A stretch of 64,000 nt of DNA. Source: Nanobdellota archaeon. Lineage in GTDB: Archaea; Nanobdellota; Nanobdellia; Woesearchaeales; UBA9642. Location of the stretch: the NCBI GenBank assembly GCA_021813435.1, contig JAKAKR010000004.1:56972-120971 (forward strand), read 5' to 3'. The notes under the pieces are model-generated. The model was not told where the DNA came from. It saw only the letters and a program-made list of their open reading frames with translations, and made no database searches. How positions within the stretch are numbered: the first letter of the stretch is position 1; each line of letters starts with the position of its first letter. The translations under genes were made by a program, and so were the position numbers. Of this stretch, positions 1-64,000 are shown piece by piece.

Positions 1-2534
1 TTGGAATCCCAGTTCCTCAAGGATTCACTATCACGACAGAGGTCTGCGCATTGTATTATGAGAATAACAGGAAAGTTCCCGTAGGGCTCAAGGCGCAGGT
101 TGATGCGAATGTCGCGCGATTGGAAAAGACCATGAATGCAAGATTCGGCGATAAGACCAATCCTCTTTTGGTCTCTGTCCGCTCAGGAGCCGCAGCATCA
201 CTTCCTGGAATGATGGATACCATCCTCAATCTCGGAATCAATGACGAGGTTGTGCAGGCGCTCATCAAAAAGACCGGCAATGAGCGATTTGCTTACGATA
301 CATATCGCAGGTTCATCCAGATGTTTGGTGATGTCGTCATGGGTGTTCCCCACCACGACTTTGAGCATGAGATCCAAAAGATCAAGGACAAGCGAAAAGT
401 CCATCATGATATCGACCTTACTGCTGCAGACTTCAAGGAACTCATCGCAAATTATAAGGCATTGGTCCAGAAAGTCACGAAAAAATCATTCCCGCAGGAC
501 CCGCGCGTGCAACTCGACATGGCAATCGAGGCAGTATTCGGTTCATGGAACAATAATCGCGCAATCGCCTACAGGCAACTGAACGATATCACTGGCCTTA
601 AAGGCACTGCAGTCAATGTCCAATCCATGGTCTTTGGAAACATGGGACAGACTTCAGGGACAGGCGTATGCTTTTCACGCAATCCTTCGACTGGAGAGAA
701 CAAATTCTACGGCGAGTACCTCATGAATGCGCAGGGTGAGGATGTTGTTGCAGGAATAAGGACACCGCTTTCAATCCAGGAACTCGAAAAACAGAATCCG
801 CGGGTCTACAAACAGCTTGTGGACATCAAGAACAAACTTGAGCAGCATTTTACTGATATGCAGGATATGGAATTCACCATCCAGGAAGGCAAGCTCTACA
901 TCCTGCAGACCCGCAACGGCAAGAGGACTGCTGCAGCAGCTGTCAGGATCGCTGTTGAAATGGTCAAGGAAAAACTTATTGACAAAAAAACTGCAATCTT
1001 ACGTGTCGAGCCGAATCAACTCGATCAATTGCTGCACAAGCAGATTGATCCCCAGGCTAAGGCAAAAGCAGAACTCATTGCAAAGGGCCTTCCGGCAAGC
1101 CCAGGCGCTGCAGTCGGAAAGATTGTCTTTACTGCTGAACATGCTGAGGAAGCAGCAAAAACAGACAAGGTCATCCTCGTGCGGACAGAGACAAGCCCTG
1201 AAGATCTTATCGGAATGAATGTGAGTCAGGGAATCCTTACTTCGCGCGGCGGAATGACAAGCCATGCAGCAGTTGTTGCGCGTGGCATGGGCAAGTGCTG
1301 CGTCTCAGGATGCCAGGACATTAAGGTCGATGAAAAGGCAAAGACACTCACTGTCGCCGCAAAAAAATTAGTCCTTAAAGAATTTGATGATATTACGCTT
1401 GATGGATCGACTGGCGAAGTGTTCAAGGGATCATTAAATCTCGTCGAGCCGGGCCTTTCAGGGAATTTTGCAACGCTCATGCAATGGGCTGATGAATTCC
1501 GGACATTGAAGATCCGGACAAATGCAGATGTCCCCCGTGATGCAAAAGTGGCGCGAGGATTCGGTGCAGAAGGAATAGGCCTCTGCAGAACAGAGCATAT
1601 GTTCTTTGAGGGTGATCGGATCAAGGCGATGCGCGAAATGATCCTTGCTTCAAACCTCGAGCAGCGCAAGAAGGCACTTGCAAAACTCTTGCCGTACCAG
1701 AAATCAGATTTCAAGGGACTCCTCAAGGAAATGGCTGGACTTCCGGTAACTATCCGATTGCTTGACCCGCCGCTCCACGAATTCCTCCCCAAGGAAAAGA
1801 AGGATATTGATGATCTTGCAAAGGAGATGAAAGTTCCTGCACAACGTATCATTGAGATTTCTGAACACTTGCATGAAGTCAATCCCATGCTCGGACATCG
1901 TGGATGCCGCCTCGGGATAACTTACCCGGAAATAACAGAGATGCAGGTCCAGGCAATCATGGAAGCGGCATGTGAACTCGTCAAGGAAAAAGTTGACGCA
2001 AAGCCGGAAATCATGGTACCGCTCGTCGGAAACATCACAGAATTACAGCACCAGAAAGCGATCATCAAAAAAGTCGCTGAGGAGACTATTGCAAAATACA
2101 AGGTCAAGGTCGATTATATGATCGGAACAATGATTGAGGTTCCGCGTGCAGCACTCACTGCTGACGCGATTGCGACAGAGGCAGAATTCTTCTCATTCGG
2201 AACAAATGATCTCACGCAGATGACACTCGGATTCTCGCGTGATGACATCGGAAAATTCCTTCCTGAATACCTGAAGAAGAATCTTCTTGAGAAGGACCCA
2301 TTCGCAGTCTTGGACCAGACCGGCGTCGGACAATTAGTCCAGATGGCAGTCGAGAAAGGCAGAAAAACGCGGCCAAACATCAAACTCGGGATCTGTGGAG
2401 AGCACGGCGGAGAGCCAAGCTCAGTTGCATTCTGCCACAAGGTTGGCCTGAACTATGTCTCCTGCTCGCCATACCGCGTACCGATCGCACGTCTTGCAGC
2501 AGCACATGCAGCAATAAAGCAAACGAAGAAATAA
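1..2534 (+). CDS. ppdK: Pyruvate, phosphate dikinase (5' truncated by window edge)
   Basis: Frame is open to the window start (GIPVPQGFTITTEVCALYYEN...). PPDK hallmarks: TSRGGMTSHAAVVARGMGK phospho-His motif, GLCRTEHMFF, FFSFGTNDLTQMTLGFSRDD, GICGEHGGEPSS. Confidence 0.97.
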   Translation, partial: GIPVPQGFTITTEVCALYYENNRKVPVGLKAQVDANVARLEKTMNARFGDKTNPLLVSVRSGAAASLPGMMDTILNLGINDEVVQALIKKTGNERFAYDTYRRFIQMFGDVVMGVPHHDFEHEIQKIKDKRKVHHDIDLTAADFKELIANYKALVQKVTKKSFPQDPRVQLDMAIEAVFGSWNNNRAIAYRQLNDITGLKGTAVNVQSMVFGNMGQTSGTGVCFSRNPSTGENKFYGEYLMNAQGEDVVAGIRTPLSIQELEKQNPRVYKQLVDIKNKLEQHFTDMQDMEFTIQEGKLYILQTRNGKRTAAAAVRIAVEMVKEKLIDKKTAILRVEPNQLDQLLHKQIDPQAKAKAELIAKGLPASPGAAVGKIVFTAEHAEEAAKTDKVILVRTETSPEDLIGMNVSQGILTSRGGMTSHAAVVARGMGKCCVSGCQDIKVDEKAKTLTVAAKKLVLKEFDDITLDGSTGEVFKGSLNLVEPGLSGNFATLMQWADEFRTLKIRTNADVPRDAKVARGFGAEGIGLCRTEHMFFEGDRIKAMREMILASNLEQRKKALAKLLPYQKSDFKGLLKEMAGLPVTIRLLDPPLHEFLPKEKKDIDDLAKEMKVPAQRIIEISEHLHEVNPMLGHRGCRLGITYPEITEMQVQAIMEAACELVKEKVDAKPEIMVPLVGNITELQHQKAIIKKVAEETIAKYKVKVDYMIGTMIEVPRAALTADAIATEAEFFSFGTNDLTQMTLGFSRDDIGKFLPEYLKKNLLEKDPFAVLDQTGVGQLVQMAVEKGRKTRPNIKLGICGEHGGEPSSVAFCHKVGLNYVSCSPYRVPIARLAAAHAAIKQTKK

Positions 2535-2544
2535 TGATAGAACA

Positions 2545-2610
2545 ATCAATCTCTTAATGTATCCTTTTTTTTACGATTTTCTTCTGTTTTTTATAGTTTT
2601 TTTCTAATTA
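2545..2610 (+). terminator. T-rich archaeal-type transcription terminator region after ppdK
   Basis: Multiple oligo-T runs (tcctttttttttacgattttcttctgttttttatagtttttttc) directly after the stop codon. Confidence 0.45.
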
Positions 2611-2664
2611 TAATTTTAATAGTAATATCATATTACGATTTTATGATCTATATATCATCTTTTA

Positions 2665-2692
2665 TAGTATCATACTATGAAGTATCATACTA
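2665..2692 (+). promoter_or_regulatory. Tandem palindromic operator-like sites (TAGTATCATACTA, AGTATCATACT)
   Basis: Two near-identical dyads centred 15 bp apart, upstream of the VIT1-like gene. A related core (ATAGTATCATAT) occurs at 3583-3594. Confidence 0.55.
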
Positions 2693-2744
2693 CAGGCGAT
2701 ATATAATCATCACCTTTATTAATTATTGATATCACTACACTGCC

Positions 2745-3527
2745 ATGTCACTCACCCGTAATCTGGAAAAGGCCAAAGATGCATATCTTAATAATGATGT
2801 GCAAGCATCGAAAACAGCGCACACGACATGTTCTTCTGAACAGCATCAAAAATCAGGCCAGTACCTGAAGAGTGCGGTCTATGGCGGACTCGACGGAACA
2901 ATTACAACCTTTGCAGTTGTTGCAGGAGTCGCAGGAGCTGCCCTCTCTGCAAATGTCGTTCTCATCATGGGATTTGCAAATCTTATCGGTGATGGACTCT
3001 CTATGGCGATCGGCGATTATCTGAGCACCAAATCCGAGCGGGAATACCATAAGGCAGAGCGCAGACGCGAAACCTGGGAGTTCGAGAATTATCCTGCAGG
3101 GGAAAAAACCGAGATGGTCGAGATCTACATGCAGAAGGGATACGCGAAAAAAGAGGCCGAGGATATTGTCGCGCGCATGGCACAAAATAAGGAAGCGTTT
3201 GTCGATGTCATGATGGTTGAAGAGCTCGGCATCATGGAGTCAGACGAATCGCCAGTCAAGAATGCACTCGTCACATTTGGATCATTTCTCCTTTTCGGAT
3301 TCATCCCTGTCCTTGCGTTTGTTCTGGCATTATGGATAGGGGTAGCATTCAATGCATTTCTTGTCGCTTCGTTGCTCACGGCGCTCACGCTTTTTGCGCT
3401 TGGCGCATTCAAGACTAAGGTGACTGGAAAGAATTGGTTCTATTCGGGTTTTGAGATGCTTCTTGTCGGAGGAATCGCTGCAGGAGCCGCATACGGCATT
3501 GGCGCACTGGTTGCGCATCTCGTGTGA
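2745..3527 (+). CDS. VIT1/CCC1-family Fe2+/Mn2+ transporter-like membrane protein
   Basis: YGGLDGTITTFAVVAGVAGA...NLIGDGLSMAIGDYLSTKSE is typical of the VIT1/CCC1 family. C-terminal TM helices. Confidence 0.9.
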   Translation: MSLTRNLEKAKDAYLNNDVQASKTAHTTCSSEQHQKSGQYLKSAVYGGLDGTITTFAVVAGVAGAALSANVVLIMGFANLIGDGLSMAIGDYLSTKSEREYHKAERRRETWEFENYPAGEKTEMVEIYMQKGYAKKEAEDIVARMAQNKEAFVDVMMVEELGIMESDESPVKNALVTFGSFLLFGFIPVLAFVLALWIGVAFNAFLVASLLTALTLFALGAFKTKVTGKNWFYSGFEMLLVGGIAAGAAYGIGALVAHLV

Positions 3528-3604
3528 TCATAGCGTAATGACTCTATATACCGTCAACTTTAAATATCGCTATTCTTCTATGATAGTATCATATATGGCG
3601 AGGT

Positions 3605-3871
3605 TTGATCATGGCACAGAAAAAAACCAAACAACAGAAAAATACGGCGCAGAAGAAAGTCTATGTCTCCTCAATCCGTGAAGTGAATTGGGTGCTCTGC
3701 CTAGTGATGTCCATCATTTTTGGATGGTTTGGCGTTGACCGGTTCATCATGGGAAAAGTAGGGACTGGACTGCTCAAATTATTCACCATCGGCGGACTGG
3801 GTATCTGGTGGATTGTCGATATTATTCTTATCGCAACCAAGTATCAGTTCAAGGATATTGCGTGGAGCTGA
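3605..3871 (+). CDS. TM2 domain-containing protein (start more likely 3611)
   Basis: WVLCLVMSIIFGWFGVDRFIMGKVGTGLLKLFTIGGLGIWWIVDIILI matches the TM2 domain pattern (GxxGxDRFYxG...GxxGIWWxxD). Confidence 0.88.
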   Translation: MIMAQKKTKQQKNTAQKKVYVSSIREVNWVLCLVMSIIFGWFGVDRFIMGKVGTGLLKLFTIGGLGIWWIVDIILIATKYQFKDIAWS

Positions 3872-3892
3872 AAAAATCTCGGAGGGAACATT

Positions 3893-4201
3893 ATGGGAAA
3901 ACTAATCCGTGAATTCAAGGAGTTTCTTGAGGAATACAAGGTCATAGGTTTAGCTGTTGCATTCATCATCGGTGCAGCACTCACAGCACTTGTGCAGGCA
4001 TTGGTCAATTTTATTATCATGCCGATTATCACGCCATTCATCCCTGGCGGCGGATGGAAGGATGCAACATTTAGCGCTGGACCGATAGTTATCAGTTGGG
4101 GCGCATTCCTTGCAGCACTCATCAATTTTATCATCATTGCATTCGTCGTATTCCTTATCGCAAAATATATGTTTAAGGAAGAGAAGGTCGCAAAGAAGTA
4201 A
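3893..4201 (+). CDS. mscL: Large-conductance mechanosensitive channel MscL
   Basis: EFKEFLEEYKVIGLAVAFIIGAALTALVQALVNFIIMPIITPFIPGG is an MscL TM1 pattern. Second TM helix and short size fit. Confidence 0.85.
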   Translation: MGKLIREFKEFLEEYKVIGLAVAFIIGAALTALVQALVNFIIMPIITPFIPGGGWKDATFSAGPIVISWGAFLAALINFIIIAFVVFLIAKYMFKEEKVAKK

Positions 4202-4243
4202 ACGATGGTTGCGTTCGCATAGTATTTTTTTCTTTTTTATTCT

Positions 4244-5392
4244 TTATCTTCTATGATATCTTTCAATTTCTTTTTTTAGGTCCAGATACATCGCTGCCCA
4301 GAGCATGCGGGTCTCTGCAGCAAAGAATGGCGAGGAGTAAGGCTTTTTGTTGCGGGTATAGACCTCGATGAATGCGTGATGCGCTGCGATGAGTTGCGTA
4401 TACTGATGCAATGCATCCTGCGCAGAACTTGGCGCAATCATTGCAAGCACCTTGATATATGGCATGGCAAGAAATGTCCAGTGTGCATCCGCTTCCCAAC
4501 CTTGGACAAAAAATTCCTGCCAGATGAATTTTCCTGATCCCTTCCCTTTCTCATATCGCAAGGGGAATGGTTGGTCAAGCCCGCCATTCTGGATTGCCTT
4601 TATTGACTGTCGCATCATCTGTCGATCAGTAATGACAGAAAGCCAATACGGAAAGACATTGCAGTGCGCGGTGAGCGTATCATCATCAGGACTATTCCTG
4701 AAATAATTTCCATTCCAATAATATTTGAGAAGATTTTTTTGCAACGGGTATTTTTTGAGGGTATTGACAAGAACTGTTTTACTCATCATCCTGTTGATTT
4801 TTTCAATCTCAGAAGAGAGCATGCATGCCATGATCATATCATAACATGATGCATATACAATTGCATGATCGCGCATGCCTGAGAACTGGGCGCGCCGTAC
4901 AATTCCGCGACTCTCATCAATGACTTTCTGCTCAAACTTTGCGATTTCAGCATTCAGGAATGCATGATATGCTACAATAATCTTGCGCGCTTTGGCGATC
5001 CGCAGGCTCCTGAAAAAATATGCTACGCTATCCGGACTGTAGATATCAGGGAAGTTGATGCATTTTCCTTTTGGCGTGATAAGAACAGTGATTGCGCCCT
5101 GCGCGCGATACTTTGCTGCAGCATACTCGAGTGTTTTGATAACCCGCTGCGCGTGTCCTATATTGCAGAGCGCCTCTGCGCACATACCAAAATCCCGCGC
5201 ATAGAACTCTGGGTAATTCGAATCTTTTTTTGCGCTGGTCTGGAAATACTGCTTTTCCGCATTCCAGCAGTCATCAATAATCGCATTGCAGATAGTATGG
5301 TCTGTTCCGGGATATTTTTCGAATCCCGCACAGGCTACGCGCATCTTCCTTTTGAACATGCGCAGTCCTTCGGTGATGAGTGCAGGATTCAT
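4244..5392 (-). CDS. Glycoside hydrolase-like (six-hairpin/amylo-alpha-1,6-glucosidase-like) protein
   Basis: 382 aa. YPEFYARDFGMCAEALCNIG...ITVLITPKGKCINFPDIYSPDSVAYF resembles six-hairpin glycosidase folds. Overlaps the start of the upstream GT gene by 4 nt. Confidence 0.55.
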   Translation of the reverse strand: MNPALITEGLRMFKRKMRVACAGFEKYPGTDHTICNAIIDDCWNAEKQYFQTSAKKDSNYPEFYARDFGMCAEALCNIGHAQRVIKTLEYAAAKYRAQGAITVLITPKGKCINFPDIYSPDSVAYFFRSLRIAKARKIIVAYHAFLNAEIAKFEQKVIDESRGIVRRAQFSGMRDHAIVYASCYDMIMACMLSSEIEKINRMMSKTVLVNTLKKYPLQKNLLKYYWNGNYFRNSPDDDTLTAHCNVFPYWLSVITDRQMMRQSIKAIQNGGLDQPFPLRYEKGKGSGKFIWQEFFVQGWEADAHWTFLAMPYIKVLAMIAPSSAQDALHQYTQLIAAHHAFIEVYTRNKKPYSSPFFAAETRMLWAAMYLDLKKEIERYHRR

Positions 5393-6447
5393 TTGTTCTT
5401 GTGCGTCTCGCTTGAGATGATCTCTTCAATTTTTTCGATGATGCGCGCATTCCCCTCAGGATTGTAGGTTGCAAGGCGCGCGGCATACTGCTCGATGCGT
5501 GCGATGAATCGCGTTATGCCGGCGTGTGTCGCACTGTCCTGTATATCCCCATATCCCAGTCTTTTGATTTCAAGTGCATTGAGAATCTGCTCGAACTGCC
5601 CCTTGATGGGGATACAAAGGATCGGTTTGTGCAGGGATATTGCTTCTGAGACAAAAGTAAACCCCCCATTTGCAATGCACGCCTTGCATTCACGGAACTC
5701 CTTAAAGAATCGGTCCTGATTGAATTTGCGATAGGTGATATGATCCTCAACTGCCTCCTTGTTGAATCCGTAGACGATGAATTTCTCATCGATCTTTTGC
5801 AATGCACGGATGAGCTTGGTATTGGTGCTTGAGGTCTGATAGACGAGAATATACTCTTTTGTTGCAGTCTTTGCAACGATGATCTCTTTGCGCAGCACCG
5901 GCGGATAGAGGAAGGTGTTCTGGAATCGGACAGGCTCATAGAAAAACGTAGTGATGAGATGATAATCGATATTGGTGCACCAGAGTCCGACAATAATCCT
6001 GGCTTTGTGATAATCGCGAGCATATTTTGCAGGGACACGATATTTGAGATGGGTTACGGCATGGACATTGCAGAGGCAGATGCTCGGGATGCGCAGCAGC
6101 GTACTGACGACCGTGATTGCATTCTCAAAATCCGTGATGATGATTACAGGTTTGAATCGTTTGACCAGGGTATAGAGTGTAGTGAAATTGTCCTTGCTGT
6201 GCCTGAAGACGATGTTGAGAAATTTTCTTGCAGTGTCGATATCATCGACAGTATTGTCTCGGTACTGGATGGGCGGACCGATGATTGCAGTCACGTCCTT
6301 GAATTCTCTTTTGAGCACTTCATACCCGCGCCTGCTGCTGACCACAATCTTTACCTTGTGCTTCTTCTGCAGTTCCCGGATGATGACTGAACTCCGGACG
6401 ACATGACCCATGCCTTCGCCGGTGATGGAGTAGACGATGCGTGCCAT
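5389..6447 (-). CDS. MJ1255/VC2487-type glycosyltransferase
   Basis: MARIVYSITGEGMGHVVRSSVIIRELQKKHKVKIVVSSRRGYEVL...ANGGFTFVSEAISLHKPILCIPIKGQFEQILNA is a GT-B fold pattern. Confidence 0.82.
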   Translation of the reverse strand: MARIVYSITGEGMGHVVRSSVIIRELQKKHKVKIVVSSRRGYEVLKREFKDVTAIIGPPIQYRDNTVDDIDTARKFLNIVFRHSKDNFTTLYTLVKRFKPVIIITDFENAITVVSTLLRIPSICLCNVHAVTHLKYRVPAKYARDYHKARIIVGLWCTNIDYHLITTFFYEPVRFQNTFLYPPVLRKEIIVAKTATKEYILVYQTSSTNTKLIRALQKIDEKFIVYGFNKEAVEDHITYRKFNQDRFFKEFRECKACIANGGFTFVSEAISLHKPILCIPIKGQFEQILNALEIKRLGYGDIQDSATHAGITRFIARIEQYAARLATYNPEGNARIIEKIEEIISSETHKNK

Positions 6448-6474
6448 GGTGATTGATTATTAGTTTTTTCTCTT

Positions 6475-7530
6475 TTATTCGCCTGTTCTTTTCTTCCGTT
6501 CAATAATGGTCCGTTTCTCCTGATATTTTTTCTCGACAATCTTTGCAGGACTGAACCCGAATATCGCAAGCAGGATCATACCGATCACTCCCCACGCGAG
6601 ATCCTTGATGCGAACCAGAAATGCAAGCGCGACTGCAGCGCTGCCTGATATGCCGATGATTGCAAACGCTGAGACCTGTCCTGCCTCAAGGACGCCGACT
6701 GCCATAGGGATTGGAAAGAGGACTGCCATTCCGATGAATGAGATGATGAAGAATAATTCGACATATCCGAGATGGAGTCCAAGAAGCGTTGTTGCAAGCT
6801 TGTACTCAGCGAACATGACTGCCCAGGAAAATATGCTGATTGCCATGCTGACCATAAATGCTTTCTTGTCATTCTTGTAGAAATCGATCATGATCAGTTC
6901 GATCTCTTCAATCTTATGCTCGAGTTTGATGATGGTCTGATTCTTAATCCTGTTCAGTCCCGATATCTGGAAGAGTCGTAGAAAGAAGTGCCGATTGGTG
7001 AGCATCCGGTAATAGAATATCCCGACGATTGTGACAAAGAGGATTGCGCCAACAATAAGAAATATCTTAAGGCCGATAGGGACAACATAGTGGAGCATGA
7101 CAAGGATTGCGCCGATGATAAAGAGCAACCCTGATGTGGTGGTGTCGATGATCTTGTCGATCATGACTGTTGAGAGCGCCTTGGTGAACTCTGCACCATG
7201 CTCTCCGAGGAGCGCTGCCTGGGTCGGTTCCCCGCCGACGCGCGGACCGGGTGTAAAAAAATTGATTGCAGTCCCAATGATGCGATAATAGAATAATCGG
7301 AGGAATGGCACTTTTATTTCCCGCGAGCGCAGGATGACGTCCCAGCGCCAGGTGAGGACAATAAAGATGCAGGTGACTGCAATGATATAGAGCAGGAGCG
7401 TCGTGGGATTGAAATTTTTATAGACATTAATGATTGCCCGCAGACCATATCCCTTGACGATCACGTACATTGCGGCAAGTCCAATGACTAGGAAGAATAT
7501 CGTGAAAAAGTTTCTCCAGTTGATTTTCAT
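6475..7530 (-). CDS. Lysylphosphatidylglycerol synthase TM-region/UPF0104 flippase-like membrane protein
   Basis: Multiple TM helices; YYRIIGTAINFFTPGPRVGGEPTQAALL and ALAFLVRIKDLAWGVIGMILL are typical of the family. Confidence 0.82.
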   Translation of the reverse strand: MKINWRNFFTIFFLVIGLAAMYVIVKGYGLRAIINVYKNFNPTTLLLYIIAVTCIFIVLTWRWDVILRSREIKVPFLRLFYYRIIGTAINFFTPGPRVGGEPTQAALLGEHGAEFTKALSTVMIDKIIDTTTSGLLFIIGAILVMLHYVVPIGLKIFLIVGAILFVTIVGIFYYRMLTNRHFFLRLFQISGLNRIKNQTIIKLEHKIEEIELIMIDFYKNDKKAFMVSMAISIFSWAVMFAEYKLATTLLGLHLGYVELFFIISFIGMAVLFPIPMAVGVLEAGQVSAFAIIGISGSAAVALAFLVRIKDLAWGVIGMILLAIFGFSPAKIVEKKYQEKRTIIERKKRTGE

Positions 7531-7583
7531 GCCATAGAGCGAAGAGGAACTGCTTTTTTAAAGGTATCGAAAGAACTATTCTA

Positions 7584-7672
7584 CGGGCGTGCGAGGATTT
7601 GAACCCCGGACCTACAGCTTGCTTCTATACCAATAGAAGGCTGTCGCGCTATCCAAGCTGCGCTACACGCCC
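7584..7672 (-). tRNA. tRNA-Arg(TCT) with a 14-nt canonical-position intron (7620-7633)
   Basis: Cloverleaf drawn by hand. Acceptor GGGCGTG/CACGCCC, D stem GCGC/GCGC, anticodon stem ACAGC/GCTGT, T stem CGGGG/CCTCG. The anticodon loop region is 21 nt; removing TTGGTATAGAAGCA after A37 leaves the loop CTTCTAA. Confidence 0.92.
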
Positions 7673-7711
7673 ATGAATTCTTTGAAGACGCATATCGTAT
7701 TTAAAGTTGAT

Positions 7712-7939
7712 TATTTCCTTAGCTGTGTCGAAATCATCATTGCCATCAAAGGATGAGCGGATATTCATCACTCATCACATGCTTAGGGAATTGAATTAAA
7801 CAAAGAATTTGTTTAACTTCCTGAAAATCTTTAATTTTTTTGACAATAGAACTGAGCATATCGAATGTTCTTTCTGGTTTGAGCGAATAGATGGCAACCG
7901 GAGTGAAGCGAGGATGATTTCGACATAGCTTATTTCCTT
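7712..7939. mobile_element. MITE-like element: 18-bp terminal inverted repeats flanked by a 9-bp direct repeat
   Basis: TIRs AGCTGTGTCGAAATCATC (7721-7738) and GATGATTTCGACATAGCT (7913-7930), 17/18 complementary. Immediately flanked by TATTTCCTT at 7712-7720 and 7931-7939. Internal 9-bp hairpin TTAAACAAA-GAA-TTTGTTTAA (7796-7816). No internal ORF. Confidence 0.75.
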
Positions 7940-8014
7940 TCTGTTCTTTTTACGGGATAAATAATTTGTTTTGGTTTTGTACGTATTGCATAAGACGTCT
8001 ACACTAGATTTATG

Positions 8015-8088
8015 TACTTACTATGTAAGTATTTTTTAAATTTTATTTATACGAATACTTAAAATCATTACTACTTACATCGTAAGTA
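8015..8088. repeat. Pair of identical-arm dyads TACTTAC-N3-GTAAGTA
   Basis: TACTTACtatGTAAGTA (8015-8031) and TACTTACatcGTAAGTA (8072-8088), 57 bp apart. Confidence 0.8.
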
Positions 8089-8146
8089 TTCTTCTTTTGA
8101 GGAGTATGGTGGCTATCATGCAGCGGTCTCTGGTCATTACTGTTTC

Positions 8147-8407
8147 CTAATTTTCTTTTGAACTCTTCTTAGTTGCGATTATCCGAGAATTCTCAACACT
8201 GGTATCGACAACCTTGTTTTGCGCGTACAATTCCTCAAGGATATCCCATGCATGCTCGCGCGTATCATGATCACCATGCTTGATGAAATGATACAGCCGA
8301 TCAATCTTTTCTTGATGGCTCACTAATTCTTCAACCTCTTCAAGGATATCCTTTCGGTCCTTGGATATTGGGGACGGTGCATCCGCAACATCGGATTCGA
8401 GATTCAT
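8147..8407 (-). CDS. Uncharacterised small protein (86 aa), translationally overlapping the nucleoside phosphorylase gene
   Basis: 4-nt overlap with the upstream gene (8404-8407); charged, helical sequence. Confidence 0.6.
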   Translation of the reverse strand: MNLESDVADAPSPISKDRKDILEEVEELVSHQEKIDRLYHFIKHGDHDTREHAWDILEELYAQNKVVDTSVENSRIIATKKSSKEN

Positions 8408-9192
8408 TTTCGCCTCCGAAGATCTTTCTTCAATATGTCTAGTGCAAGAGTATAGATTTGATGCATTCCAGATTTTGTGTCAATACGATGAAAATCTGGC
8501 TTCCAGACAAGATCCGCAAGAGAATCACTGACGACGAACATTGCAGCCATTTCGATATGATGGTACTGCGCTACTGCAAAGAGCGCTGATGCCTCCATCT
8601 CGACAGTAAGTACACCCTGTTTTTGGTATTGTTTTACTTCTGCGACAGTCTCGCGATAAGGTGCGTCTATAGTCCATGACGTACCCTTTTTGTAATAGAG
8701 ATTTTTTTTACGAAGGTATGACTCAATTTTTGTTGTTAATGTTTGTGAAGGATAAGCATATTTTGAGGATTTAAGATAATGGAATGACGTTCCTTCGTCG
8801 CGAATGGCGCGAGTACATAACACCAAATCCCCTGGTTTGATCGCGTGTTGCAGTGTTCCGGCAGTGCCAATTGCAATATACGCTTTGGTGCCTAATGCAA
8901 TCGATTCTTCGATAGCAGTTACAATAGCAGGACTTCCAATACCTGTATTCCCAAGAATCCCAATTTGATTCTGTGATTCCTTAAGAAGATATAATTTTCC
9001 TCCAAATGCATTATGTTCACTAATTCGGTGATGTTCCTTGACATAATCCATCAATGAATCGCTATAGCAAATAATAATTGCTTTTGGAGCACGAACAAAC
9101 GGAACCCTCCTGTTTTTTTTCATATATTGTAAGAATTTTTTTGCAGTAAAAAAGGAATCTCTTACGTGTTTGTTCTTATAGTTCGGCAACAC
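8404..9192 (-). CDS. Purine/uridine nucleoside phosphorylase family protein
   Basis: GILGNTGIGSPAIVTAIEESIALGTKAYIAIGTAGTL...VLTVEMEASALFAVAQYHHIEMAAMFVVSDSLAD is the PNP_UDP_1 pattern. Confidence 0.88.
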   Translation of the reverse strand: MLPNYKNKHVRDSFFTAKKFLQYMKKNRRVPFVRAPKAIIICYSDSLMDYVKEHHRISEHNAFGGKLYLLKESQNQIGILGNTGIGSPAIVTAIEESIALGTKAYIAIGTAGTLQHAIKPGDLVLCTRAIRDEGTSFHYLKSSKYAYPSQTLTTKIESYLRKKNLYYKKGTSWTIDAPYRETVAEVKQYQKQGVLTVEMEASALFAVAQYHHIEMAAMFVVSDSLADLVWKPDFHRIDTKSGMHQIYTLALDILKKDLRRRK

Positions 9193-9577
9193 CCTTTATT
9201 TGAGTAATGCGTCTATATAAATCTATCCCTCAATACGTTAGAATATTTCCGGAGCACGAACCCAAAAGTTTAAATACTGCGGTGTTATACTTATAGCATG
9301 AACTCAGTAAAGCAATCAGGTCCCAGCACAAACCCTTGTGCTGATTCAGTTCATCACGCGTTCTGATTATCTTAGATTATGCACTATTCAAAATTCTATC
9401 AATAAATGGTCTTTTATAGCAAATATTACGACTACATGCTTTTCTATACACGCATTGCCACGCTCACAATGCAGTGATACCATAAGTGTTTCCAGAGATA
9501 TTTGTGATTGCTTTGACTATGTTAAGGTTCGCCCGGTGGTAATGCTCTGGACTGCAATAATTGCTCAGATGATCAAT

Positions 9578-9649
9578 GTCGTGCGTCGTATAGTGGCAGT
9601 ACACAGGACTGTGGATCCTGTAGCCCGGGTCCGATTCCCGGCGCGTGAC
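9578..9649 (+). tRNA. tRNA-His(GTG), with encoded G-1 opposite C73
   Basis: Acceptor TCGTGCG/CGCGTGA with G-1 and C73; D arm GTAT-AGTGGCA-GTAC; anticodon arm CAGGA-CTGTGGA-TCCTG; T arm CCGGG-TCCGATT-CCCGG. No encoded CCA. Confidence 0.9.
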
Positions 9650-9684
9650 CGTAAATCCCGTATAACGCAATGGAGGACTAAAAA

Positions 9685-9783
9685 ATGAAAGAAGAAGAAA
9701 ACATTAAAAGAACCATCGCAGCTACAGATTTTGAGGCTAAGGCATCACTGAATGCTGGTCCAGTTCACTTACTTAATAACTAA
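9685..9783 (+). CDS. Possible 32-aa small ORF with strong SD, overlapping the start of the PRTase-like ORF in another frame
   Basis: tGGAGGactaaaaaATG, then MKEEENIKRTIAATDFEAKASLNAGPVHLLNN*. The next ORF (9752) begins inside it, directly after an in-frame TGA. Confidence 0.4.
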   Translation: MKEEENIKRTIAATDFEAKASLNAGPVHLLNN

Positions 9784-10525
9784 AGATATTGTTGAAACAA
9801 TAGAACAACAAATTCAAAATACGCTTTCAAGTAATGCTCAAAATCGTCTACGCTTACTTGAAGAAGAATTTCTTAAAAAATTTTGGACGTTCATTCCTGG
9901 CACTATTGATAAACGGATAATTTCTGCACAAGAATTGCGAAAAGAATTATCCTATATCACTAAGACAATTCCTTTTGTAAGCCTCGACAGAATTTATTTT
10001 TTAGAAGCAGACGCATACCTCGATATTACTCGCATCACTAATCCAGAGACATATTCGGCTTCGCTCGGTCCCCGTCCAGGAGCTAAAACCATTAACGAAC
10101 AAATCGAAGAGATAAAAAAATATGACCGGATCATGCTTGGTGATGTAGGGGCATTTGAAGGAAATACTATTATAGATATCACCACGCAAATCGAACGTGC
10201 CGGAATACGTGTTGAAAATATTATCCTTGGATGCGTGGGAAGGGATGCGCGAACAAAAATTGAATTGATAAAACCACTCACTGCGCTTTATACCTTCGCG
10301 TTCTATGAATGGATTGAACTTCGAGATCTGTTCGGTATTGATGGGCGAAAAACAGAGAACTCTGCTTACATCCCATACTGGAATAATTTAAGATCATGGG
10401 CGAGTATTGAAGAAAAGAATATCGCACAGGTGGAGCAACTTTGCAGAGAGGCGTATGCACAAACAATCGCTGTTTTACGTAATGAAGAAATCCAAAAAAT
10501 AAGACTATCAGGGGTGGAACGATGA
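9752..10525 (+). CDS. Phosphoribosyltransferase-like protein (uncharacterised; start uncertain)
   Basis: YDRIMLGDVGAFEGNTIIDITTQIERAGIRVENIILGCVG resembles the PRPP-binding loop plus following helix/strand of type I PRTases. Overlaps the downstream gene by 4 nt. Confidence 0.6.
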   Translation: MLVQFTYLITKDIVETIEQQIQNTLSSNAQNRLRLLEEEFLKKFWTFIPGTIDKRIISAQELRKELSYITKTIPFVSLDRIYFLEADAYLDITRITNPETYSASLGPRPGAKTINEQIEEIKKYDRIMLGDVGAFEGNTIIDITTQIERAGIRVENIILGCVGRDARTKIELIKPLTALYTFAFYEWIELRDLFGIDGRKTENSAYIPYWNNLRSWASIEEKNIAQVEQLCREAYAQTIAVLRNEEIQKIRLSGVER

Positions 10526-11739
10526 GTATCACTATTATTTCATCGTTTGCAGAAGATCGGTTTATGGATACGGGAAGGGTTGCGGAGGGTGGACCTGCAT
10601 TTTTTATTACCCAATTCTGCCAGAAGAATATGATTCCGTACAATCTTATCACAGGAACGAAGGGGATTGTAGCGATAGAACAAAAGAATGATCAAGAGAA
10701 GGGGTATATTACTCGAGCAGGAAAAATCATACTTCCTCAAAAAAAGGGTATGTCTTGCGTACTTATCTCTACACTGTTAGATGAATTTCCTCTCCAGCCA
10801 TGCGGCGTATGGTGTTGTGTAGATATTCAAGGGTATGTCCGAGATAAAGATAATACTGGATTTAAAAAAGTGTATGATAATCCGGCGCTCGAGCAATGTG
10901 CAGTCGTTAAAGGCACTGCTGAAGAATTGTCTTATATCTCTACAGATCGTTTGAAAAAAATACCTCTTGTTCTCAAAACTGAAGGTTCTCGCGGGTTTTC
11001 AATCATAACAAGAACAAAGGAATATGTTTTTTGGAGTAAACCTATAATGACGCAGGACACCATCGGGGCAGGAGATACGCTTTTTGCTGCATTTTGCACA
11101 AAATATTATGCCAATAAAAATATTGTTGAGAGTGCGCAATACGCGCAGCAAAGTGTCGAAGCGTTTCTCGGAACAAAAATTCGCCCTTTGCTACAGATAG
11201 GTGTTATGGGATCAGCTGCAGATTTAGCATATCCAAGAGAACTCAGGATATTTGCTGAACAAGTTGGTGAGCTGCTGGCAAAAAAGGGATGTATTACCGT
11301 ATATGGTGCAGAAAAAGATAGTGATTCGTTATCAACCGCTGCTGCGCGGGGGGCAAAAAAATCTGGTGGAAAAACCGTAGGAGTGACATATGGGAGAGGA
11401 AAAGAAATTTATGATAAAAAATCCGCAGACATTATAATTGTTACCGGCAGCGATCGTGGTGGCGGAAGGGAATTCGTACTTGTCAATAGTTGCGATGCCA
11501 TTATCGCAATCAGCGGCGGGTCGGGGACACTGACTGAACTTGCTATAGGATACCAATCGAATATTCCATTGATATGCGTTACCGGCGTTGATGGTTGGAG
11601 TGGTAAGATCGCAGGAACATTTATTGATGAACGTAAACGTGTCCAATGCCTGAAAGCCGAAACTCCTGAAGAGGCAGTAAGATTAGCAATCGTAGAAGCA
11701 AATAAAAAAATAAATAGTGGCATTCAACAAACTATTTAA
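10522..11739 (+). CDS. Fusion protein: N-terminal PfkB-like carbohydrate/nucleoside kinase plus C-terminal LOG/TIGR00725-type SLOG domain
   Basis: PfkB motif DTIGAGDTLFAAF with GGPAFFI near the N-terminus. C-terminal IGVMGSAAD...GGKTVGVTYG...GGGREFVLVNSCDAIIAISGGSGTLTELAIG matches the LOG/SLOG (P)GGxGTxxE signature. Confidence 0.82.
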   Translation: MSITIISSFAEDRFMDTGRVAEGGPAFFITQFCQKNMIPYNLITGTKGIVAIEQKNDQEKGYITRAGKIILPQKKGMSCVLISTLLDEFPLQPCGVWCCVDIQGYVRDKDNTGFKKVYDNPALEQCAVVKGTAEELSYISTDRLKKIPLVLKTEGSRGFSIITRTKEYVFWSKPIMTQDTIGAGDTLFAAFCTKYYANKNIVESAQYAQQSVEAFLGTKIRPLLQIGVMGSAADLAYPRELRIFAEQVGELLAKKGCITVYGAEKDSDSLSTAAARGAKKSGGKTVGVTYGRGKEIYDKKSADIIIVTGSDRGGGREFVLVNSCDAIIAISGGSGTLTELAIGYQSNIPLICVTGVDGWSGKIAGTFIDERKRVQCLKAETPEEAVRLAIVEANKKINSGIQQTI

Positions 11740-11761
11740 ACAAACAACACAAGGTGATATC

Positions 11762-13063
11762 ATGACAATCGAGATGGCAAAAGGCGTCCGGGATTTTGCG
11801 CCTGAAGATAAAATAATCCGTGAAAAACTCATCACGACACTGACCAGTATCTTCCAAAGATACGGCTACTCTCCTCTGGAAACTCCCTCAATCGAGCGGC
11901 TTGACACACTCACGGCAAAATTTGCTGCAGGGATCGAAAGCGATGCCGCAAAGGAAATATTCAAACTCTCAGACCAGGGCAATCGTGAATTGGGATTGCG
12001 ATTTGACCTCACTGTACCCTTCTCGAGGTTTGTGGCGTCAAATCCAAACCTGAAGATGCCATTCAAACGCTATGAGATCGGCAGGGTCTTTCGCGATGGC
12101 CCGATAAAACTGGGGCGTTACCGTGAATTCTGGCAGTGCGATGTCGATGTGACGGGAGTGAAATCAGTAAAAGCAGAGGCAGAACTCATCCTTCTTGCAC
12201 TCGACGCATTCCGTGAATTGAATCTTGACGCATACATCGAAGTGAATAACCGGAAATTACTGTACGGCATCATGGACAACTATGATATCGCACATGAGGC
12301 ACGCGAGGGAATCATCATCGCATTCGACAAGCTGAAAAAGCAGGGACTTGCAGCAGTGCAGAAGGAACTTGCAGAGAAGAATTACTGCGAATATACTATC
12401 GGAAGTATGAGTGATGTATTTACCATGGAAGGGACAACCGAGCAATTATTTGAAAAGCTTGAGCCGCTCTGCACGAGCGATCTGGGAAGAGAAGGACTTT
12501 CTGAACTCAAAGAATTGTTCTCTTATCTCAAATTTGTCCAGTCAGGAAAGGTGCGGCTCAACATCGGACTTGCGCGCGGACTCTCGTATTATACCGGGAC
12601 AGTCTTTGAAGGATTTCTTGTCGAGAGCAAAGTGACCTCCAGCATCTGCGGCGGCGGGCGCTATGATAATATGATCGGGATGTTTGCAAGCAATAACAGG
12701 GATTACCCTGCAGTGGGGATATCATTTGGGCTTGAACCTATCACTGACGCATTGCGACTATCCCATCCTGTCGAGCAGAAAACAGTGACTGAACTCTATC
12801 TTATCCCCATCAAGACATTCACTGAATCGCTTGCCATTGCAAAAGCGCTGCGTGATGCAGGACTCTGCGTTGACATCGATTTAATGGAACGAGGGATATC
12901 AAAGAATCTCGACTACGCAAACAGCAACAAGATACCCTTTGTCGGATTCATCGGCGATAGCGAACTCGCAGAGCAGAAAATCAAGATCAAGAACATGAAG
13001 ACCGGCTCAGAGAAGCTTGCAACACTCGATGAAGTCTATGCGATTGTAAGGAATGAATTGTGA
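11762..13063 (+). CDS. hisS: Histidyl-tRNA synthetase
   Basis: Class II motifs: RYGYSPLETPSIE, LRFDLTVPFSRFVA, FKRYEIGRVFRDGPIKLGRYREFWQCDVD, GLARGLSYYTGTVFE, ICGGGRYDNM. Start placed at the internal ATG 11762 instead of 11717. Confidence 0.96.
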   Translation: MTIEMAKGVRDFAPEDKIIREKLITTLTSIFQRYGYSPLETPSIERLDTLTAKFAAGIESDAAKEIFKLSDQGNRELGLRFDLTVPFSRFVASNPNLKMPFKRYEIGRVFRDGPIKLGRYREFWQCDVDVTGVKSVKAEAELILLALDAFRELNLDAYIEVNNRKLLYGIMDNYDIAHEAREGIIIAFDKLKKQGLAAVQKELAEKNYCEYTIGSMSDVFTMEGTTEQLFEKLEPLCTSDLGREGLSELKELFSYLKFVQSGKVRLNIGLARGLSYYTGTVFEGFLVESKVTSSICGGGRYDNMIGMFASNNRDYPAVGISFGLEPITDALRLSHPVEQKTVTELYLIPIKTFTESLAIAKALRDAGLCVDIDLMERGISKNLDYANSNKIPFVGFIGDSELAEQKIKIKNMKTGSEKLATLDEVYAIVRNEL

Positions 13064-13083
13064 AGGATGGATAACGCAAAACA

Positions 13084-15024
13084 TTAATCGGGATTATTCC
13101 ATGCTTGCGCCTGTTCGATGATCCCTTGCGGATAGCGCAATCTGATGTCAGTGATTTCTCCCGCATCATTCTTTACCGCGCGAGGAATCGGCATGAGATA
13201 CGCGATTGTTGCAGGATAATTGATGGCGCGTGACCGCGCAACAATCTCATCGCGCAGCTTCAGATCAAAATATATCGCGTATTTCTCGACAAGTGCCTTG
13301 ATTGCCGCATAATCCCCTTCAGACTTGATGCGCTGCAACTCTGCAAGAAGCACTCCGACGTGTTCGTGCATCTTTTCATAATCGATGATGCGCGGATAGG
13401 TCTTTTTATCCTGAACATAAAATTCCACGACCCCCTTTTCGCGAAGGTAGCTGATGATGAGGTGCGTCGCGCGATGATGATCCTCATGGATCTCATCTTC
13501 TCCCACAAAAGTGCGCATGATGAGCAGGTCGCGGAGTGTGTACGCCAGATACTCTGATTTTGCAACATCACGCGATTGCATGATGCCTTTTTCTATGAGG
13601 AGCGGGTTCCAGATATGCCAGAGCATGCATAGCTCTGCACGCGCCTCTTCCAGTGTCGAGTAATGCTCGCGCAAATGATCCCGCGGATCCCCGGCGAGTG
13701 ACTTGCTTGCAGTCCCCGCGCCATGGCCGACGACTTCGTGGAGTCCGACACTGAGCAGTTCGCGTGTCGCCATATGCTGCTCGAGAAGCGCGCGATCATC
13801 TGCTGATGCGACAAATTCATGCATGATTCTCTTGAACAATGCGCTTCGCGAAGCGTAGAGGACATTGGTGATGATGATATTTTTGCTGCCATGCTTGTCG
13901 CGGATCCATTGCGCATTCGGTAGGTTGACGCCTGCCCAGGAATACGGTCCTGCGCCGCCAGTACCGATGAGTTGGACTATCGCGTTTGCGACAGGGATAG
14001 TGTTCCACTTTTTCTTGTAGGCATTGTCCCACGGTGCAGTGTCTTCTAGTGACTGCGCAAGCGATGCCAGTGCAGTGATAGTCTGCGTCGCGTGTTCATC
14101 ACGATAATAGACGACTGCCTCAAAGAGTCCTTTCATGCCGCGCGCATCACGGTATTCCTCGATAAAACCAAGGATCATGTCTGCAACAGGATTAGTGTGC
14201 AGCCACGCAATATTATAATCATCACATAGTTTTGCAGTGCCTTCCTCGAAATATTGGATGAGGAGCTTCAATGATTTTGTCTGTTCAGGCGCGGCATACG
14301 GCAATGCTGCACGCAGATGCAAAACAACTGCTGCAAGTTCTTTGGCGTACAATCCTGCTGTCGCGCGATCATTTCCGCAGCGCCAGATCTTTTCTACAAT
14401 GCGGCCATGCTGCATCGTCACCGTGCTATTATTAGGATTCTGATCCTTAAATCCCTCAAGATCCTTTAAGGTGACGCCGTCATAATAGGTATTGCAGCTC
14501 TCAGTGATGATGTCCCCGGTCTTCGGATTCTTCTGCGTCATCATCGGTTCGAATGCAGGGTTAAAGATGATATCATCATACTGCTTCTTGTAATCTGCCT
14601 CTTGCAGTCGCGGTGCATGTTCAGCAATAACTGCGAGCACTTCTTCAAGCTCCTGACGGGTAAACTTTGGCAGGAATTTTACCCCACTCCAGAAATCATG
14701 ATTGCCATGGTTGATGCAAAGTTTTTTTGCATACTCCAAAATTTTTGGATAGATCTCAGGATATATTTTTTTGAGAAGATCTTCATGTGCGATAATTTTG
14801 AGAAGGAATGCAGTGATATCCATGCCGCGTCTTGAATGCTGTCGGTACGTGATACGGTCTCCTGCAATTGCCGCATTCCAGAGATGATACAGAAAAACCT
14901 TTTCCTGTAGTGGAAGATTCTCAAACTCAGGAATCGGAAGACGAAGTACTGCAATATCGTCGATGCGATCGATGATCTCCGGAGGAGGCTGATCGGTTTT
15001 CTGATGATGCGCGGGATGAGTCAT
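13084..15024 (-). CDS. Dipeptidyl-peptidase III-like metallopeptidase (family M49)
   Basis: SVGLHEVVGHGAGTASKSLAG with downstream YSTLEEARAELCMLWHIWNP (zinc-ligand EEARA(E/D) motif). Confidence 0.88.
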   Translation of the reverse strand: MTHPAHHQKTDQPPPEIIDRIDDIAVLRLPIPEFENLPLQEKVFLYHLWNAAIAGDRITYRQHSRRGMDITAFLLKIIAHEDLLKKIYPEIYPKILEYAKKLCINHGNHDFWSGVKFLPKFTRQELEEVLAVIAEHAPRLQEADYKKQYDDIIFNPAFEPMMTQKNPKTGDIITESCNTYYDGVTLKDLEGFKDQNPNNSTVTMQHGRIVEKIWRCGNDRATAGLYAKELAAVVLHLRAALPYAAPEQTKSLKLLIQYFEEGTAKLCDDYNIAWLHTNPVADMILGFIEEYRDARGMKGLFEAVVYYRDEHATQTITALASLAQSLEDTAPWDNAYKKKWNTIPVANAIVQLIGTGGAGPYSWAGVNLPNAQWIRDKHGSKNIIITNVLYASRSALFKRIMHEFVASADDRALLEQHMATRELLSVGLHEVVGHGAGTASKSLAGDPRDHLREHYSTLEEARAELCMLWHIWNPLLIEKGIMQSRDVAKSEYLAYTLRDLLIMRTFVGEDEIHEDHHRATHLIISYLREKGVVEFYVQDKKTYPRIIDYEKMHEHVGVLLAELQRIKSEGDYAAIKALVEKYAIYFDLKLRDEIVARSRAINYPATIAYLMPIPRAVKNDAGEITDIRLRYPQGIIEQAQAWNNPD

Positions 15025-15155
15025 ACTATGATAAGACTGTCGGAGTTTTATATAGTTTGCGCAGCAGGCGCAAATATTATGTAGTGTTATCGTATCTCCT
15101 CATGGTTTTTCCATAAAATATTTATATCCCATATCGGTGTGATGGATGAAGGTGA

Positions 15156-16643
15156 TTGCTGATGAGGATCGATATACGTGACGGATTTGATACAAAAGCC
15201 GAAGGGCTTGTTCTCGGATTATTCAATGATGATAAACTATTCCCGCAAAATCCTGAACTTGCAGCAGAAGTGAAGCAGGCGATGGACAAGAAAATTTTTG
15301 AGACAGAATTCGGCAAGACCTACCAGACAAGGATAACTAATGGACTCTATCGCCGGATACTGGTCGTCGGACTTGGAAAAAAAGAGGAATTGACGCTCGA
15401 TCGTGTCCGTAGGGCACTTGCAAAATTAGCCGCATTCTCCCGCGAACACAAATTCGAGGCAGTGACCACAGATTTACTTGAGCTCATCATTGCCGCAAAG
15501 AAGCTTGACATTAAGGATGCTGCGCGCGCAGCAGCTGAAGGTATCATCCTTGCGTCTTATGGATTCAAGAAGTATGTCAATGATGAGAAGAAAAAGAACA
15601 ATACGCTCAAGGAAGTCTCACTCAAGGTCTCTGGCGACAAGACTGCAATCATCGCTGGGCTCAAGGAAGGAGAGATCATTGCAAACGCGACAAATTACGT
15701 CAAGGACATTGTCAATGAACCGGCAAATGTCGTCAATCCCGAATACCTGGAAAATGAGGCGCGGATGCTTGCAAAAAATAAGAGCATTAAATTGCAGGTA
15801 CTCCACAAGAAAGATCTTGAAAAAGAGGGGCTCGGTGCGTTCCTCGGCGTGAGTCATGGCAGCGATCATGAACCGCGACTCATCATACTCCAATATAATA
15901 ATAATCCTAAAGAAAAGCCAACCGCAATAGTCGGCAAGGGAATCACCTTTGACTCCGGCGGTTATGACATCAAGCCCGCAGGACAATTTGCAGACATGAA
16001 ATGCGATATGTCGGGTGCAGGCGCAGTGCTGGGAACAATCCGGACTGCAAGCATGCTGAATCTCAAGCGCAACATCATCGGCGTCATCCCTGCAACAGAG
16101 AACCTCATCAACGGGCACGCGCAAAAACCAGGGGACATTGTTACTGCATACAATGGCAAGACCATTGAGATCGAAAACACTGATGCAGAAGGAAGATTGA
16201 TCCTTGCAGATGCCATATCCTATGTCGAAAAAAACTATGTGCCGGAAACCATCATCGATCTTGCAACACTTACCGGTGCATGCGTTGTAGCACTCGGATA
16301 TTATGCATCAGGGATTATGAGCAACAATGAGCACCTCTCACGCGAACTTGTCGATGCAGGATTCAAAAGTTATGATCGCGTCTGGCCGCTTCCATTCTTC
16401 GAAGAATACCAGGATAATATGGATGGGGACATCTCTGACTTAAAGAACATGTCAGTTAAAGGCAAAGGGCGCGAGGCCGGCGCAATCACTGCCGCAGTAT
16501 TCCTCTCAAAATTCGTCGACAAGGCAAAATGGGCGCATATCGACATCGCAGGACCTGCATTCCTTGCAGAAGCAAAGGATTACAACCAGAAATATGCGAG
16601 CGGCGCAGGCGTGCGGTTATTGACGTATTATCTGATGAAATAA
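15156..16643 (+). CDS. pepA: Leucyl aminopeptidase (family M17)
   Basis: GKGITFDSGGYDIKPAG, CDMSGAGAVLG, NTDAEGRLILADAISYV signature. Confidence 0.96.
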   Translation: MLMRIDIRDGFDTKAEGLVLGLFNDDKLFPQNPELAAEVKQAMDKKIFETEFGKTYQTRITNGLYRRILVVGLGKKEELTLDRVRRALAKLAAFSREHKFEAVTTDLLELIIAAKKLDIKDAARAAAEGIILASYGFKKYVNDEKKKNNTLKEVSLKVSGDKTAIIAGLKEGEIIANATNYVKDIVNEPANVVNPEYLENEARMLAKNKSIKLQVLHKKDLEKEGLGAFLGVSHGSDHEPRLIILQYNNNPKEKPTAIVGKGITFDSGGYDIKPAGQFADMKCDMSGAGAVLGTIRTASMLNLKRNIIGVIPATENLINGHAQKPGDIVTAYNGKTIEIENTDAEGRLILADAISYVEKNYVPETIIDLATLTGACVVALGYYASGIMSNNEHLSRELVDAGFKSYDRVWPLPFFEEYQDNMDGDISDLKNMSVKGKGREAGAITAAVFLSKFVDKAKWAHIDIAGPAFLAEAKDYNQKYASGAGVRLLTYYLMK

Positions 16644-16663
16644 CTATCAAAATATTCGTAGTA

Positions 16664-17065
16664 TTATAACATAGAATATTGCGCAACTTTGGTGAGCATG
16701 TTCGCGTACATCTCGCGATTCTCGGCGGCGAGCGTCTCGCTCTGATCCAAAATCTTTATCGATACGTCGTATGTTTTTGTGATATCTTTGATACGCTCTT
16801 CTAATACCGTATCATGTCGCTTCAGTTCGTAGAGCCAATGGGTTGTGATAGTGTGCAGTGCGTGTGTCTCATTGAGCCATAATCTGCCAAGATTCTTGTC
16901 AGGAAATATTTTTCGTTTCAGAAAGATATCAACATACCCCTGGTTATCAGGGATCGGCGCCTTCTTGTACGACGATGGTTTTACGCAATATTTTTTATTT
17001 GTAATAGTTGAGGCGACATCTGCAGATGATGGCAACTGATCAGTGATGTCCATAGCGCACCTCAT
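16664..17065 (-). CDS. Hypothetical protein (133 aa)
   Basis: Intact ORF in a gap between convergent/divergent genes; no family recognised. Confidence 0.5.
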   Translation of the reverse strand: MRCAMDITDQLPSSADVASTITNKKYCVKPSSYKKAPIPDNQGYVDIFLKRKIFPDKNLGRLWLNETHALHTITTHWLYELKRHDTVLEERIKDITKTYDVSIKILDQSETLAAENREMYANMLTKVAQYSML

Positions 17066-17235
17066 GAATCATCAAAACGTGTTACAGAGATATTTAAATA
17101 TTTCTTTTTGAGATACTCCTGTTTGACTGTATCTCATCTATCCCATCATGATCCAGCGATTCTGGACGTGTGGAAGTTGCGATGATATGAGTTGATGACC
17201 GATAACTATAAATAATGCAGGAAAAATAAGAGAGC

Positions 17236-17763
17236 ATGAATGTTATTGACGTAATAAAAAAAAGAAGAAGCATCAGGACATTTACAGATAAAGAAGTTTC
17301 CCGTAAGTTACTGCAAGAGCTTATCGATGCTGCGCGGCTCGCCCATTCAGGGAATAATGCGCAGCCCTGGAGGTATAAGATTATCACTCGCGATGATGAG
17401 AAGAACTTGCTTAAGACGCACAAGATATTCAAACAAAGTTTTGTCTACAATGCGCCAGTCATTATCCTTTGTTGCAGCGATCCGGCAGTCTATCCGCAGG
17501 AAAAATTCGATAAGGATTATGACAGTTCGAATGCATTTCGCGCAGTGCGTGACCTGAGTCTTTCTGCACAGAATCTTGTCTTACGCGCAACAGAGCTTGG
17601 GCTTGGGACATGCTATGTAGGATGGATGAATAAAACCAAAATAAAAAAACTATTCAATCTTCCTGGGCGATACATTGTTCCTTATGTCATTACTGTCGGC
17701 TATGCAAAGATCAATCCGCCAGAGCATAAGAAGAAAAGGAGTGAAGAGATTATTCTAACATAG
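17236..17763 (+). CDS. Nitroreductase family protein
   Basis: MNVIDVIKKRRSIRTFTDKEV...LIDAARLAHSGNNAQPWRY...NLVLRATELGLGTCYVGW. Confidence 0.92.
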   Translation: MNVIDVIKKRRSIRTFTDKEVSRKLLQELIDAARLAHSGNNAQPWRYKIITRDDEKNLLKTHKIFKQSFVYNAPVIILCCSDPAVYPQEKFDKDYDSSNAFRAVRDLSLSAQNLVLRATELGLGTCYVGWMNKTKIKKLFNLPGRYIVPYVITVGYAKINPPEHKKKRSEEIILT

Positions 17764-17773
17764 GTCTAGTCGC

Positions 17774-17785
17774 AACATTTAAATA
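17774..17785 (+). promoter_or_regulatory. Box A (TATA) element upstream of valS
   Basis: AACATTTAAATA; near-identical AACATTTAAAAA occurs upstream of several other genes in the window. Confidence 0.5.
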
Positions 17786-17983
17786 TCCTCATTTAATCTT
17801 CTCAGATATACTACAGGCATTATCGCAATTGTTCGCGTGATATGCATTTGCTTAGCAGGCTCACATCGCAATGATGATTGATTGTGTGTCGAGTTATTTG
17901 TGATCATTTCGTTCAATCGAAGGTTCGCTAGCTGCTCAACAAATTGACAAGAACAAAAAGCGCAGATCTTTTGCAATCACATT

Positions 17984-20407
17984 ATGCCCGAAATGTATGG
18001 AGTTGCAATGGTATTATCTGAAAAGAACTGGTCCAAAGAATCTGAAACAACTATTTTTACTGAATGGAAAACCACCAAGCGCTACGCGTTCAACCCGCAT
18101 TCTCAAAAGCGTGTCTACTCGATCGATACGCCTCCACCCTATGTCAATACGCCAATCCATATCGGTCAGGCGACAACGTACGTCTTCATGGACATGTTTG
18201 CGCGATTCCAGCGCATGACCGGCCATGAGATCCTATTCCCGCTCGGTCTAGACAGAAATGGCCTGCCTATTGAGATGGCTGCAGAAAAAGAGTTCAAGGT
18301 CAAACTCACTGACACCCCGCGCGAGGAATTCATCGCGCTCTGCAACAAAGTTCTCGAGAAATCATCACTTGCCTCTGTCGAATCATTCCTCAGGCTCGGG
18401 ATTGGGTTCAATTCCTGGGAAAAAAACGATGAGATCGGGAGCGTCTATGAGACTGACAGCCCTGAATACCGCTCGCTCACGCAGGAGACATTCATTGACC
18501 TCTGGCACAAGGGACTCATCTATGAGGATTATCGGACCAACAATTGGTGCCCGGGATGCCAGACTACACTAGCAGATGCAGAGATTGATTATAGCGAACT
18601 CCCCTCATTCTTCAATGATATCAAATTCAAGGTCAAAGAGACGGGTGAGGAAATCATTATCGGGACAACACGACCAGAACTTATCTGCACCTGCGAGATG
18701 ATCTGCTACAATCCTGAAGATGAACGCTACAAGCATCTTGAGGGAAAGAATGCAGTGACGCCAATCTTTGAAAAAGTGGTGCCTATCAAGGCTGATCCTG
18801 TGGCGCAGATGGATAAGGGTACTGGCCTTATGATGATGTGCTCATTTGGTGATGTGACTGACATCAGGTTCTTTCGCGACAACGGGCTCAAGTCAACAAT
18901 TGCCATAAACAAAGACGGGACCATGAACGAGCATGCAGGATTTTTGAAAGGATTAAAGGTCAAGGATGCGCAAAAGGCGCTTATTGTGCAGTTGCAGGAA
19001 AAAGGGCTTCTGGTCAAGCAGTCACGGATCAAGCATCGCACACCTATCTGCGAGCGCTCAAAAGATCCTATAGAATTCATCGGAATGAAAGAGCTTTATC
19101 TCAAGCAATTGGAATATCGGGAAGAGATGCTGCGCATTGCTGAACAGTCACACTTCTATGCTCCGGAATCACGCAAGATACTCATTGATTGGATCAATTC
19201 CATAGCAATAGATTGGCCAATCTCGAGGCGCAGGTATTATGCGACAGAAATACCCTTATGGTATTGCGCAAGCTGCAATCACCCGGTTGTCCCAAAAAAA
19301 GGGCCCTATTATAGACCTTGGAAGCAGAAATGCCCGATTGATGCATGCCCTGCATGCGGCGGAAAAGAATTCATTGGCGAGGAGCGTGTCTTTGACACCT
19401 GGTTTGACAGCTCAATTAGTCCACTCTATATCCTCAAATACTCGCGGGATGACGCATTCTTCAAAAAGAACAGTCCCTGCAGCCTCAGACCCCAGGGCAA
19501 GGAGATCATCAGGACATGGCTCTATTATACCTTGCTGAAAGATTATCTCCTTACTGAAAAATGCATCTTCAAGGATGTCTGGATCAATTATCATATTGTT
19601 GATGAGAATGGCAAGAAGATGTCCAAATCAGCAGGCAACGGCATTGACCCGCAGGATGTTTTGAACCGGTTCGGCGCAGAACCATTCAGGCTTTGGGCAG
19701 CACTTGAAGGAAATCTTGAACGTACAGACTTTAGGTGTTCAATGGAGCGCATTGAAGGTGCAGGAAAAACTATCTCTAAACTATGGAATGTCGCAAAATT
19801 CATCTCCATGTTCCCCAAATCCACTGCAGCATCAGAAAAGAGCGTTGAAGCGCACCTCACTGATCTTGACAAGTGGATCCTTAATGGCGTAAACCAACTC
19901 GTCATCAAGGCAACAGAACAGTATGCCCGCTATGATTTCCATAACCCTGTGGTGGATATCAGACACTTTATCTGGGAGGAATTTGCATCACAATATATTG
20001 AACTGGTAAAGAACAGGGCATACAACCAGAACAATGAATTCACAAAAGAGCAGCAGGATGCAGCAATCTATACCCTCAATCATGTACTTGATGTCCTGCT
20101 CAATATTATGGCACCAGTCCTGCCGCTCATCACCTACAGGATATACCATGAACTCCATGGCAAGGATATCCATTTTGAACAGTTTGCAACACCAGGAACG
20201 CATTACACTGTGAATCTGACCATCGATGATCTCTCGGCACTGAACAGTTTTATCTGGAAAGCCAAAAAGGACGCCGGAAAGAGCCTAAAAGAAGAAGTAA
20301 CACTCCTTGTCATCCCTGAACTCTTCAAGCCAATCCAGCACGACATCATCTCAGCACATAATATCAAAAAGCTTGAATTCGGGCAGGAAAAGAGAATAGA
20401 ATTATAA
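17984..20407 (+). CDS. valS: Valyl-tRNA synthetase (start could be 18008)
   Basis: Class I HIGH-type motif TPIHIGQ; GLDRNGLPIE; NWCPGCQTTLADAEIDY; KMSKSAGNGIDPQDVL. Confidence 0.88.
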   Translation: MPEMYGVAMVLSEKNWSKESETTIFTEWKTTKRYAFNPHSQKRVYSIDTPPPYVNTPIHIGQATTYVFMDMFARFQRMTGHEILFPLGLDRNGLPIEMAAEKEFKVKLTDTPREEFIALCNKVLEKSSLASVESFLRLGIGFNSWEKNDEIGSVYETDSPEYRSLTQETFIDLWHKGLIYEDYRTNNWCPGCQTTLADAEIDYSELPSFFNDIKFKVKETGEEIIIGTTRPELICTCEMICYNPEDERYKHLEGKNAVTPIFEKVVPIKADPVAQMDKGTGLMMMCSFGDVTDIRFFRDNGLKSTIAINKDGTMNEHAGFLKGLKVKDAQKALIVQLQEKGLLVKQSRIKHRTPICERSKDPIEFIGMKELYLKQLEYREEMLRIAEQSHFYAPESRKILIDWINSIAIDWPISRRRYYATEIPLWYCASCNHPVVPKKGPYYRPWKQKCPIDACPACGGKEFIGEERVFDTWFDSSISPLYILKYSRDDAFFKKNSPCSLRPQGKEIIRTWLYYTLLKDYLLTEKCIFKDVWINYHIVDENGKKMSKSAGNGIDPQDVLNRFGAEPFRLWAALEGNLERTDFRCSMERIEGAGKTISKLWNVAKFISMFPKSTAASEKSVEAHLTDLDKWILNGVNQLVIKATEQYARYDFHNPVVDIRHFIWEEFASQYIELVKNRAYNQNNEFTKEQQDAAIYTLNHVLDVLLNIMAPVLPLITYRIYHELHGKDIHFEQFATPGTHYTVNLTIDDLSALNSFIWKAKKDAGKSLKEEVTLLVIPELFKPIQHDIISAHNIKKLEFGQEKRIEL

Positions 20408-21157
20408 CCCTGCCTGCTGCTCGCTAGTGGTCGTGGAAGTTCGCATTAAAAAGTTTCCAATAATATGGTTGAGTTCATCGATAACCTGCGGATTTTTCCG
20501 ATAATCGTGCGTCGCATTGATCTCAATGAGTTCTTTGGGATCTGCAGATTGCGCGTAGGCTTCACGAACTTGTTCTGGCTTGACCACAGTGTCTTGTGTT
20601 CCTAATACAAAAAGTTTTGGCAGATTGCAATGCGAAAGCGCTTCACGCATGTCATACTGTGCTGAATCTTCAAAAAAACTCAATGGAAGCTCAAATGCCC
20701 TTGTTCCGCCACTTGGTATATCACGCAGGGATCTCTCAAAACCCAGAGAGATGGTTTTCTCGCGCGGTTTGCTGGGCGTCGCATGTGACATGATGGCAAT
20801 AATATGGGTGACACAATTATTCCTGGTCCCTGCAAGCATTGCCATACTCCCACCCCTGCTATGTCCGATAAGCACTGTTGGTCGATTGCCAAAGTGTTCG
20901 ATAATATCATTGATGGCTGTAAGATAGTTGGTCATGGTATAGTCTTTGATGTCTCCTGGACTTTCCCATGTGCATGGCGGATCAAATGAAAGCGCAAGAT
21001 ATCCCTGAATTGCAAGGTAGTCAACAAGGCGTTGCATATGCGGATAATCCTTGGTATCAAGACGTCCTGGCAAGATTATTGCTAATTGTTTTGCATCGTG
21101 ATTCCCACGCATATACACCGCAAGTGCGAAATGCGCTGTTTTCATGAATTGCGCCAT
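20402..21157 (-). CDS. Alpha/beta hydrolase
   Basis: LIGHSRGGSMAML nucleophile elbow; KLFVLGTQDTVVKPEQ; catalytic His region NATHDY. Confidence 0.85.
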   Translation of the reverse strand: MAQFMKTAHFALAVYMRGNHDAKQLAIILPGRLDTKDYPHMQRLVDYLAIQGYLALSFDPPCTWESPGDIKDYTMTNYLTAINDIIEHFGNRPTVLIGHSRGGSMAMLAGTRNNCVTHIIAIMSHATPSKPREKTISLGFERSLRDIPSGGTRAFELPLSFFEDSAQYDMREALSHCNLPKLFVLGTQDTVVKPEQVREAYAQSADPKELIEINATHDYRKNPQVIDELNHIIGNFLMRTSTTTSEQQAGL

Positions 21158-21347
21158 GATACCGCGAAAATAGGGGCATTATTAAATGTTCCGCAAATGA
21201 ACTATTTTGAAAATGTGAAGCCAAAACCTGGGGAAATACGCACTCAATCTCTGTTCATACTCATCCTCAAAAAATAATAACCTTTAAATATGCACGCCCG
21301 GTCCTGTTTCTACCCCTAAGTTTAGAGGGCATTGTGGAGGGATTGTA

Positions 21348-23051
21348 ATGGATGAAAAGAGTGTTGTTCCAGCAACTGAAGACTCAAGCATTGATCATAT
21401 CAACAATGCAATAACAAATTCTGATGGACAAAATGAATCGCCGGCAGCAGTAGAAGAGGAGCATGCAGATACTGTTGAGGAAAAACCAGCCCAAAAACCG
21501 CAGGCAGAGCGAAAAACGCCTGCACCTGCAGCAAAACGACCTTCAAAGACGCCGGCGCGCGCATCCACCAAGGCTCCTGCAATGGAAAAGAAACAGCCCC
21601 TGATGAAAGCAACTACAAAGTCAACTCCTCCTGCAAAGACCCGCAGGCATATCCCTACACCTGCAAGAAATAAAAGTGGTGAGAAAAAAACCAGCGAGAG
21701 GAATACTCCCATGAAAGAACGACCTGAAAAAAAATCCATGAAAGCGCACAAGCAAAAGACACAGAAAAGCCTTCTTTGGCTCTGGATAGTTCTGGCAGTC
21801 ATCCTTGTTGCAGCAATAATCATCCTTGCAATACAATTGCAAAAACCCAAGAGTGTCAGCAACAAGACTGAAAACCCGGTTGCGGCAACAGTCAATGGCG
21901 AGCCGATCTATGCCGCAAGAATCGAGCAGCGATTCAATGGACTCAATCCATTCCTGAAAACACTCTACACGCGTGCATTCATCCTGAACCAGACCATCAA
22001 TGAGGTACTGCTTACTCAAGAGGCCAAAAACGAAGGCATTGTCATTACTGACCTTGATATTACTGATGCGATTGATGGTATCAAGAAATCAAATGGGCTT
22101 ACTGATCAGCAGTTCAATGATGCGATCGCAAAGCAGAACCTGACTATGGATGATGTCAAAACGCTTATCACCAATCAGCTCTTGATTACGCGGCTTATCA
22201 ACCAGACCGTCCTTCCCTTAAATAACGTGACTGCAGATGAGATGCGCGCATACTATGAGAACAATAAGACCGCATACACCCTCCCTGAAGAAGTCACTGT
22301 ACAGCACATCCTCATCTTGATCAAGGATAATGTGACTGATGCGATTGCAAAATCGCAGATTGATGCAGTAGCCGCAAAATTGAATGCGACAAACTTCTGT
22401 GATCTTGTCGCTGAATACACTGAGGACACCGGCAGCAAGAATACCTGTGGGGTCTATACATTCAAGCGCGGGGTCATGGTACCTGAATTCGAGAATGCAT
22501 CATTTGACATGAATATCAACGAGACGCGAACAGTAAAGACCGTGTATGGATGGCACCTGATCAAAAAACTCAATATGACGCCAGAAACAGTCCAGCCATT
22601 TGAAGAGGTCGCGCAGGAAGTCAATAAGACGCTCAACGATGCGCAGACCCAGGTCAATTTCGACAACTTCATCGCGCAATTGCGGGCAAAGGCAAATATC
22701 AGCATCTACATGTACAATGATGATAACACCACAAACACCACAACGACCACTCCTGTAGATACACAGGCTGTTCGTGTCGAAAACCTTGCAAAGTGCATCA
22801 CAGGGAAAGGCGCAGTCTTTTACGGCGCTTCCTGGTGCGCGCATTGTGCAAACCAAAAGCAGATCTTTGGCGATGCCATGAAATTTGTCCATTATGTCGA
22901 ATGTGCTGATGCAAACAATCCTCAGGTGCAGACTGAAGAGTGCAACACTGCAGGGATCACCGGTTATCCGACTTGGATCATCAACAACCAGAGCTATGCA
23001 GGCGAGCAGTCGCTTGAACAGCTTGCACAATTGACTGGCTGCACATACTAG
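21348..23051 (+). CDS. Membrane-anchored SurA-like/parvulin (PpiC) peptidyl-prolyl isomerase with C-terminal thioredoxin-like domain
   Basis: K/A/P-rich N-tail, one TM (LLWLWIVLAVILVAAIIILAIQL), SurA-N-like region, parvulin core EVTVQHILILIKDN...GVMVPEFENASFDMN...VYGWHLIKKL, then GASWCAHCANQK...GITGYPTWIINNQSYAGEQ. Confidence 0.88.
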   Translation: MDEKSVVPATEDSSIDHINNAITNSDGQNESPAAVEEEHADTVEEKPAQKPQAERKTPAPAAKRPSKTPARASTKAPAMEKKQPLMKATTKSTPPAKTRRHIPTPARNKSGEKKTSERNTPMKERPEKKSMKAHKQKTQKSLLWLWIVLAVILVAAIIILAIQLQKPKSVSNKTENPVAATVNGEPIYAARIEQRFNGLNPFLKTLYTRAFILNQTINEVLLTQEAKNEGIVITDLDITDAIDGIKKSNGLTDQQFNDAIAKQNLTMDDVKTLITNQLLITRLINQTVLPLNNVTADEMRAYYENNKTAYTLPEEVTVQHILILIKDNVTDAIAKSQIDAVAAKLNATNFCDLVAEYTEDTGSKNTCGVYTFKRGVMVPEFENASFDMNINETRTVKTVYGWHLIKKLNMTPETVQPFEEVAQEVNKTLNDAQTQVNFDNFIAQLRAKANISIYMYNDDNTTNTTTTTPVDTQAVRVENLAKCITGKGAVFYGASWCAHCANQKQIFGDAMKFVHYVECADANNPQVQTEECNTAGITGYPTWIINNQSYAGEQSLEQLAQLTGCTY

Positions 23052-23059
23052 GCGCATTA

Positions 23060-23115
23060 CCGCTGGCGCAATTATTTTTTTATTCTTTTATTTTTTATTT
23101 ACGTTTTCTCTTAAT
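23060..23115 (+). terminator. T-rich terminator region
   Basis: attatttttttattcttttattttttatttacgttttctcttaattttttcc after the stop of 23051. Confidence 0.45.
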
Positions 23116-23244
23116 TTTTTCCGCTCAATTTTTTCTCTACACCCTGTTTTATGCCGCTATCCTGCGCGACTACTGCGTTCACAAAGTGTATTCCTTAACG
23201 CTTACTCCAACGAAAAGTTTATAAACATCTGGGACTAGGTTTGG

Positions 23245-24039
23245 ATGAAAAAGAGGACTGCCATGGGAATGTTTCAATCACGTAAGAGCGATCTTGCTTC
23301 TGGACCTGATGTGCCCATAGACCAGGTCAGCACTATGAGAGCGCAGGGATATACGAATAACCAGATCATCCAATCCCTGCAGCGTGACGGATATACCTCA
23401 AGCCAGATCTTTGACGCAATATCACAATCAGAAATGAACGCAAAACAAATGCCGGATTCGCGCATGTCTCCGCTTGCGCAGCAACCTAATAGTATGCAGC
23501 AGGCAGAGATGCCGCCACCTCCGCAGCAGATGGCGCCAATGTCACAGATGCCGTCAATGCCTCCGACATTTGCGCAGACACTTGCAAGCAACCAACCCTC
23601 AACTGAAGAGATTGTTGAGGCGATCATTGATGAGAAATGGAATGAACTCGTCAAGGACATCAATAAGGTCATTGAATGGAAGCAGCGTGCAGATACAAAG
23701 CTTACTGCAATCGAGCAGCAGATGAATGATATGAAAGAGCAATTCGATAAGCTGCACAATGCGATCCTAGGAAAAATTGGTGATTATGACAAGCATATGA
23801 TGGATGTCGGTGCAGAACTTCAGGCCATGGAAAAAGTCTTTACGAAGATTCTCCCGAATTTTGTTGATAATGTGAATGAGCTTTCCCGCATTACAGAAAA
23901 TATTAAGGCAGGAAATACTCCCTCTACTCCGGCAGTAGCAACGCCACGCGCATCAAAATCCCCGACTCCGCAGTCATCGACTGTTTCATCTGCAAGAGGC
24001 AGACGTGTGAATCTTGAAGATATTGATGATAACCAATAA
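23245..24039 (+). CDS. Hypothetical protein with Pro/Met/Gln-rich linker and coiled-coil region
   Basis: QVSTMRAQGYTNNQIIQSLQRDGYTSSQIFDAI repeat-like N-terminus; PPPPQQMAPMSQMPSMPP linker; helical C-terminus. Start may be 23263. Confidence 0.7.
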   Translation: MKKRTAMGMFQSRKSDLASGPDVPIDQVSTMRAQGYTNNQIIQSLQRDGYTSSQIFDAISQSEMNAKQMPDSRMSPLAQQPNSMQQAEMPPPPQQMAPMSQMPSMPPTFAQTLASNQPSTEEIVEAIIDEKWNELVKDINKVIEWKQRADTKLTAIEQQMNDMKEQFDKLHNAILGKIGDYDKHMMDVGAELQAMEKVFTKILPNFVDNVNELSRITENIKAGNTPSTPAVATPRASKSPTPQSSTVSSARGRRVNLEDIDDNQ

Positions 24040-24100
24040 TGAATTCTTTATTGAAGAAATCATCAACACGCCTACAGAAAAAAATATGCGTACTCTCGGT

Positions 24101-24709
24101 TTAGTCTTCTTTGACTGTCAAGAATAACATTGCAAGAATGACGATGACCATGATCAGGATAAGTCCCAACACCTTAGGATGATAGATGGTATTATACAGG
24201 TTCTGGTTGAAGTCCCCGGTGCTTGTGGATCCCGTGGCTACAGTCTGATTATTGACCGTGGTCGTACTGGTCTGCGTTGTGGTGGTCGTATTGACTGCTG
24301 CTGATCCTGGTCCCTCCTGAAGACTTTTCTGTCCGAATCCTGCGCCAAGCGAGAAGAGAACAATCACTGCAGTAAAGATCAATATCCAGGTAAGCGCGCC
24401 GCCTTCAGTCACTGATTCGCTGATATCCTTCTGGCTTACGCCGAACATGCGCACTGCAAAGAGGATGAAAAAGATGACGAGGATGAGGATGGTGAACCAG
24501 GGCATGAATGTCTGGATGACTGCGGTAACACCGCTCGAGAACATGAAGATGAGTCCGATAGAGACTCCGATGATTGCATGCAGTCCTTTTTTTCCTTCAC
24601 CAAATACCTTGAACACCTCAAGCATTCCGAACACTATGACGAATACCAAAAGAAAGGTAAATACTGAGACAAAATGGCTCAGTATCGAGATGTCAAGAAA
24701 TGTTGCCAT
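24101..24709 (-). CDS. Multi-TM membrane protein, paralog 1 of 3
   Basis: Shares topology and FTFLLVFVIVFGMLEVFKVFG...HAIIGVSIGL with the next two genes. Confidence 0.75.
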   Translation of the reverse strand: MATFLDISILSHFVSVFTFLLVFVIVFGMLEVFKVFGEGKKGLHAIIGVSIGLIFMFSSGVTAVIQTFMPWFTILILVIFFILFAVRMFGVSQKDISESVTEGGALTWILIFTAVIVLFSLGAGFGQKSLQEGPGSAAVNTTTTTQTSTTTVNNQTVATGSTSTGDFNQNLYNTIYHPKVLGLILIMVIVILAMLFLTVKED

Positions 24710-24716
24710 TTTTGGA

Positions 24717-25319
24717 TTATTTCCTCATGACTTCTCCCAATTTGGTAAAGATGTCTTTATCCTTATCGGTTTTGGGTTTATCGGATTTGGTGATGAACCA
24801 GATGATGATTGCAAACACGAGTACGACAATGACGAGTCCTTGCGTATCTGAATCACGCAGGAAGCTGAGCCACTCCGGAAGGTTCCACCAACTGGCTGCT
24901 GATCCAAAGATGATGACTGTAGCAGCGATTGCAAAAAGGACTGCCCATCCGGCAACACTGGTGCCTGCAAAATTGACTTCTCCGCCAAATACGCCAATGA
25001 TGAGAAGCATCATGACGACTGCGACAAGGACTGCCGAGACATTGGGCAGTGCAGTATTGATGATGACGACAACATCAGCGCCGTACGGGTATGTCCCTAC
25101 AACGTGCGGGATAATGACGCCAAGCGCCATGACCAAGGCGATCATTGCATTGAAATTCTTACGAGGGGTCTTTCCGTCGGGTTCAGTGCCAAGAACCTTT
25201 GTCTTTTGCAGTACTGCAAATACTATGGTAAAAATCAGGATGAACGGTACAATGACATCAAGTACGCCCATCTGTTCGAGTTGCATCAATCCGTCCTGAA
25301 ATATTCCCATCATGACCAC
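24717..25319 (-). CDS. Multi-TM membrane protein, paralog 2 of 3
   Basis: QMGVLDVIVPFILIFTIVFAVLQKTKVLGTEPDGKTPRKNFNAMIALVMALGV. Confidence 0.78.
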   Translation of the reverse strand: MVMMGIFQDGLMQLEQMGVLDVIVPFILIFTIVFAVLQKTKVLGTEPDGKTPRKNFNAMIALVMALGVIIPHVVGTYPYGADVVVIINTALPNVSAVLVAVVMMLLIIGVFGGEVNFAGTSVAGWAVLFAIAATVIIFGSAASWWNLPEWLSFLRDSDTQGLVIVVLVFAIIIWFITKSDKPKTDKDKDIFTKLGEVMRK

Positions 25320-25406
25320 CTTGTTTGTTGAACAATAACCGTCATACGCCGGTATCTTTATATTTTTATTGCTTTTGCGTCGTTAACACGATCGCATTTC
25401 TTGTGT

Positions 25407-25958
25407 CTAATCTTTTTTATCGTCTTTTTTTGAAGAATCCTTGGTGATAAACACCATGAATCCAATAATGAGGATGACAAAGATGACTGCAGCAACATAA
25501 CTCTTGTTCCAGTTATCCCTGAGATAATTGTAGAAGAGGTCGAGCCAACCTACGGCATTGAGGAATATTGCAACTATCGCGATTGCAGTCACTGCCATGA
25601 ATGCGCTTCGCCAGGGACCTTTATCGAGGAAGAACCCTTCCTTGGTCTGCTGGTGGAATGATCCTGCAAGCATGAGAAAAGAGATGAAGAGCATCAGGAC
25701 AAGAAATATCTGTGAGAGGCTTTTGTTGATGACTGCGACAATCTGGGTTGAGGCAACGACAAAAAATGCCATGACAAACGCGATCATGGCGTTCAGATTC
25801 TTCTTGGTTACCTCGGCATCCTTGACTTTTTCTGTCCCTAAAATTTTTGTTTTCTCAAGAATCGCAAAGACAATAGTGAATACTAACAGGAACGGGAGAA
25901 CAACATCATATATCCCCAATTTTACCAAAAAATCAATGCTTTCACTAAACACACTCAT
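25407..25958 (-). CDS. Multi-TM membrane protein, paralog 3 of 3
   Basis: KLGIYDVVLPFLLVFTIVFAILEKTKILGTEKVKDAEVTKKNLNAMIAFVMAF closely matches paralog 2. Confidence 0.78.
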   Translation of the reverse strand: MSVFSESIDFLVKLGIYDVVLPFLLVFTIVFAILEKTKILGTEKVKDAEVTKKNLNAMIAFVMAFFVVASTQIVAVINKSLSQIFLVLMLFISFLMLAGSFHQQTKEGFFLDKGPWRSAFMAVTAIAIVAIFLNAVGWLDLFYNYLRDNWNKSYVAAVIFVILIIGFMVFITKDSSKKDDKKD

Positions 25959-26044
25959 TATCCCTATTTATAAAATAATCAGTATATAAATCTTTTGATT
26001 ATTATCGGGGATGATTATGCCGGCCGGTGTTTATTCCTCTCGTC

Positions 26045-26524
26045 TTACGCGCGCTCCCGCAGTTCTTTTTTCAAGACCTTATCATCCTTGTCGAAAAGAA
26101 AGTATCCTTCAAGGTTTTTTCCTTTAAGGAAGAGCGGAAGCCAGTACTTATCATCCTGCCACATCTCAGCGTAGGGTATCTTATCGCAGTCAAACCATTG
26201 CGGTCGCATCTCCTCGCTCTCAGTCGGTATTCCGTCAAAGGAGTGCGCGCTAAATAAGTGGACTTCAAGTTTCTGCGGGTTGTCCTCGAATTCAAAGAGG
26301 ATAAATCCGCGCTCTGCAAGTTCATGCGGAATGATGCCGACTTCTTCATGGAGTTCGCGCAGCGCAGCATCGTGGATGGATTCATCCGGAGCGACTTTTC
26401 CCCCAAATCCGTTCCAGCGTCCCTGTCCGAACCCGCGCTTTTTCATGCCAAGAAGGATGCGGTGATGATTTGTATCATGGATGATGCAGAGCGTCATGAG
26501 CTTGTGCGGGAGAGTTTCAGCCAT
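26045..26524 (-). CDS. NUDIX hydrolase (MutT-like)
   Basis: Nudix box GGKVAPDESIHDAALRELHEEVGI. Confidence 0.92.
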   Translation of the reverse strand: MAETLPHKLMTLCIIHDTNHHRILLGMKKRGFGQGRWNGFGGKVAPDESIHDAALRELHEEVGIIPHELAERGFILFEFEDNPQKLEVHLFSAHSFDGIPTESEEMRPQWFDCDKIPYAEMWQDDKYWLPLFLKGKNLEGYFLFDKDDKVLKKELRERA

Positions 26525-26685
26525 GTTTATCTGTAACGCGAACCATTCATATATTTTTCTATTGCCCTTATCCTGACCTTAAACCTGTTTTTATGGGAAT
26601 TATCCTATTTTTATACTGCGTGTCTTCTGCTGTTGCGGTATTTATTTTCCACTACATTTATAATGCGGCTGTTCTTAACAACGAC

Positions 26686-27255
26686 ATGGCAACCATCCCA
26701 CTAACCAAGGAACTTGCGCAATACATCAAGGATGAGGATGCAAAGCGCGAGGAGATCATCACGCAATCGCGCGTCATCCTCAAAGAGAGCAAGTCTGCAA
26801 TCTACAGCATCCATCGTCGGGAATTTGTAGAGGCAAAAAACCTCTTGGAGAGCGCTCAACGCGCCATTGCAGCACTCCGCAAAATTATTGCAGCCCACCC
26901 GCACCTCCAGTATAATCTGGATAATGCGCTGGAAGAATATGCTGAGGCAAAATGCTATTACAGTGTCGAAGTTGATAAGAAGATTCCTTCGTTCCAGGAT
27001 ATTGATGTCGATCCCATCAATTATCTTGCAGCGCTCTCTGATCTCACGGGCGAGCTTGGACGCCGGGCAGTCATCGAGGCAACTGCAAAAAACACTGCGC
27101 GCGTAGAAGAATTGCGCGATATCATCGAAGAGGTCCATGGACTGCTGGTAAAGATAGATCTGCGTAATGGCGAACTTCGGAAAAAGAGCGATGCCATCAA
27201 GTGGAACCTGCAGAAAGTCGAAGAACTCCTGTATGATTTGAAACGAAAATCTTGA
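26686..27255 (+). CDS. Translin-like family protein
   Basis: All-helical. SRVILKESKSAIYSIHRREFVEAKNLLESA...DLTGELGRRAVIEA resembles archaeal translin homologs. Start chosen at ATG 26686; the ORF is open from 26593. Confidence 0.6.
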   Translation: MATIPLTKELAQYIKDEDAKREEIITQSRVILKESKSAIYSIHRREFVEAKNLLESAQRAIAALRKIIAAHPHLQYNLDNALEEYAEAKCYYSVEVDKKIPSFQDIDVDPINYLAALSDLTGELGRRAVIEATAKNTARVEELRDIIEEVHGLLVKIDLRNGELRKKSDAIKWNLQKVEELLYDLKRKS

Positions 27256-27260
27256 AGGTA

Positions 27261-27424
27261 ACATTACTGTCACTATGTGAGCATCTTAAGACTTCACATC
27301 AAGAAATTTCTACAGGATCGTCAAAAATGGAATTTTTGAGCGTGCTCAGAAATTTTCAATTTCTGACATGCAAGTGGTAGAAATTTCCTTTAATGGATCA
27401 TCAAAATGCGAACGACAGTAATGT
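27261..27424. repeat. Structured inverted-repeat element
   Basis: Outer IR ACATTACTGTC (27261-27271)/GACAGTAATGT (27414-27424), perfect 11 bp. Inner IR GAAATTTCTAC (27303-27313)/GTAGAAATTTC (27377-27387). Hairpins TCAAAAAT-gga-ATTTTTGA (27321-27339) and TCAGAAATT-ttc-AATTTCTGA (27346-27366). Confidence 0.75.
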
Positions 27425-27448
27425 CTTTATCTTTAATCCTTACATAAC

Positions 27449-28654
27449 ATGAATGTTCAAAAACGATTGGAACGAAACATCGTATTGCAGTATATCATCG
27501 CTTCCCTGATGTGGATGCGGTTCTATCTGCCGGTCATCGCATTATTCTACATCGCTTCGCAGGTCAGTGTTGCAGAATTTGCAATCATTCTTGCAGTATT
27601 CTCTGCAGTGATACTCGTCTTTGAGATCCCGTCAGGAGTCATCGCGGATTTTTTAGGAAAACGATCAACACTTCTTATTTCACGATTCCTCTACCTTGTC
27701 GAATTATATCTTGTCGCATTCCATAATGGGTTCTGGATTTTTCTTGTCGCAAAGATCATCAGCGGGATTGCAGTAAGCCTCACTTCAGGAACAGACAGTG
27801 CGCTCCTCTTTGACACGCTCAAGCGATTGGGACGGGAATCCGAGCACAAGAAGATATCAGGACGTGTATACACGATCTCTGCAATCTCCATGGCATGCAT
27901 GTTCATCGTCGGTGCATACCTTTTCTCGCTCAGCCCAAAACTTCCTGCTATTGTCTCAATCCCGTTTGTCGGCGCAGGATTCATACTCACATTCTTTATT
28001 GTTGAACCGACGTCAATCGTCAAAGAATTTACCTTCAGGAATTCCTGGAGACATTTCAAGGACGGATTGCGATTGTTCTGGATGAATCCCTACCTGAAAT
28101 ATCTCGCGTTCTATTCCCTGATCATCGGCACTGCATTCGAGATAGCACTCTCACTCTCCTCGATCTATTATGCCTGGGTGCTCATCCCGGTGTCGCTCAT
28201 TGGACTACTTGCAAGCATTGGATCGCTCTTTACTGCATTTGCGTCTGCCAAAGCGCATCGCATTGAAGAACGCTTAGGAGAATTCCGCTCGATGATCCTT
28301 ATTATGGGCGTTGTGCTGCTGGGAATTTTCCTCTTATCATTTGGCGTTCCGTACTGGGGCGCCGCACTCTTCATGCTGCTGCCTTTTATCCAGGGATTCT
28401 ACACTGTGCTGCTCAATGATTATACCAATAGGCATGTCGGCGATTCACACCGCGTCACTATGCTCTCCATCAATAACATGTTTGATAATATTGGTGTTGC
28501 ACTGCTCTTTCCGATCATTGGAGCAATCACCAAGGCATACTCATTGCGCGTTTCATTCATTGTCCTTGCAAGTATCATTGCAGTCTATCTTATCGTGCTG
28601 CTGATCATATTCTTGCCTGTCATACGCGTATTGCATGATAAAAAGAGAATTTGA
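27449..28654 (+). CDS. MFS transporter
   Basis: 12-TM-like; FEIPSGVIADFLGKRSTLLISR (MFS loop 2-3 motif), AKIISGIAVSLTSGTDSALLFDTL. Confidence 0.85.
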   Translation: MNVQKRLERNIVLQYIIASLMWMRFYLPVIALFYIASQVSVAEFAIILAVFSAVILVFEIPSGVIADFLGKRSTLLISRFLYLVELYLVAFHNGFWIFLVAKIISGIAVSLTSGTDSALLFDTLKRLGRESEHKKISGRVYTISAISMACMFIVGAYLFSLSPKLPAIVSIPFVGAGFILTFFIVEPTSIVKEFTFRNSWRHFKDGLRLFWMNPYLKYLAFYSLIIGTAFEIALSLSSIYYAWVLIPVSLIGLLASIGSLFTAFASAKAHRIEERLGEFRSMILIMGVVLLGIFLLSFGVPYWGAALFMLLPFIQGFYTVLLNDYTNRHVGDSHRVTMLSINNMFDNIGVALLFPIIGAITKAYSLRVSFIVLASIIAVYLIVLLIIFLPVIRVLHDKKRI

Positions 28655-28783
28655 AAAAAGGACTGTGTCATAAGATGAACGCTGCAGATAAACGTCTCGA
28701 CCTTTAGGATTTCAACGTCTCAACTTTAAGAATTTTTTTTTAGAATTTTTTTTCAGAATCTTATAGGAGCAACATATTTTAGC

Positions 28784-28795
28784 AACATTTAAAAA
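28784..28795 (+). promoter_or_regulatory. Box A element upstream of aspS
   Basis: AACATTTAAAAA, about 80 nt upstream of the aspS start. Confidence 0.5.
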
Positions 28796-28816
28796 TCCTC
28801 GTCTTATCTATATACC

Positions 28817-28851
28817 ATACCCTGGAATAATGCTATCAGATATCAGGGTAT
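28817..28851 (+). promoter_or_regulatory. Hairpin in the aspS 5' leader
   Basis: ATACCCTG (28817-28824) and CAGGGTAT (28844-28851), perfect 8-bp inverted repeat between box A and the start codon. Confidence 0.5.
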
Positions 28852-28874
28852 TGTTTGATTGAGGTTGATGTATC

Positions 28875-30623
28875 ATGTACCGGACACACACGTGCAATGA
28901 TCTGCGTGCAGCAGACGAAGGAAAGACAGTCACACTTGCAGGATGGGTGCACACGATACGGTTGCATGGAAGCCTCTGTTTTCTTGACCTGCGCGACCGT
29001 TACGGCATTACGCAGATCACTCTTGACACTGAGCAGTTTCCGGAAGTGAAGACGCTGCGCAAGGAATTTGTCATCCAGATCTCAGGAACAGTAAAAAAGA
29101 AGCCGACACCGAACGTGAAGCTTGCAACAGGAGAGATTGAAGTCGTTGCAGAAAAATTTGAGGTGCTCAATACCTGCGAAATCCTCCCGCTGGACCTTGA
29201 AAATATCCAGGGAACAACAGACGATGTCCGGCTTAAGTATCGTTATCTTGACCTGCGACGCAGTCAGATGCGTGACAATTTTATCCTGCGCCATAAGGCT
29301 GCGCAGGCTGCACGCGAGTATCTGAACAGTCAGGATTTTTTGGAGATTGAAACACCACTACTCATCCGCTCAACGCCTGAAGGCGCGCGGGATTATCTCG
29401 TCCCCTCGCGGATACATCATGGCGCTGCATACTCGCTTCCGCAATCGCCGCAGATCTACAAACAACTCCTCATGGTCTCAGGATTTGACCGCTATTACCA
29501 ACTTGCACGCTGTTTGCGCGACGAGGATCTGCGCGCAGACCGCCAGCCGGAATTCACCCAGATCGATATTGAGATGTCCTATGTCCACCAGGATGACGTA
29601 TTTGCAATCGGTGAAGGACTGGTCAAAAACATCCTCAAAAAAACAATCAATTATGATCTCAAGACTCCCTGGCCGCGCATCACCTACGATGAGGCAATGG
29701 CAAAATATGGGATTGATAAGCCGGACATCAGGTTCGAACTATTCCTGCATGACCTTACTGACGCAGTGAAAGGATCGGACTTTGCAGTGTTCAATGCTGC
29801 ACTCGAGTCAAATGGCAGTGTTATCGGACTTGCAGTTGACAAGGAGTTTACGCGCAAGGAGACTGATGAACTCACTGCAATCGCAAAAATCTATAAGGCA
29901 AAAGGTCTTGTGACTTTGCGCGTCAGCGATACCGAAGGAACAATAAAACTTGAAGGAAGTGCTGCAAATCACCTTTCGACTGAAATTCAAAGAAATATTA
30001 TCAAAGAACTTGGTGCGAAACCAAAGTCGACAATCTTTATTGTTGCAGACGCATTCAAGATCTCCCGCGAGGCAATGGCGTATGTACGCAAGGAACTCGG
30101 GCAGCGATTACACTTGTATGATGAAAAAGAATTCGCATTCTGCTGGGTCTATGATTTCCCCTCATTCGAATGGAATCCTGACGAGGAAAAATGGGATCCG
30201 GCGCACCACATCTTTACCTCGCCAAAGCTTGAGCATCTGGATTATCTGGAAACCGATCCCGGTAAAGTGCGCGCACTCTGCTATGACATGGTACTCAATG
30301 GGATTGAACTTGCATCAGGATCCATCAGGATCAACAGGCGCGATGTCCAATCGCGCGTCATGAATGTCATCGGTTTGACACTTGAGGATGCTGAGCAGAA
30401 ATTCGGATTTCTCCTCGAAGCATTCAAATATGGCGCCCCGCCCCACGGCGGATTTGCCATAGGATTTGACCGGATTGTGGCGCTCATCTGCGGCACCAAT
30501 GATATCCGGGAAGTCATCGCTTATCCCAAGAATCGCCAGGGACAAAATCCCATGGATGATTGCCCCTCACCCATGGATGAGAAGGCGCTCAGGGATATTG
30601 GACTGAAGATTGAAAAAAAATAA
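28875..30623 (+). CDS. aspS: Aspartyl-tRNA synthetase, bacterial type with GAD insertion domain
   Basis: MYRTHTCNDLRAADEGKTVTLAGWVHTIRLHGSLCFLDLRDRYGITQIT; GARDYLVPSR; QSPQIYKQLLMVSGFDRYYQLARCLRDEDLRADRQPEFTQIDIEMS; GAD-type region about aa 290-400. Confidence 0.95.
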   Translation: MYRTHTCNDLRAADEGKTVTLAGWVHTIRLHGSLCFLDLRDRYGITQITLDTEQFPEVKTLRKEFVIQISGTVKKKPTPNVKLATGEIEVVAEKFEVLNTCEILPLDLENIQGTTDDVRLKYRYLDLRRSQMRDNFILRHKAAQAAREYLNSQDFLEIETPLLIRSTPEGARDYLVPSRIHHGAAYSLPQSPQIYKQLLMVSGFDRYYQLARCLRDEDLRADRQPEFTQIDIEMSYVHQDDVFAIGEGLVKNILKKTINYDLKTPWPRITYDEAMAKYGIDKPDIRFELFLHDLTDAVKGSDFAVFNAALESNGSVIGLAVDKEFTRKETDELTAIAKIYKAKGLVTLRVSDTEGTIKLEGSAANHLSTEIQRNIIKELGAKPKSTIFIVADAFKISREAMAYVRKELGQRLHLYDEKEFAFCWVYDFPSFEWNPDEEKWDPAHHIFTSPKLEHLDYLETDPGKVRALCYDMVLNGIELASGSIRINRRDVQSRVMNVIGLTLEDAEQKFGFLLEAFKYGAPPHGGFAIGFDRIVALICGTNDIREVIAYPKNRQGQNPMDDCPSPMDEKALRDIGLKIEKK

Positions 30624-30628
30624 AAAAA

Positions 30629-31033
30629 TCAGATGAGTGGAGTATCATCGCAAACAGCTACCCGGTTATCCAATAGTTTTCTATTGTCGATGATCGCTTT
30701 TCTTAAGGAGTCTGCATTTGCATATGAACTTAAAGGATTTGAATAGCCGAAGTCAGCACTCACATGTTTAAACATTCCTGAAGTCGTACTATAACCTGCA
30801 AACCAGTCCAGAGGGAATGTCGCGCGAATTGTCCCTGATAATTCACTCAGTTGCGAAGTATCCTGTAGTGTCATGGTGAGTTCCTGTGATGTTGTCTCAA
30901 GCGTTATCTTGTAGTTACGCCACACCCCGGTGCCATGATATGCTGTTATTGATTTTGGCTCTGACTTATTGCCGCAACTATACAATTCAGCGATAAGTGC
31001 AAGCCCGCATAATGTTTTGTTCAATGGTTTCAT
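30629..31033 (-). CDS. Putative lipoprotein/secreted hypothetical protein
   Basis: MKPLNKTLCGLALIAELYSCGNKSE: signal-like N-terminus with a possible lipobox. The longer ORF to 31147 probably over-extends. Confidence 0.5.
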   Translation of the reverse strand: MKPLNKTLCGLALIAELYSCGNKSEPKSITAYHGTGVWRNYKITLETTSQELTMTLQDTSQLSELSGTIRATFPLDWFAGYSTTSGMFKHVSADFGYSNPLSSYANADSLRKAIIDNRKLLDNRVAVCDDTPLI

Positions 31034-31131
31034 GTTATACCTCCACATGCATTTAACATGCATTATTATTACTACTACGGTAGAGTAATTATTATTTAAT
31101 ACTTGTTGCCCCCCTATTAGGTTACAATAAT

Positions 31132-31142
31132 AACATTTAAAA
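31132..31142 (+). promoter_or_regulatory. Box A element upstream of the trmB-like gene
   Basis: AACATTTAAAA, 23-33 nt upstream of the start codon. Confidence 0.5.
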
Positions 31143-31164
31143 GTCACAGTAGGCAGAGGATAGC

Positions 31165-31932
31165 ATGGAGCAATATCTTCAGGAACTTGGATTTACCGCA
31201 GGAGAAGAACGAGTCTATCTCGCATTACTAAGGATCGGACATTCAACAACAGGCGCGATTGCAAAGGAGGCGAATGTTTCGCGATCAAAACTCTACGAGA
31301 TCCTTGAGAAACTTGCCCGTAAGGGCATTGTCAGCCACTACAAAAAAAACAATGTGGCATATTTTAGCGCGCCGCCGCCGAAAAGGATTCTTGAGTATCT
31401 AAAAGAAAAAGAGGAACATATAGAACAGTAACGCAAAGCATTCGAAGAGAAGATTCCACTATTTGAAAACATCTTCGATAAGAAACTGCTTGCGCAGGAA
31501 GCAGAAGTATTCGAAGGCATGGAAGGGATAAAGAACGTCCGGGAAATTGCACTTCAGACAATGGCATCCGGAGAAGTCATGTATTATTTTGGCAATTCTG
31601 CTTCTAGCCATGAACATGTCCTCGGATACTGGGATGACTGGAATGCGAGGCGTGTAAAAAAAAAGATTCACGCACATATCATTTATAATCAGGATGCAAC
31701 AACGTTCGGTGAGCGTAGAAAAAAACTTAAATATACAAAAGTGAAATACCTCCCTAAGGCAGGTCCAACGGATGCATGGATTGAAATCTATGGAGATATC
31801 GTCGCTATCGCACTTAAGAAAGAGACTCCGATGTCTGTTGTAATCAGAAACAAGCTTGTGGCCCAGAGCTTCAAGACATATTTTGATATATTGTGGAGTG
31901 TGTCTGTAGATAACGTGAAGGAATCAAGGTGA
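31165..31932 (+). pseudogene. TrmB-family transcriptional regulator interrupted by an in-frame TAA (31429-31431)
   Basis: 31165-31431 encodes a TrmB wHTH (LQELGFTAGEERVYLALLRIGHSTTGAIAKEANVSRSKLYEILEKLARKGIV). The same frame continues after the stop as RKAFEEKIPLFENIFDKKLLAQEAEVFEGMEGIKNV..., a TrmB effector-domain start, to 31932. Confidence 0.75.
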
Positions 31933-31936
31933 AGAA

Positions 31937-32491
31937 ATGAAAGAAGTCGAAATATTATTTTCTGTCGAGAATACAAAAAAAGAATGCATTACTGCACTCA
32001 AAAGATTCAAGCTACACGGAAAAATACATATCCGTGATACGTATTATCGACATCCAAAACTCAAATCGTTTAATCCCCGAAACGACCGGTTACTTGAGGT
32101 ATTCCGCATCCGAGAGAAGGACAAGCATGTAATTCTTACGCATAAAAAAGATTATTATAAAGGCAAAACATGGACGTATTCTGACGAAGAAGAATTGCAT
32201 GTCCATAATCGTAAACAAGCGCAAAGACTTATTGCTGCTTTAGGATTCAAACCGCTTATCGTAATTGATAATGCGCGGACAGTCTATCTGACGCCCCGGT
32301 ACGAAATCGTCCTTGAAAAAGTTAGAGGTCTCGGATTATTCCTCGAGATCGAGCGATTGCGTGTGAAAAATTCTGAACGCGTGAATCAGATAAAAGAGGA
32401 GATTCGCAAGTTTAGTAGACAACTCGGTTTGCAACTCAAAGAATCAAACGAAGGCAAACCTTCGCTGATGTTAAAAAAGATGAAGAAATAA
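31937..32491 (+). CDS. CYTH-domain (class IV adenylyl cyclase/triphosphatase, CyaB-like) protein
   Basis: MKEVEILFSVEN...DTYYRHPK...LLEVFRIREKDKHVILTHKK...EEELHV...LGLFLEIERL; alternating charged beta strands. Confidence 0.82.
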   Translation: MKEVEILFSVENTKKECITALKRFKLHGKIHIRDTYYRHPKLKSFNPRNDRLLEVFRIREKDKHVILTHKKDYYKGKTWTYSDEEELHVHNRKQAQRLIAALGFKPLIVIDNARTVYLTPRYEIVLEKVRGLGLFLEIERLRVKNSERVNQIKEEIRKFSRQLGLQLKESNEGKPSLMLKKMKK

Positions 32492-32498
32492 AAAATTA

Positions 32499-32873
32499 TC
32501 ATGATGACGCTTTCTTTAAAACTTCTTCTCTGATTTCATAAAATCTTTTTTCATTAAGTATGCTCCCGAATCGCAAAGAAGGTTCACGCGCGACAAGGAT
32601 AATTTCTTTTTTGAATAGGAGCGCATCTTCACGTGGAGATTGGAATGTGCTATAACTTATTCCGTCACATAATTCGATTGTTTTTAACCGATAGCCTGTT
32701 TCGGTTTGTTCTGCAATAATGCGTTCAAGTATACCATCAAATACTATTGCTTCGCGCGGATTTATACCTTGTATTCTGACCCGGTATACGCTTCCCGGAT
32801 GAATATTAGTACGTTCTTCAAGTTCCGGCATGCGATAAGTATTCGAAATTTCAATTATGGTCATAGTCATCAA
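32499..32873 (-). CDS. Hypothetical protein (124 aa)
   Basis: Intact ORF; 4-nt overlap with the upstream gene at 32870. Confidence 0.5.
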   Translation of the reverse strand: MMTMTIIEISNTYRMPELEERTNIHPGSVYRVRIQGINPREAIVFDGILERIIAEQTETGYRLKTIELCDGISYSTFQSPREDALLFKKEIILVAREPSLRFGSILNEKRFYEIREEVLKKASS

Positions 32874-33256
32874 TCCTTAGAGTATAATGCGAGGAGACTT
32901 CTTAATTGCCTGTTCGTAAGTGCATCGATATCGAGCGTCTTCTCGCGTAATTGTTTTTTCAAATCAATCCGTTCATGAATGTCCCTGCGTGCATAAAGGA
33001 TTTTTTCTCTTCGCAATGAACGGATCTGTGTATATTCCGGAGTATCATTCTCAAACGCATGTTGCAATCTTCTCAACCGATGCAATGGCGCTTCATATAG
33101 CAAGATCTGCAAGGTATTTTTTTTATGATATTCTTCCTCAGGGTTTACGTAATGTTCTAAGTTGGATAAACCGTACAAGTTTCCGATAAGTACTGCTAAA
33201 AAAGCTACTACTGCGGCAAGTATGATCATAGTGTAATCCTCCACAAAGTATGTCAT
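32870..33256 (-). CDS. Hypothetical membrane-anchored protein
   Basis: N-terminal TM MIILAAVVAFLAVLIGNLYGL; charged helical remainder. Confidence 0.5.
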   Translation of the reverse strand: MTYFVEDYTMIILAAVVAFLAVLIGNLYGLSNLEHYVNPEEEYHKKNTLQILLYEAPLHRLRRLQHAFENDTPEYTQIRSLRREKILYARRDIHERIDLKKQLREKTLDIDALTNRQLRSLLALYSKD

Positions 33257-33347
33257 TTATTAAAACATCCCATCAATATAAATATTATTGCAGAATATTC
33301 AATAATTAACCATAAAATATTTAAATATTTGAATATTATTCAATTTT

Positions 33348-33794
33348 ATGAAGCATATCGAATCTAAACTTATTGCACTCCTCAAAGAAGGATATTGTAC
33401 GCCACAGATTGCGCGTATCGCAAAAAAACTCAAAGAACCCTCAACGACGCTCCAATATAACATTAAGAGATTGGAGAAGGAAGGCGCAATAAAAGAATAC
33501 AAGGCAATATTCGATTATCAGAAGATCAATGCAGGATTCTGTATCTATGTCCTCATCACGCTTTCACCCGACGAATACGGCAATCCTGAACGGGTAGGTA
33601 ACGAGTTATGCAAACATCCGGAAATCGAAAGTGTCGATATCATCACCGGCGACTGGGAGATGATACTCAAAGTCCGCACAAAGGACCAAGACGCATATTA
33701 TGCATTCGTCAAGAACGTTATTTCACGTAAAGGGATCGAAAAGATAAAGACACTCACTTCATTAAAGCAATTGAAAACAGAATTTATCGTATGA
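33348..33794 (+). CDS. Lrp/AsnC family transcriptional regulator
   Basis: N-terminal wHTH (TPQIARIAKKLKEPSTTLQYNIKRLEKEGAI) plus RAM-type domain (VDIITGDWEMILKVRTKDQDAYYAFVKNVI). Confidence 0.9.
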   Translation: MKHIESKLIALLKEGYCTPQIARIAKKLKEPSTTLQYNIKRLEKEGAIKEYKAIFDYQKINAGFCIYVLITLSPDEYGNPERVGNELCKHPEIESVDIITGDWEMILKVRTKDQDAYYAFVKNVISRKGIEKIKTLTSLKQLKTEFIV

Positions 33795-33796
33795 TC

Positions 33797-34498
33797 TCAT
33801 TGATGGATGATCGTCCCCCTAAACTTTTTCCCTTCAAGATAATTAGCAATATTCTCGAGATTGCGCCCGTTCATGATTGCGACCTCGAGCTTTAATTTTT
33901 CTGCTTCCCGCGACGCAACAGGATCAAATGGGGTGTTCAATCCCGGATCCCATTTGTCGCCGACAATTTTGCGAAAATCCTTCCAGCTGATTGCGTCAAA
34001 TCGCTTCGCATCAGGATATTTGCGCGGATCCTTATCATACACATAATCGATGTTGGAGAGATTGATGATTTTTCTGATCTTCAACTGCTTTGCAAGAAGC
34101 ACTGCATCATGATCAGTGCTGCACCCCGGCTTCCATCCTGCAGCGACAAGTATCTTTTCCTTGAAGGTTATCTTCTTTGTAGGATCGAATTCAATATGCG
34201 GGTGCGCGTAGTTGCGAAAGATTGTGCGGATGAGATGCGCGTTGAGCCGCGTGGTGTGGATTCCGATCCAGTCTGCATCTTCAGCATTCAGATCGCCCAT
34301 TTCCCGGATTGCTTCCTGATAGTTTCGCGCAGTCTTTCCACCACCAGTGATGATGACGAATCGTTCTGGACGCGAGAAGATGAATTTCTTGAACGCCGAA
34401 AGAAATACCGCATCAATTTTTTCCGGAACAATAAGCGAGCCGCCAAGGCTGATAATGATTGTTTCCGGTCTTGCTGTCATGACTGAATCACAGTGCAA
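33797..34498 (-). CDS. pyrH: UMP kinase (archaeal type)
   Basis: IIISLGGSLIVPEKID, VIITGGGKTARNYQ, STDHDAVLLAKQL, NIDYVYDKDPRKYPDAK. Confidence 0.9.
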   Translation of the reverse strand: MHCDSVMTARPETIIISLGGSLIVPEKIDAVFLSAFKKFIFSRPERFVIITGGGKTARNYQEAIREMGDLNAEDADWIGIHTTRLNAHLIRTIFRNYAHPHIEFDPTKKITFKEKILVAAGWKPGCSTDHDAVLLAKQLKIRKIINLSNIDYVYDKDPRKYPDAKRFDAISWKDFRKIVGDKWDPGLNTPFDPVASREAEKLKLEVAIMNGRNLENIANYLEGKKFRGTIIHQ

Positions 34499-34563
34499 TC
34501 ACTTTATTAATCTTTTCAAAAATATTCCAAAAACTATTTAATGACAAGACTGGTCCGTACTGC

Positions 34564-35046
34564 ATGGCTGAATCACATTTTCTCCAGATCAGGGAATTAT
34601 TGGATAAGCGCAAAATCGTATACGAGCATCTCATCCACGAGCATGTTCATCATAGCGAGGATGCAGCAAAGATCCGCGGAACAAACCTGTCCGAGGCAGC
34701 AAAGGCGATCATCCTCAAAGTTGAGGCGCGGGACAGATCATTCTCCTTCATCCAGGCAGTCATTTCCGGCGACCAACGGATCGACCTCAAAAAATTGAAG
34801 AATCTTCTTGACTCGCGCAATATCTCACTTGCAAGCCCTGATGAAGTCCTGGAAAAGACCGGCTGCACTATTGGAAGCGTTCCGCCATTCGGACAATTAT
34901 TCGGGCTTTCCGTCTATATGGATGAATCATTGCTCGAAAAACCGCAGATAGTCTTCTCTGCCGGAACACATCATGATTCGATTCTCATGAATCCTGAGGA
35001 TTATCTCACGGTCGTTGAACCAAAAGTCATTGAGATGAAGAAATAA
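34564..35046 (+). CDS. YbaK/ProX-type aminoacyl-tRNA deacylase
   Basis: EAAKAIILKVEARDRSFSFIQAVISGDQRIDLKKLKNLL...VPPFGQLFGLSVYMDESLLEKPQIVFSAGTHHDSILM. Confidence 0.88.
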   Translation: MAESHFLQIRELLDKRKIVYEHLIHEHVHHSEDAAKIRGTNLSEAAKAIILKVEARDRSFSFIQAVISGDQRIDLKKLKNLLDSRNISLASPDEVLEKTGCTIGSVPPFGQLFGLSVYMDESLLEKPQIVFSAGTHHDSILMNPEDYLTVVEPKVIEMKK

Positions 35047-35082
35047 TACTGCCGTGGGCATCGCTATCAAAAATCGTCATAT

Positions 35083-35850
35083 CTATTCTAACAGCAGCAT
35101 TGCAAGCATGAGTCCTACGCCGACGAGCATAGCAACCAGTTGCCAGGCACTCTTGCGCAGTTCATTCTCTTCGCAGGTATCGCCATGCAATTGCGGGATG
35201 AGGTCTGTTCCTGCAATGTAGATGAGGTTTCCTGCAGCAAAGGGGACAAGGAATGCAAAGAGCGTCTCTGTCCGCGCCATAAAGAACCCGAGAAGCGCGC
35301 CTGCAATCGCAAAAAGTGCAGTAAGGAAATTGAAGAGGAGCGCTTTTCCGCGCGAGAACCCGCCATGGATGAGAACTCCGAAATTTCCGACTTCATGCGG
35401 TATCTCATGGACAAAGACTGCGATTGTTGTCGCGACGCCGACTGCGACATTGACAAAGTAGCTTCCGGCAATGATGAGTCCGTCGATGAAATTATGGACG
35501 ACATCGCCCAGAAGGTTCATGTAGACGAATGAGGAATGATGATGATGCGTGGATTCTGAGAGATGGCAATGCCGCCAGTGAATGAATTTTTCCACGATAA
35601 ATGAGAAGAGGATCCCTGCGACAATGTAGACTCCGATAAGCGCGTTGACCCCGCTTCTGAATGCCTCGGGCATGAGATGGATAAAGACATCGCCGAAGAG
35701 CGCGCCGACCGCAAAGCTCACAAAATAGAGCCCGATTTTCTCAATGTCTTTTGATTTGAACAAGAAGGTGAATATCCCGATCATTGATGTGATGCTGACG
35801 AGAAATACGCTGACAAGGATATAGAGGAGTAGTGTTAATGCGGACGCCAT
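35083..35850 (-). CDS. ZIP-family metal transporter
   Basis: Multi-TM with NLLGDVVHNFIDGLIIAGSY and VFVHEIPHEVGNFGVLIHGG (ZIP TM4/TM5 motifs). Start set at ATG 35850. Confidence 0.92.
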   Translation of the reverse strand: MASALTLLLYILVSVFLVSITSMIGIFTFLFKSKDIEKIGLYFVSFAVGALFGDVFIHLMPEAFRSGVNALIGVYIVAGILFSFIVEKFIHWRHCHLSESTHHHHSSFVYMNLLGDVVHNFIDGLIIAGSYFVNVAVGVATTIAVFVHEIPHEVGNFGVLIHGGFSRGKALLFNFLTALFAIAGALLGFFMARTETLFAFLVPFAAGNLIYIAGTDLIPQLHGDTCEENELRKSAWQLVAMLVGVGLMLAMLLLE

Positions 35851-35903
35851 ATGATGAGGAGTTTCTGGAGGTTTAAATAGGTAATGGTTTATGTTATGAT
35901 ACA

Positions 35904-36695
35904 CTACTGATGCCATTCTTCGTGCAGTTTCACTTGTTTGCTCAGCCACCAGCCGATGATGAGAAAGACTGCTGCCTGTGCGAGGGCGTAGACAAAGATG
36001 CGTAGCGTGATGTCAAAGAAGAATTGCTCAGGAAAAAGCGTGATGAGCAGGGATGTATTTGCAAAGATCCAATTGCCCTGGGGGAAAAACAGGAGATGGA
36101 AGAGGATGAATGTCGGGTTAAAATAAAATACTGCGAGCAAGAATATTGCGATAATAAGGATGAGCGCGGCAATTGATCCGATAAGGACCATCCGTGAGAG
36201 CAACCGGATGAAATGTATCATGTCTTTTTTGTACCGGATATAGAATCCGATGAGCAGCAGGATGAATATGACGACGCTTCCATAATAGAGTGCATTCATG
36301 GTCGAGATGAGTGATTTCACATCCTGCAGATGCGATTGTTCTTCAGGCGTGAAATAGTGCAATGCGTCCTTGCCGCGAAAATACTGGAGCGTGTTTGTCG
36401 TGATGTTTTGCGCGATCAATTCTGCATCAGTAGGGGTTGCGGCATAGCCGCGACTGACCATGTTTTGGTATACATTATTCTTTTCGTATTCTGTAGTATA
36501 GAATCCCTTATAATAGATCATGATGGAGAATGCACCGAGGATCAGGATAAAAAAGATACAAATCCCACCAAGTAGTGCAAGCGAATTATCGAGCATATGT
36601 CGTTTATTTACACGCGATTTTTTCGAATGCTCCGCAGTATGCGAAGGTGTGTGTTTCGAATAGGGGTGTTTCATTAGAGAGAGCGCAGAAACCAT
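35904..36695 (-). CDS. Hypothetical multi-TM membrane protein (DUF1461-like?)
   Basis: At least 4 TM segments; ALHYFTPEEQSHLQDVKSLI extracellular region; HLLFFPQGNWIFANTSLLITLFPEQFFFD. Confidence 0.65.
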   Translation of the reverse strand: MVSALSLMKHPYSKHTPSHTAEHSKKSRVNKRHMLDNSLALLGGICIFFILILGAFSIMIYYKGFYTTEYEKNNVYQNMVSRGYAATPTDAELIAQNITTNTLQYFRGKDALHYFTPEEQSHLQDVKSLISTMNALYYGSVVIFILLLIGFYIRYKKDMIHFIRLLSRMVLIGSIAALILIIAIFLLAVFYFNPTFILFHLLFFPQGNWIFANTSLLITLFPEQFFFDITLRIFVYALAQAAVFLIIGWWLSKQVKLHEEWHQ

Positions 36696-36713
36696 GCATG
36701 CGCGAGTGTACGC

Positions 36714-38465
36714 TTAGGTATAATACAGGTTTCCTGTTGATTTCTGTTCCTTGTCTTTTTGCGAATCTTCTTTGTTGACGCGTGGACGATAATTTTCCTC
36801 ATCACGCCTGAAGGTGATATCAATGCCGGAAAGGAATGTATTCATGCCTTGTTTCATAGTGTAGGGACCAGTCACATGGCCGCTGAGTGCAGGAACACCG
36901 TCAAAGACAATGAGCTTATCTGAAAGATAATCAATGAAGAGGAGATCGTGATCGACGATGATCGCGGATTTTCCGGTCGTGAACATCATTTCCTTGATGA
37001 CTTTGGAGACCATGAGTCGCTGCTCGACATCAAGATAGGCGGATGGCTCATCCATGAGCATGAGATCTGCATCCTGCGAGAGGCAGTGCGCTATTGCAAC
37101 GCGTTGGAGTTCCCCGCCCGAAAGTTCATTCAATTTGCGCATGAATAAGTCCTTCAGATTCAATGGTCTTATCAGTTGGATTTCATACTTTTGTATTGCG
37201 CGTGCGAGAGCCGCCATCACCAATTCTTCCCCACCCTCGAGATATTGCGGCTTGTAGGCAACCTTGAGTTTGAGCGCATTATCCTCTTTGGTCTTCAGCA
37301 CTCCTGCAAGAATCTTGACAAAAGTTGTTTTTCCGATCCCATTCTGCCCGAGGATTCCCACAACATCTCCTTTATTTATTTCTCCTGATTCTGCAGTCAG
37401 ATGGAACCTACCCTGCGTATAATCGATGGGCGTCCATTCGGTGAGAGTATTTTCGCGGGTTTGCGGCGCAACAATGGGCGGATTGAATTTTATGGGCTGG
37501 TCGCGAAAACGCATATTCTCCTCTTTCAAGAATCCTGAAAGATAGACATTGATGCCATTCTTTGTCGTCTTGACACCAGAGACCACACCATAGACTGATT
37601 CATGGCCATACATGAGATGGATCATGTCAGTCATATAATCAAGAATGATGAGATCGTGCTCGATCACCATGACTGCGATTTCAGGGTCACTGGCAAGATT
37701 CTTGATGAACCGCGCGATCTTGATGCGCTGCTTGATGTCAAGATAGGATGTTGGCTCGTCAAAGAAATAGACATTGGCTTTTTTGAGGACTGTTGCAGCA
37801 ATCGCAATCCGCTGGAGTTCCCCGCCCGAGAGTTCGTGCAGTTTGCTCTCAAGGATTTGCGTCAGTTCAAGCTCTTGGATGATGGTTTCGTACTGTTTTT
37901 TTTCATCGACCTTTTTGAGAAGTTCGCTCACAGTCCCTGTATATTGTTTGGGGATAAGATCGACCTGTTGGGGCTTATAGGATATTTTTATCTGTCCATC
38001 GCGTAATTTTTCGAAATACCCTTGCGCTTCAGTACCCTTGAAGTATGCAATGATTTCCTTGATGTCCCCGTCATGGTCCTTGCCGAAATTGGGTTTTTGG
38101 ATGTTTGCAAGGATCTTTATTGCAGTGGATTTTCCGATCCCATTGCGCCCGATGATGCCGACGACTTTGCCGAAGATCGGTGTCGGGAGGCTGTAGAGTG
38201 CAAATCCGTTCTGTCCGAACCGGTGGATCGGCTCCCGGTCAAGTTCCTGCGGGAGATTGATGATGGTGATTGCGCCAAACGGGCATTTCTTTGGGCAGAT
38301 GCCGCAGCCGGTGCAGAGTTTTTCATCTATGACTGCCTTCCCATCACTGCCCTTGGTGATGCATTGCTCGCCCATCCGGTTGATTGGGCATAGTCTGGCA
38401 CAAAGATAGTTCCCGCACTTGTCCGGATGGCACTTTTTTTTGTCAATGACTGCGATTCGCGCCAT
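36714..38465 (-). CDS. rli1: ABCE1/Rli1 ribosome-recycling ATPase
   Basis: N-terminal Fe-S cysteine motifs (CGNYLCARLCPINR; CTGCGICPKKCPFGAI), two ABC domains (GRNGIGKSTAIKIL; GQNGIGKTTFVKIL), LSGGELQRIAIA and LSGGELQRVAIA. Confidence 0.97.
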   Translation of the reverse strand: MARIAVIDKKKCHPDKCGNYLCARLCPINRMGEQCITKGSDGKAVIDEKLCTGCGICPKKCPFGAITIINLPQELDREPIHRFGQNGFALYSLPTPIFGKVVGIIGRNGIGKSTAIKILANIQKPNFGKDHDGDIKEIIAYFKGTEAQGYFEKLRDGQIKISYKPQQVDLIPKQYTGTVSELLKKVDEKKQYETIIQELELTQILESKLHELSGGELQRIAIAATVLKKANVYFFDEPTSYLDIKQRIKIARFIKNLASDPEIAVMVIEHDLIILDYMTDMIHLMYGHESVYGVVSGVKTTKNGINVYLSGFLKEENMRFRDQPIKFNPPIVAPQTRENTLTEWTPIDYTQGRFHLTAESGEINKGDVVGILGQNGIGKTTFVKILAGVLKTKEDNALKLKVAYKPQYLEGGEELVMAALARAIQKYEIQLIRPLNLKDLFMRKLNELSGGELQRVAIAHCLSQDADLMLMDEPSAYLDVEQRLMVSKVIKEMMFTTGKSAIIVDHDLLFIDYLSDKLIVFDGVPALSGHVTGPYTMKQGMNTFLSGIDITFRRDEENYRPRVNKEDSQKDKEQKSTGNLYYT

Positions 38466-38543
38466 AAGATTCCAGAAAGAAGAGATGTTTAAAAAGTTAA
38501 TTGCACAGGTAATGGCGTTAAGGATAATCTTGCCAAGAATATC

Positions 38544-39416
38544 TTAATACTGTGCGCGCGAAGCATAACTTGGCGTATAGGATCGCTGGTGTTTTGCAGT
38601 GATTTCTGGAGAATGATCATCGATCAATGCAAAATCATGGTTGCGCGCATACACTGGCCGCCTTGCGATATGCATGATTGCAGGGATGAGATGCGTATAT
38701 GCAGAAAGTCCTTCGGCCAGGGAATGGTTCCATGCAATCGAGGACGCGGTCTTTATGATATCCGCAGGCGCATGGAGGCGTTCATAGATCCTGACTGCGT
38801 ATTCCAGTGAGTGCCGGGTTTTGAGCGTGACGAGTGCATCAGCAGTCTTTTTCATATCAGCGGTCAAAGTGTCATCAATATGCTGCCGCGTTGCCTTGCG
38901 GAAATCATACGCATCAATAAATGCCTGCGCGGCAAATTTGTAGGCGTCCCTTCCAAAAATATTCTGGGAATCCTTTGAAGGTGTTTTTTGCGATGCGACG
39001 GCATAGAATTGGTGCGCGACAAATTCGAGTTGCGCGCTGATGGCGTTGGCCTCAGAGACAAGAAGCCTCTTTTCCTTGCGTGCGAATACAAGAAGTGCTG
39101 ATGCAGCGCTTTCATAGGCCTGCAACGCGCCCCAAAGATTCTTGTTCTTGATAAAATAATCGCCGACTGCAGATAATGCCGCATGATCATTCTTGCTCTC
39201 CTGCATTGCAGTATAGAGTTCTGCGTTGGAATATGCCCCACCAATGATCTTAAACTTATGGTTGAGTGTATGGATAGGTCCTGAGACTCCCTGATTCTCG
39301 AGGGATTTTTTTGTCTTACGGATCTCTTTACCGAGTGTAGAGTACATGATGCCGCCTACTGCTGCGCCTGCAAATTCATCAAGTATTCTTACAGTGGAAT
39401 CTGATCCGTCTTTCAT
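38544..39416 (-). CDS. Hypothetical protein (290 aa, helical)
   Basis: Intact ORF; no family recognised. Confidence 0.6.
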   Translation of the reverse strand: MKDGSDSTVRILDEFAGAAVGGIMYSTLGKEIRKTKKSLENQGVSGPIHTLNHKFKIIGGAYSNAELYTAMQESKNDHAALSAVGDYFIKNKNLWGALQAYESAASALLVFARKEKRLLVSEANAISAQLEFVAHQFYAVASQKTPSKDSQNIFGRDAYKFAAQAFIDAYDFRKATRQHIDDTLTADMKKTADALVTLKTRHSLEYAVRIYERLHAPADIIKTASSIAWNHSLAEGLSAYTHLIPAIMHIARRPVYARNHDFALIDDHSPEITAKHQRSYTPSYASRAQY

Positions 39417-39468
39417 GATTCATTGGGATAACTTGTGGTTTATATAATTTGTGAAATAGTGCGCAGAA

Positions 39469-39888
39469 TTATTGACCTGCACGCTTATGAGTGTCCGGGA
39501 AAAGATACGCCTTTATGCATTCGGCATATACGTGTCGTCGTTCTCCAAACGCAGTCAATCTTATTTCAAGAGTGAGATCCTGCGCTATAGCGTTGATTTT
39601 ATCTGTGTTACTATACTCTTTATAAGTCAGGATTACAGGAATTTTTTTTTCATGCAAAGCACAAATATGCGGTACGCAGCAGTTATCAGCTTCAGCAGTA
39701 TGTGGATGCGAGATGATGAGTTGATATTGGTCTATAGGACAATCCGTATGAGATAGGCAGCGCGTAATATCGATAGTCAATTCATCAGTATCAATGAATG
39801 GTTCTAATTCGAACTTGACAAGGTCACGAACACTATCCAATGCTTCTAACGATGAAGATTTATCCTGTAATAACACTCTCATTACCAC
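39469..39888 (-). CDS. Hypothetical protein (139 aa)
   Basis: Intact ORF in a gap; no family recognised. Confidence 0.5.
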   Translation of the reverse strand: MVMRVLLQDKSSSLEALDSVRDLVKFELEPFIDTDELTIDITRCLSHTDCPIDQYQLIISHPHTAEADNCCVPHICALHEKKIPVILTYKEYSNTDKINAIAQDLTLEIRLTAFGERRHVYAECIKAYLFPDTHKRAGQ

Positions 39889-40032
39889 GAAAGAGTGGTC
39901 ATTTGTTTATAAATTTTGTTTATAATTATATTAACCAGAGAGGCGCCTCGTATTGACGCATACTATTCCAGGATACAATCGCAAGATAATAATACAACCA
40001 ATAGCTTTTTATACAAAGAATAGCATCAATGA

Positions 40033-40635
40033 GTGGTGAGTATGATGGATGCTAAAAAAATCGCATTGATTATCGGGATTGCAGTGCTCCTGCCATTATT
40101 TATCGGATTATTTGTTGATGCAGTATATACTGAACCGCAATACAATAATTATTGCAATGATTCGCGCTACGTTTATCCGACAGTTCCTGCAAAAGTCGGG
40201 GCGAATTGTACGTATGAACCGAATCCATCACAGGATAAATGCTATCAGGACCAGGGCATTGCACGCATGAAATATGATGCAAACGGTTGCGAGCATTTTG
40301 ATTACTGCGATTACTGCTCAAAGGACTTCAGTACTGCGCAGCAGGAATATAATCGCACCATATTCTTCATCCTTCTCCCCATCGGGCTCATCATTGTCAT
40401 TCTCGGGATCTATCTTGCCATCGATTATATTGGCGCAGGACTGATGTTTGCAGGACTCATCACAATGTTCTATGCTACATTCAGGTATTTTAGCGATATG
40501 AGTAAACTGGTCCGGGCTCTGGTCATCCTCATCGAACTTGCAATCATCATCTGGATTGGCTACAAGAAGATCGACCAGAAGCATGAAGAGGAAAAGAAAC
40601 AAAAGGAAGAAAAGAAAAAGAAGAGAGTGAAATGA
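40033..40635 (+). CDS. Hypothetical membrane protein with Cys-containing ectodomain
   Basis: N-terminal TM, Cys-rich loop (NYCNDSRY...CTYEPNPSQDKCYQDQ...CEHFDYCDYCSK), 3 further TMs, K/E-rich tail. 4-nt overlap with pta. Confidence 0.7.
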   Translation: MVSMMDAKKIALIIGIAVLLPLFIGLFVDAVYTEPQYNNYCNDSRYVYPTVPAKVGANCTYEPNPSQDKCYQDQGIARMKYDANGCEHFDYCDYCSKDFSTAQQEYNRTIFFILLPIGLIIVILGIYLAIDYIGAGLMFAGLITMFYATFRYFSDMSKLVRALVILIELAIIIWIGYKKIDQKHEEEKKQKEEKKKKRVK

Positions 40636-41645
40636 TGTTCGGCAAAAAAACACTCATCGATGAGATCACTGAGCGCGCAATTGCAATTAACAAGCAATCA
40701 CGAAGAACACTGGTCTTTGCTGATACCACTGATACTGTCCTTCTTGCATGCGAGGAGATCATCAGGAAAAATATCGCAAAACCGCTGATTCTCGGGGAAA
40801 AGAAGGATATCCTCCGATCCCTTAGGCGATTGCGACTCAGCAGCATCACGGATCACCACATTCTTGATTACAGAGATGAAGAGAATAAGGCGCAGCTCAC
40901 GGATTTCGCCAAGGAATACCAGGAGATGCGCTCGCGTGACGGAAAACAGATCAATGCCGAAGAAGCGCTTGCTAAAATAACGCAACCGCATTATTATGGC
41001 GCAATGCTTGTCCATCGGGAACTTGCAGACGGCATGATCACCGGGATGACAAGTGAGACAAAACCCTATTTTCCGGTGTTTGAGATCATCAAGACCCGCG
41101 ATGATGTCAAACGCGTCTCAGGACTCTTCATCATGTCCAGGGATGACAAGACATTCTTTTTTGCAGATTGCGCAATCAACATCGACCCGAACCCTGAGCA
41201 GCTCGCAGAGATTGCTCTTGTGACTGCAGAGACTGTCATTAATTTTGGCGTCAAGCCAAAGATCGCCATGCTCTCGTTCTCGACAAGAGATTCTGCAAAG
41301 CACGCATTTGTCGATAAGGTCAAGGCAGCGACAAAAATAGTGAAAGAAAAAAATTCAGGACTCGTCATTGATGGAGAGATCCAGCTTGATGCAGCAATAA
41401 TCCCTGCGATCGCAGAAAAGAAATGCGCGGGGTCCCCGCTTGCCGGCGAGGCAAATGTGTTAATATTCCCTGATCTTGATGCAGGAAACATCGGCTACAA
41501 ACTCGTGGAACGGTTGGGCGGATTCAAGGCAATCGGCCCCATCATGCAGGGTACACGCAAACCCATCAATGATGTCTCAAGAGGTTGCAGTACGCGGGGC
41601 ATTGTAGATCTCGCGGCGATCACGGTGTTGCAAGGATTGCAGTGA
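40632..41645 (+). CDS. pta: Phosphate acetyl/butyryltransferase
   Basis: Phosphotransacetylase pattern: SFSTRDSAKHAFVDKV...LVIDGEIQLDAAIIPAIAEKKCAGSPLAGEANVLIFPDLDAGNIGYKLVERLGG. Confidence 0.93.
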   Translation: MMFGKKTLIDEITERAIAINKQSRRTLVFADTTDTVLLACEEIIRKNIAKPLILGEKKDILRSLRRLRLSSITDHHILDYRDEENKAQLTDFAKEYQEMRSRDGKQINAEEALAKITQPHYYGAMLVHRELADGMITGMTSETKPYFPVFEIIKTRDDVKRVSGLFIMSRDDKTFFFADCAINIDPNPEQLAEIALVTAETVINFGVKPKIAMLSFSTRDSAKHAFVDKVKAATKIVKEKNSGLVIDGEIQLDAAIIPAIAEKKCAGSPLAGEANVLIFPDLDAGNIGYKLVERLGGFKAIGPIMQGTRKPINDVSRGCSTRGIVDLAAITVLQGLQ

Positions 41646-42674
41646 CCGTGGCGTATGTGAATGATTACTCAGAATAGCGCCGCCATTGTTGCCATTGTTC
41701 TGCGCAATGATCTGATGCAGTCCTTCATTGTCGTACTTCTCCAATTCTTTGAACGGAAGCAGTGCAATAACATGCTGGAAAAATAAGTAATCACTCTGGA
41801 AACCCTTGACCGAAGATTCATACAATGTCTTTTCCAGTTCATTCTTTTTGAGCCAGAGATGCGTATCATGTTCTGCATCAAGATCAGAGTAATCCATCTG
41901 CCTGCGACTGACCATCTTCTTATGGTACTGGAGGTTTTCTGCACGTACAAGAATGGGATCAAATTTCTCCGGCGATCGGCAGATATAGTTTGTGACAAAA
42001 GAGGTCATCATGATCTTCTTGAATTTTGCAATGTCCTGCTTGCGCACATCCATGTGACGATACATCAATGATTCAAAGGGCTCAGCGCGGGGAGTGCGTC
42101 TCCAGGTGATGATGTCGCTGTTATTTGATTTTTCATGGGCATGATCCGCGTGGACAAGTATGGGAGTGAGTTTTCGCGCGTAGGATGAGAGTTCTGCAAT
42201 GGATTCCCGATTAAAGGCATCATCAATAGTGGAGTCAAAGTGCGGGTTCATTCCGCCCTTGAATGTCGCTTCATAGAATCGCTTCTCAGTCTTGCGCAAT
42301 GCAAGAAAAGTCACTGTCCGTGCTGAATTATCGTTCACGTGATAGACCAGTCCCCGGACCCGGAAATCATAATCATGCCATACGCGATAGTCTCCTGACT
42401 GCAGATTCTTTTTGTTGACATCCGAGAGTTCTGCAATGATTTCCAGAAATAATTGTTCTTGAGCCCAATCAGATAACGCGCCCACTGCCTCTACTATCTT
42501 TCTTTCATTTCCATACTCTTTCAAATAGAGTTTTCCTTCTATATCAGCATAACCATCCTTTCGATGCATGTACTCCCCCAAAACACCGATAAAAAAACCG
42601 ACACTTGTTGCCGATGTGATAAAAAAAGCGTGCGTATCTTCTTTTGTGCTTAAAAACAGGGAGCGCGTCTTCAT
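41577..42674 (-). CDS. Uncharacterised Nudix-like protein, paralog A (degenerate box); overlaps the pta 3' end
   Basis: RVRGLVYHVNDNSARTVTFLALRKTEKRFYEATFKGGMNPHFDSTIDDAFNRESIAEL parallels the gene at 42763-43689. Confidence 0.6.
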   Translation of the reverse strand: MKTRSLFLSTKEDTHAFFITSATSVGFFIGVLGEYMHRKDGYADIEGKLYLKEYGNERKIVEAVGALSDWAQEQLFLEIIAELSDVNKKNLQSGDYRVWHDYDFRVRGLVYHVNDNSARTVTFLALRKTEKRFYEATFKGGMNPHFDSTIDDAFNRESIAELSSYARKLTPILVHADHAHEKSNNSDIITWRRTPRAEPFESLMYRHMDVRKQDIAKFKKIMMTSFVTNYICRSPEKFDPILVRAENLQYHKKMVSRRQMDYSDLDAEHDTHLWLKKNELEKTLYESSVKGFQSDYLFFQHVIALLPFKELEKYDNEGLHQIIAQNNGNNGGAILSNHSHTPRSLQSLQHRDRREIYNAPRTATS

Positions 42675-42762
42675 TTATATAGTTTGTTCCGTAGTGGCGC
42701 TTCAGGGAACATCTCTATACGCAAGACATTACAGTACACCCCACATGGCAAAAACCAAGCAG

Positions 42763-43689
42763 TCATAGTGTTATCTCAAGAAAACTATCTGGCACTATAG
42801 GGTTTTCAAGCAACGTATGAAGTTGACGTGTTAATACATTCTTGTCCTGCGATGTCATGTAAGTCAATTTTTCAAAAGAAATGTGCGGAAAGATGCGCGT
42901 AAACAGGTAGTAATCACGATCAAACCCTTTAGCGCGCGCGTTTTCTAACGCAATGCGCGTCTGCTTTATATCACCCCATTGTGCATCAAGATGTTCGCGC
43001 TTCTCAGGAGGGATCGTCTCCCAGTAGTTTCGGGGATCGAACAATGTCTTTGCTTTGATGAAATATGTGGTAAGAAAATCTACGTGTATCGTTATTTCTG
43101 TAGATGATTTTTTTTGTGTAATCATGATATCGGCGTTGGTCTCAAGTGAGGAGATAGGATCAAAAAAAGTGTAGGTAATATCTTCAAAGACGCTGTTGTC
43201 CGGATACACTTCCTCGTGGAGTTCGCGAATTGTTGTAAATTTCGTGTGTGGTTCAAACCGACGTTCAAACCCTCCTTTAAATGTAAGTTCGTAAAAATCA
43301 GGATGCCTTCTGTTGTGTGAGTGCTTGCGCAGTGTCAAAAAACTGGTTTTTCCTGAGGGGTCAGTGTGATAAATGACTCCGCGCGTACGAAAACCATTCT
43401 CGAATATCCGTCGGGGAGTAATATCCTGAGCGGAGTATTGTTGATTGAGAATCTCATTGATACGTACAATATTCTTATACTGCCGAGAGGATAGTAATGC
43501 ATTATTCTCCAGAAGGAACTCATCACCCACACGTGAAGAAATAATCAGTTCTTGCGCCTCTTTACTGATTTCTGTATACACATTCTTATAAAACGCAAGT
43601 GTTTCATCGATGGCATAGACATATGTCGCGGTGCCGCCCATGTCGAACGGAACGCGACGATATTTATATATTTTATTAAAGAAAACCAC
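42763..43689 (-). CDS. Uncharacterised Nudix-like protein, paralog B
   Basis: RTRGVIYHTDPSGKTSFLTLRKHSHNRRHPDFYELTFKGGFERRFEPHTKFTTIRELHEEVYPD, with a near-Nudix box. Confidence 0.65.
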   Translation of the reverse strand: MVFFNKIYKYRRVPFDMGGTATYVYAIDETLAFYKNVYTEISKEAQELIISSRVGDEFLLENNALLSSRQYKNIVRINEILNQQYSAQDITPRRIFENGFRTRGVIYHTDPSGKTSFLTLRKHSHNRRHPDFYELTFKGGFERRFEPHTKFTTIRELHEEVYPDNSVFEDITYTFFDPISSLETNADIMITQKKSSTEITIHVDFLTTYFIKAKTLFDPRNYWETIPPEKREHLDAQWGDIKQTRIALENARAKGFDRDYYLFTRIFPHISFEKLTYMTSQDKNVLTRQLHTLLENPIVPDSFLEITL

Positions 43690-43726
43690 TACGACATAGC
43701 ACCAATAACGCGTTAAAGGTGAAGAT

Positions 43727-43996
43727 TTATTTCTGCCTGATGCTGCACTCCACGAGGTCTTGGACTAGTTCAGGAATCTGCCGTAAAAATTCGAGGAGAT
43801 GAACCATCCGTGTGCATTGCGGGAGTTCACAACTCGCGCCTTTGTTGATGAGGCAGATGCAATAGTTGGTGAACTTGGTGATGGTCTTGCGGTGATATTC
43901 AATGGATTTACTCTTCAGCTCCTGTTGCCGAACCTCTTGTTCGAGCACACGAAAGGCATCGGTCGTGAGAAAGATTACCCTGCGCAGGCAGCGCAT
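43727..43996 (-). CDS. Hypothetical protein (89 aa)
   Basis: Intact short ORF; competing plus-strand ORFs exist. Confidence 0.35.
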   Translation of the reverse strand: MRCLRRVIFLTTDAFRVLEQEVRQQELKSKSIEYHRKTITKFTNYCICLINKGASCELPQCTRMVHLLEFLRQIPELVQDLVECSIRQK

Positions 43997-44061
43997 ACAT
44001 ACGCATGCGAATCATAAGTCAACAAGAACATTTATAAACCGAATTCTGTTCCCTTCTCTTA

Positions 44062-44146
44062 TTACCAACTCTCATTCATGCGTGAATGGGAAATTGCCAC
44101 TCGAGGTAACAAATAGGGTGGACGAAGATTATTCTCATAATTTTCG
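44062..44146 (+). promoter_or_regulatory. Structured 5' leader of rps2
   Basis: CATTCA-tgcg-TGAATG hairpin (44073-44088) enclosed by TTACC/GGTAA (44062-44066/44105-44109), then CGAAGATTAT-tctc-ATAATTTTCG (44123-44146, one G-U) just upstream of the start. Confidence 0.5.
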
Positions 44147-44168
44147 TTTGCGGTAATGGAGCAAAAAA

Positions 44169-44771
44169 ATGGCAGAACAACAAAGCTTGATGGTACCGAC
44201 TGACGAGTATCTGAAGTCCGGGATCCATATCGGGACAAAGTTCAAGACAAAGTATATGGAGAAATTCATCTACAAGACAAGGCCCGACGGTCTCAATGTC
44301 TTGAATATCCAGCAGATTGATGAGCGCATCCGCACTGCAGCAGACATGCTCTCCAAGTATGCGCCGGAAGATATTGTGATTGTCTCCAGGCGCGAGAATG
44401 GATGGAAAGCAGTCAAGGCATTCGGCAAGGCAACAGGCGCACGGGTCTTTGCAGGACGATACACACCCGGTCTTATGACTAACCCCCAGTTGAAGACATT
44501 CATCGAGGCAAAGATCATGATGGTTGTCGACGCATGGCCAGACAAGAACGCCATGATGGATGCGTATAAAGTTGGAGTTCCGGTCATCGCGCTCTGCGAC
44601 ACCAACAACACCGCAAATTACATTGACCTCGTCATCCCCTGCAACAATAAGGGTAAGAAATCACTCGGTCTTCTCTTCTACATCCTGACGCAGCGCTACA
44701 TGATCAACCGGCACATGATCAAAAAGCCTGAAGACTTCAAGATGAAGATGGAAGACTTCTCAGACGAGTAA
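44169..44771 (+). CDS. rps2: Small ribosomal subunit protein uS2 (archaeal)
   Basis: YLKSGIHIGTKFKTKYMEKFIYKTRPDGLNVLNIQQIDERI...GRYTPGLMTNPQL...PVIALCDTNNTANYIDLVIPCNNKGKKSLGL. Confidence 0.96.
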   Translation: MAEQQSLMVPTDEYLKSGIHIGTKFKTKYMEKFIYKTRPDGLNVLNIQQIDERIRTAADMLSKYAPEDIVIVSRRENGWKAVKAFGKATGARVFAGRYTPGLMTNPQLKTFIEAKIMMVVDAWPDKNAMMDAYKVGVPVIALCDTNNTANYIDLVIPCNNKGKKSLGLLFYILTQRYMINRHMIKKPEDFKMKMEDFSDE

Positions 44772-44774
44772 AAA

Positions 44775-44815
44775 AGAAAATTTTTATTTTTTTCTTGTTG
44801 TTTATTTTTTAGTAT
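44775..44815 (+). terminator. T-rich terminator after rps2
   Basis: gaaaatttttatttttttcttgttgtttattttttag. Confidence 0.45.
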
Positions 44816-44891
44816 TTCACTTCTATTCTTTAGTGTTATACGAGGTCCAAATGCACAGGTATAATCCCTATTTTCAGATAGTAACAAACGT

Positions 44892-44903
44892 AACATTTAA
44901 AAA
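44892..44903 (+). promoter_or_regulatory. Box A element upstream of the 561-aa orphan
   Basis: AACATTTAAAAA, about 35 nt upstream of the start. Confidence 0.45.
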
Positions 44904-44935
44904 TCAATTCTTATTCCACATATCAATATTAAATT

Positions 44936-46621
44936 GTGGGGGTTAAAGTGAGTTTGTCATTCAATGAAATAACTCAGTTAAGAGAAGGGATAGTCAAATA
45001 TACAGCGCAATTAACAGATGAGCAACTCAGAGAAAAGACATTGGATGAAGTTGTATGCTTTCTAACCGAATCGACGGGTAAAAAAGTTACAAAAAAAGAT
45101 CTAGGGAAAATTTTTTACGATGAATTTTATCAAGAAAAAGATGTTACTGATTCTATAACAAAGGATTACCCCGTATGGACATTACATCGATACATTACAA
45201 ATGAAAATACATCCTTAGATAGAATCGCAAAATTTGTTGGAAAATCAGTTCCTGAAATGACCACAGATGAATTAATTACTGCAACTATGAAATTGTTTAC
45301 TCTTACACGTAAAGAATACGAATCTCTGGCTGAGCAAAAGGGAATCAAGTTAACAGATAAGTATGGATTTGAACAAAGCAAAGATTCCACAATTTTGCCA
45401 GGACTGATTCAAGCCAAAGGCATAAAATTTGATAGGGCAGATATTCGCCAAAAAATCTTAAATAACGGAGATTTTGGTCTGGGATATTTTACAGAAATGT
45501 TTAAAAGTAATTTCGAATATTTCAGCAGCGAAGAATCATTTCAAAAAGGGATAAACGGATTATACGGAACTTTCCACCAAGAATTATCAAAACAAAAAGA
45601 AAATTTAGAAAGACATCTTGCTGCTGAAGAAACACTAAAGGCAAGGCATACTATTACGCCACCTACATTATTGGCTGATAGGACAATAACGCTTAGTATA
45701 ATTCCATACGCTATTGATTTCAGTCCAGAAGGCAGTCTTGCGGTCTTAGGAGGAAAAGTGGATGTAAATGAGGATGATTTTGAATCCTCAGAAATGCTTC
45801 TCAATGTTTATGACATGAACACGGGTAATATGATACAATCCAAAAATACTGGACTCCATTCCCGTTTTGATGGTGCGATGGGAATGGCTTTTAGTTTTCA
45901 GGGAAGCTTGACTGTCGGTCAAGATGGGGTCATTTATGTTAATGGTGGCTCAAAAAGATATTCTCTCAGTTTAGAGGAATTGACCGGGAACGAAAGCAAC
46001 TTTAAGGATGCAGTTGAGTTATTAAAAGAAAAAAATATTCTTGGATGGGACAAAGAAATTTTCCATGTCGCACAAACAGATGGCGTGCTATATTTCGCAC
46101 TCCAGCCGAGTCATTTCCCAAAATGCTATGATAACGTGATTGTCGCGACAGATGGAAAACGGATTATTGGTGTTCCACTGATAGGGTATAGTCCAAGTGG
46201 TGGGAGTAGCAACAACGAAGAAAACGATAATCCGAGAATAGTGGTTCATGGCAATGAAATGTATTTCAAAGCATCAAAACAGATATTCGCTGCTGATAGA
46301 AGTTGTACTGCAGACGCATGGGATAACAGTTTTCCTATGATTGCAGGAGAAAGAGAAACTCATTCTCCGATTCCATCCAACCACTGCGTAAGCCCGGCAG
46401 GAATCGTCTATGCAGTAAATAGGTTGAAAGAAGAAGCTGCCCAGAGCATACATGGTTATGTTAGGGGTAAAGAGAAGGGGGAGTTTGCCACTCATGTGTA
46501 CCCAGAAGATTATCCTGGTGGTTGGGCGGCTTTTAGGAGTATGGCAATAAGTAAAGACGGGATTCTTGCTTATACGAGCCAAAAAGGCAACAAAGTACAT
46601 TTCTACAAATTAGAAAAATAG
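44936..46621 (+). CDS. Orphan 561-aa protein: helical N-terminal half, beta-propeller-like C-terminal half
   Basis: Intact AT-rich ORF. C-terminal repeats of the type YAIDFSPEGSLAVLGGK / LTVGQDGVIYVNGG / MAISKDGILAYTSQKGNKVHFYKLE. Confidence 0.75.
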   Translation: MGVKVSLSFNEITQLREGIVKYTAQLTDEQLREKTLDEVVCFLTESTGKKVTKKDLGKIFYDEFYQEKDVTDSITKDYPVWTLHRYITNENTSLDRIAKFVGKSVPEMTTDELITATMKLFTLTRKEYESLAEQKGIKLTDKYGFEQSKDSTILPGLIQAKGIKFDRADIRQKILNNGDFGLGYFTEMFKSNFEYFSSEESFQKGINGLYGTFHQELSKQKENLERHLAAEETLKARHTITPPTLLADRTITLSIIPYAIDFSPEGSLAVLGGKVDVNEDDFESSEMLLNVYDMNTGNMIQSKNTGLHSRFDGAMGMAFSFQGSLTVGQDGVIYVNGGSKRYSLSLEELTGNESNFKDAVELLKEKNILGWDKEIFHVAQTDGVLYFALQPSHFPKCYDNVIVATDGKRIIGVPLIGYSPSGGSSNNEENDNPRIVVHGNEMYFKASKQIFAADRSCTADAWDNSFPMIAGERETHSPIPSNHCVSPAGIVYAVNRLKEEAAQSIHGYVRGKEKGEFATHVYPEDYPGGWAAFRSMAISKDGILAYTSQKGNKVHFYKLEK

Positions 46622-46660
46622 CGATGATTATTTTATTTTTTATTCTTCTTTTTTCTTTAT

Positions 46661-47071
46661 TCATTTAAAGAAATCATCAATAATCTTTGCTGCTTCTTCA
46701 ACCGTCGCATATTCCTTTACAGTAATCTCAGGCGAACCCGCAATCATTGCAGATAATCGCTTGCCTTCTTGCGGTCGATACAGGCAAAGGATTTTTTTCT
46801 TATGCTCCAGCGCCCGGCCGATTTCATAGCCCACACCTAAGCTCGGTGTTGTGACTTCTGCGACAAGAACATCTGATTCGAGGACCCACTTGAGGTCCCG
46901 ATCATGGATATATGCTTCAGTAAGACCATCCTCGCCCTGAGTGCTCAGATTCTTATCGCCGACATGCTCAGTGAGAACAATCCCATATTTTTTCAGGTGT
47001 TCAATAATCTGCAGATATAACCCTGCATCACTCCTCCCTGCACGTATTGAACCTGCAAAATAGATCTTCAT
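46661..47071 (-). CDS. Nucleoside 2-deoxyribosyltransferase/DNPH1-like N-glycosidase
   Basis: MKIYFAGSIRAGRSDAGLYLQIIEHLKKYG...DRDLKWVLESDVLVAEVTTPSLGVGYEIGRALEHKKKILCLYRP. Confidence 0.9.
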   Translation of the reverse strand: MKIYFAGSIRAGRSDAGLYLQIIEHLKKYGIVLTEHVGDKNLSTQGEDGLTEAYIHDRDLKWVLESDVLVAEVTTPSLGVGYEIGRALEHKKKILCLYRPQEGKRLSAMIAGSPEITVKEYATVEEAAKIIDDFFK

Positions 47072-47183
47072 ATTATATAGAAGTGTAAGTTTTTTATAAA
47101 TGTTCGGAAATCTTTCGGAAAATGTTCAAGTAGACATATAAAAAAGTTATTCTTGCCTATCAAAATAAAAACATTTAAAAACT

Positions 47184-47227
47184 ACTGTAACTTTTTGTTT
47201 ACAGTTAGTTAACAAAAATTAACTAAC
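47184..47227 (+). promoter_or_regulatory. Two overlapping operator-like dyads abutting a start codon
   Basis: ACTGTAA-N8-TTACAGT (47184-47205) overlaps GTTAGTTAA-caaaaa-TTAACTAAC (47204-47227), which ends immediately before ATG 47228. Box A AACATTTAAAAA at 47170-47181. Confidence 0.65.
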
Positions 47228-47509
47228 ATGAATCCGCAACTCAAAATAATACTCAAGTACATGCTGCATAAGCATTATGTCGGCGGAAAACACATTCCCG
47301 AAAACCTGCTTTTCAAATCTAGGTTAAAATCAGTTCCAAAAGATTTGCGAAAGGAATGTGAAGATGAATACGCCGAATTGTTACAACGAGGAGTATTTAT
47401 CCGTCTTAAAAAACGAACAGGAAAGAGAAGTGATTGGCATATCAGCCTAAATCCTGAGATGCTTGCAGAAATAAATGAACTGGTCGAGGACACATATGAC
47501 ACGGTATAA
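47228..47509 (+). CDS. Small basic protein (93 aa), first gene of a two-gene cassette
   Basis: Intact ORF behind strong dyads and a box A; overlaps the next gene. Confidence 0.6.
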   Translation: MNPQLKIILKYMLHKHYVGGKHIPENLLFKSRLKSVPKDLRKECEDEYAELLQRGVFIRLKKRTGKRSDWHISLNPEMLAEINELVEDTYDTV

Positions 47510-47858
47510 GTATGGTCAATTTTGCGAAGTATATGGAAAGACATTGACTAATCTATTATGGGAACACGTATTATGTTTTGATAATTATATTGATGTGGGA
47601 TTTGTTGCAAAAGAGATTGGGATAAGCAGACCAAAGGCGTATAAACTGATTTATGAATTCTTAGAGAAAAAATATCTTGTAAAACAACGCATGGTCGGAA
47701 AGACCCAGCTCTATAGACTAAATAAGGAGCACCCGATTGTCAAAATTCACCTGCGCAATTTCAGAGAGTGTGGCAGGATGGTGGTTGAAAAGTATAAGAA
47801 ACCTGCGACGCATATAACAAATGGACCTGTTGGAGTAATCTCAACTAAGAGTATATGA
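47496..47858 (+). CDS. wHTH DNA-binding protein
   Basis: DVGFVAKEIGISRPKAYKLIYEFLEKKYLVKQRMVGKTQLYRLN winged-helix pattern. Start set at ATG 47496 inside the longer ORF. Confidence 0.7.
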   Translation: MTRYKYGQFCEVYGKTLTNLLWEHVLCFDNYIDVGFVAKEIGISRPKAYKLIYEFLEKKYLVKQRMVGKTQLYRLNKEHPIVKIHLRNFRECGRMVVEKYKKPATHITNGPVGVISTKSI

Positions 47859-48524
47859 TTATCCCTTCACTTCCTCAATTCCGTTCTGGACAATGCGGAA
47901 CACGACGAAATTTCCGTCCTTGATTGATCGATGCTTTGCAACGATGAGTTTGCGCAGATCTCCGCGCATTTTCTGGATTTCGATCATTGCCCTACTCCAA
48001 TACTTAACAATGTCCCCGCCGACAGTCTTGGTCCGTGTCGAGTCGTCAAAATCCGCATAGACCTGGTTAGTGATAAGCACCGGGATATGTCTCTTGCGCG
48101 CAACCTCTGAGAGGAGCGCAAATTGCAGCCCTAGTTCACGGTTTGCGTTGACCGCATCGCCCGAGAGCTCGAGGCGATACAAGCTTGCGATGGAATCGAC
48201 AATGACGAGCCCGAAATCATTGGTGATTGATTTCCTGATGAATTCAAACGCTTCCTTCTGCTCCTGATAATTTGAAGGAGTAAGAAAGATTGTCCGGTTC
48301 AGGACTTCTTCATAATTCGGGCAGAGCTGCTTGAATCGCGCAAGCGAAAAGGAATTTTCTGTATCGACATAGAGGATTTTCTTTTCTTTGACCTGCATCA
48401 TTGCGAGAAGGCAGATGTTTGTCTTGCCACAGCCCGGAGGACCATAGATGGTTGTGATGACATCAGACTCAAACCCTCCCTCAAGAAGCGTATCCACAAA
48501 ATCAGTCCCGGTTGATTGATGCAT
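47859..48524 (-). CDS. radB: DNA repair and recombination protein RadB
   Basis: RecA-fold Walker A GPPGCGKTNICLLA; LLEGGFESDVITTIYG; LVIVDSIASLYRLEL; LITNQVYADF; short RadB-like length. Confidence 0.93.
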   Translation of the reverse strand: MHQSTGTDFVDTLLEGGFESDVITTIYGPPGCGKTNICLLAMMQVKEKKILYVDTENSFSLARFKQLCPNYEEVLNRTIFLTPSNYQEQKEAFEFIRKSITNDFGLVIVDSIASLYRLELSGDAVNANRELGLQFALLSEVARKRHIPVLITNQVYADFDDSTRTKTVGGDIVKYWSRAMIEIQKMRGDLRKLIVAKHRSIKDGNFVVFRIVQNGIEEVKG

Positions 48525-48573
48525 ACTCTCTGGAGTGGGAGTGATTTTAAAAAGTTGATTATCAGAGTCCGGA

Positions 48574-49203
48574 TCATAAGTTTATTGCAAGTCTTGCGTC
48601 TATGCTTTCTTTAGTGATGTATCCTTGCAGCCAATAGCGATGATCTTCTGCAAGTTCAATTCGTATATCCCCCATATAACTTGGCGCTTTGCCTTCTTTG
48701 AACGTGACGCCTCCGCCGATGCGTACATATTTGCTTAGGCCATATCCTGCTGTTGCGCTTGCAGAACTGCTATTTGAAGATGCACCTATGGAATAATTTG
48801 ATTCTATATCAAATGTCCATGGTCCATTGATGAGTGTTGCATATATCTGGGGGGTTACCATGCGATATCTGCCCGATTCGTTTTTGAACAGGCCGAGTGC
48901 TCCGATAATACTCGCATCTTTCATTTCGCAGATATAGCCCAGATTTAATCCCTGGTTTTCGACTTGTCCGTCATCTGAAATACTATTCGGAACTGCAACC
49001 ACCAAGTCGATTAGTGAATCATCAAGATTTTTGGTAAATAGTTTTGGAATGACCATCCCTGAGTATTTGCCGTCAGTGCGGCTTGCGTGCAGATCAATCT
49101 GCGTGGCCTTTGGTCCCCGAAAACCATTGTAAAAATCCTGCGCATGCATGTTGACATACATTAATGCTGCTGCGATAAACCCCAGCATTGCTGATTTTTT
49201 CAT
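48574..49203 (-). CDS. Secreted beta-rich protein (outer-membrane-barrel-like pattern)
   Basis: Signal peptide MKKSAMLGFIAAALMYVNMHAQ, then amphipathic beta-strand-like segments to a C-terminal strand (IDARLAINL). Confidence 0.6.
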   Translation of the reverse strand: MKKSAMLGFIAAALMYVNMHAQDFYNGFRGPKATQIDLHASRTDGKYSGMVIPKLFTKNLDDSLIDLVVAVPNSISDDGQVENQGLNLGYICEMKDASIIGALGLFKNESGRYRMVTPQIYATLINGPWTFDIESNYSIGASSNSSSASATAGYGLSKYVRIGGGVTFKEGKAPSYMGDIRIELAEDHRYWLQGYITKESIDARLAINL

Positions 49204-49204
49204 T

Positions 49205-49600
49205 CTAATCACCTTGCGCATCATAAGATAATGCGTCATAAATTTCCTTCCAGTGACCTATATTTTTTCTTAAACCTGAATAAAATAATGCGCGGTTAAG
49301 AAATATTCCTTTTGAAGAATCAATATCGTCAATAATACCTCTGGAATCTACGTTAATATTAACTAGTTTTATACTTACTACCCCTTTAGATCTTTCAAAA
49401 AAATACCCATTATAAAGGCGCATTTGTCCATTGTAGATGCAAGCTCTAGCTTCTCCCTCGAGGTTGTTGAGTAGATAATCTACCTGAGATCGATATGCTT
49501 CTAATAATTTATCCTCTAGTAATTGTATCTCTTTTTTTTCTATCATTTTTTCATCAACTCCATTAATGTTGTATATGTTCTTTTTTTCCGTATCTTTCAT
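49205..49600 (-). CDS. Hypothetical protein (about 131 aa)
   Basis: Intact AT-rich ORF directly upstream of the secreted protein gene. Confidence 0.5.
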   Translation of the reverse strand: MKDTEKKNIYNINGVDEKMIEKKEIQLLEDKLLEAYRSQVDYLLNNLEGEARACIYNGQMRLYNGYFFERSKGVVSIKLVNINVDSRGIIDDIDSSKGIFLNRALFYSGLRKNIGHWKEIYDALSYDAQGD

Positions 49601-49711
49601 TTTGTTACTCCTATAAGATAGTGGATTATCGAACATCTATTTAATTATATGTGGTGGTAACTGCCACCAATAAACACAACATATTTAAACATTAAGAATA
49701 GTGCTATCGTC

Positions 49712-50458
49712 ATGTACGAATCATTACTCAAGGATATTGGTTTAAGCCCGAATGAGGCAAAAGTCTATGAGGCGCTCCTCTCAACAGGAGAATCATCCGT
49801 ACAGCGCATCTCATTGAAATCAAAAGTGCATCGCAGGAATGTCTATGACTCCCTTGCAAAGCTCGTTGAGAAAGGGCTTGCCTCAGAAGTATTCATCAAA
49901 GGGGAAAAGAATTTCAAGGCGATAAATCCAACTAAACTCTTAGAACTGCTCAAGGAAAAAGAGGAACGCATCACCAAGGTTCTTCCCGAGATGCAGACCA
50001 AGTATCAATTCACTGAAGAGAAAGAGGAAGCATATTTCTATCGCGGGATGGAAGGATTCAAGGTCTATCTCCAGACAATCCTTGAAACTAAAGAGACAGT
50101 CTATTTTATCGGTGCAAAAGCATTCTGGCTCGATCCACGACTAAAACATTATCTCCTGCGATTTGACAAGGAACGAAAAAGGTTAGGAATACGATTCATG
50201 CACCTCTTTGATTGCGAGGTCAAAGAACAAAAGCCGGAAATTCTCAAACTTGTCGGTAAACCATACAAATTTATGCCAAAAGAATATTCAAGCAATACTG
50301 CAGTCGATATCTTCGGCGATTATGTCGTGACTTTTGTCGGCGTCAAGCCTGGAGAATTAGATGAAGAGCCATTGATGTTTGTTTTGAAGAGCAGAAGGCT
50401 TGCGGATGGCTACCGCAAATTCTTCCAGTTCATGTGGGACCACTGCAAAGAAAGATGA
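49712..50458 (+). CDS. TrmB-family transcriptional regulator
   Basis: LLKDIGLSPNEAKVYEALLSTGESSVQRISLKSKVHRRNVYDSLAKLVEKGLA plus effector-binding region. Confidence 0.92.
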   Translation: MYESLLKDIGLSPNEAKVYEALLSTGESSVQRISLKSKVHRRNVYDSLAKLVEKGLASEVFIKGEKNFKAINPTKLLELLKEKEERITKVLPEMQTKYQFTEEKEEAYFYRGMEGFKVYLQTILETKETVYFIGAKAFWLDPRLKHYLLRFDKERKRLGIRFMHLFDCEVKEQKPEILKLVGKPYKFMPKEYSSNTAVDIFGDYVVTFVGVKPGELDEEPLMFVLKSRRLADGYRKFFQFMWDHCKER

Positions 50459-50531
50459 ATGGTTTTTCCGCAGGGAGGTGTTAAGATTGTTCTTTCACAT
50501 CATTTAAATAACAACAAACCATTCTATATTC

Positions 50532-50981
50532 ATGCTGGCAAATGGAACCCTCGCCCCGGATTTTGAACTGCCTGACCAGAATGGCAAACTGCACCGGTTG
50601 AGTGATTATAACGGCAAAAGTGTCCTCATCTATTTCTATCCAAAGGATGATACGCCCGGATGCACGACAGAGGCATGTACTATACGGGATGAATATGATG
50701 CGTTCAACACATCAAAGCTCGTAGTTCTGGGTATAAGTCACGATACGCCGGAAAGCCACAAAAAATTTGTTGCAAAGTATTCCTTGCCATTCACCCTGCT
50801 CTCTGATCCAAAAAAAGAAGTCATCACTGCATATGGCGCAGGAGGGATAGTTACTAAACGCATATCTTATCTTATTGGTCCTGACGGGAAAATCATAAAA
50901 GGATATGCAAAAGTTATCCCACAGGAGCATGCGCAAGAGGTTCTGTCAACGCACGCAACATTAGTCAGGGTCCGTGCATGA
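50532..50981 (+). CDS. bcp: Peroxiredoxin (Bcp type)
   Basis: APDFELPDQNGKLHRLSDYNGKSVLIYFYPKDDTPGCTTEACTIRDEYD. Confidence 0.95.
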   Translation: MLANGTLAPDFELPDQNGKLHRLSDYNGKSVLIYFYPKDDTPGCTTEACTIRDEYDAFNTSKLVVLGISHDTPESHKKFVAKYSLPFTLLSDPKKEVITAYGAGGIVTKRISYLIGPDGKIIKGYAKVIPQEHAQEVLSTHATLVRVRA

Positions 50982-51042
50982 TTTCTATAGCCTCAGATCA
51001 AAAACAATAACCCTTTTAAACCCCTTTTCCCCTCTTGCAGTT

Positions 51043-52545
51043 ATGGATTTTAAGAGGATACTCAAGCCTCAGTATTATTTACTCGCAATCCTGTTCCTGC
51101 TTGTTCTAGGATTCAGATTGTTCATGGTATTCCAGACCCCAAATTTCAATTATGACGCCTATTTTACGCTTCGTCAGGTCGAAAATATCAAGCAGACAGG
51201 ACTCCCCTTATATGAGGACCCTTTGAGTTATGGTGGCAAGAGCCAATTATTTGCGCCATTAAACTATTATATCCTTGCAGTATTCAGCTTTATCTTCCCC
51301 CTCGACATGGTCGGAAAGATACTGCCCAACATCTTTGCATCGCTCATTGTTGTCCTTGCCTATTTTTTCACCCTCAAGAGCGTCAAGGACCCTAAAGTCT
51401 CACTCATCATTGCATTCATGGCAGGATTTGTTCCCATCCTCTTTTTTGACATCAATAATATTACAGTCAATTATCTTGCGATCCTTTTGATCTTTGCAAT
51501 TATCTATTGCATGACGCGCATCAATGAAAAGAAGTACACCGACTACAGCCTTATTCTCATGTTTCTTTTGGTCCTTACCACGCCGCTTGCATTCCTCCTT
51601 ATCATCGGATTCCTCTTCTATCTCATCTATCTCAAATTGGAAAATCAGGAGATTGAGATCAAGGAGATCGAGATCATACTCTTTTTTGTGTTCCTTACCT
51701 TCTGGATTAACCTGCTTATCTACAAGAAGGCATTTGCAACCCACGGCCTGCTCATTATCTGGCAGAATGCGCCGCTTAAATTCCTCTCAAACCTTTTTAG
51801 CCAATTGACATTCATCGAGGCATTCTATACCATCAGCATCATCCCGCTTATCCTTGGCGTCTATTCTATTTATCATGCATTCCAGAACCAACAGAACAAG
51901 AGCGTCATGCTCCTCACTGGCTTTTTGACCGGAACATTCATCCTGGTCTGGTTCAAACTGCTCGACCTTGTCACCGGCCTTGTATTTCTCAGTGTCACAC
52001 TCGTCATTCTCAGTGCATTTAGCATGAAAGGATTTGTCTCATTCATCGAAAAGACACGCATCAGTAAATATGAGAATCTTATCATCGGGGTGCTTCTGGT
52101 GCTATTTGTGGTAAGCGCAATCATACCATCCTACCTTATGATCAAAAATCGCATCCATCAGGTACCTTCATCGCAGGACATCAATGTGTTTATCGCTGCC
52201 TCGCAGATCACTCCAAAGAATGCAATGATTGCCGCAACTGTTGAAGAGGGAAATCTCCTGGCGTATTATGCGAACCGGAAAAATATTGCTGACATCAATT
52301 TTTTGCTCACGCCCAACATCAACCAGCGCGTGGGAGATATTGACACTATCTATAAGACACGCTTTGAGACTGAAGGGGTCGGGATCATGAACAATTATGG
52401 CGCAAAATACCTTGCCGTAACATCGTACGCGCAGGCAAAATATGGGATCACTGAACCGTTCTATGTCTCAGATACTGCATGCTTCACCCTCCTCTACCGC
52501 TCGAACCAGTCAAAGATCTACGAATTAAAATGTAAAAAACGCTAG
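51043..52545 (+). CDS. GT-C-like multi-TM glycosyltransferase/membrane protein
   Basis: Many TM helices; N-terminal FRLFMVFQTPNFNYDAYFTLRQVENIKQTGLPLYEDPLSYGG resembles the GT-C first luminal loop. Start placed at ATG 51043. Confidence 0.75.
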   Translation: MDFKRILKPQYYLLAILFLLVLGFRLFMVFQTPNFNYDAYFTLRQVENIKQTGLPLYEDPLSYGGKSQLFAPLNYYILAVFSFIFPLDMVGKILPNIFASLIVVLAYFFTLKSVKDPKVSLIIAFMAGFVPILFFDINNITVNYLAILLIFAIIYCMTRINEKKYTDYSLILMFLLVLTTPLAFLLIIGFLFYLIYLKLENQEIEIKEIEIILFFVFLTFWINLLIYKKAFATHGLLIIWQNAPLKFLSNLFSQLTFIEAFYTISIIPLILGVYSIYHAFQNQQNKSVMLLTGFLTGTFILVWFKLLDLVTGLVFLSVTLVILSAFSMKGFVSFIEKTRISKYENLIIGVLLVLFVVSAIIPSYLMIKNRIHQVPSSQDINVFIAASQITPKNAMIAATVEEGNLLAYYANRKNIADINFLLTPNINQRVGDIDTIYKTRFETEGVGIMNNYGAKYLAVTSYAQAKYGITEPFYVSDTACFTLLYRSNQSKIYELKCKKR

Positions 52546-52606
52546 GCGCGAAAACAGAACACACCAAAAAACAAAAACACTAAAACACGAACACTAGTGA
52601 CATATC

Positions 52607-53980
52607 ATGGACCGAAAAAAAAATATCACCATCCTTGCAAGCATCATACTTTTTGCAGCGCTTCTTCTTATTGCGCCTTATATTGTCCGGTTCATCAATG
52701 GAAATACTGCGATCCTCAATCATGAATCATCGCGTGATATCAGGCTCATCGCAGGGGTTGATAGTGGATTCATCGACCCGCTCTACCAATCTCCAATCAC
52801 CATCAACATCGTCTATCTCTTGCCGGCATTGCACCCCTACTGGTATCTTGCCATAAATATACTCTTAGGACTGCTCTCGGTCTGGCTGTTCTATCTTATC
52901 CTGATCAAACATAATGTTGCACGCAAGAATATCTGGGCAATGCTGGTCCTTCTGATCACTTCACCAATATTTATCCATGTATTCCAGGGAGTCAATAGTT
53001 ATGGCATCTGCATTTTTCTCACTCTTGCCGCGATCCTGCTCCTTGTCGAGAATAAAGGCGTCATCAGCGTAGTATTATTTGCAGTGATGCCATTCATCAA
53101 CTTCTATTGGGCCTTGGTCAGTCTCATACTCCTCATCATCTATCTGGTCTATAATGAGCGGACAGTCAAGGGCTCGCGCTACATCATCATTTTTCTCATC
53201 CTTGCGATGCTTGCAAGCTATTTTAGTAATATACTCCTCGGGAACGCAGTGCTTGGTGAAATATCATTCTCTGCAGAGAATTTGATCACGGACATCGGCG
53301 CAAACACGGGATTCTCATTCTCGCTCGTGATCCTCTCCATTATCGGATTAGTGCTGCTCTGGGAACGCGGGTTAAAGAATGTACTGGTCTATACCAGTAT
53401 CATCTTTCTTGTGATACTTTCAGTATGGGTCCAGTTGCTCCGTATCTACCTTGATTTTGTGCTGGTCATTTACGCAGGATTCGCGCTCATCTATCTCAAT
53501 CGCAGGAAATGGTCGATCCAGCTCATCAAGAAAACAACCATGCTCCTCATCCTCTGCTCTATACTATTCTCAACATTATTTTATATCACGACTGTCTCCC
53601 GTGCAGAGCCATCTCCTGAACTTCTTGATGCACTCGCATTCCTCAAACAACAGTCGCATCCCGGAGAAGTCGTCCTTTGCCCGACAGACCTCTCTTATCA
53701 TGTGGAATATTATTCTTCGCTAAAGACATTTGCCAACCCAGAAACCCTGCTCAAAGATCCTGCAAAGGAAAAAATTGCTGCAGATATCGCAAAATCACGA
53801 AATCTTGAGAATACAGAACAACTTCTCTCCACGAATACTATCCGTTACATCCTCATTGATGAAACCTACCGCAAATATCTTGAAGAACAGGATGGACTCC
53901 TTTTCATTATGGAGACCAGCAACAAATTCTCGCAGATCTACAAGAACCAGAAATTTGAAATCTGGATGTATACGTCCTAG
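52607..53980 (+). CDS. GT-C-like multi-TM membrane protein (second copy of the architecture)
   Basis: Multi-TM with a soluble C-terminal domain; same layout as the preceding gene. Confidence 0.7.
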   Translation: MDRKKNITILASIILFAALLLIAPYIVRFINGNTAILNHESSRDIRLIAGVDSGFIDPLYQSPITINIVYLLPALHPYWYLAINILLGLLSVWLFYLILIKHNVARKNIWAMLVLLITSPIFIHVFQGVNSYGICIFLTLAAILLLVENKGVISVVLFAVMPFINFYWALVSLILLIIYLVYNERTVKGSRYIIIFLILAMLASYFSNILLGNAVLGEISFSAENLITDIGANTGFSFSLVILSIIGLVLLWERGLKNVLVYTSIIFLVILSVWVQLLRIYLDFVLVIYAGFALIYLNRRKWSIQLIKKTTMLLILCSILFSTLFYITTVSRAEPSPELLDALAFLKQQSHPGEVVLCPTDLSYHVEYYSSLKTFANPETLLKDPAKEKIAADIAKSRNLENTEQLLSTNTIRYILIDETYRKYLEEQDGLLFIMETSNKFSQIYKNQKFEIWMYTS

Positions 53981-54026
53981 GAATGTATTATCCCTCGTGA
54001 TCCTCATGCCAGTATCTGCTTTTGTC

Positions 54027-54743
54027 CTATGGCATACTGCATCCTAATTCAGGATATGTAGCGTTATAATCGGTGCATAGGATGCTGCGCATCTTCTCTT
54101 TATCCACATACGTATTCAGAACAGTATCCCCGACCACAAGTGTAGGATAGGATGATACACCGTATGTCTGTTTGAGGATTCCAATGATAGGCTCTTGCGA
54201 TTCCAATTGCTCGTCAATTGCAAAGATGAGCAGGTTCTCCTTGAGCAGCGTCTTATAATAGTTGAGTACTGTTGCCTGGTCGGCGCATTCCGGGCATTTG
54301 GCATTGTCAGAATAGAAATAAATCACTGTCACAAAATCCGAGGAGTTCGGGCAGAATTCCTTGAGGTTCTTTGCGATAATGAGGAAATTGATCTGCGAGA
54401 GCGTATACTGACGCTTGAGCATCTCAAAATCTGTGCTGCGCACCTTTGATTGCTGGTCATACAATTCCAGACGCTCACGGTTCTGCTCTAATTCGATTAT
54501 GGCCTTGTTGAAGATGACCCGTGATGCCGCGCATTGATTCGGCCCTGTACTCGACTTGACCCACTCGCTCTGGAGCTGGAGGCTGCGGATATTGATCTGA
54601 TTGACATCATTGACCTCCTGGAAATAATTGATGCGTTGCAGGTCCATCAGGAATCCAAAAAAGAATCCGATGAAAAATATGGCTGCAGAGATGATGAATG
54701 CAAGCAGGTATCTTCGCTTATTGACTTTTCTCATTTCTTCCAC
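54027..54743 (-). CDS. Membrane-anchored thioredoxin-fold protein
   Basis: N-terminal TM; VIYFYSDNAKCPECADQATVLNYYK...YGVSSYPTLVV (CPEC and cis-Pro). Confidence 0.75.
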   Translation of the reverse strand: MEEMRKVNKRRYLLAFIISAAIFFIGFFFGFLMDLQRINYFQEVNDVNQINIRSLQLQSEWVKSSTGPNQCAASRVIFNKAIIELEQNRERLELYDQQSKVRSTDFEMLKRQYTLSQINFLIIAKNLKEFCPNSSDFVTVIYFYSDNAKCPECADQATVLNYYKTLLKENLLIFAIDEQLESQEPIIGILKQTYGVSSYPTLVVGDTVLNTYVDKEKMRSILCTDYNATYPELGCSMP

Positions 54744-56011
54744 CCCGTCTCCTTTCTGAGGAGCACGTCTTTGAATACGCCAATCCAGACAATGGCAAGG
54801 AAAATATAATAAAAGAATATGTAGAGTATAAAAGAGAATGTGATCTTTGTCCGGTACTTCTCGCGATAAAGCCGCAATGATAGCCAGAGGACTATCAGCG
54901 TTATGATAAAGAAGCCGAGAAATGTTACCAGTGATTTGAGATCCAGGTCGAGCCAGATCATATTAAACTCTGTGTGCTGCAGGTACGAGATGATATTATA
55001 ATTATATAATTGGATGAGCTTGAATGTGGGCTTGATTGACTTGAAAAAATCGTACAGGATAAGTCCAAGAATCGAGATGCCCATGATCCCTGAGATAAGA
55101 ATGACCGGCAATTGGAAAAGCCCGAAATCCCCATATTTGCGGCTGAACATCATCTTGCGATAATCGATGAGATTCTTGAATGTGCCGTGATTCCAGCGAT
55201 GACGCTGGCGATAGAGCGATTTGATGGTGTATGGCGCCTTGGTGGTCACGAATGCATTGTTGCATTGGCGGATCTTGTAATCTGCTTTTTGGATGCGCAT
55301 TGCAATCTCCATATCTTCGGTTTTGTGCGCATCGCGGAATCCGCCGAGTTTCTTGACAACTGCAGTGCGGTATACGGATAATGGTCCGGGAAGGACGTGG
55401 ATTGCATCAACATTCGAGATAAGACTCTTGTAGAAATGATTGACTGCATACTCGAGCCATTGGATGGTCTGGATTGCATTCTTTGGCTTGTACACTTTCA
55501 GGATTGGCGATACTGCGGCGATTTTGGGATCATCGAATTCTGCCATGATATTTTTGAGCGCGTCCCTGTAGGGGAACGAATCTGCGTCGAGTGTTGCAAA
55601 GAAGGGAGTATGCGTATACCTGAGCGCATTGTTCATTGCTGCATGTTTTCCGGCATTCTTCTGCGTGAGCAGTTGGAATGTTATCTTAGGATGTTTTTTC
55701 CTGATGGATTTGAGATGCTCCTTTGCACGTGCATATGTCCGGTCTTTTGAGCCGTCATCGACGACAATCACTTTTATCAATTCAGGAGGATACTGCAAGG
55801 CAGCGACTGAATCGATGGTGGGAATGATATTTTCTTCCTCATTATACGCCGGTATGATGATGGTGACCGGCGGGTGCTTTTGCAGTCTTTTTGATCTTGG
55901 TTCTTCATACTCCAGGAGCACGATCAGCCAGAATACCACATAATAGAGTGAGACGAAGTAGATAATATTCTGCAATATCTCGGTCCATCCAATCATAGCA
56001 GTATGAAACAT
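54731..56011 (-). CDS. Family 2 glycosyltransferase, processive type
   Basis: VTIIIPAYNEEENIIPTIDSVAALQYPPELIKVIVVDDGSKDRTY; FFATLDADSFP; RQRHRWNHG. Confidence 0.95.
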   Translation of the reverse strand: MFHTAMIGWTEILQNIIYFVSLYYVVFWLIVLLEYEEPRSKRLQKHPPVTIIIPAYNEEENIIPTIDSVAALQYPPELIKVIVVDDGSKDRTYARAKEHLKSIRKKHPKITFQLLTQKNAGKHAAMNNALRYTHTPFFATLDADSFPYRDALKNIMAEFDDPKIAAVSPILKVYKPKNAIQTIQWLEYAVNHFYKSLISNVDAIHVLPGPLSVYRTAVVKKLGGFRDAHKTEDMEIAMRIQKADYKIRQCNNAFVTTKAPYTIKSLYRQRHRWNHGTFKNLIDYRKMMFSRKYGDFGLFQLPVILISGIMGISILGLILYDFFKSIKPTFKLIQLYNYNIISYLQHTEFNMIWLDLDLKSLVTFLGFFIITLIVLWLSLRLYREKYRTKITFSFILYIFFYYIFLAIVWIGVFKDVLLRKETGWKK

Positions 56012-56062
56012 CGCATGATTTTTAAAGATTTCCCTCGACCAAGGTCATGAAGACCTGCGATA

Positions 56063-56524
56063 TCATCTTTTCTTTATATAATCCCCGAACGTGTATGCAG
56101 AATTCTTTTGCGCGTGGAGTGGCGTAGTGGGGTTTGCATGCGATTCTTCATCACTTATCTCTTCAACAATCTTGACATGCAGTTCACGCTCAAGTTTTCG
56201 CGCAAGTTCAACACTGGGCTTGAGATGTTCTGATTCAATCTGATGCAGGAGGGATTCGCGCTCGTTCAGGCGCTTTGCCATCTCTTCCTGCTTGAGCCCG
56301 AGTTTTTCGCGTGCACGCTTGACCCTCGCGCCATAACCCTGGATGAATATGATTGTTGGCTCTTTTTTTTCAAATTTCGGCTTTTCCTTATAGACGATCC
56401 TGACATCGCTTCTGCCTTTGATTTCCCCAAAACTTGCGCAATCCGCGCATACATGCATGGTGGTTCCTTCGATTGCGGTGTTGAATTTTGCAGGTTTTTT
56501 TCCACACATCTCGCAGGCTGTCAT
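56063..56524 (-). CDS. mbf1: Archaeal multiprotein bridging factor 1 (Zn-ribbon + HTH)
   Basis: CEMCGKKPAKFNTAIEGTTMHVCADCASFG; GYGARVKRAREKLGLKQEEMAKRLNERESLLHQIESEHLKPSVELARKLERELHVKIVE. Confidence 0.93.
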   Translation of the reverse strand: MTACEMCGKKPAKFNTAIEGTTMHVCADCASFGEIKGRSDVRIVYKEKPKFEKKEPTIIFIQGYGARVKRAREKLGLKQEEMAKRLNERESLLHQIESEHLKPSVELARKLERELHVKIVEEISDEESHANPTTPLHAQKNSAYTFGDYIKKR

Positions 56525-56634
56525 CCTCTCATCCCCACATACTATGGTTACTACTATTGTTACATTGGAAAATATCAGGTGTTTATATGTTTAATGGAAT
56601 ATCGCACGATACATTTTATTTGCATGATGGATAC

Positions 56635-57915
56635 TTATGCAGTATCCGGCGCGGTTGATGGTTTTCCCTTCCTTTTGAAGAAGAGCACGCGCATCTCCTG
56701 TTCTCCGGAATAGATTGTTTTTTCATCAGCCAGTTCAAAATGTTCCTCTGCTGCTGCAAGAAGCTGTTTTGCAGTGATGCAGAGCACGACAACACTCCCC
56801 TCGGGCTTGATGATATACTCTGCTTGGTAGAAGAATTCCTTGAATTGCTTATCGAGCAGTGCATCATGCTTGTGTTTGGAGCTTCCGGGAATAAAAGTAA
56901 TGATCTTGTCGAACCCTGATTTTTCGAACTTGACATCATGCCAATCGATGTCGATTCTGCGAAAGTGCAGATATTTCTCGACACCTGCAATCTTTGCATT
57001 TTTATTTGCTGCAGTGATATTGCGCAGGAGCGGATCTGCAGCAGTGATTGGTGGATCGATATCTTTTTGCGCTTTGTCCTCTTTGGCAAAGAATGCATCC
57101 CAGTCAGTTCCGGAAAGCAGGGCAAGTTTCATGAATGGAAATGTCTTATGGTATTGCCTGTGCGAGATATTATTTGCAAAGAGCACTGCCTCGATTGCGA
57201 GTGTCCCGGAATTTGCGAAGGGATCAAGCAGCGAATCCTTAGGATGGTATCCTGCAAGCGCAAGAAGCCCAAATGCCGTCGTACCCCTCAATGATTGGGA
57301 GCTGTTGAATACGCGATAATCGCGTTTTGCAAGATCACCGGAAAAATCAATGCAAAGATATGCCTGGTGGTGTTGCGTGCCAGAGGAGGGAGCGCGATTG
57401 CTGGCGATGCAATAGACCGCAATGTCAGGATGTTTGAGATCAATTTCTAGACTGATCCCTTGTGCTGCAAGATTCTCGTCGATACATTTGCCGATGTGGC
57501 GTTCTAATTCTTGATTGTCCAGCACTTTGGAGCGGCAATACACACGGAACGCTGAAGCCGGGGTAAAGCATGTGGCGATATGCTTGTTTTTTGCGATGCG
57601 ATCCTGGAGTTGCGCTGCAAGATCGTCCTCGGTTGTATATGATATTTTTTCAAGGAGGATAAAGAGTTGGTTTATGATTTGTGAGCGGTATGTGATCCTG
57701 CACAGATCCATAAGCGAGTTTGTCTGGAATGTGATCATTCCTTTTTCTTCCGGTATCCGGGATGGGTTTGTGATCGGGGCGTATACTGCGATATTTTTGA
57801 ATGCAATCTCTTCAAATCCCGGATTTACCAGTGCAAGCGCAGTGATAGGTGAAGGCATCAGAACATCTTTTGAGAGAACAGCAGGTTTCATGAATCCACA
57901 ACCACTACACGACAA
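56635..57915 (-). CDS. THUMP-domain class I RNA methyltransferase (Trm14/RlmL-like)
   Basis: LAGYHPKDSLLDPFANSGTLAIEAVLFANNI methylase motif I; N-terminal FRVYCRSKVLDNQELERHIGKCIDENL THUMP-like. Confidence 0.83.
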   Translation of the reverse strand: MSCSGCGFMKPAVLSKDVLMPSPITALALVNPGFEEIAFKNIAVYAPITNPSRIPEEKGMITFQTNSLMDLCRITYRSQIINQLFILLEKISYTTEDDLAAQLQDRIAKNKHIATCFTPASAFRVYCRSKVLDNQELERHIGKCIDENLAAQGISLEIDLKHPDIAVYCIASNRAPSSGTQHHQAYLCIDFSGDLAKRDYRVFNSSQSLRGTTAFGLLALAGYHPKDSLLDPFANSGTLAIEAVLFANNISHRQYHKTFPFMKLALLSGTDWDAFFAKEDKAQKDIDPPITAADPLLRNITAANKNAKIAGVEKYLHFRRIDIDWHDVKFEKSGFDKIITFIPGSSKHKHDALLDKQFKEFFYQAEYIIKPEGSVVVLCITAKQLLAAAEEHFELADEKTIYSGEQEMRVLFFKRKGKPSTAPDTA

Positions 57916-58564
57916 GTTTCCTCCCTAGATTCATGAATTGTCGTGCAGGAGGACCGCGCGGGTGGGTGTGTAGTACCGGATGCTTCATCCGGAATGATTG
58001 TGTCACATGACGATGCTCGGGAAATTTTGCAATGACCGGAAGTTCATACATGGAGTTGACACTATCCTCTTGGCTCTTGTTGAGGATGATGCCCAGATTG
58101 AGTATCTTTAGTTCCTTCAGCAGATTTTTTGCATCACTGATAATCTTTGAGCTATACGCGGGTGTGTGCACAATAATCGCCTCATTTGCGCCCTTGAGCA
58201 CCTCACGCAGTGGCCCCTCTTCACGCGGGGTATCAATAATGACATAATCATAATCGACAAGCAAATCCTGGAGGTGATCATACACCTTTGCATAATCATG
58301 CAATGATAATGAGGGGATAATCTTAAGTCCTGAAGGGTGCCGATAGATCGCGTCAAAAACATGTCGATCAGCAGAGAACACCTCATCCAGCGTCACTGGA
58401 AGATATCCGATGTCAAGATGCGTCAGCATATTCGGCTTTGAGAAATCCGCGTCAAAGACAAGCACTTTCTGGTTGAGCTGGTGCAATGCGAGTCCGAGGT
58501 TGAGCGCAATAGTGGTCTTTCCGGTGCCGCTCCCCAGTGAGATAATAGAAATAAATCGTGTCAT
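57905..58564 (-). CDS. MinD/ParA-like P-loop ATPase
   Basis: FISIISLGSGTGKTTIALNLGLALHQLNQKVLVFDADFSKPNM; YDYVIIDTPR. Confidence 0.9.
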   Translation of the reverse strand: MTRFISIISLGSGTGKTTIALNLGLALHQLNQKVLVFDADFSKPNMLTHLDIGYLPVTLDEVFSADRHVFDAIYRHPSGLKIIPSLSLHDYAKVYDHLQDLLVDYDYVIIDTPREEGPLREVLKGANEAIIVHTPAYSSKIISDAKNLLKELKILNLGIILNKSQEDSVNSMYELPVIAKFPEHRHVTQSFRMKHPVLHTHPRGPPARQFMNLGRKLVV

Positions 58565-58573
58565 CGTCCTTGA

Positions 58574-59410
58574 TTAGCGTTTTTTTCGCGCAGTCTTTGA
58601 TTTTTTCTTCTGATCTTTTTCCACGCGCTTTTTTGCCTGCTTGCGCAATTCCATGAACCGTAATTTTTCTTTCGGGATGATATGCTTCGGCTTGATCTTT
58701 GGCTTGCGCTTGGTGATGCGCTTCTTTTTGACTTCCTTCTCTTCCTTCTGCTTTCGCCGCTCCCATTCCTTCTGCCGTTCACGTTCCTGGTTCATCTTTT
58801 CCTGGCGCAATCGTTCGCGCATTTCCTTTTCGCGCGCAATCTCTGCATCTGCTTCCTCGCGCATGACCTTGACCTGTGACCAGTACGGATTACCCGGATT
58901 TTCCTCGTCAGTTTTTTCATCATTATTTTCGCCGACCAGTTGTCCGGTGCCCAGACTATATTGTCCGGTCCTGAGATTATCGGCAAGATGGAAAAAGCTC
59001 GTAAGAATCTCATAGTACTGTGAGATGATATTGATGTTGATGATCTCTTCACGGCCGGCGATGATTGCTTTCATCGTGACATGCCTGCGATATTCATTCT
59101 CGCGGGTGTAATTGCTCTTGAGCATTGCCTTGAGCAGAAAATACAAGTCGATATTGTCATGGATCTCCTGCTCCTTGAACGCGTGCTTGAGCGCGACGCA
59201 GCGTTCCTTTGGTGTCGAAGGGACATCTGCAATCATCTTGTGCGCTGTTGCATATTTTAGAAGCGCCTCGAACAGGAAATCATAACAGTCAACCATGCGC
59301 GAAAGGATATTGACCAGGATATCGACAGTTCTCGTATATTTGAGACTGACAAAAATTGAATGATCGACGCGTTTTAATTCTTCAACAGCGTTCTCTATAG
59401 ATTCTTTCAT
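58574..59410 (-). CDS. Helical protein with K/R-rich tail
   Basis: ELKRVDHSIFVSLKYTRTVDILVNILSRMVDCYDFLFEALLKYA; long KRKQKEEKEVKKKRITKRKPKIKPK tail. Confidence 0.65.
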   Translation of the reverse strand: MKESIENAVEELKRVDHSIFVSLKYTRTVDILVNILSRMVDCYDFLFEALLKYATAHKMIADVPSTPKERCVALKHAFKEQEIHDNIDLYFLLKAMLKSNYTRENEYRRHVTMKAIIAGREEIININIISQYYEILTSFFHLADNLRTGQYSLGTGQLVGENNDEKTDEENPGNPYWSQVKVMREEADAEIAREKEMRERLRQEKMNQERERQKEWERRKQKEEKEVKKKRITKRKPKIKPKHIIPKEKLRFMELRKQAKKRVEKDQKKKSKTARKKR

Positions 59411-59449
59411 ACGTATTCCTCCACTCGCATCACGAGTGCATGATGCTAT

Positions 59450-59926
59450 TCAATGATCGAGCCGTTTGGTGATGGCCGCGACTTTTTCCATAAGCTGCCG
59501 CGCCTTGATAAGATCTTTTTTTACTTCTGATTCTGTGAGTGTCTTGATATTGAACTGTTCATCTGCGATGACAAATGTCTGTTTTTTGCTGAACGTTGTT
59601 GCAGTCCGCTTATGTTCATCGAGTAGTTCCTTGATGTGCAGCGTGAAATCGAGAAATTCCCTGTCAACTTCATATTTGGGCATGATCTTTCTGCGGAACA
59701 CCTCGATACATCCCTCGAACGTTTGCCCGAATTCTGGAAGACTTTTAAAATGTTTCTCATAGGTCAAGACTGCAACGATCGTAAGATCGAGTGCACGAAA
59801 GATGTTCTCGATGACTGAAAAGAGGAGTTTTGGCTCTTTTACTGCAGGGTATGTGGTTGAGAGCAGGTGGTCAGCAATCTTTATCTTCTGTTCTGCCTCC
59901 CGTAAGAGCACTGCAAAGTCTTCCAT
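59450..59926 (-). CDS. HEPN-like helical protein
   Basis: LLREAEQKIKIADHLLSTTYPAVKEPKLLFSVIENIFRALDLTIVAVLTYE. Confidence 0.55.
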   Translation of the reverse strand: MEDFAVLLREAEQKIKIADHLLSTTYPAVKEPKLLFSVIENIFRALDLTIVAVLTYEKHFKSLPEFGQTFEGCIEVFRRKIMPKYEVDREFLDFTLHIKELLDEHKRTATTFSKKQTFVIADEQFNIKTLTESEVKKDLIKARQLMEKVAAITKRLDH

Positions 59927-60117
59927 CGTATATAGTCCCCTCTACCGCTTGTGCTCTCTTACAGGGACAAGGGTATATAAAGATTGTGATTAATCGCAGT
60001 TCTTTTCAAAATCTTCGTTTGCGCCTTAAAATGAGCATTTTTTGAAAGGAGCCGACTACTCACGTAGGCAAGTTTTGCAAGAAAGAATACGCTCTATTGA
60101 GATGGCAAGAGAAGTGC

Positions 60118-60474
60118 CTACTCTTTGTGCTGGTTCAATTTAAGAATTGCTTCAGCGATGTCGCCATCAGTCTCTTCCAGTGCAGCTTCTGCCTCTTCCT
60201 GCGTGCAACCTGCCTGGTTCATGACTGTCTCGATATCATCATCTGAATATGCAAGCTCTTTTTCCGGCTCTTCAATGTGCTCCTGCCCGGAAATCTGATA
60301 ACTGGTAGATCCCTGCATGGATACGCGCTGTACAGAAGGACTGGTGATCCTGATTGTCTTGTCAGGGCATTTGATGATGACTTCAGACGCATCAATATCT
60401 TCCTGGTTAATACCCATCTTACGCATCATCTGCTGCATCTGCCGGGGATTGATATTTGGCATCATAGGGACCAC
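60118..60474 (-). CDS. nac: Nascent polypeptide-associated complex protein (archaeal NAC)
   Basis: MNPRQMQQMMRKMGI-type start, NAC beta region, C-terminal UBA (DIETVMNQAGCTQEEAEAALEETDGDIAEAILKL). Confidence 0.95.
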   Translation of the reverse strand: MVPMMPNINPRQMQQMMRKMGINQEDIDASEVIIKCPDKTIRITSPSVQRVSMQGSTSYQISGQEHIEEPEKELAYSDDDIETVMNQAGCTQEEAEAALEETDGDIAEAILKLNQHKE

Positions 60475-60483
60475 AAAGAGAAA

Positions 60484-60660
60484 TTACTGCAGCCCAAACC
60501 AGGCTGCGCCCTTCCAGTTGAGGAGAATCTCAAGGAAAATGACGAGGATGATAAGGACAATGACATGCTCGGGTTTTATCTCAATCTTGCTCTTATAATC
60601 ATCAAAGTATCGGGTGAGACCTGCACCGCTTGAGGGCATTGATATCTTGTCTTGACTCAT
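60484..60660 (-). CDS. Preprotein translocase subunit Sec61-beta (58 aa; absent from the supplied ORF track)
   Basis: Manual translation: MSQDKISMPSSGAGLTRYFDDYKSKIEIKPEHVIVLIILVIFLEILLNWKGAAWFGLQ*. The SGAGL(T/I)RYF...IKP...TM pattern is typical of archaeal Sec61-beta. Confidence 0.93.
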   Translation of the reverse strand: MSQDKISMPSSGAGLTRYFDDYKSKIEIKPEHVIVLIILVIFLEILLNWKGAAWFGLQ

Positions 60661-60695
60661 AGACCTGCGAAAGCAGGAATGTTTTAAAAAGATTG

Positions 60696-60872
60696 TGGAA
60701 AATCAGGGATGTGTTCAAAAAAGTACGCCAATGCCAGTATGCGAGCATCTTAAAGATAACTCTTATAGGCTGACATAAGAGATGACAAGAGTAAATGTCA
60801 GCAATCCCCACACAATACGAATGTGAGCGGCATGGCGTAACAGAATGTTTTGAACACACTTGGAAAATCAGG
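60696..60872. mobile_element. MITE-like element with inverted-repeat ends and a flanking 12-bp direct repeat
   Basis: Direct repeat TGGAAAATCAGG at 60696-60707 and 60861-60872. Inside it, IR TGTGTTCAAAA (60710-60720)/TTTTGAACACA (60848-60858), then TACGCC/GGCGTA and ATGCC/GGCAT pairs, then GCTGACAT (60769-60776)/ATGTCAGC (60795-60802). Confidence 0.7.
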
Positions 60873-60890
60873 ATATCTCCCCTTTGCCTA

Positions 60891-62150
60891 TTACAGGATA
60901 TGCGATCCTGCAGAAACAGTGGTCTGTACGCTCTGCAAGCTGTCTTTGGGGTAGAGCAATGTGATTCTTGTTCCTGCGGATTTCTCGCTTTTGACGTAGA
61001 GTTCGATGTGGTTGAGTTTTGCAAAACGATAGGCGAGCGAGAGCCCGAGTCCAATTCCATCATACTTGCGGGAATACCCTGCTGATTCCTGGATAAATGG
61101 GTCAAAGATGCGGCGGATGATCTCAGGAGCGATCCCGATCCCATTATCGGCGAACGTGATCTGGTATGAATCCTGGCGCTCATCCAGCGTGATATGGATT
61201 GTTCCCTCAATAGTGTACTTGATTGCATTATCAATCAGATGTTCAAAGAGTTTTTCCACTGAATAGCGATCGCCTTCGACCTTAGGGTCACTTGTTGATT
61301 CATAGCGCATCTGCAGGTGTTTACGGGTGATTTCACCATCAAAACGGGAGAGTGTTGATTGCAAGAGTGTCGAGAGATGGAAAGTATCATGCGTCGGCAT
61401 ATATTCTCCTGAGATAATCTGCGCATAATTGATGATAGTGTCAATAGTCCGCGCAAGGCGCGCACTTCCGGTCTGGATGGGGTTGATGATTTGTTCAAAT
61501 GTTTCCAGAGAGCCGGCGTACTCTTCGCTTATTTTTTCCCTGAGGAATTCTGCGTAATTGATGATGTTATTGACTGGCGTTCTGATCTCGTGCGAAATCA
61601 TGGCAAAGAATTTATCGACAATACCCGTGCGCGCAGCAATGGTCCTGTCCTTCTCTTTTGATTCGGTGATGAGCTGCTGCATCCGCGCAGTCAGGTTGCG
61701 GACATTATATTTTGCCTGCAAACTGCTCTTTCTTCGCGCAAGCAATAATTCAGCGGAGAGCATGATTTCAGATGCACTCACGGGTTTTTCACGATACCAA
61801 TCCACCTCCTTGCTGTGAGAATTGAGTTGCGTGAGAATATGATCAAGATTTCCGCTATAGAGCAGCATGACTGCAGGAGGATCAATGGCCGGATCTGCAT
61901 GGTATCGTTTGAGCATTTGCTTGACAAATCCTATCCCGTCAGGAGGGATATCTGCATCCACAATGCAAAGATCATGCAATTCCCCCTGCGCATATTGCTG
62001 CTCCATCAGTTCGAGTGCTGATGCCGTATTAGGGTAGGTTGAACAACGGAGTTCAGCAGATGCGCAGCGGAATCTCATCAGACGTTCTAATGATATATCT
62101 TCATTGGTAACAATAATTGCATTTATCTCAGGCATGGGATCAGCACTCAA
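60891..62150 (-). CDS. Hybrid receiver-like domain + sensor histidine kinase
   Basis: N-terminal receiver-like region (LHDLCIVDADIPPDGIGFVKQM); FFAMISHEIRTPVNNIINYAEFL H-box; DNAIKYTIEGTIHI N-box; FADNGIGIAPEIIRRIFDPFIQ; GIGLGLSLAYRFAKLN. Confidence 0.95.
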   Translation of the reverse strand: MSADPMPEINAIIVTNEDISLERLMRFRCASAELRCSTYPNTASALELMEQQYAQGELHDLCIVDADIPPDGIGFVKQMLKRYHADPAIDPPAVMLLYSGNLDHILTQLNSHSKEVDWYREKPVSASEIMLSAELLLARRKSSLQAKYNVRNLTARMQQLITESKEKDRTIAARTGIVDKFFAMISHEIRTPVNNIINYAEFLREKISEEYAGSLETFEQIINPIQTGSARLARTIDTIINYAQIISGEYMPTHDTFHLSTLLQSTLSRFDGEITRKHLQMRYESTSDPKVEGDRYSVEKLFEHLIDNAIKYTIEGTIHITLDERQDSYQITFADNGIGIAPEIIRRIFDPFIQESAGYSRKYDGIGLGLSLAYRFAKLNHIELYVKSEKSAGTRITLLYPKDSLQSVQTTVSAGSHIL

Positions 62151-62267
62151 CCGGAATTATTCCTGAATATGACCAGTATAATAAAAGAAACTCCAATATA
62201 ATTATGGTCTATACAACATAGAGAGTATATATCCGGAATTTAAAAATAACTCTGCAACCACCAAGTC

Positions 62268-62912
62268 TTATCTTGGCGATAAGTTATCAAGGTATGCCAG
62301 CAATTGGTAATGGTCGCTGATTACAGGAACAGTCGCAGGTATAGATGAATCAGCAGCATCAAGATAATTGATGAAATGACACTGCGCAGCTTTTGCGGCA
62401 AGATAATCGTTCACACTATCGCCGATATAGACGCAGTCTTGAGGATTCGTGACCTGTGTTTTCTCCATCAGGAGCAGCAAGGGTTCAGGATGCGGTTTTC
62501 TCTTGACAGAATCCTCACTGCAGATGATGGATTCTGAGAAAAGCGCAAGTGGCGGGATGGCTTTAAAGATCTTATCGACAAAATCGCGCGATGCCGCAGT
62601 GCAGATGCCAACTTTCAGATTCCGTAATTGCAGTGCATATACGGTCTTTATGAAATCGTTCTTCATAGAGATTATCGAGAGATGGTGCATAACATATTGC
62701 TGTTTTTCAGCGACAATCTCATCGATAACCCGCGGGTCAGAGCTCAATGCGCTGGCAGCATCCTCTGTTGCGCGACCCCTTTGCCATTCAAGAAAATCTG
62801 GTGGAACGGCAGTGCGTGTTTTTGAGAGTGCATATTTCCATGCGCCTTCATGAAGCAGGGAACTTTCAATGCTGGTGCCGTCCATATCGTAGATTACCAG
62901 TTTTAGTGTCAT
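62268..62912 (-). CDS. HAD-superfamily phosphatase (phosphoglycolate phosphatase-like)
   Basis: LVIYDMDGTSIES; KVGICTAASRDFV; RKPHPEPLLLLMEKTQV; CVYIGDSVNDYLAAKAA. Confidence 0.93.
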   Translation of the reverse strand: MTLKLVIYDMDGTSIESSLLHEGAWKYALSKTRTAVPPDFLEWQRGRATEDAASALSSDPRVIDEIVAEKQQYVMHHLSIISMKNDFIKTVYALQLRNLKVGICTAASRDFVDKIFKAIPPLALFSESIICSEDSVKRKPHPEPLLLLMEKTQVTNPQDCVYIGDSVNDYLAAKAAQCHFINYLDAADSSIPATVPVISDHYQLLAYLDNLSPR

Positions 62913-63048
62913 GTCATCCTCATCTTATACCTGTATCGTGTACATTTAAATACCTTTGTTATATATTATCAGTATTATATACACGTGCAGTTATCCTTAT
63001 GAACGGCGAACATATGGTTGACGGCGCTATTATCGGTGTTGTCGCAAG

Positions 63049-64000
63049 TCATTTCTTCTCAGAAAATCCTGCGGTTATTTCTGCGATAAGTGGAATAGGA
63101 GTTGTATAGTGCAGGAGGGAAAGGTTATTACGGCATTGATGGATGATGTTTTGTTCACGATATTTGAGCGAGAGATATAGCGAGCGCAGGTTGTAATAGA
63201 GCAGGGCATACTCTAATGGTTCGTGGTCTTCATCTTTCAATTGCAGATGGGTTGCGGTGTACTCGCGAAAGTTTGGTGTATAGGAAATAACCTGGACAAA
63301 TTCCCGCAGCGGCATGGTCAATTGATGGATGCGGATATCATATACCTTTAAACTATTTGTCAGCGGATCAATCTTGGTATTGGTGGGCGAAGAATCAAGA
63401 AATGGGACAGTGCGGTTCTCAAGATAATATGCTAATGCGCGATCAATGGCGGGTTGCGGAATGGAAATAGCAAGCGATCCGGATATGCCACGCACTGTAG
63501 CTGCAAGCTTTAGCTTGATATCCTCTTTTTTGAAGAGCGTGTCAAAGGAAACCTGGGGGAAGTATTGTGTTGCGATGGTGCGATATTTTTCGAGAAGGTT
63601 CGGGACAAGTGCATAGTAGGTCTTGATCAGCGCGAGATGTTGCGTAATCTGCGCGTCCATAACAGTTCCTGCAGTCATCTTTTCTGCAAGCTTCATTCCT
63701 GGCGCATACTCCAAAATAAGCGTCCGTCCGACTGCAACCATTGCGCAGAGTCGCGCATCAGCGGCAAGATGATCATTAAGATATCTTGCAGTGAATTCAT
63801 AAAACTGTCCAAGATGGATATTTCTTCTCTTAAAATAGAGCCGCCCTTCACTCCAGATATCTTTCGTCTTCATGGCGCCAGTGCTTCTTCCTGAGATACT
63901 CGTGTCAACCAGATGAGGATCATTCATAATGGCGTTGACTACGCGTTCGAGTTTCTTACGGGCAGGACTCGAATACTCAAAGATATCCTTGACACATGCA
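63049..64000 (-). CDS. Hypothetical protein, N-terminus truncated by the window edge
   Basis: Frame stays open upstream of the listed start to the edge (ACVKDIFEYSSPARKKLERVVNAIMNDPHLVDTSISGRSTGAMKTKDIW...); no family recognised with confidence. Confidence 0.65.
   Translation of the reverse strand, partial: ACVKDIFEYSSPARKKLERVVNAIMNDPHLVDTSISGRSTGAMKTKDIWSEGRLYFKRRNIHLGQFYEFTARYLNDHLAADARLCAMVAVGRTLILEYAPGMKLAEKMTAGTVMDAQITQHLALIKTYYALVPNLLEKYRTIATQYFPQVSFDTLFKKEDIKLKLAATVRGISGSLAISIPQPAIDRALAYYLENRTVPFLDSSPTNTKIDPLTNSLKVYDIRIHQLTMPLREFVQVISYTPNFREYTATHLQLKDEDHEPLEYALLYYNLRSLYLSLKYREQNIIHQCRNNLSLLHYTTPIPLIAEITAGFSEKK

Follow-up and report, generated by a model that had tools for sequence, protein, structure and literature searches.

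Within the window (the whole stretch of 64,000 nucleotides that was analyzed, from a Woesearchaeota-group archaeon), two genes are located between that of tRNA-His and that of its charging enzyme, histidyl-tRNA synthetase (hisS). They code for a putative phosphoribosyltransferase (PRTase-like protein) and for a kinase-SLOG fusion. A reading made from the sequence only had proposed a nucleotide-salvage or nucleotide-signal cluster. The ORF check of the window recovered all of its ORFs, with the 4-nt overlap between the PRTase-like and fusion genes and the divergent phosphorylase plus an 86-aa orphan exactly where it had placed them. The features are as follows.

8147 to 8407, minus strand: 86-aa orphan, overlapping the phosphorylase by 4 nt
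8404 to 9192, minus strand: NP-I nucleoside phosphorylase, 262 aa (PF01048, 2.7e-34), divergent from tRNA-His
9579 to 9650, plus strand: tRNA-His (GTG), found with ARAGORN, 101 nt 5' of the PRTase-like gene
9752 to 10525, plus strand: PRTase-like protein (PRT), 257 aa, named after its predicted fold
10142 to 10168, plus strand: residues 131 to 139 of the PRTase-like protein, DVGAFEGNT, predicted at the place of the type I PRTase PRPP loop
10522 to 11739, plus strand: kinase-SLOG fusion, 405 aa, overlapping the PRTase-like gene by 4 nt
10522 to 11172, plus strand: short PfkB kinase domain of the fusion, residues 1 to 217 (PF00294, GAGD, TK2285 structural match)
11191 to 11739, plus strand: LDcluster4 SLOG domain of the fusion, residues 224 to 405, "YGAEKD" subfamily (PF18306, Arg316/Glu339)
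11762 to 13063, plus strand: hisS, with its ATG at 11762 (448-aa ORF from an upstream GTG)

The hisS gene starts 22 nt past the stop of the fusion and is the only copy in this genome. On the other side of the tRNA, the orphan had no family match above cut-off in the profile search, and BLAST examination of related loci did not reveal it. The NP-I superfamily was found again beside the PRTase-like gene in three genomes (G206, G521, and G366), although whether the phosphorylase of the window belongs with the other genes is uncertain.

The comparison covered more than 20 related genomes; genomes are small throughout these archaea. Of 20 loci with the SLOG subfamily, 12 (the window, G045, G151, G163, G167, G185, G230, G353, G366, G425, G563, and G623) have it at most one gene away from hisS and in the same orientation, and a rough binomial estimate for 12 of 19 loci, which are not fully independent, gave 4e-26. 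The hisS tree, where the window sequence falls among its genus mates, requires at least seven changes of this association on well-supported branches, ruling out a single inherited hisS block. The hisS of the cluster is the only HisRS in eight genomes, including that of the window, while G045, G077, and G087 have an extra copy. The PRTase-like gene and the kinase are also adjacent or near each other in G041 and G045, so that this pair is conserved beyond the window genome. Other genomes conserve all three genes and show recurring neighbors for them, which excludes chance for the arrangement, and histidine genes turn up as neighbors far too frequently for a coincidence. The tRNA-His/hisS setting, noted from the sequence as the location, is also the strongest conserved association of the locus, that is, its functional context.

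The first half of the fusion is indeed of PfkB type (PF00294, 1.3e-8, 35 bits against a gathering threshold of 25.8, residues 124 to 210), with DTIGAGD at residues 179 to 185 (11056 to 11076) and a conserved GAGD Asp. It reached no curated subfamily cut-off (ribokinase, nucleoside kinase, and others), with all scores far below. By TM-score, the nearest solved relative is the myo-inositol kinase TK2285, with which it shares the DTxGAGD active site, the GG hinge, and the VDIQG block of the PfkB/ribokinase family, but the kinase has only about 219 aa compared with 273 in the solved chain and a norm of 300. This kinase family appeared at only four loci in a scan of 85,000 species, all in DPANN archaea. 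Because kinase and SLOG occur elsewhere in related archaea as separate and often overlapping genes (by 4 nt in G025, G353, and G425), the fusion reflects a real functional link.

The second half had been taken for a LOG domain. It does belong to the SLOG superfamily but to LDcluster4 (SLOG cluster 4; PF18306, 7e-28, 97.6 bits against a gathering threshold of 26.3, residues 224 to 386), and the fusion reaches the curated cut-off of neither TIGR00725 nor the cytokinin LOG model (37 versus 300 bits for the LOG equivalog). Arg316 and Glu339 stand in the R...GGxGTxxE arrangement of the LOG family (cytokinin riboside 5'-monophosphate phosphoribohydrolases), whose Rossmann-like fold the SLOG half shares and whose catalytic residues in CgLOG are Arg99 and Glu122 (PMC4979012). 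In all 15 aligned SLOGs, the counterparts of these two residues and GGxGTxxE are invariant, and the Pro that precedes this motif in LOGs (PGGxGTxxE) is missing; the fusion to a kinase in the window is a further difference. Judged by these residues and the GAGD Asp, both domains have kept their catalytic residues. The LOG structure 7w2i matches the SLOG profile at 1e-6, and the best structural matches are TM1055 and the molybdenum-cofactor (Moco) carrier proteins, which are nearer than classical LOGs. Since LDcluster4 is closer to TM1055 and these carriers, the phosphoribohydrolase chemistry of the SLOG half is something that we infer. Taken literally, the structural neighbors would make the SLOG a noncatalytic carrier, for example, of molybdenum cofactor, and the kinase an enzyme of an unrelated polyol. 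We consider this highly improbable: TM1055 and the Moco carriers depart from the GGxGTxxE/Arg motif that is invariant in the SLOGs, and the PRTase-like and HAD-nucleosidase context (see below) is unrelated to Moco. Searches for kinase, SLOG, and PRTase-like family members in viruses found none, leaving a phage or conflict-system origin unsupported.

The 257-aa protein takes the name PRTase-like from its fold only, as predicted. No family matched it above cut-off, PF00156 included (a single homologue matched PF00156, with an E value of 0.09), and neither the single sequence nor a profile found a significant match among PDB sequences. Its AlphaFold2 model (pLDDT, 80.8; pTM, 0.77) retrieved with Foldseek, as the best 50 PDB matches, only phosphoribosyltransferases or related proteins, among them type I enzymes (OPRT, UPRT, XPRT, and APRT), with probabilities of about 1 but TM-scores (query) of only 0.27 to 0.36. 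The PRTase fold expected from the sequence is therefore favored by the model, at low TM-scores. At the predicted position of the PRPP loop, the family has an Asp-bearing motif of its own (DVGxFxGxT, with Asp131). A conserved WIELRDxxGIDGR block is a further signature that sets it apart from type I PRTases. Val stands where the PRPP motif has its second acidic residue, and for this reason the PROSITE-type pattern of 13 residues (PS00103) matched none of 10 homologues. A 303-aa gene 5' of the SLOG in G245 was considered as a relative, but the comparison was not convincing.

What the SLOG might do is suggested by the parts that take its place. The order PRT-SLOG-hisS of G185, G230, G563, and G623 is replaced by PRT-HAD-phosphorylase-hisS in G206, PRT-HAD-phosphorylase in G521, and PRT-HAD-nucleoside hydrolase in G565; that is, loci without the SLOG combine the PRTase-like gene with a HAD nucleotidase and a nucleoside phosphorylase or hydrolase, and two loci include hisS as well. 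A phosphorylase as partner, as first suggested, thus agrees with the recurrence of NP-I phosphorylases or nucleoside hydrolases beside the PRTase-like gene. Since HAD plus phosphorylase or hydrolase replace the SLOG, it seems probable that the latter works as a nucleotide phosphoribohydrolase on the compound that they use. The HADs are nearest to the pyrimidine 5'-nucleotidase model, the phosphorylases to uridine phosphorylase, and the hydrolase to RihC/RihA, all below equivalog cut-offs, and on these pyrimidine- and uridine-type affinities we base the guess of a single-ring base.

These partners are typical salvage enzymes, and in small genomes the whole set could represent ordinary uracil or purine base salvage, with hisS as a neighbor only through the packing of housekeeping genes in compact archaeal genomes. 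We regard this as unlikely, given that the aminoacyl-tRNA synthetase partner is hisS again and again, with at least seven changes of state on its tree, that HisG, HisI, HisA, and HutH recur at the same places, and that the PRTase-like protein could not be matched to any known salvage PRTase. The salvage idea itself stands in part: the predicted PRTase fold, the kinase/SLOG link, the catalytic residues, and the phosphorylase partners are in its favor, while the LOG type is not the classical one. For the nucleotide-signal option we found no positive evidence.

Besides the PRTase-like gene and the kinase, N-acyl amino-acid deacylases recurred as partners at SLOG loci, and so did either HisG or a short protein resembling it. 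Upper histidine-biosynthesis genes were at the SLOG locus in three genomes (hisG with hisIE or hisA-IE in G045 and G087, and hisG plus hisI near the SLOG in G077), and hisB and hisD were missing in the two tested. G087 also has an IMP-cyclohydrolase-like gene and a gene for a HisA-kinase fusion. HisB (PF00475) was missing in all 7 genomes tested and HisD (PF00815) in all 12, which rules out a complete but divergent histidine pathway. Truncation of this kind would fit a module that handles by-products such as imidazole glycerol phosphate or AICAR, the latter being an imidazole ribonucleotide. However, HisG had no match at cut-off in the window genome and four other module genomes, and therefore no AICAR would come from a HisG source there, making this account very unlikely.

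HisG-like proteins of 244 to 254 aa without a HisG_C match lie between the SLOG and the sole HisRS in G151, G163, and G167, and a HisG-like gene adjoins hisS in G014 and G042. This resembles the short-form HisG/HisZ enzyme, in which HisZ is a HisRS paralogue without synthetase function, whereas in G151, G163, and G167 HisRS is the only genomic copy and has intact synthetase motifs. SLOG domains act as nucleotide sensors in other systems, and a histidine-responsive phosphoribosyl signal, sensed or erased by the SLOG, might be made by the PRTase-like or the HisG-like protein, possibly under HisRS control in the way that HisZ controls short-form HisG. Yet the module comes with no effector domain, and HAD plus nucleosidase in place of the SLOG resembles metabolism; we find such a signal decidedly unlikely.

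Deacylases (M20 or AstE type) were present in 6 of 8 kinase-bearing loci and in none of 12 others (Fisher p = 7e-4, in a small sample of related loci), and an amino-acid racemase adjoins hisS in G017 and G214 and occurs in the SLOG loci of G167 and G245. The module could then scavenge or buffer histidine, freeing it from, or storing it as, a (phospho)ribosyl conjugate alongside enzymes that free acylated or D forms, with the neighboring HisRS consuming the product. Against this, the true HutH of two related loci uses up histidine, the PRTase-like protein would conjugate it, and we know of no ribosyl-histidine pool; this explanation is quite unlikely.

The reading that we prefer, with a probability of roughly 0.45, is that the PRTase-like gene and the kinase-SLOG fusion form a module interconverting a base, its ribonucleoside, and its 5'-nucleotide, coupled to histidine metabolism via hisS. 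What we observed are the gene order, the fusion, the exchange of parts, and the families, fold, and catalytic residues of the proteins; the reactions, their direction, the substrate, and the reason for the hisS link are read from these. We would assign phosphorylation of the ribonucleoside to the PfkB half, hydrolysis of the nucleotide to base and ribose 5-phosphate to the SLOG half, and a link between base and nucleotide through PRPP to the PRTase-like protein. In SLOG-free genomes, HAD nucleotidase and nucleoside phosphorylase or hydrolase would carry out the step of the SLOG as two reactions. A single-ring base is probable, a histidine-related imidazole compound being our first guess. The logic from nucleoside to nucleotide to free base is that of salvage pairs of nucleoside kinase and nucleotide hydrolase, for example, in queuosine salvage, but with another hydrolase family, hisS linkage, and fusion in a single chain.

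Several points weigh against this module. Unless it is regulated or runs one way, the combination of PRT and SLOG as written amounts to a futile cycle. The PRTase-like protein has neither a PRTase sequence match nor the second acidic PRPP residue, and its TM-scores are low; the nearest solved relatives of the SLOG are TM1055 and Moco carriers rather than LOGs, and that of the kinase is a myo-inositol rather than a nucleoside kinase. No module gene accounts for HisRS needing the module, and the YGAEKD SLOG occurs in only about 4% of the genomes of the order and is missing from three other members of the genus of the window.

We found no description of the module in the open-access literature. 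We put forward only tentatively that these DPANN archaea metabolize, in a new and HisRS-coupled way, an imidazole compound that is related to histidine and phosphoribosylated. The parts of such a system would be exchangeable: either a new PRTase family or a HisG-like protein, either the SLOG or a HAD together with a nucleosidase, and a kinase as an optional component. Some lineages would have redirected the upper histidine pathway toward it. If true, the recurrent linkage to hisS would represent a non-textbook route between nucleotide and histidine metabolism in reduced-genome archaea. It would provide leads to the function of three unassigned families (PRTase-like, YGAEKD SLOG, and short kinase) as a specific, expressible set of enzymes, and it bears on why some Woesearchaeota retain hisG, hisI/IE, and hisA without HisB and HisD, as well as on the origin of the HisG-HisRS partnership in the HisG/HisZ enzyme.

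The four open reading frames, the 4-nt overlap and tRNA-His lie exactly where the sequence-only reading placed them when it proposed a nucleotide-salvage or nucleotide-signal cluster. In this 1.41-Mb genome (16 contigs), tRNA-His, the PRTase-like gene, the fusion and hisS follow head to tail on a single strand, with hisS starting 22 nt past the stop codon of the fusion.

8404-9192, minus strand: NP-I nucleoside phosphorylase, divergent
9752-10525, plus strand: PRTase-like protein
10522-11739, plus strand: fusion of a PfkB kinase half and a SLOG half
11762, plus strand: ATG start of hisS

A 32-codon ORF (MKEEENIKRTIAATDFEAKASLNAGPVHLLNN, 9685-9783, plus strand) begins 35 nt past tRNA-His and extends, in a different frame, into the 5' end of the PRTase-like gene; it may be a leader or a chance ORF. 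The 91-nt tRNA-Glu at 7583-7673 (minus strand) exceeds the usual length and may hold an intron.

The fusion matched PfkB (residues 124-210) and LDcluster4, the SLOG cluster 4 family (residues 224-386), above Pfam cut-offs, and met none of the narrower curated family models. Its AlphaFold model has two domains (pLDDT, 77.8; pTM, 0.55). The best Foldseek match of the kinase half by TM-score was the myo-inositol kinase TK2285, and DTIGAGD is retained. The same structure search placed the SLOG half among TM1055 and molybdenum-cofactor carriers. Two of its residues, an Arg and the GGxGTxxE Glu, are invariant in 15 sequences and correspond to catalytic Arg99 and Glu122 of the LOG enzyme CgLOG. The PRTase-like protein had no Pfam match above cut-off, and the PRPP-motif pattern failed in 10/10 homologues, whose common motifs are of the DVGxFxGxT and WIELRDxxGIDGR types. 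Its predicted structure is of fair quality; the first 50 PDB structure matches were all phosphoribosyltransferases or related proteins, with low TM-scores. We call the 257-aa protein PRTase-like and do not name it a PRTase.

SLOG-subfamily profiles found members in 15 of the 353 genomes of the order and more at class level, 20 loci in all (genome G353 included); the G299 and G087 loci sit on short contigs or at the end of a contig. Where close homologues occur in named loci, the organisms are Woesearchaeota or other DPANN archaea, and three of them share the order of the window genome. Kinase and SLOG, fused in the window, are linked elsewhere by gene order: they are separate genes of one locus in seven further genomes, with orthologous kinases in G025, G041, G045, G087, G353 and G425 and a more distant homologue in G214. 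The two genes overlap by 4 nt in G025, G353 and G425, which could be a route to the fusion. In G087, the kinase is fused to HisA instead (L040:799-2211, 470 aa; orthologous to that of the window), in a locus that also holds hisIE, hisG and an IMP-cyclohydrolase-like gene. Second LDcluster4 proteins, apparently without the catalytic Arg region, occur at L028:1363-1968 (G045), L066:5546-6169 (G077) and L080:1335-1955 (G087).

A PRTase-like profile search also recovered loci without the SLOG subfamily.

PRTase-like loci without SLOG (gene content by genome)
G206: PRTase-like, HAD nucleotidase, NP-I phosphorylase, hisS, in a single run
G521: PRTase-like, HAD, phosphorylase
G565: PRTase-like, HAD, nucleoside hydrolase
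G366, second locus: PRTase-like, phosphorylase, HutH, hisS

HAD plus phosphorylase or hydrolase takes two steps for what a LOG-type enzyme achieves in one, and this replacement supports SLOG as a putative nucleotide phosphoribohydrolase acting on the product of the PRTase-like protein. Since phosphorylases recur in these loci, the divergent phosphorylase of the window is a possible member of the module. The HAD, phosphorylase and hydrolase partners are nearest to pyrimidine-type models, below the models' cut-offs, which suggests a base with one ring.

The sequence-only reading holds as an observation and is partly supported as an interpretation; the main correction to it is the link to histidine. 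In 12 of the 20 SLOG loci, hisS is the next or next-but-one gene on the same strand, and in G077 and G245 it lies within about 5 kb. A rough binomial for 12/19 hisS-adjacent loci, ignoring relatedness, gave 4e-26; the hisS tree, which keeps it, implied no fewer than 7 changes along branches with good support. In that tree, the window's hisS clusters with those of its genus mates, all of which lack the module. A HisG-like protein without a HisG_C match sits between SLOG and hisS in G151, G163 and G167. True hisG together with hisI, hisIE or hisA lies within the SLOG locus of G045, G077 and G087, with HisG_C present in the G045 and G077 products; these genomes retain upper histidine-pathway genes (L028:6546-9953, L066:12285-13512 and L040, respectively) and have a second HisS copy, in G087 on a separate contig in the order PRTase-like, second LDcluster4, HisS. 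HisB and HisD were absent from every cluster genome tested by family search, among them two of these three, G045 and G087. Downstream of SLOG in G041 come genes for true HutH and a nucleoside hydrolase.

Several neighboring arrangements were also seen. HisG-like proteins of 208 to 254 aa adjoin the HisRS gene (L067:9743-10507, L070:8659-9396, L073:2677-3411, L129:1304-1963 and L127:6163-6789), resembling HisG/HisZ but with a working synthetase. At L130:2706-6143 (G002, from the window's genus), a single run of genes encodes a HutH-like protein, an isochorismatase-like hydrolase and HisS, a further histidine-linked setting of hisS with no SLOG module. An Asp/Glu-type racemase directly adjoins hisS or SLOG at L131:6605-9718 (G017), L132:5466-7521 (G214), L073:1332-2081 (G167) and L074:8325-9113 (G245), accompanied in G017 and G245 by an unassigned 303- to 375-aa protein. 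Near the G245 SLOG, L074:9379-11044 encodes an orphan resembling by eye a class I aminoacyl-tRNA synthetase, with no Pfam match, and then an ASCH-domain protein.

M20 or AstE deacylases occurred in 6/8 kinase-bearing loci versus 0/12 others (P = 7e-4, among related genomes), another hint of an amino-acid conjugate. Beside M20 in G041 and G087 is a gene of ~220 aa, acetyltransferase-like by eye and with no family match.

Families, predicted fold, residues, gene order and the swapping of parts are observed; we infer that the kinase would yield a 5'-nucleotide, SLOG would split a nucleotide into free base and ribose 5-phosphate, and the PRTase-like protein would exchange base and nucleotide via PRPP. 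The tie to histidine genes suggests an imidazole compound as substrate, perhaps histidine itself. The module is real, conserved and undescribed in the open-access literature; of the two roles first proposed, salvage-type chemistry is likely and signaling is possible.
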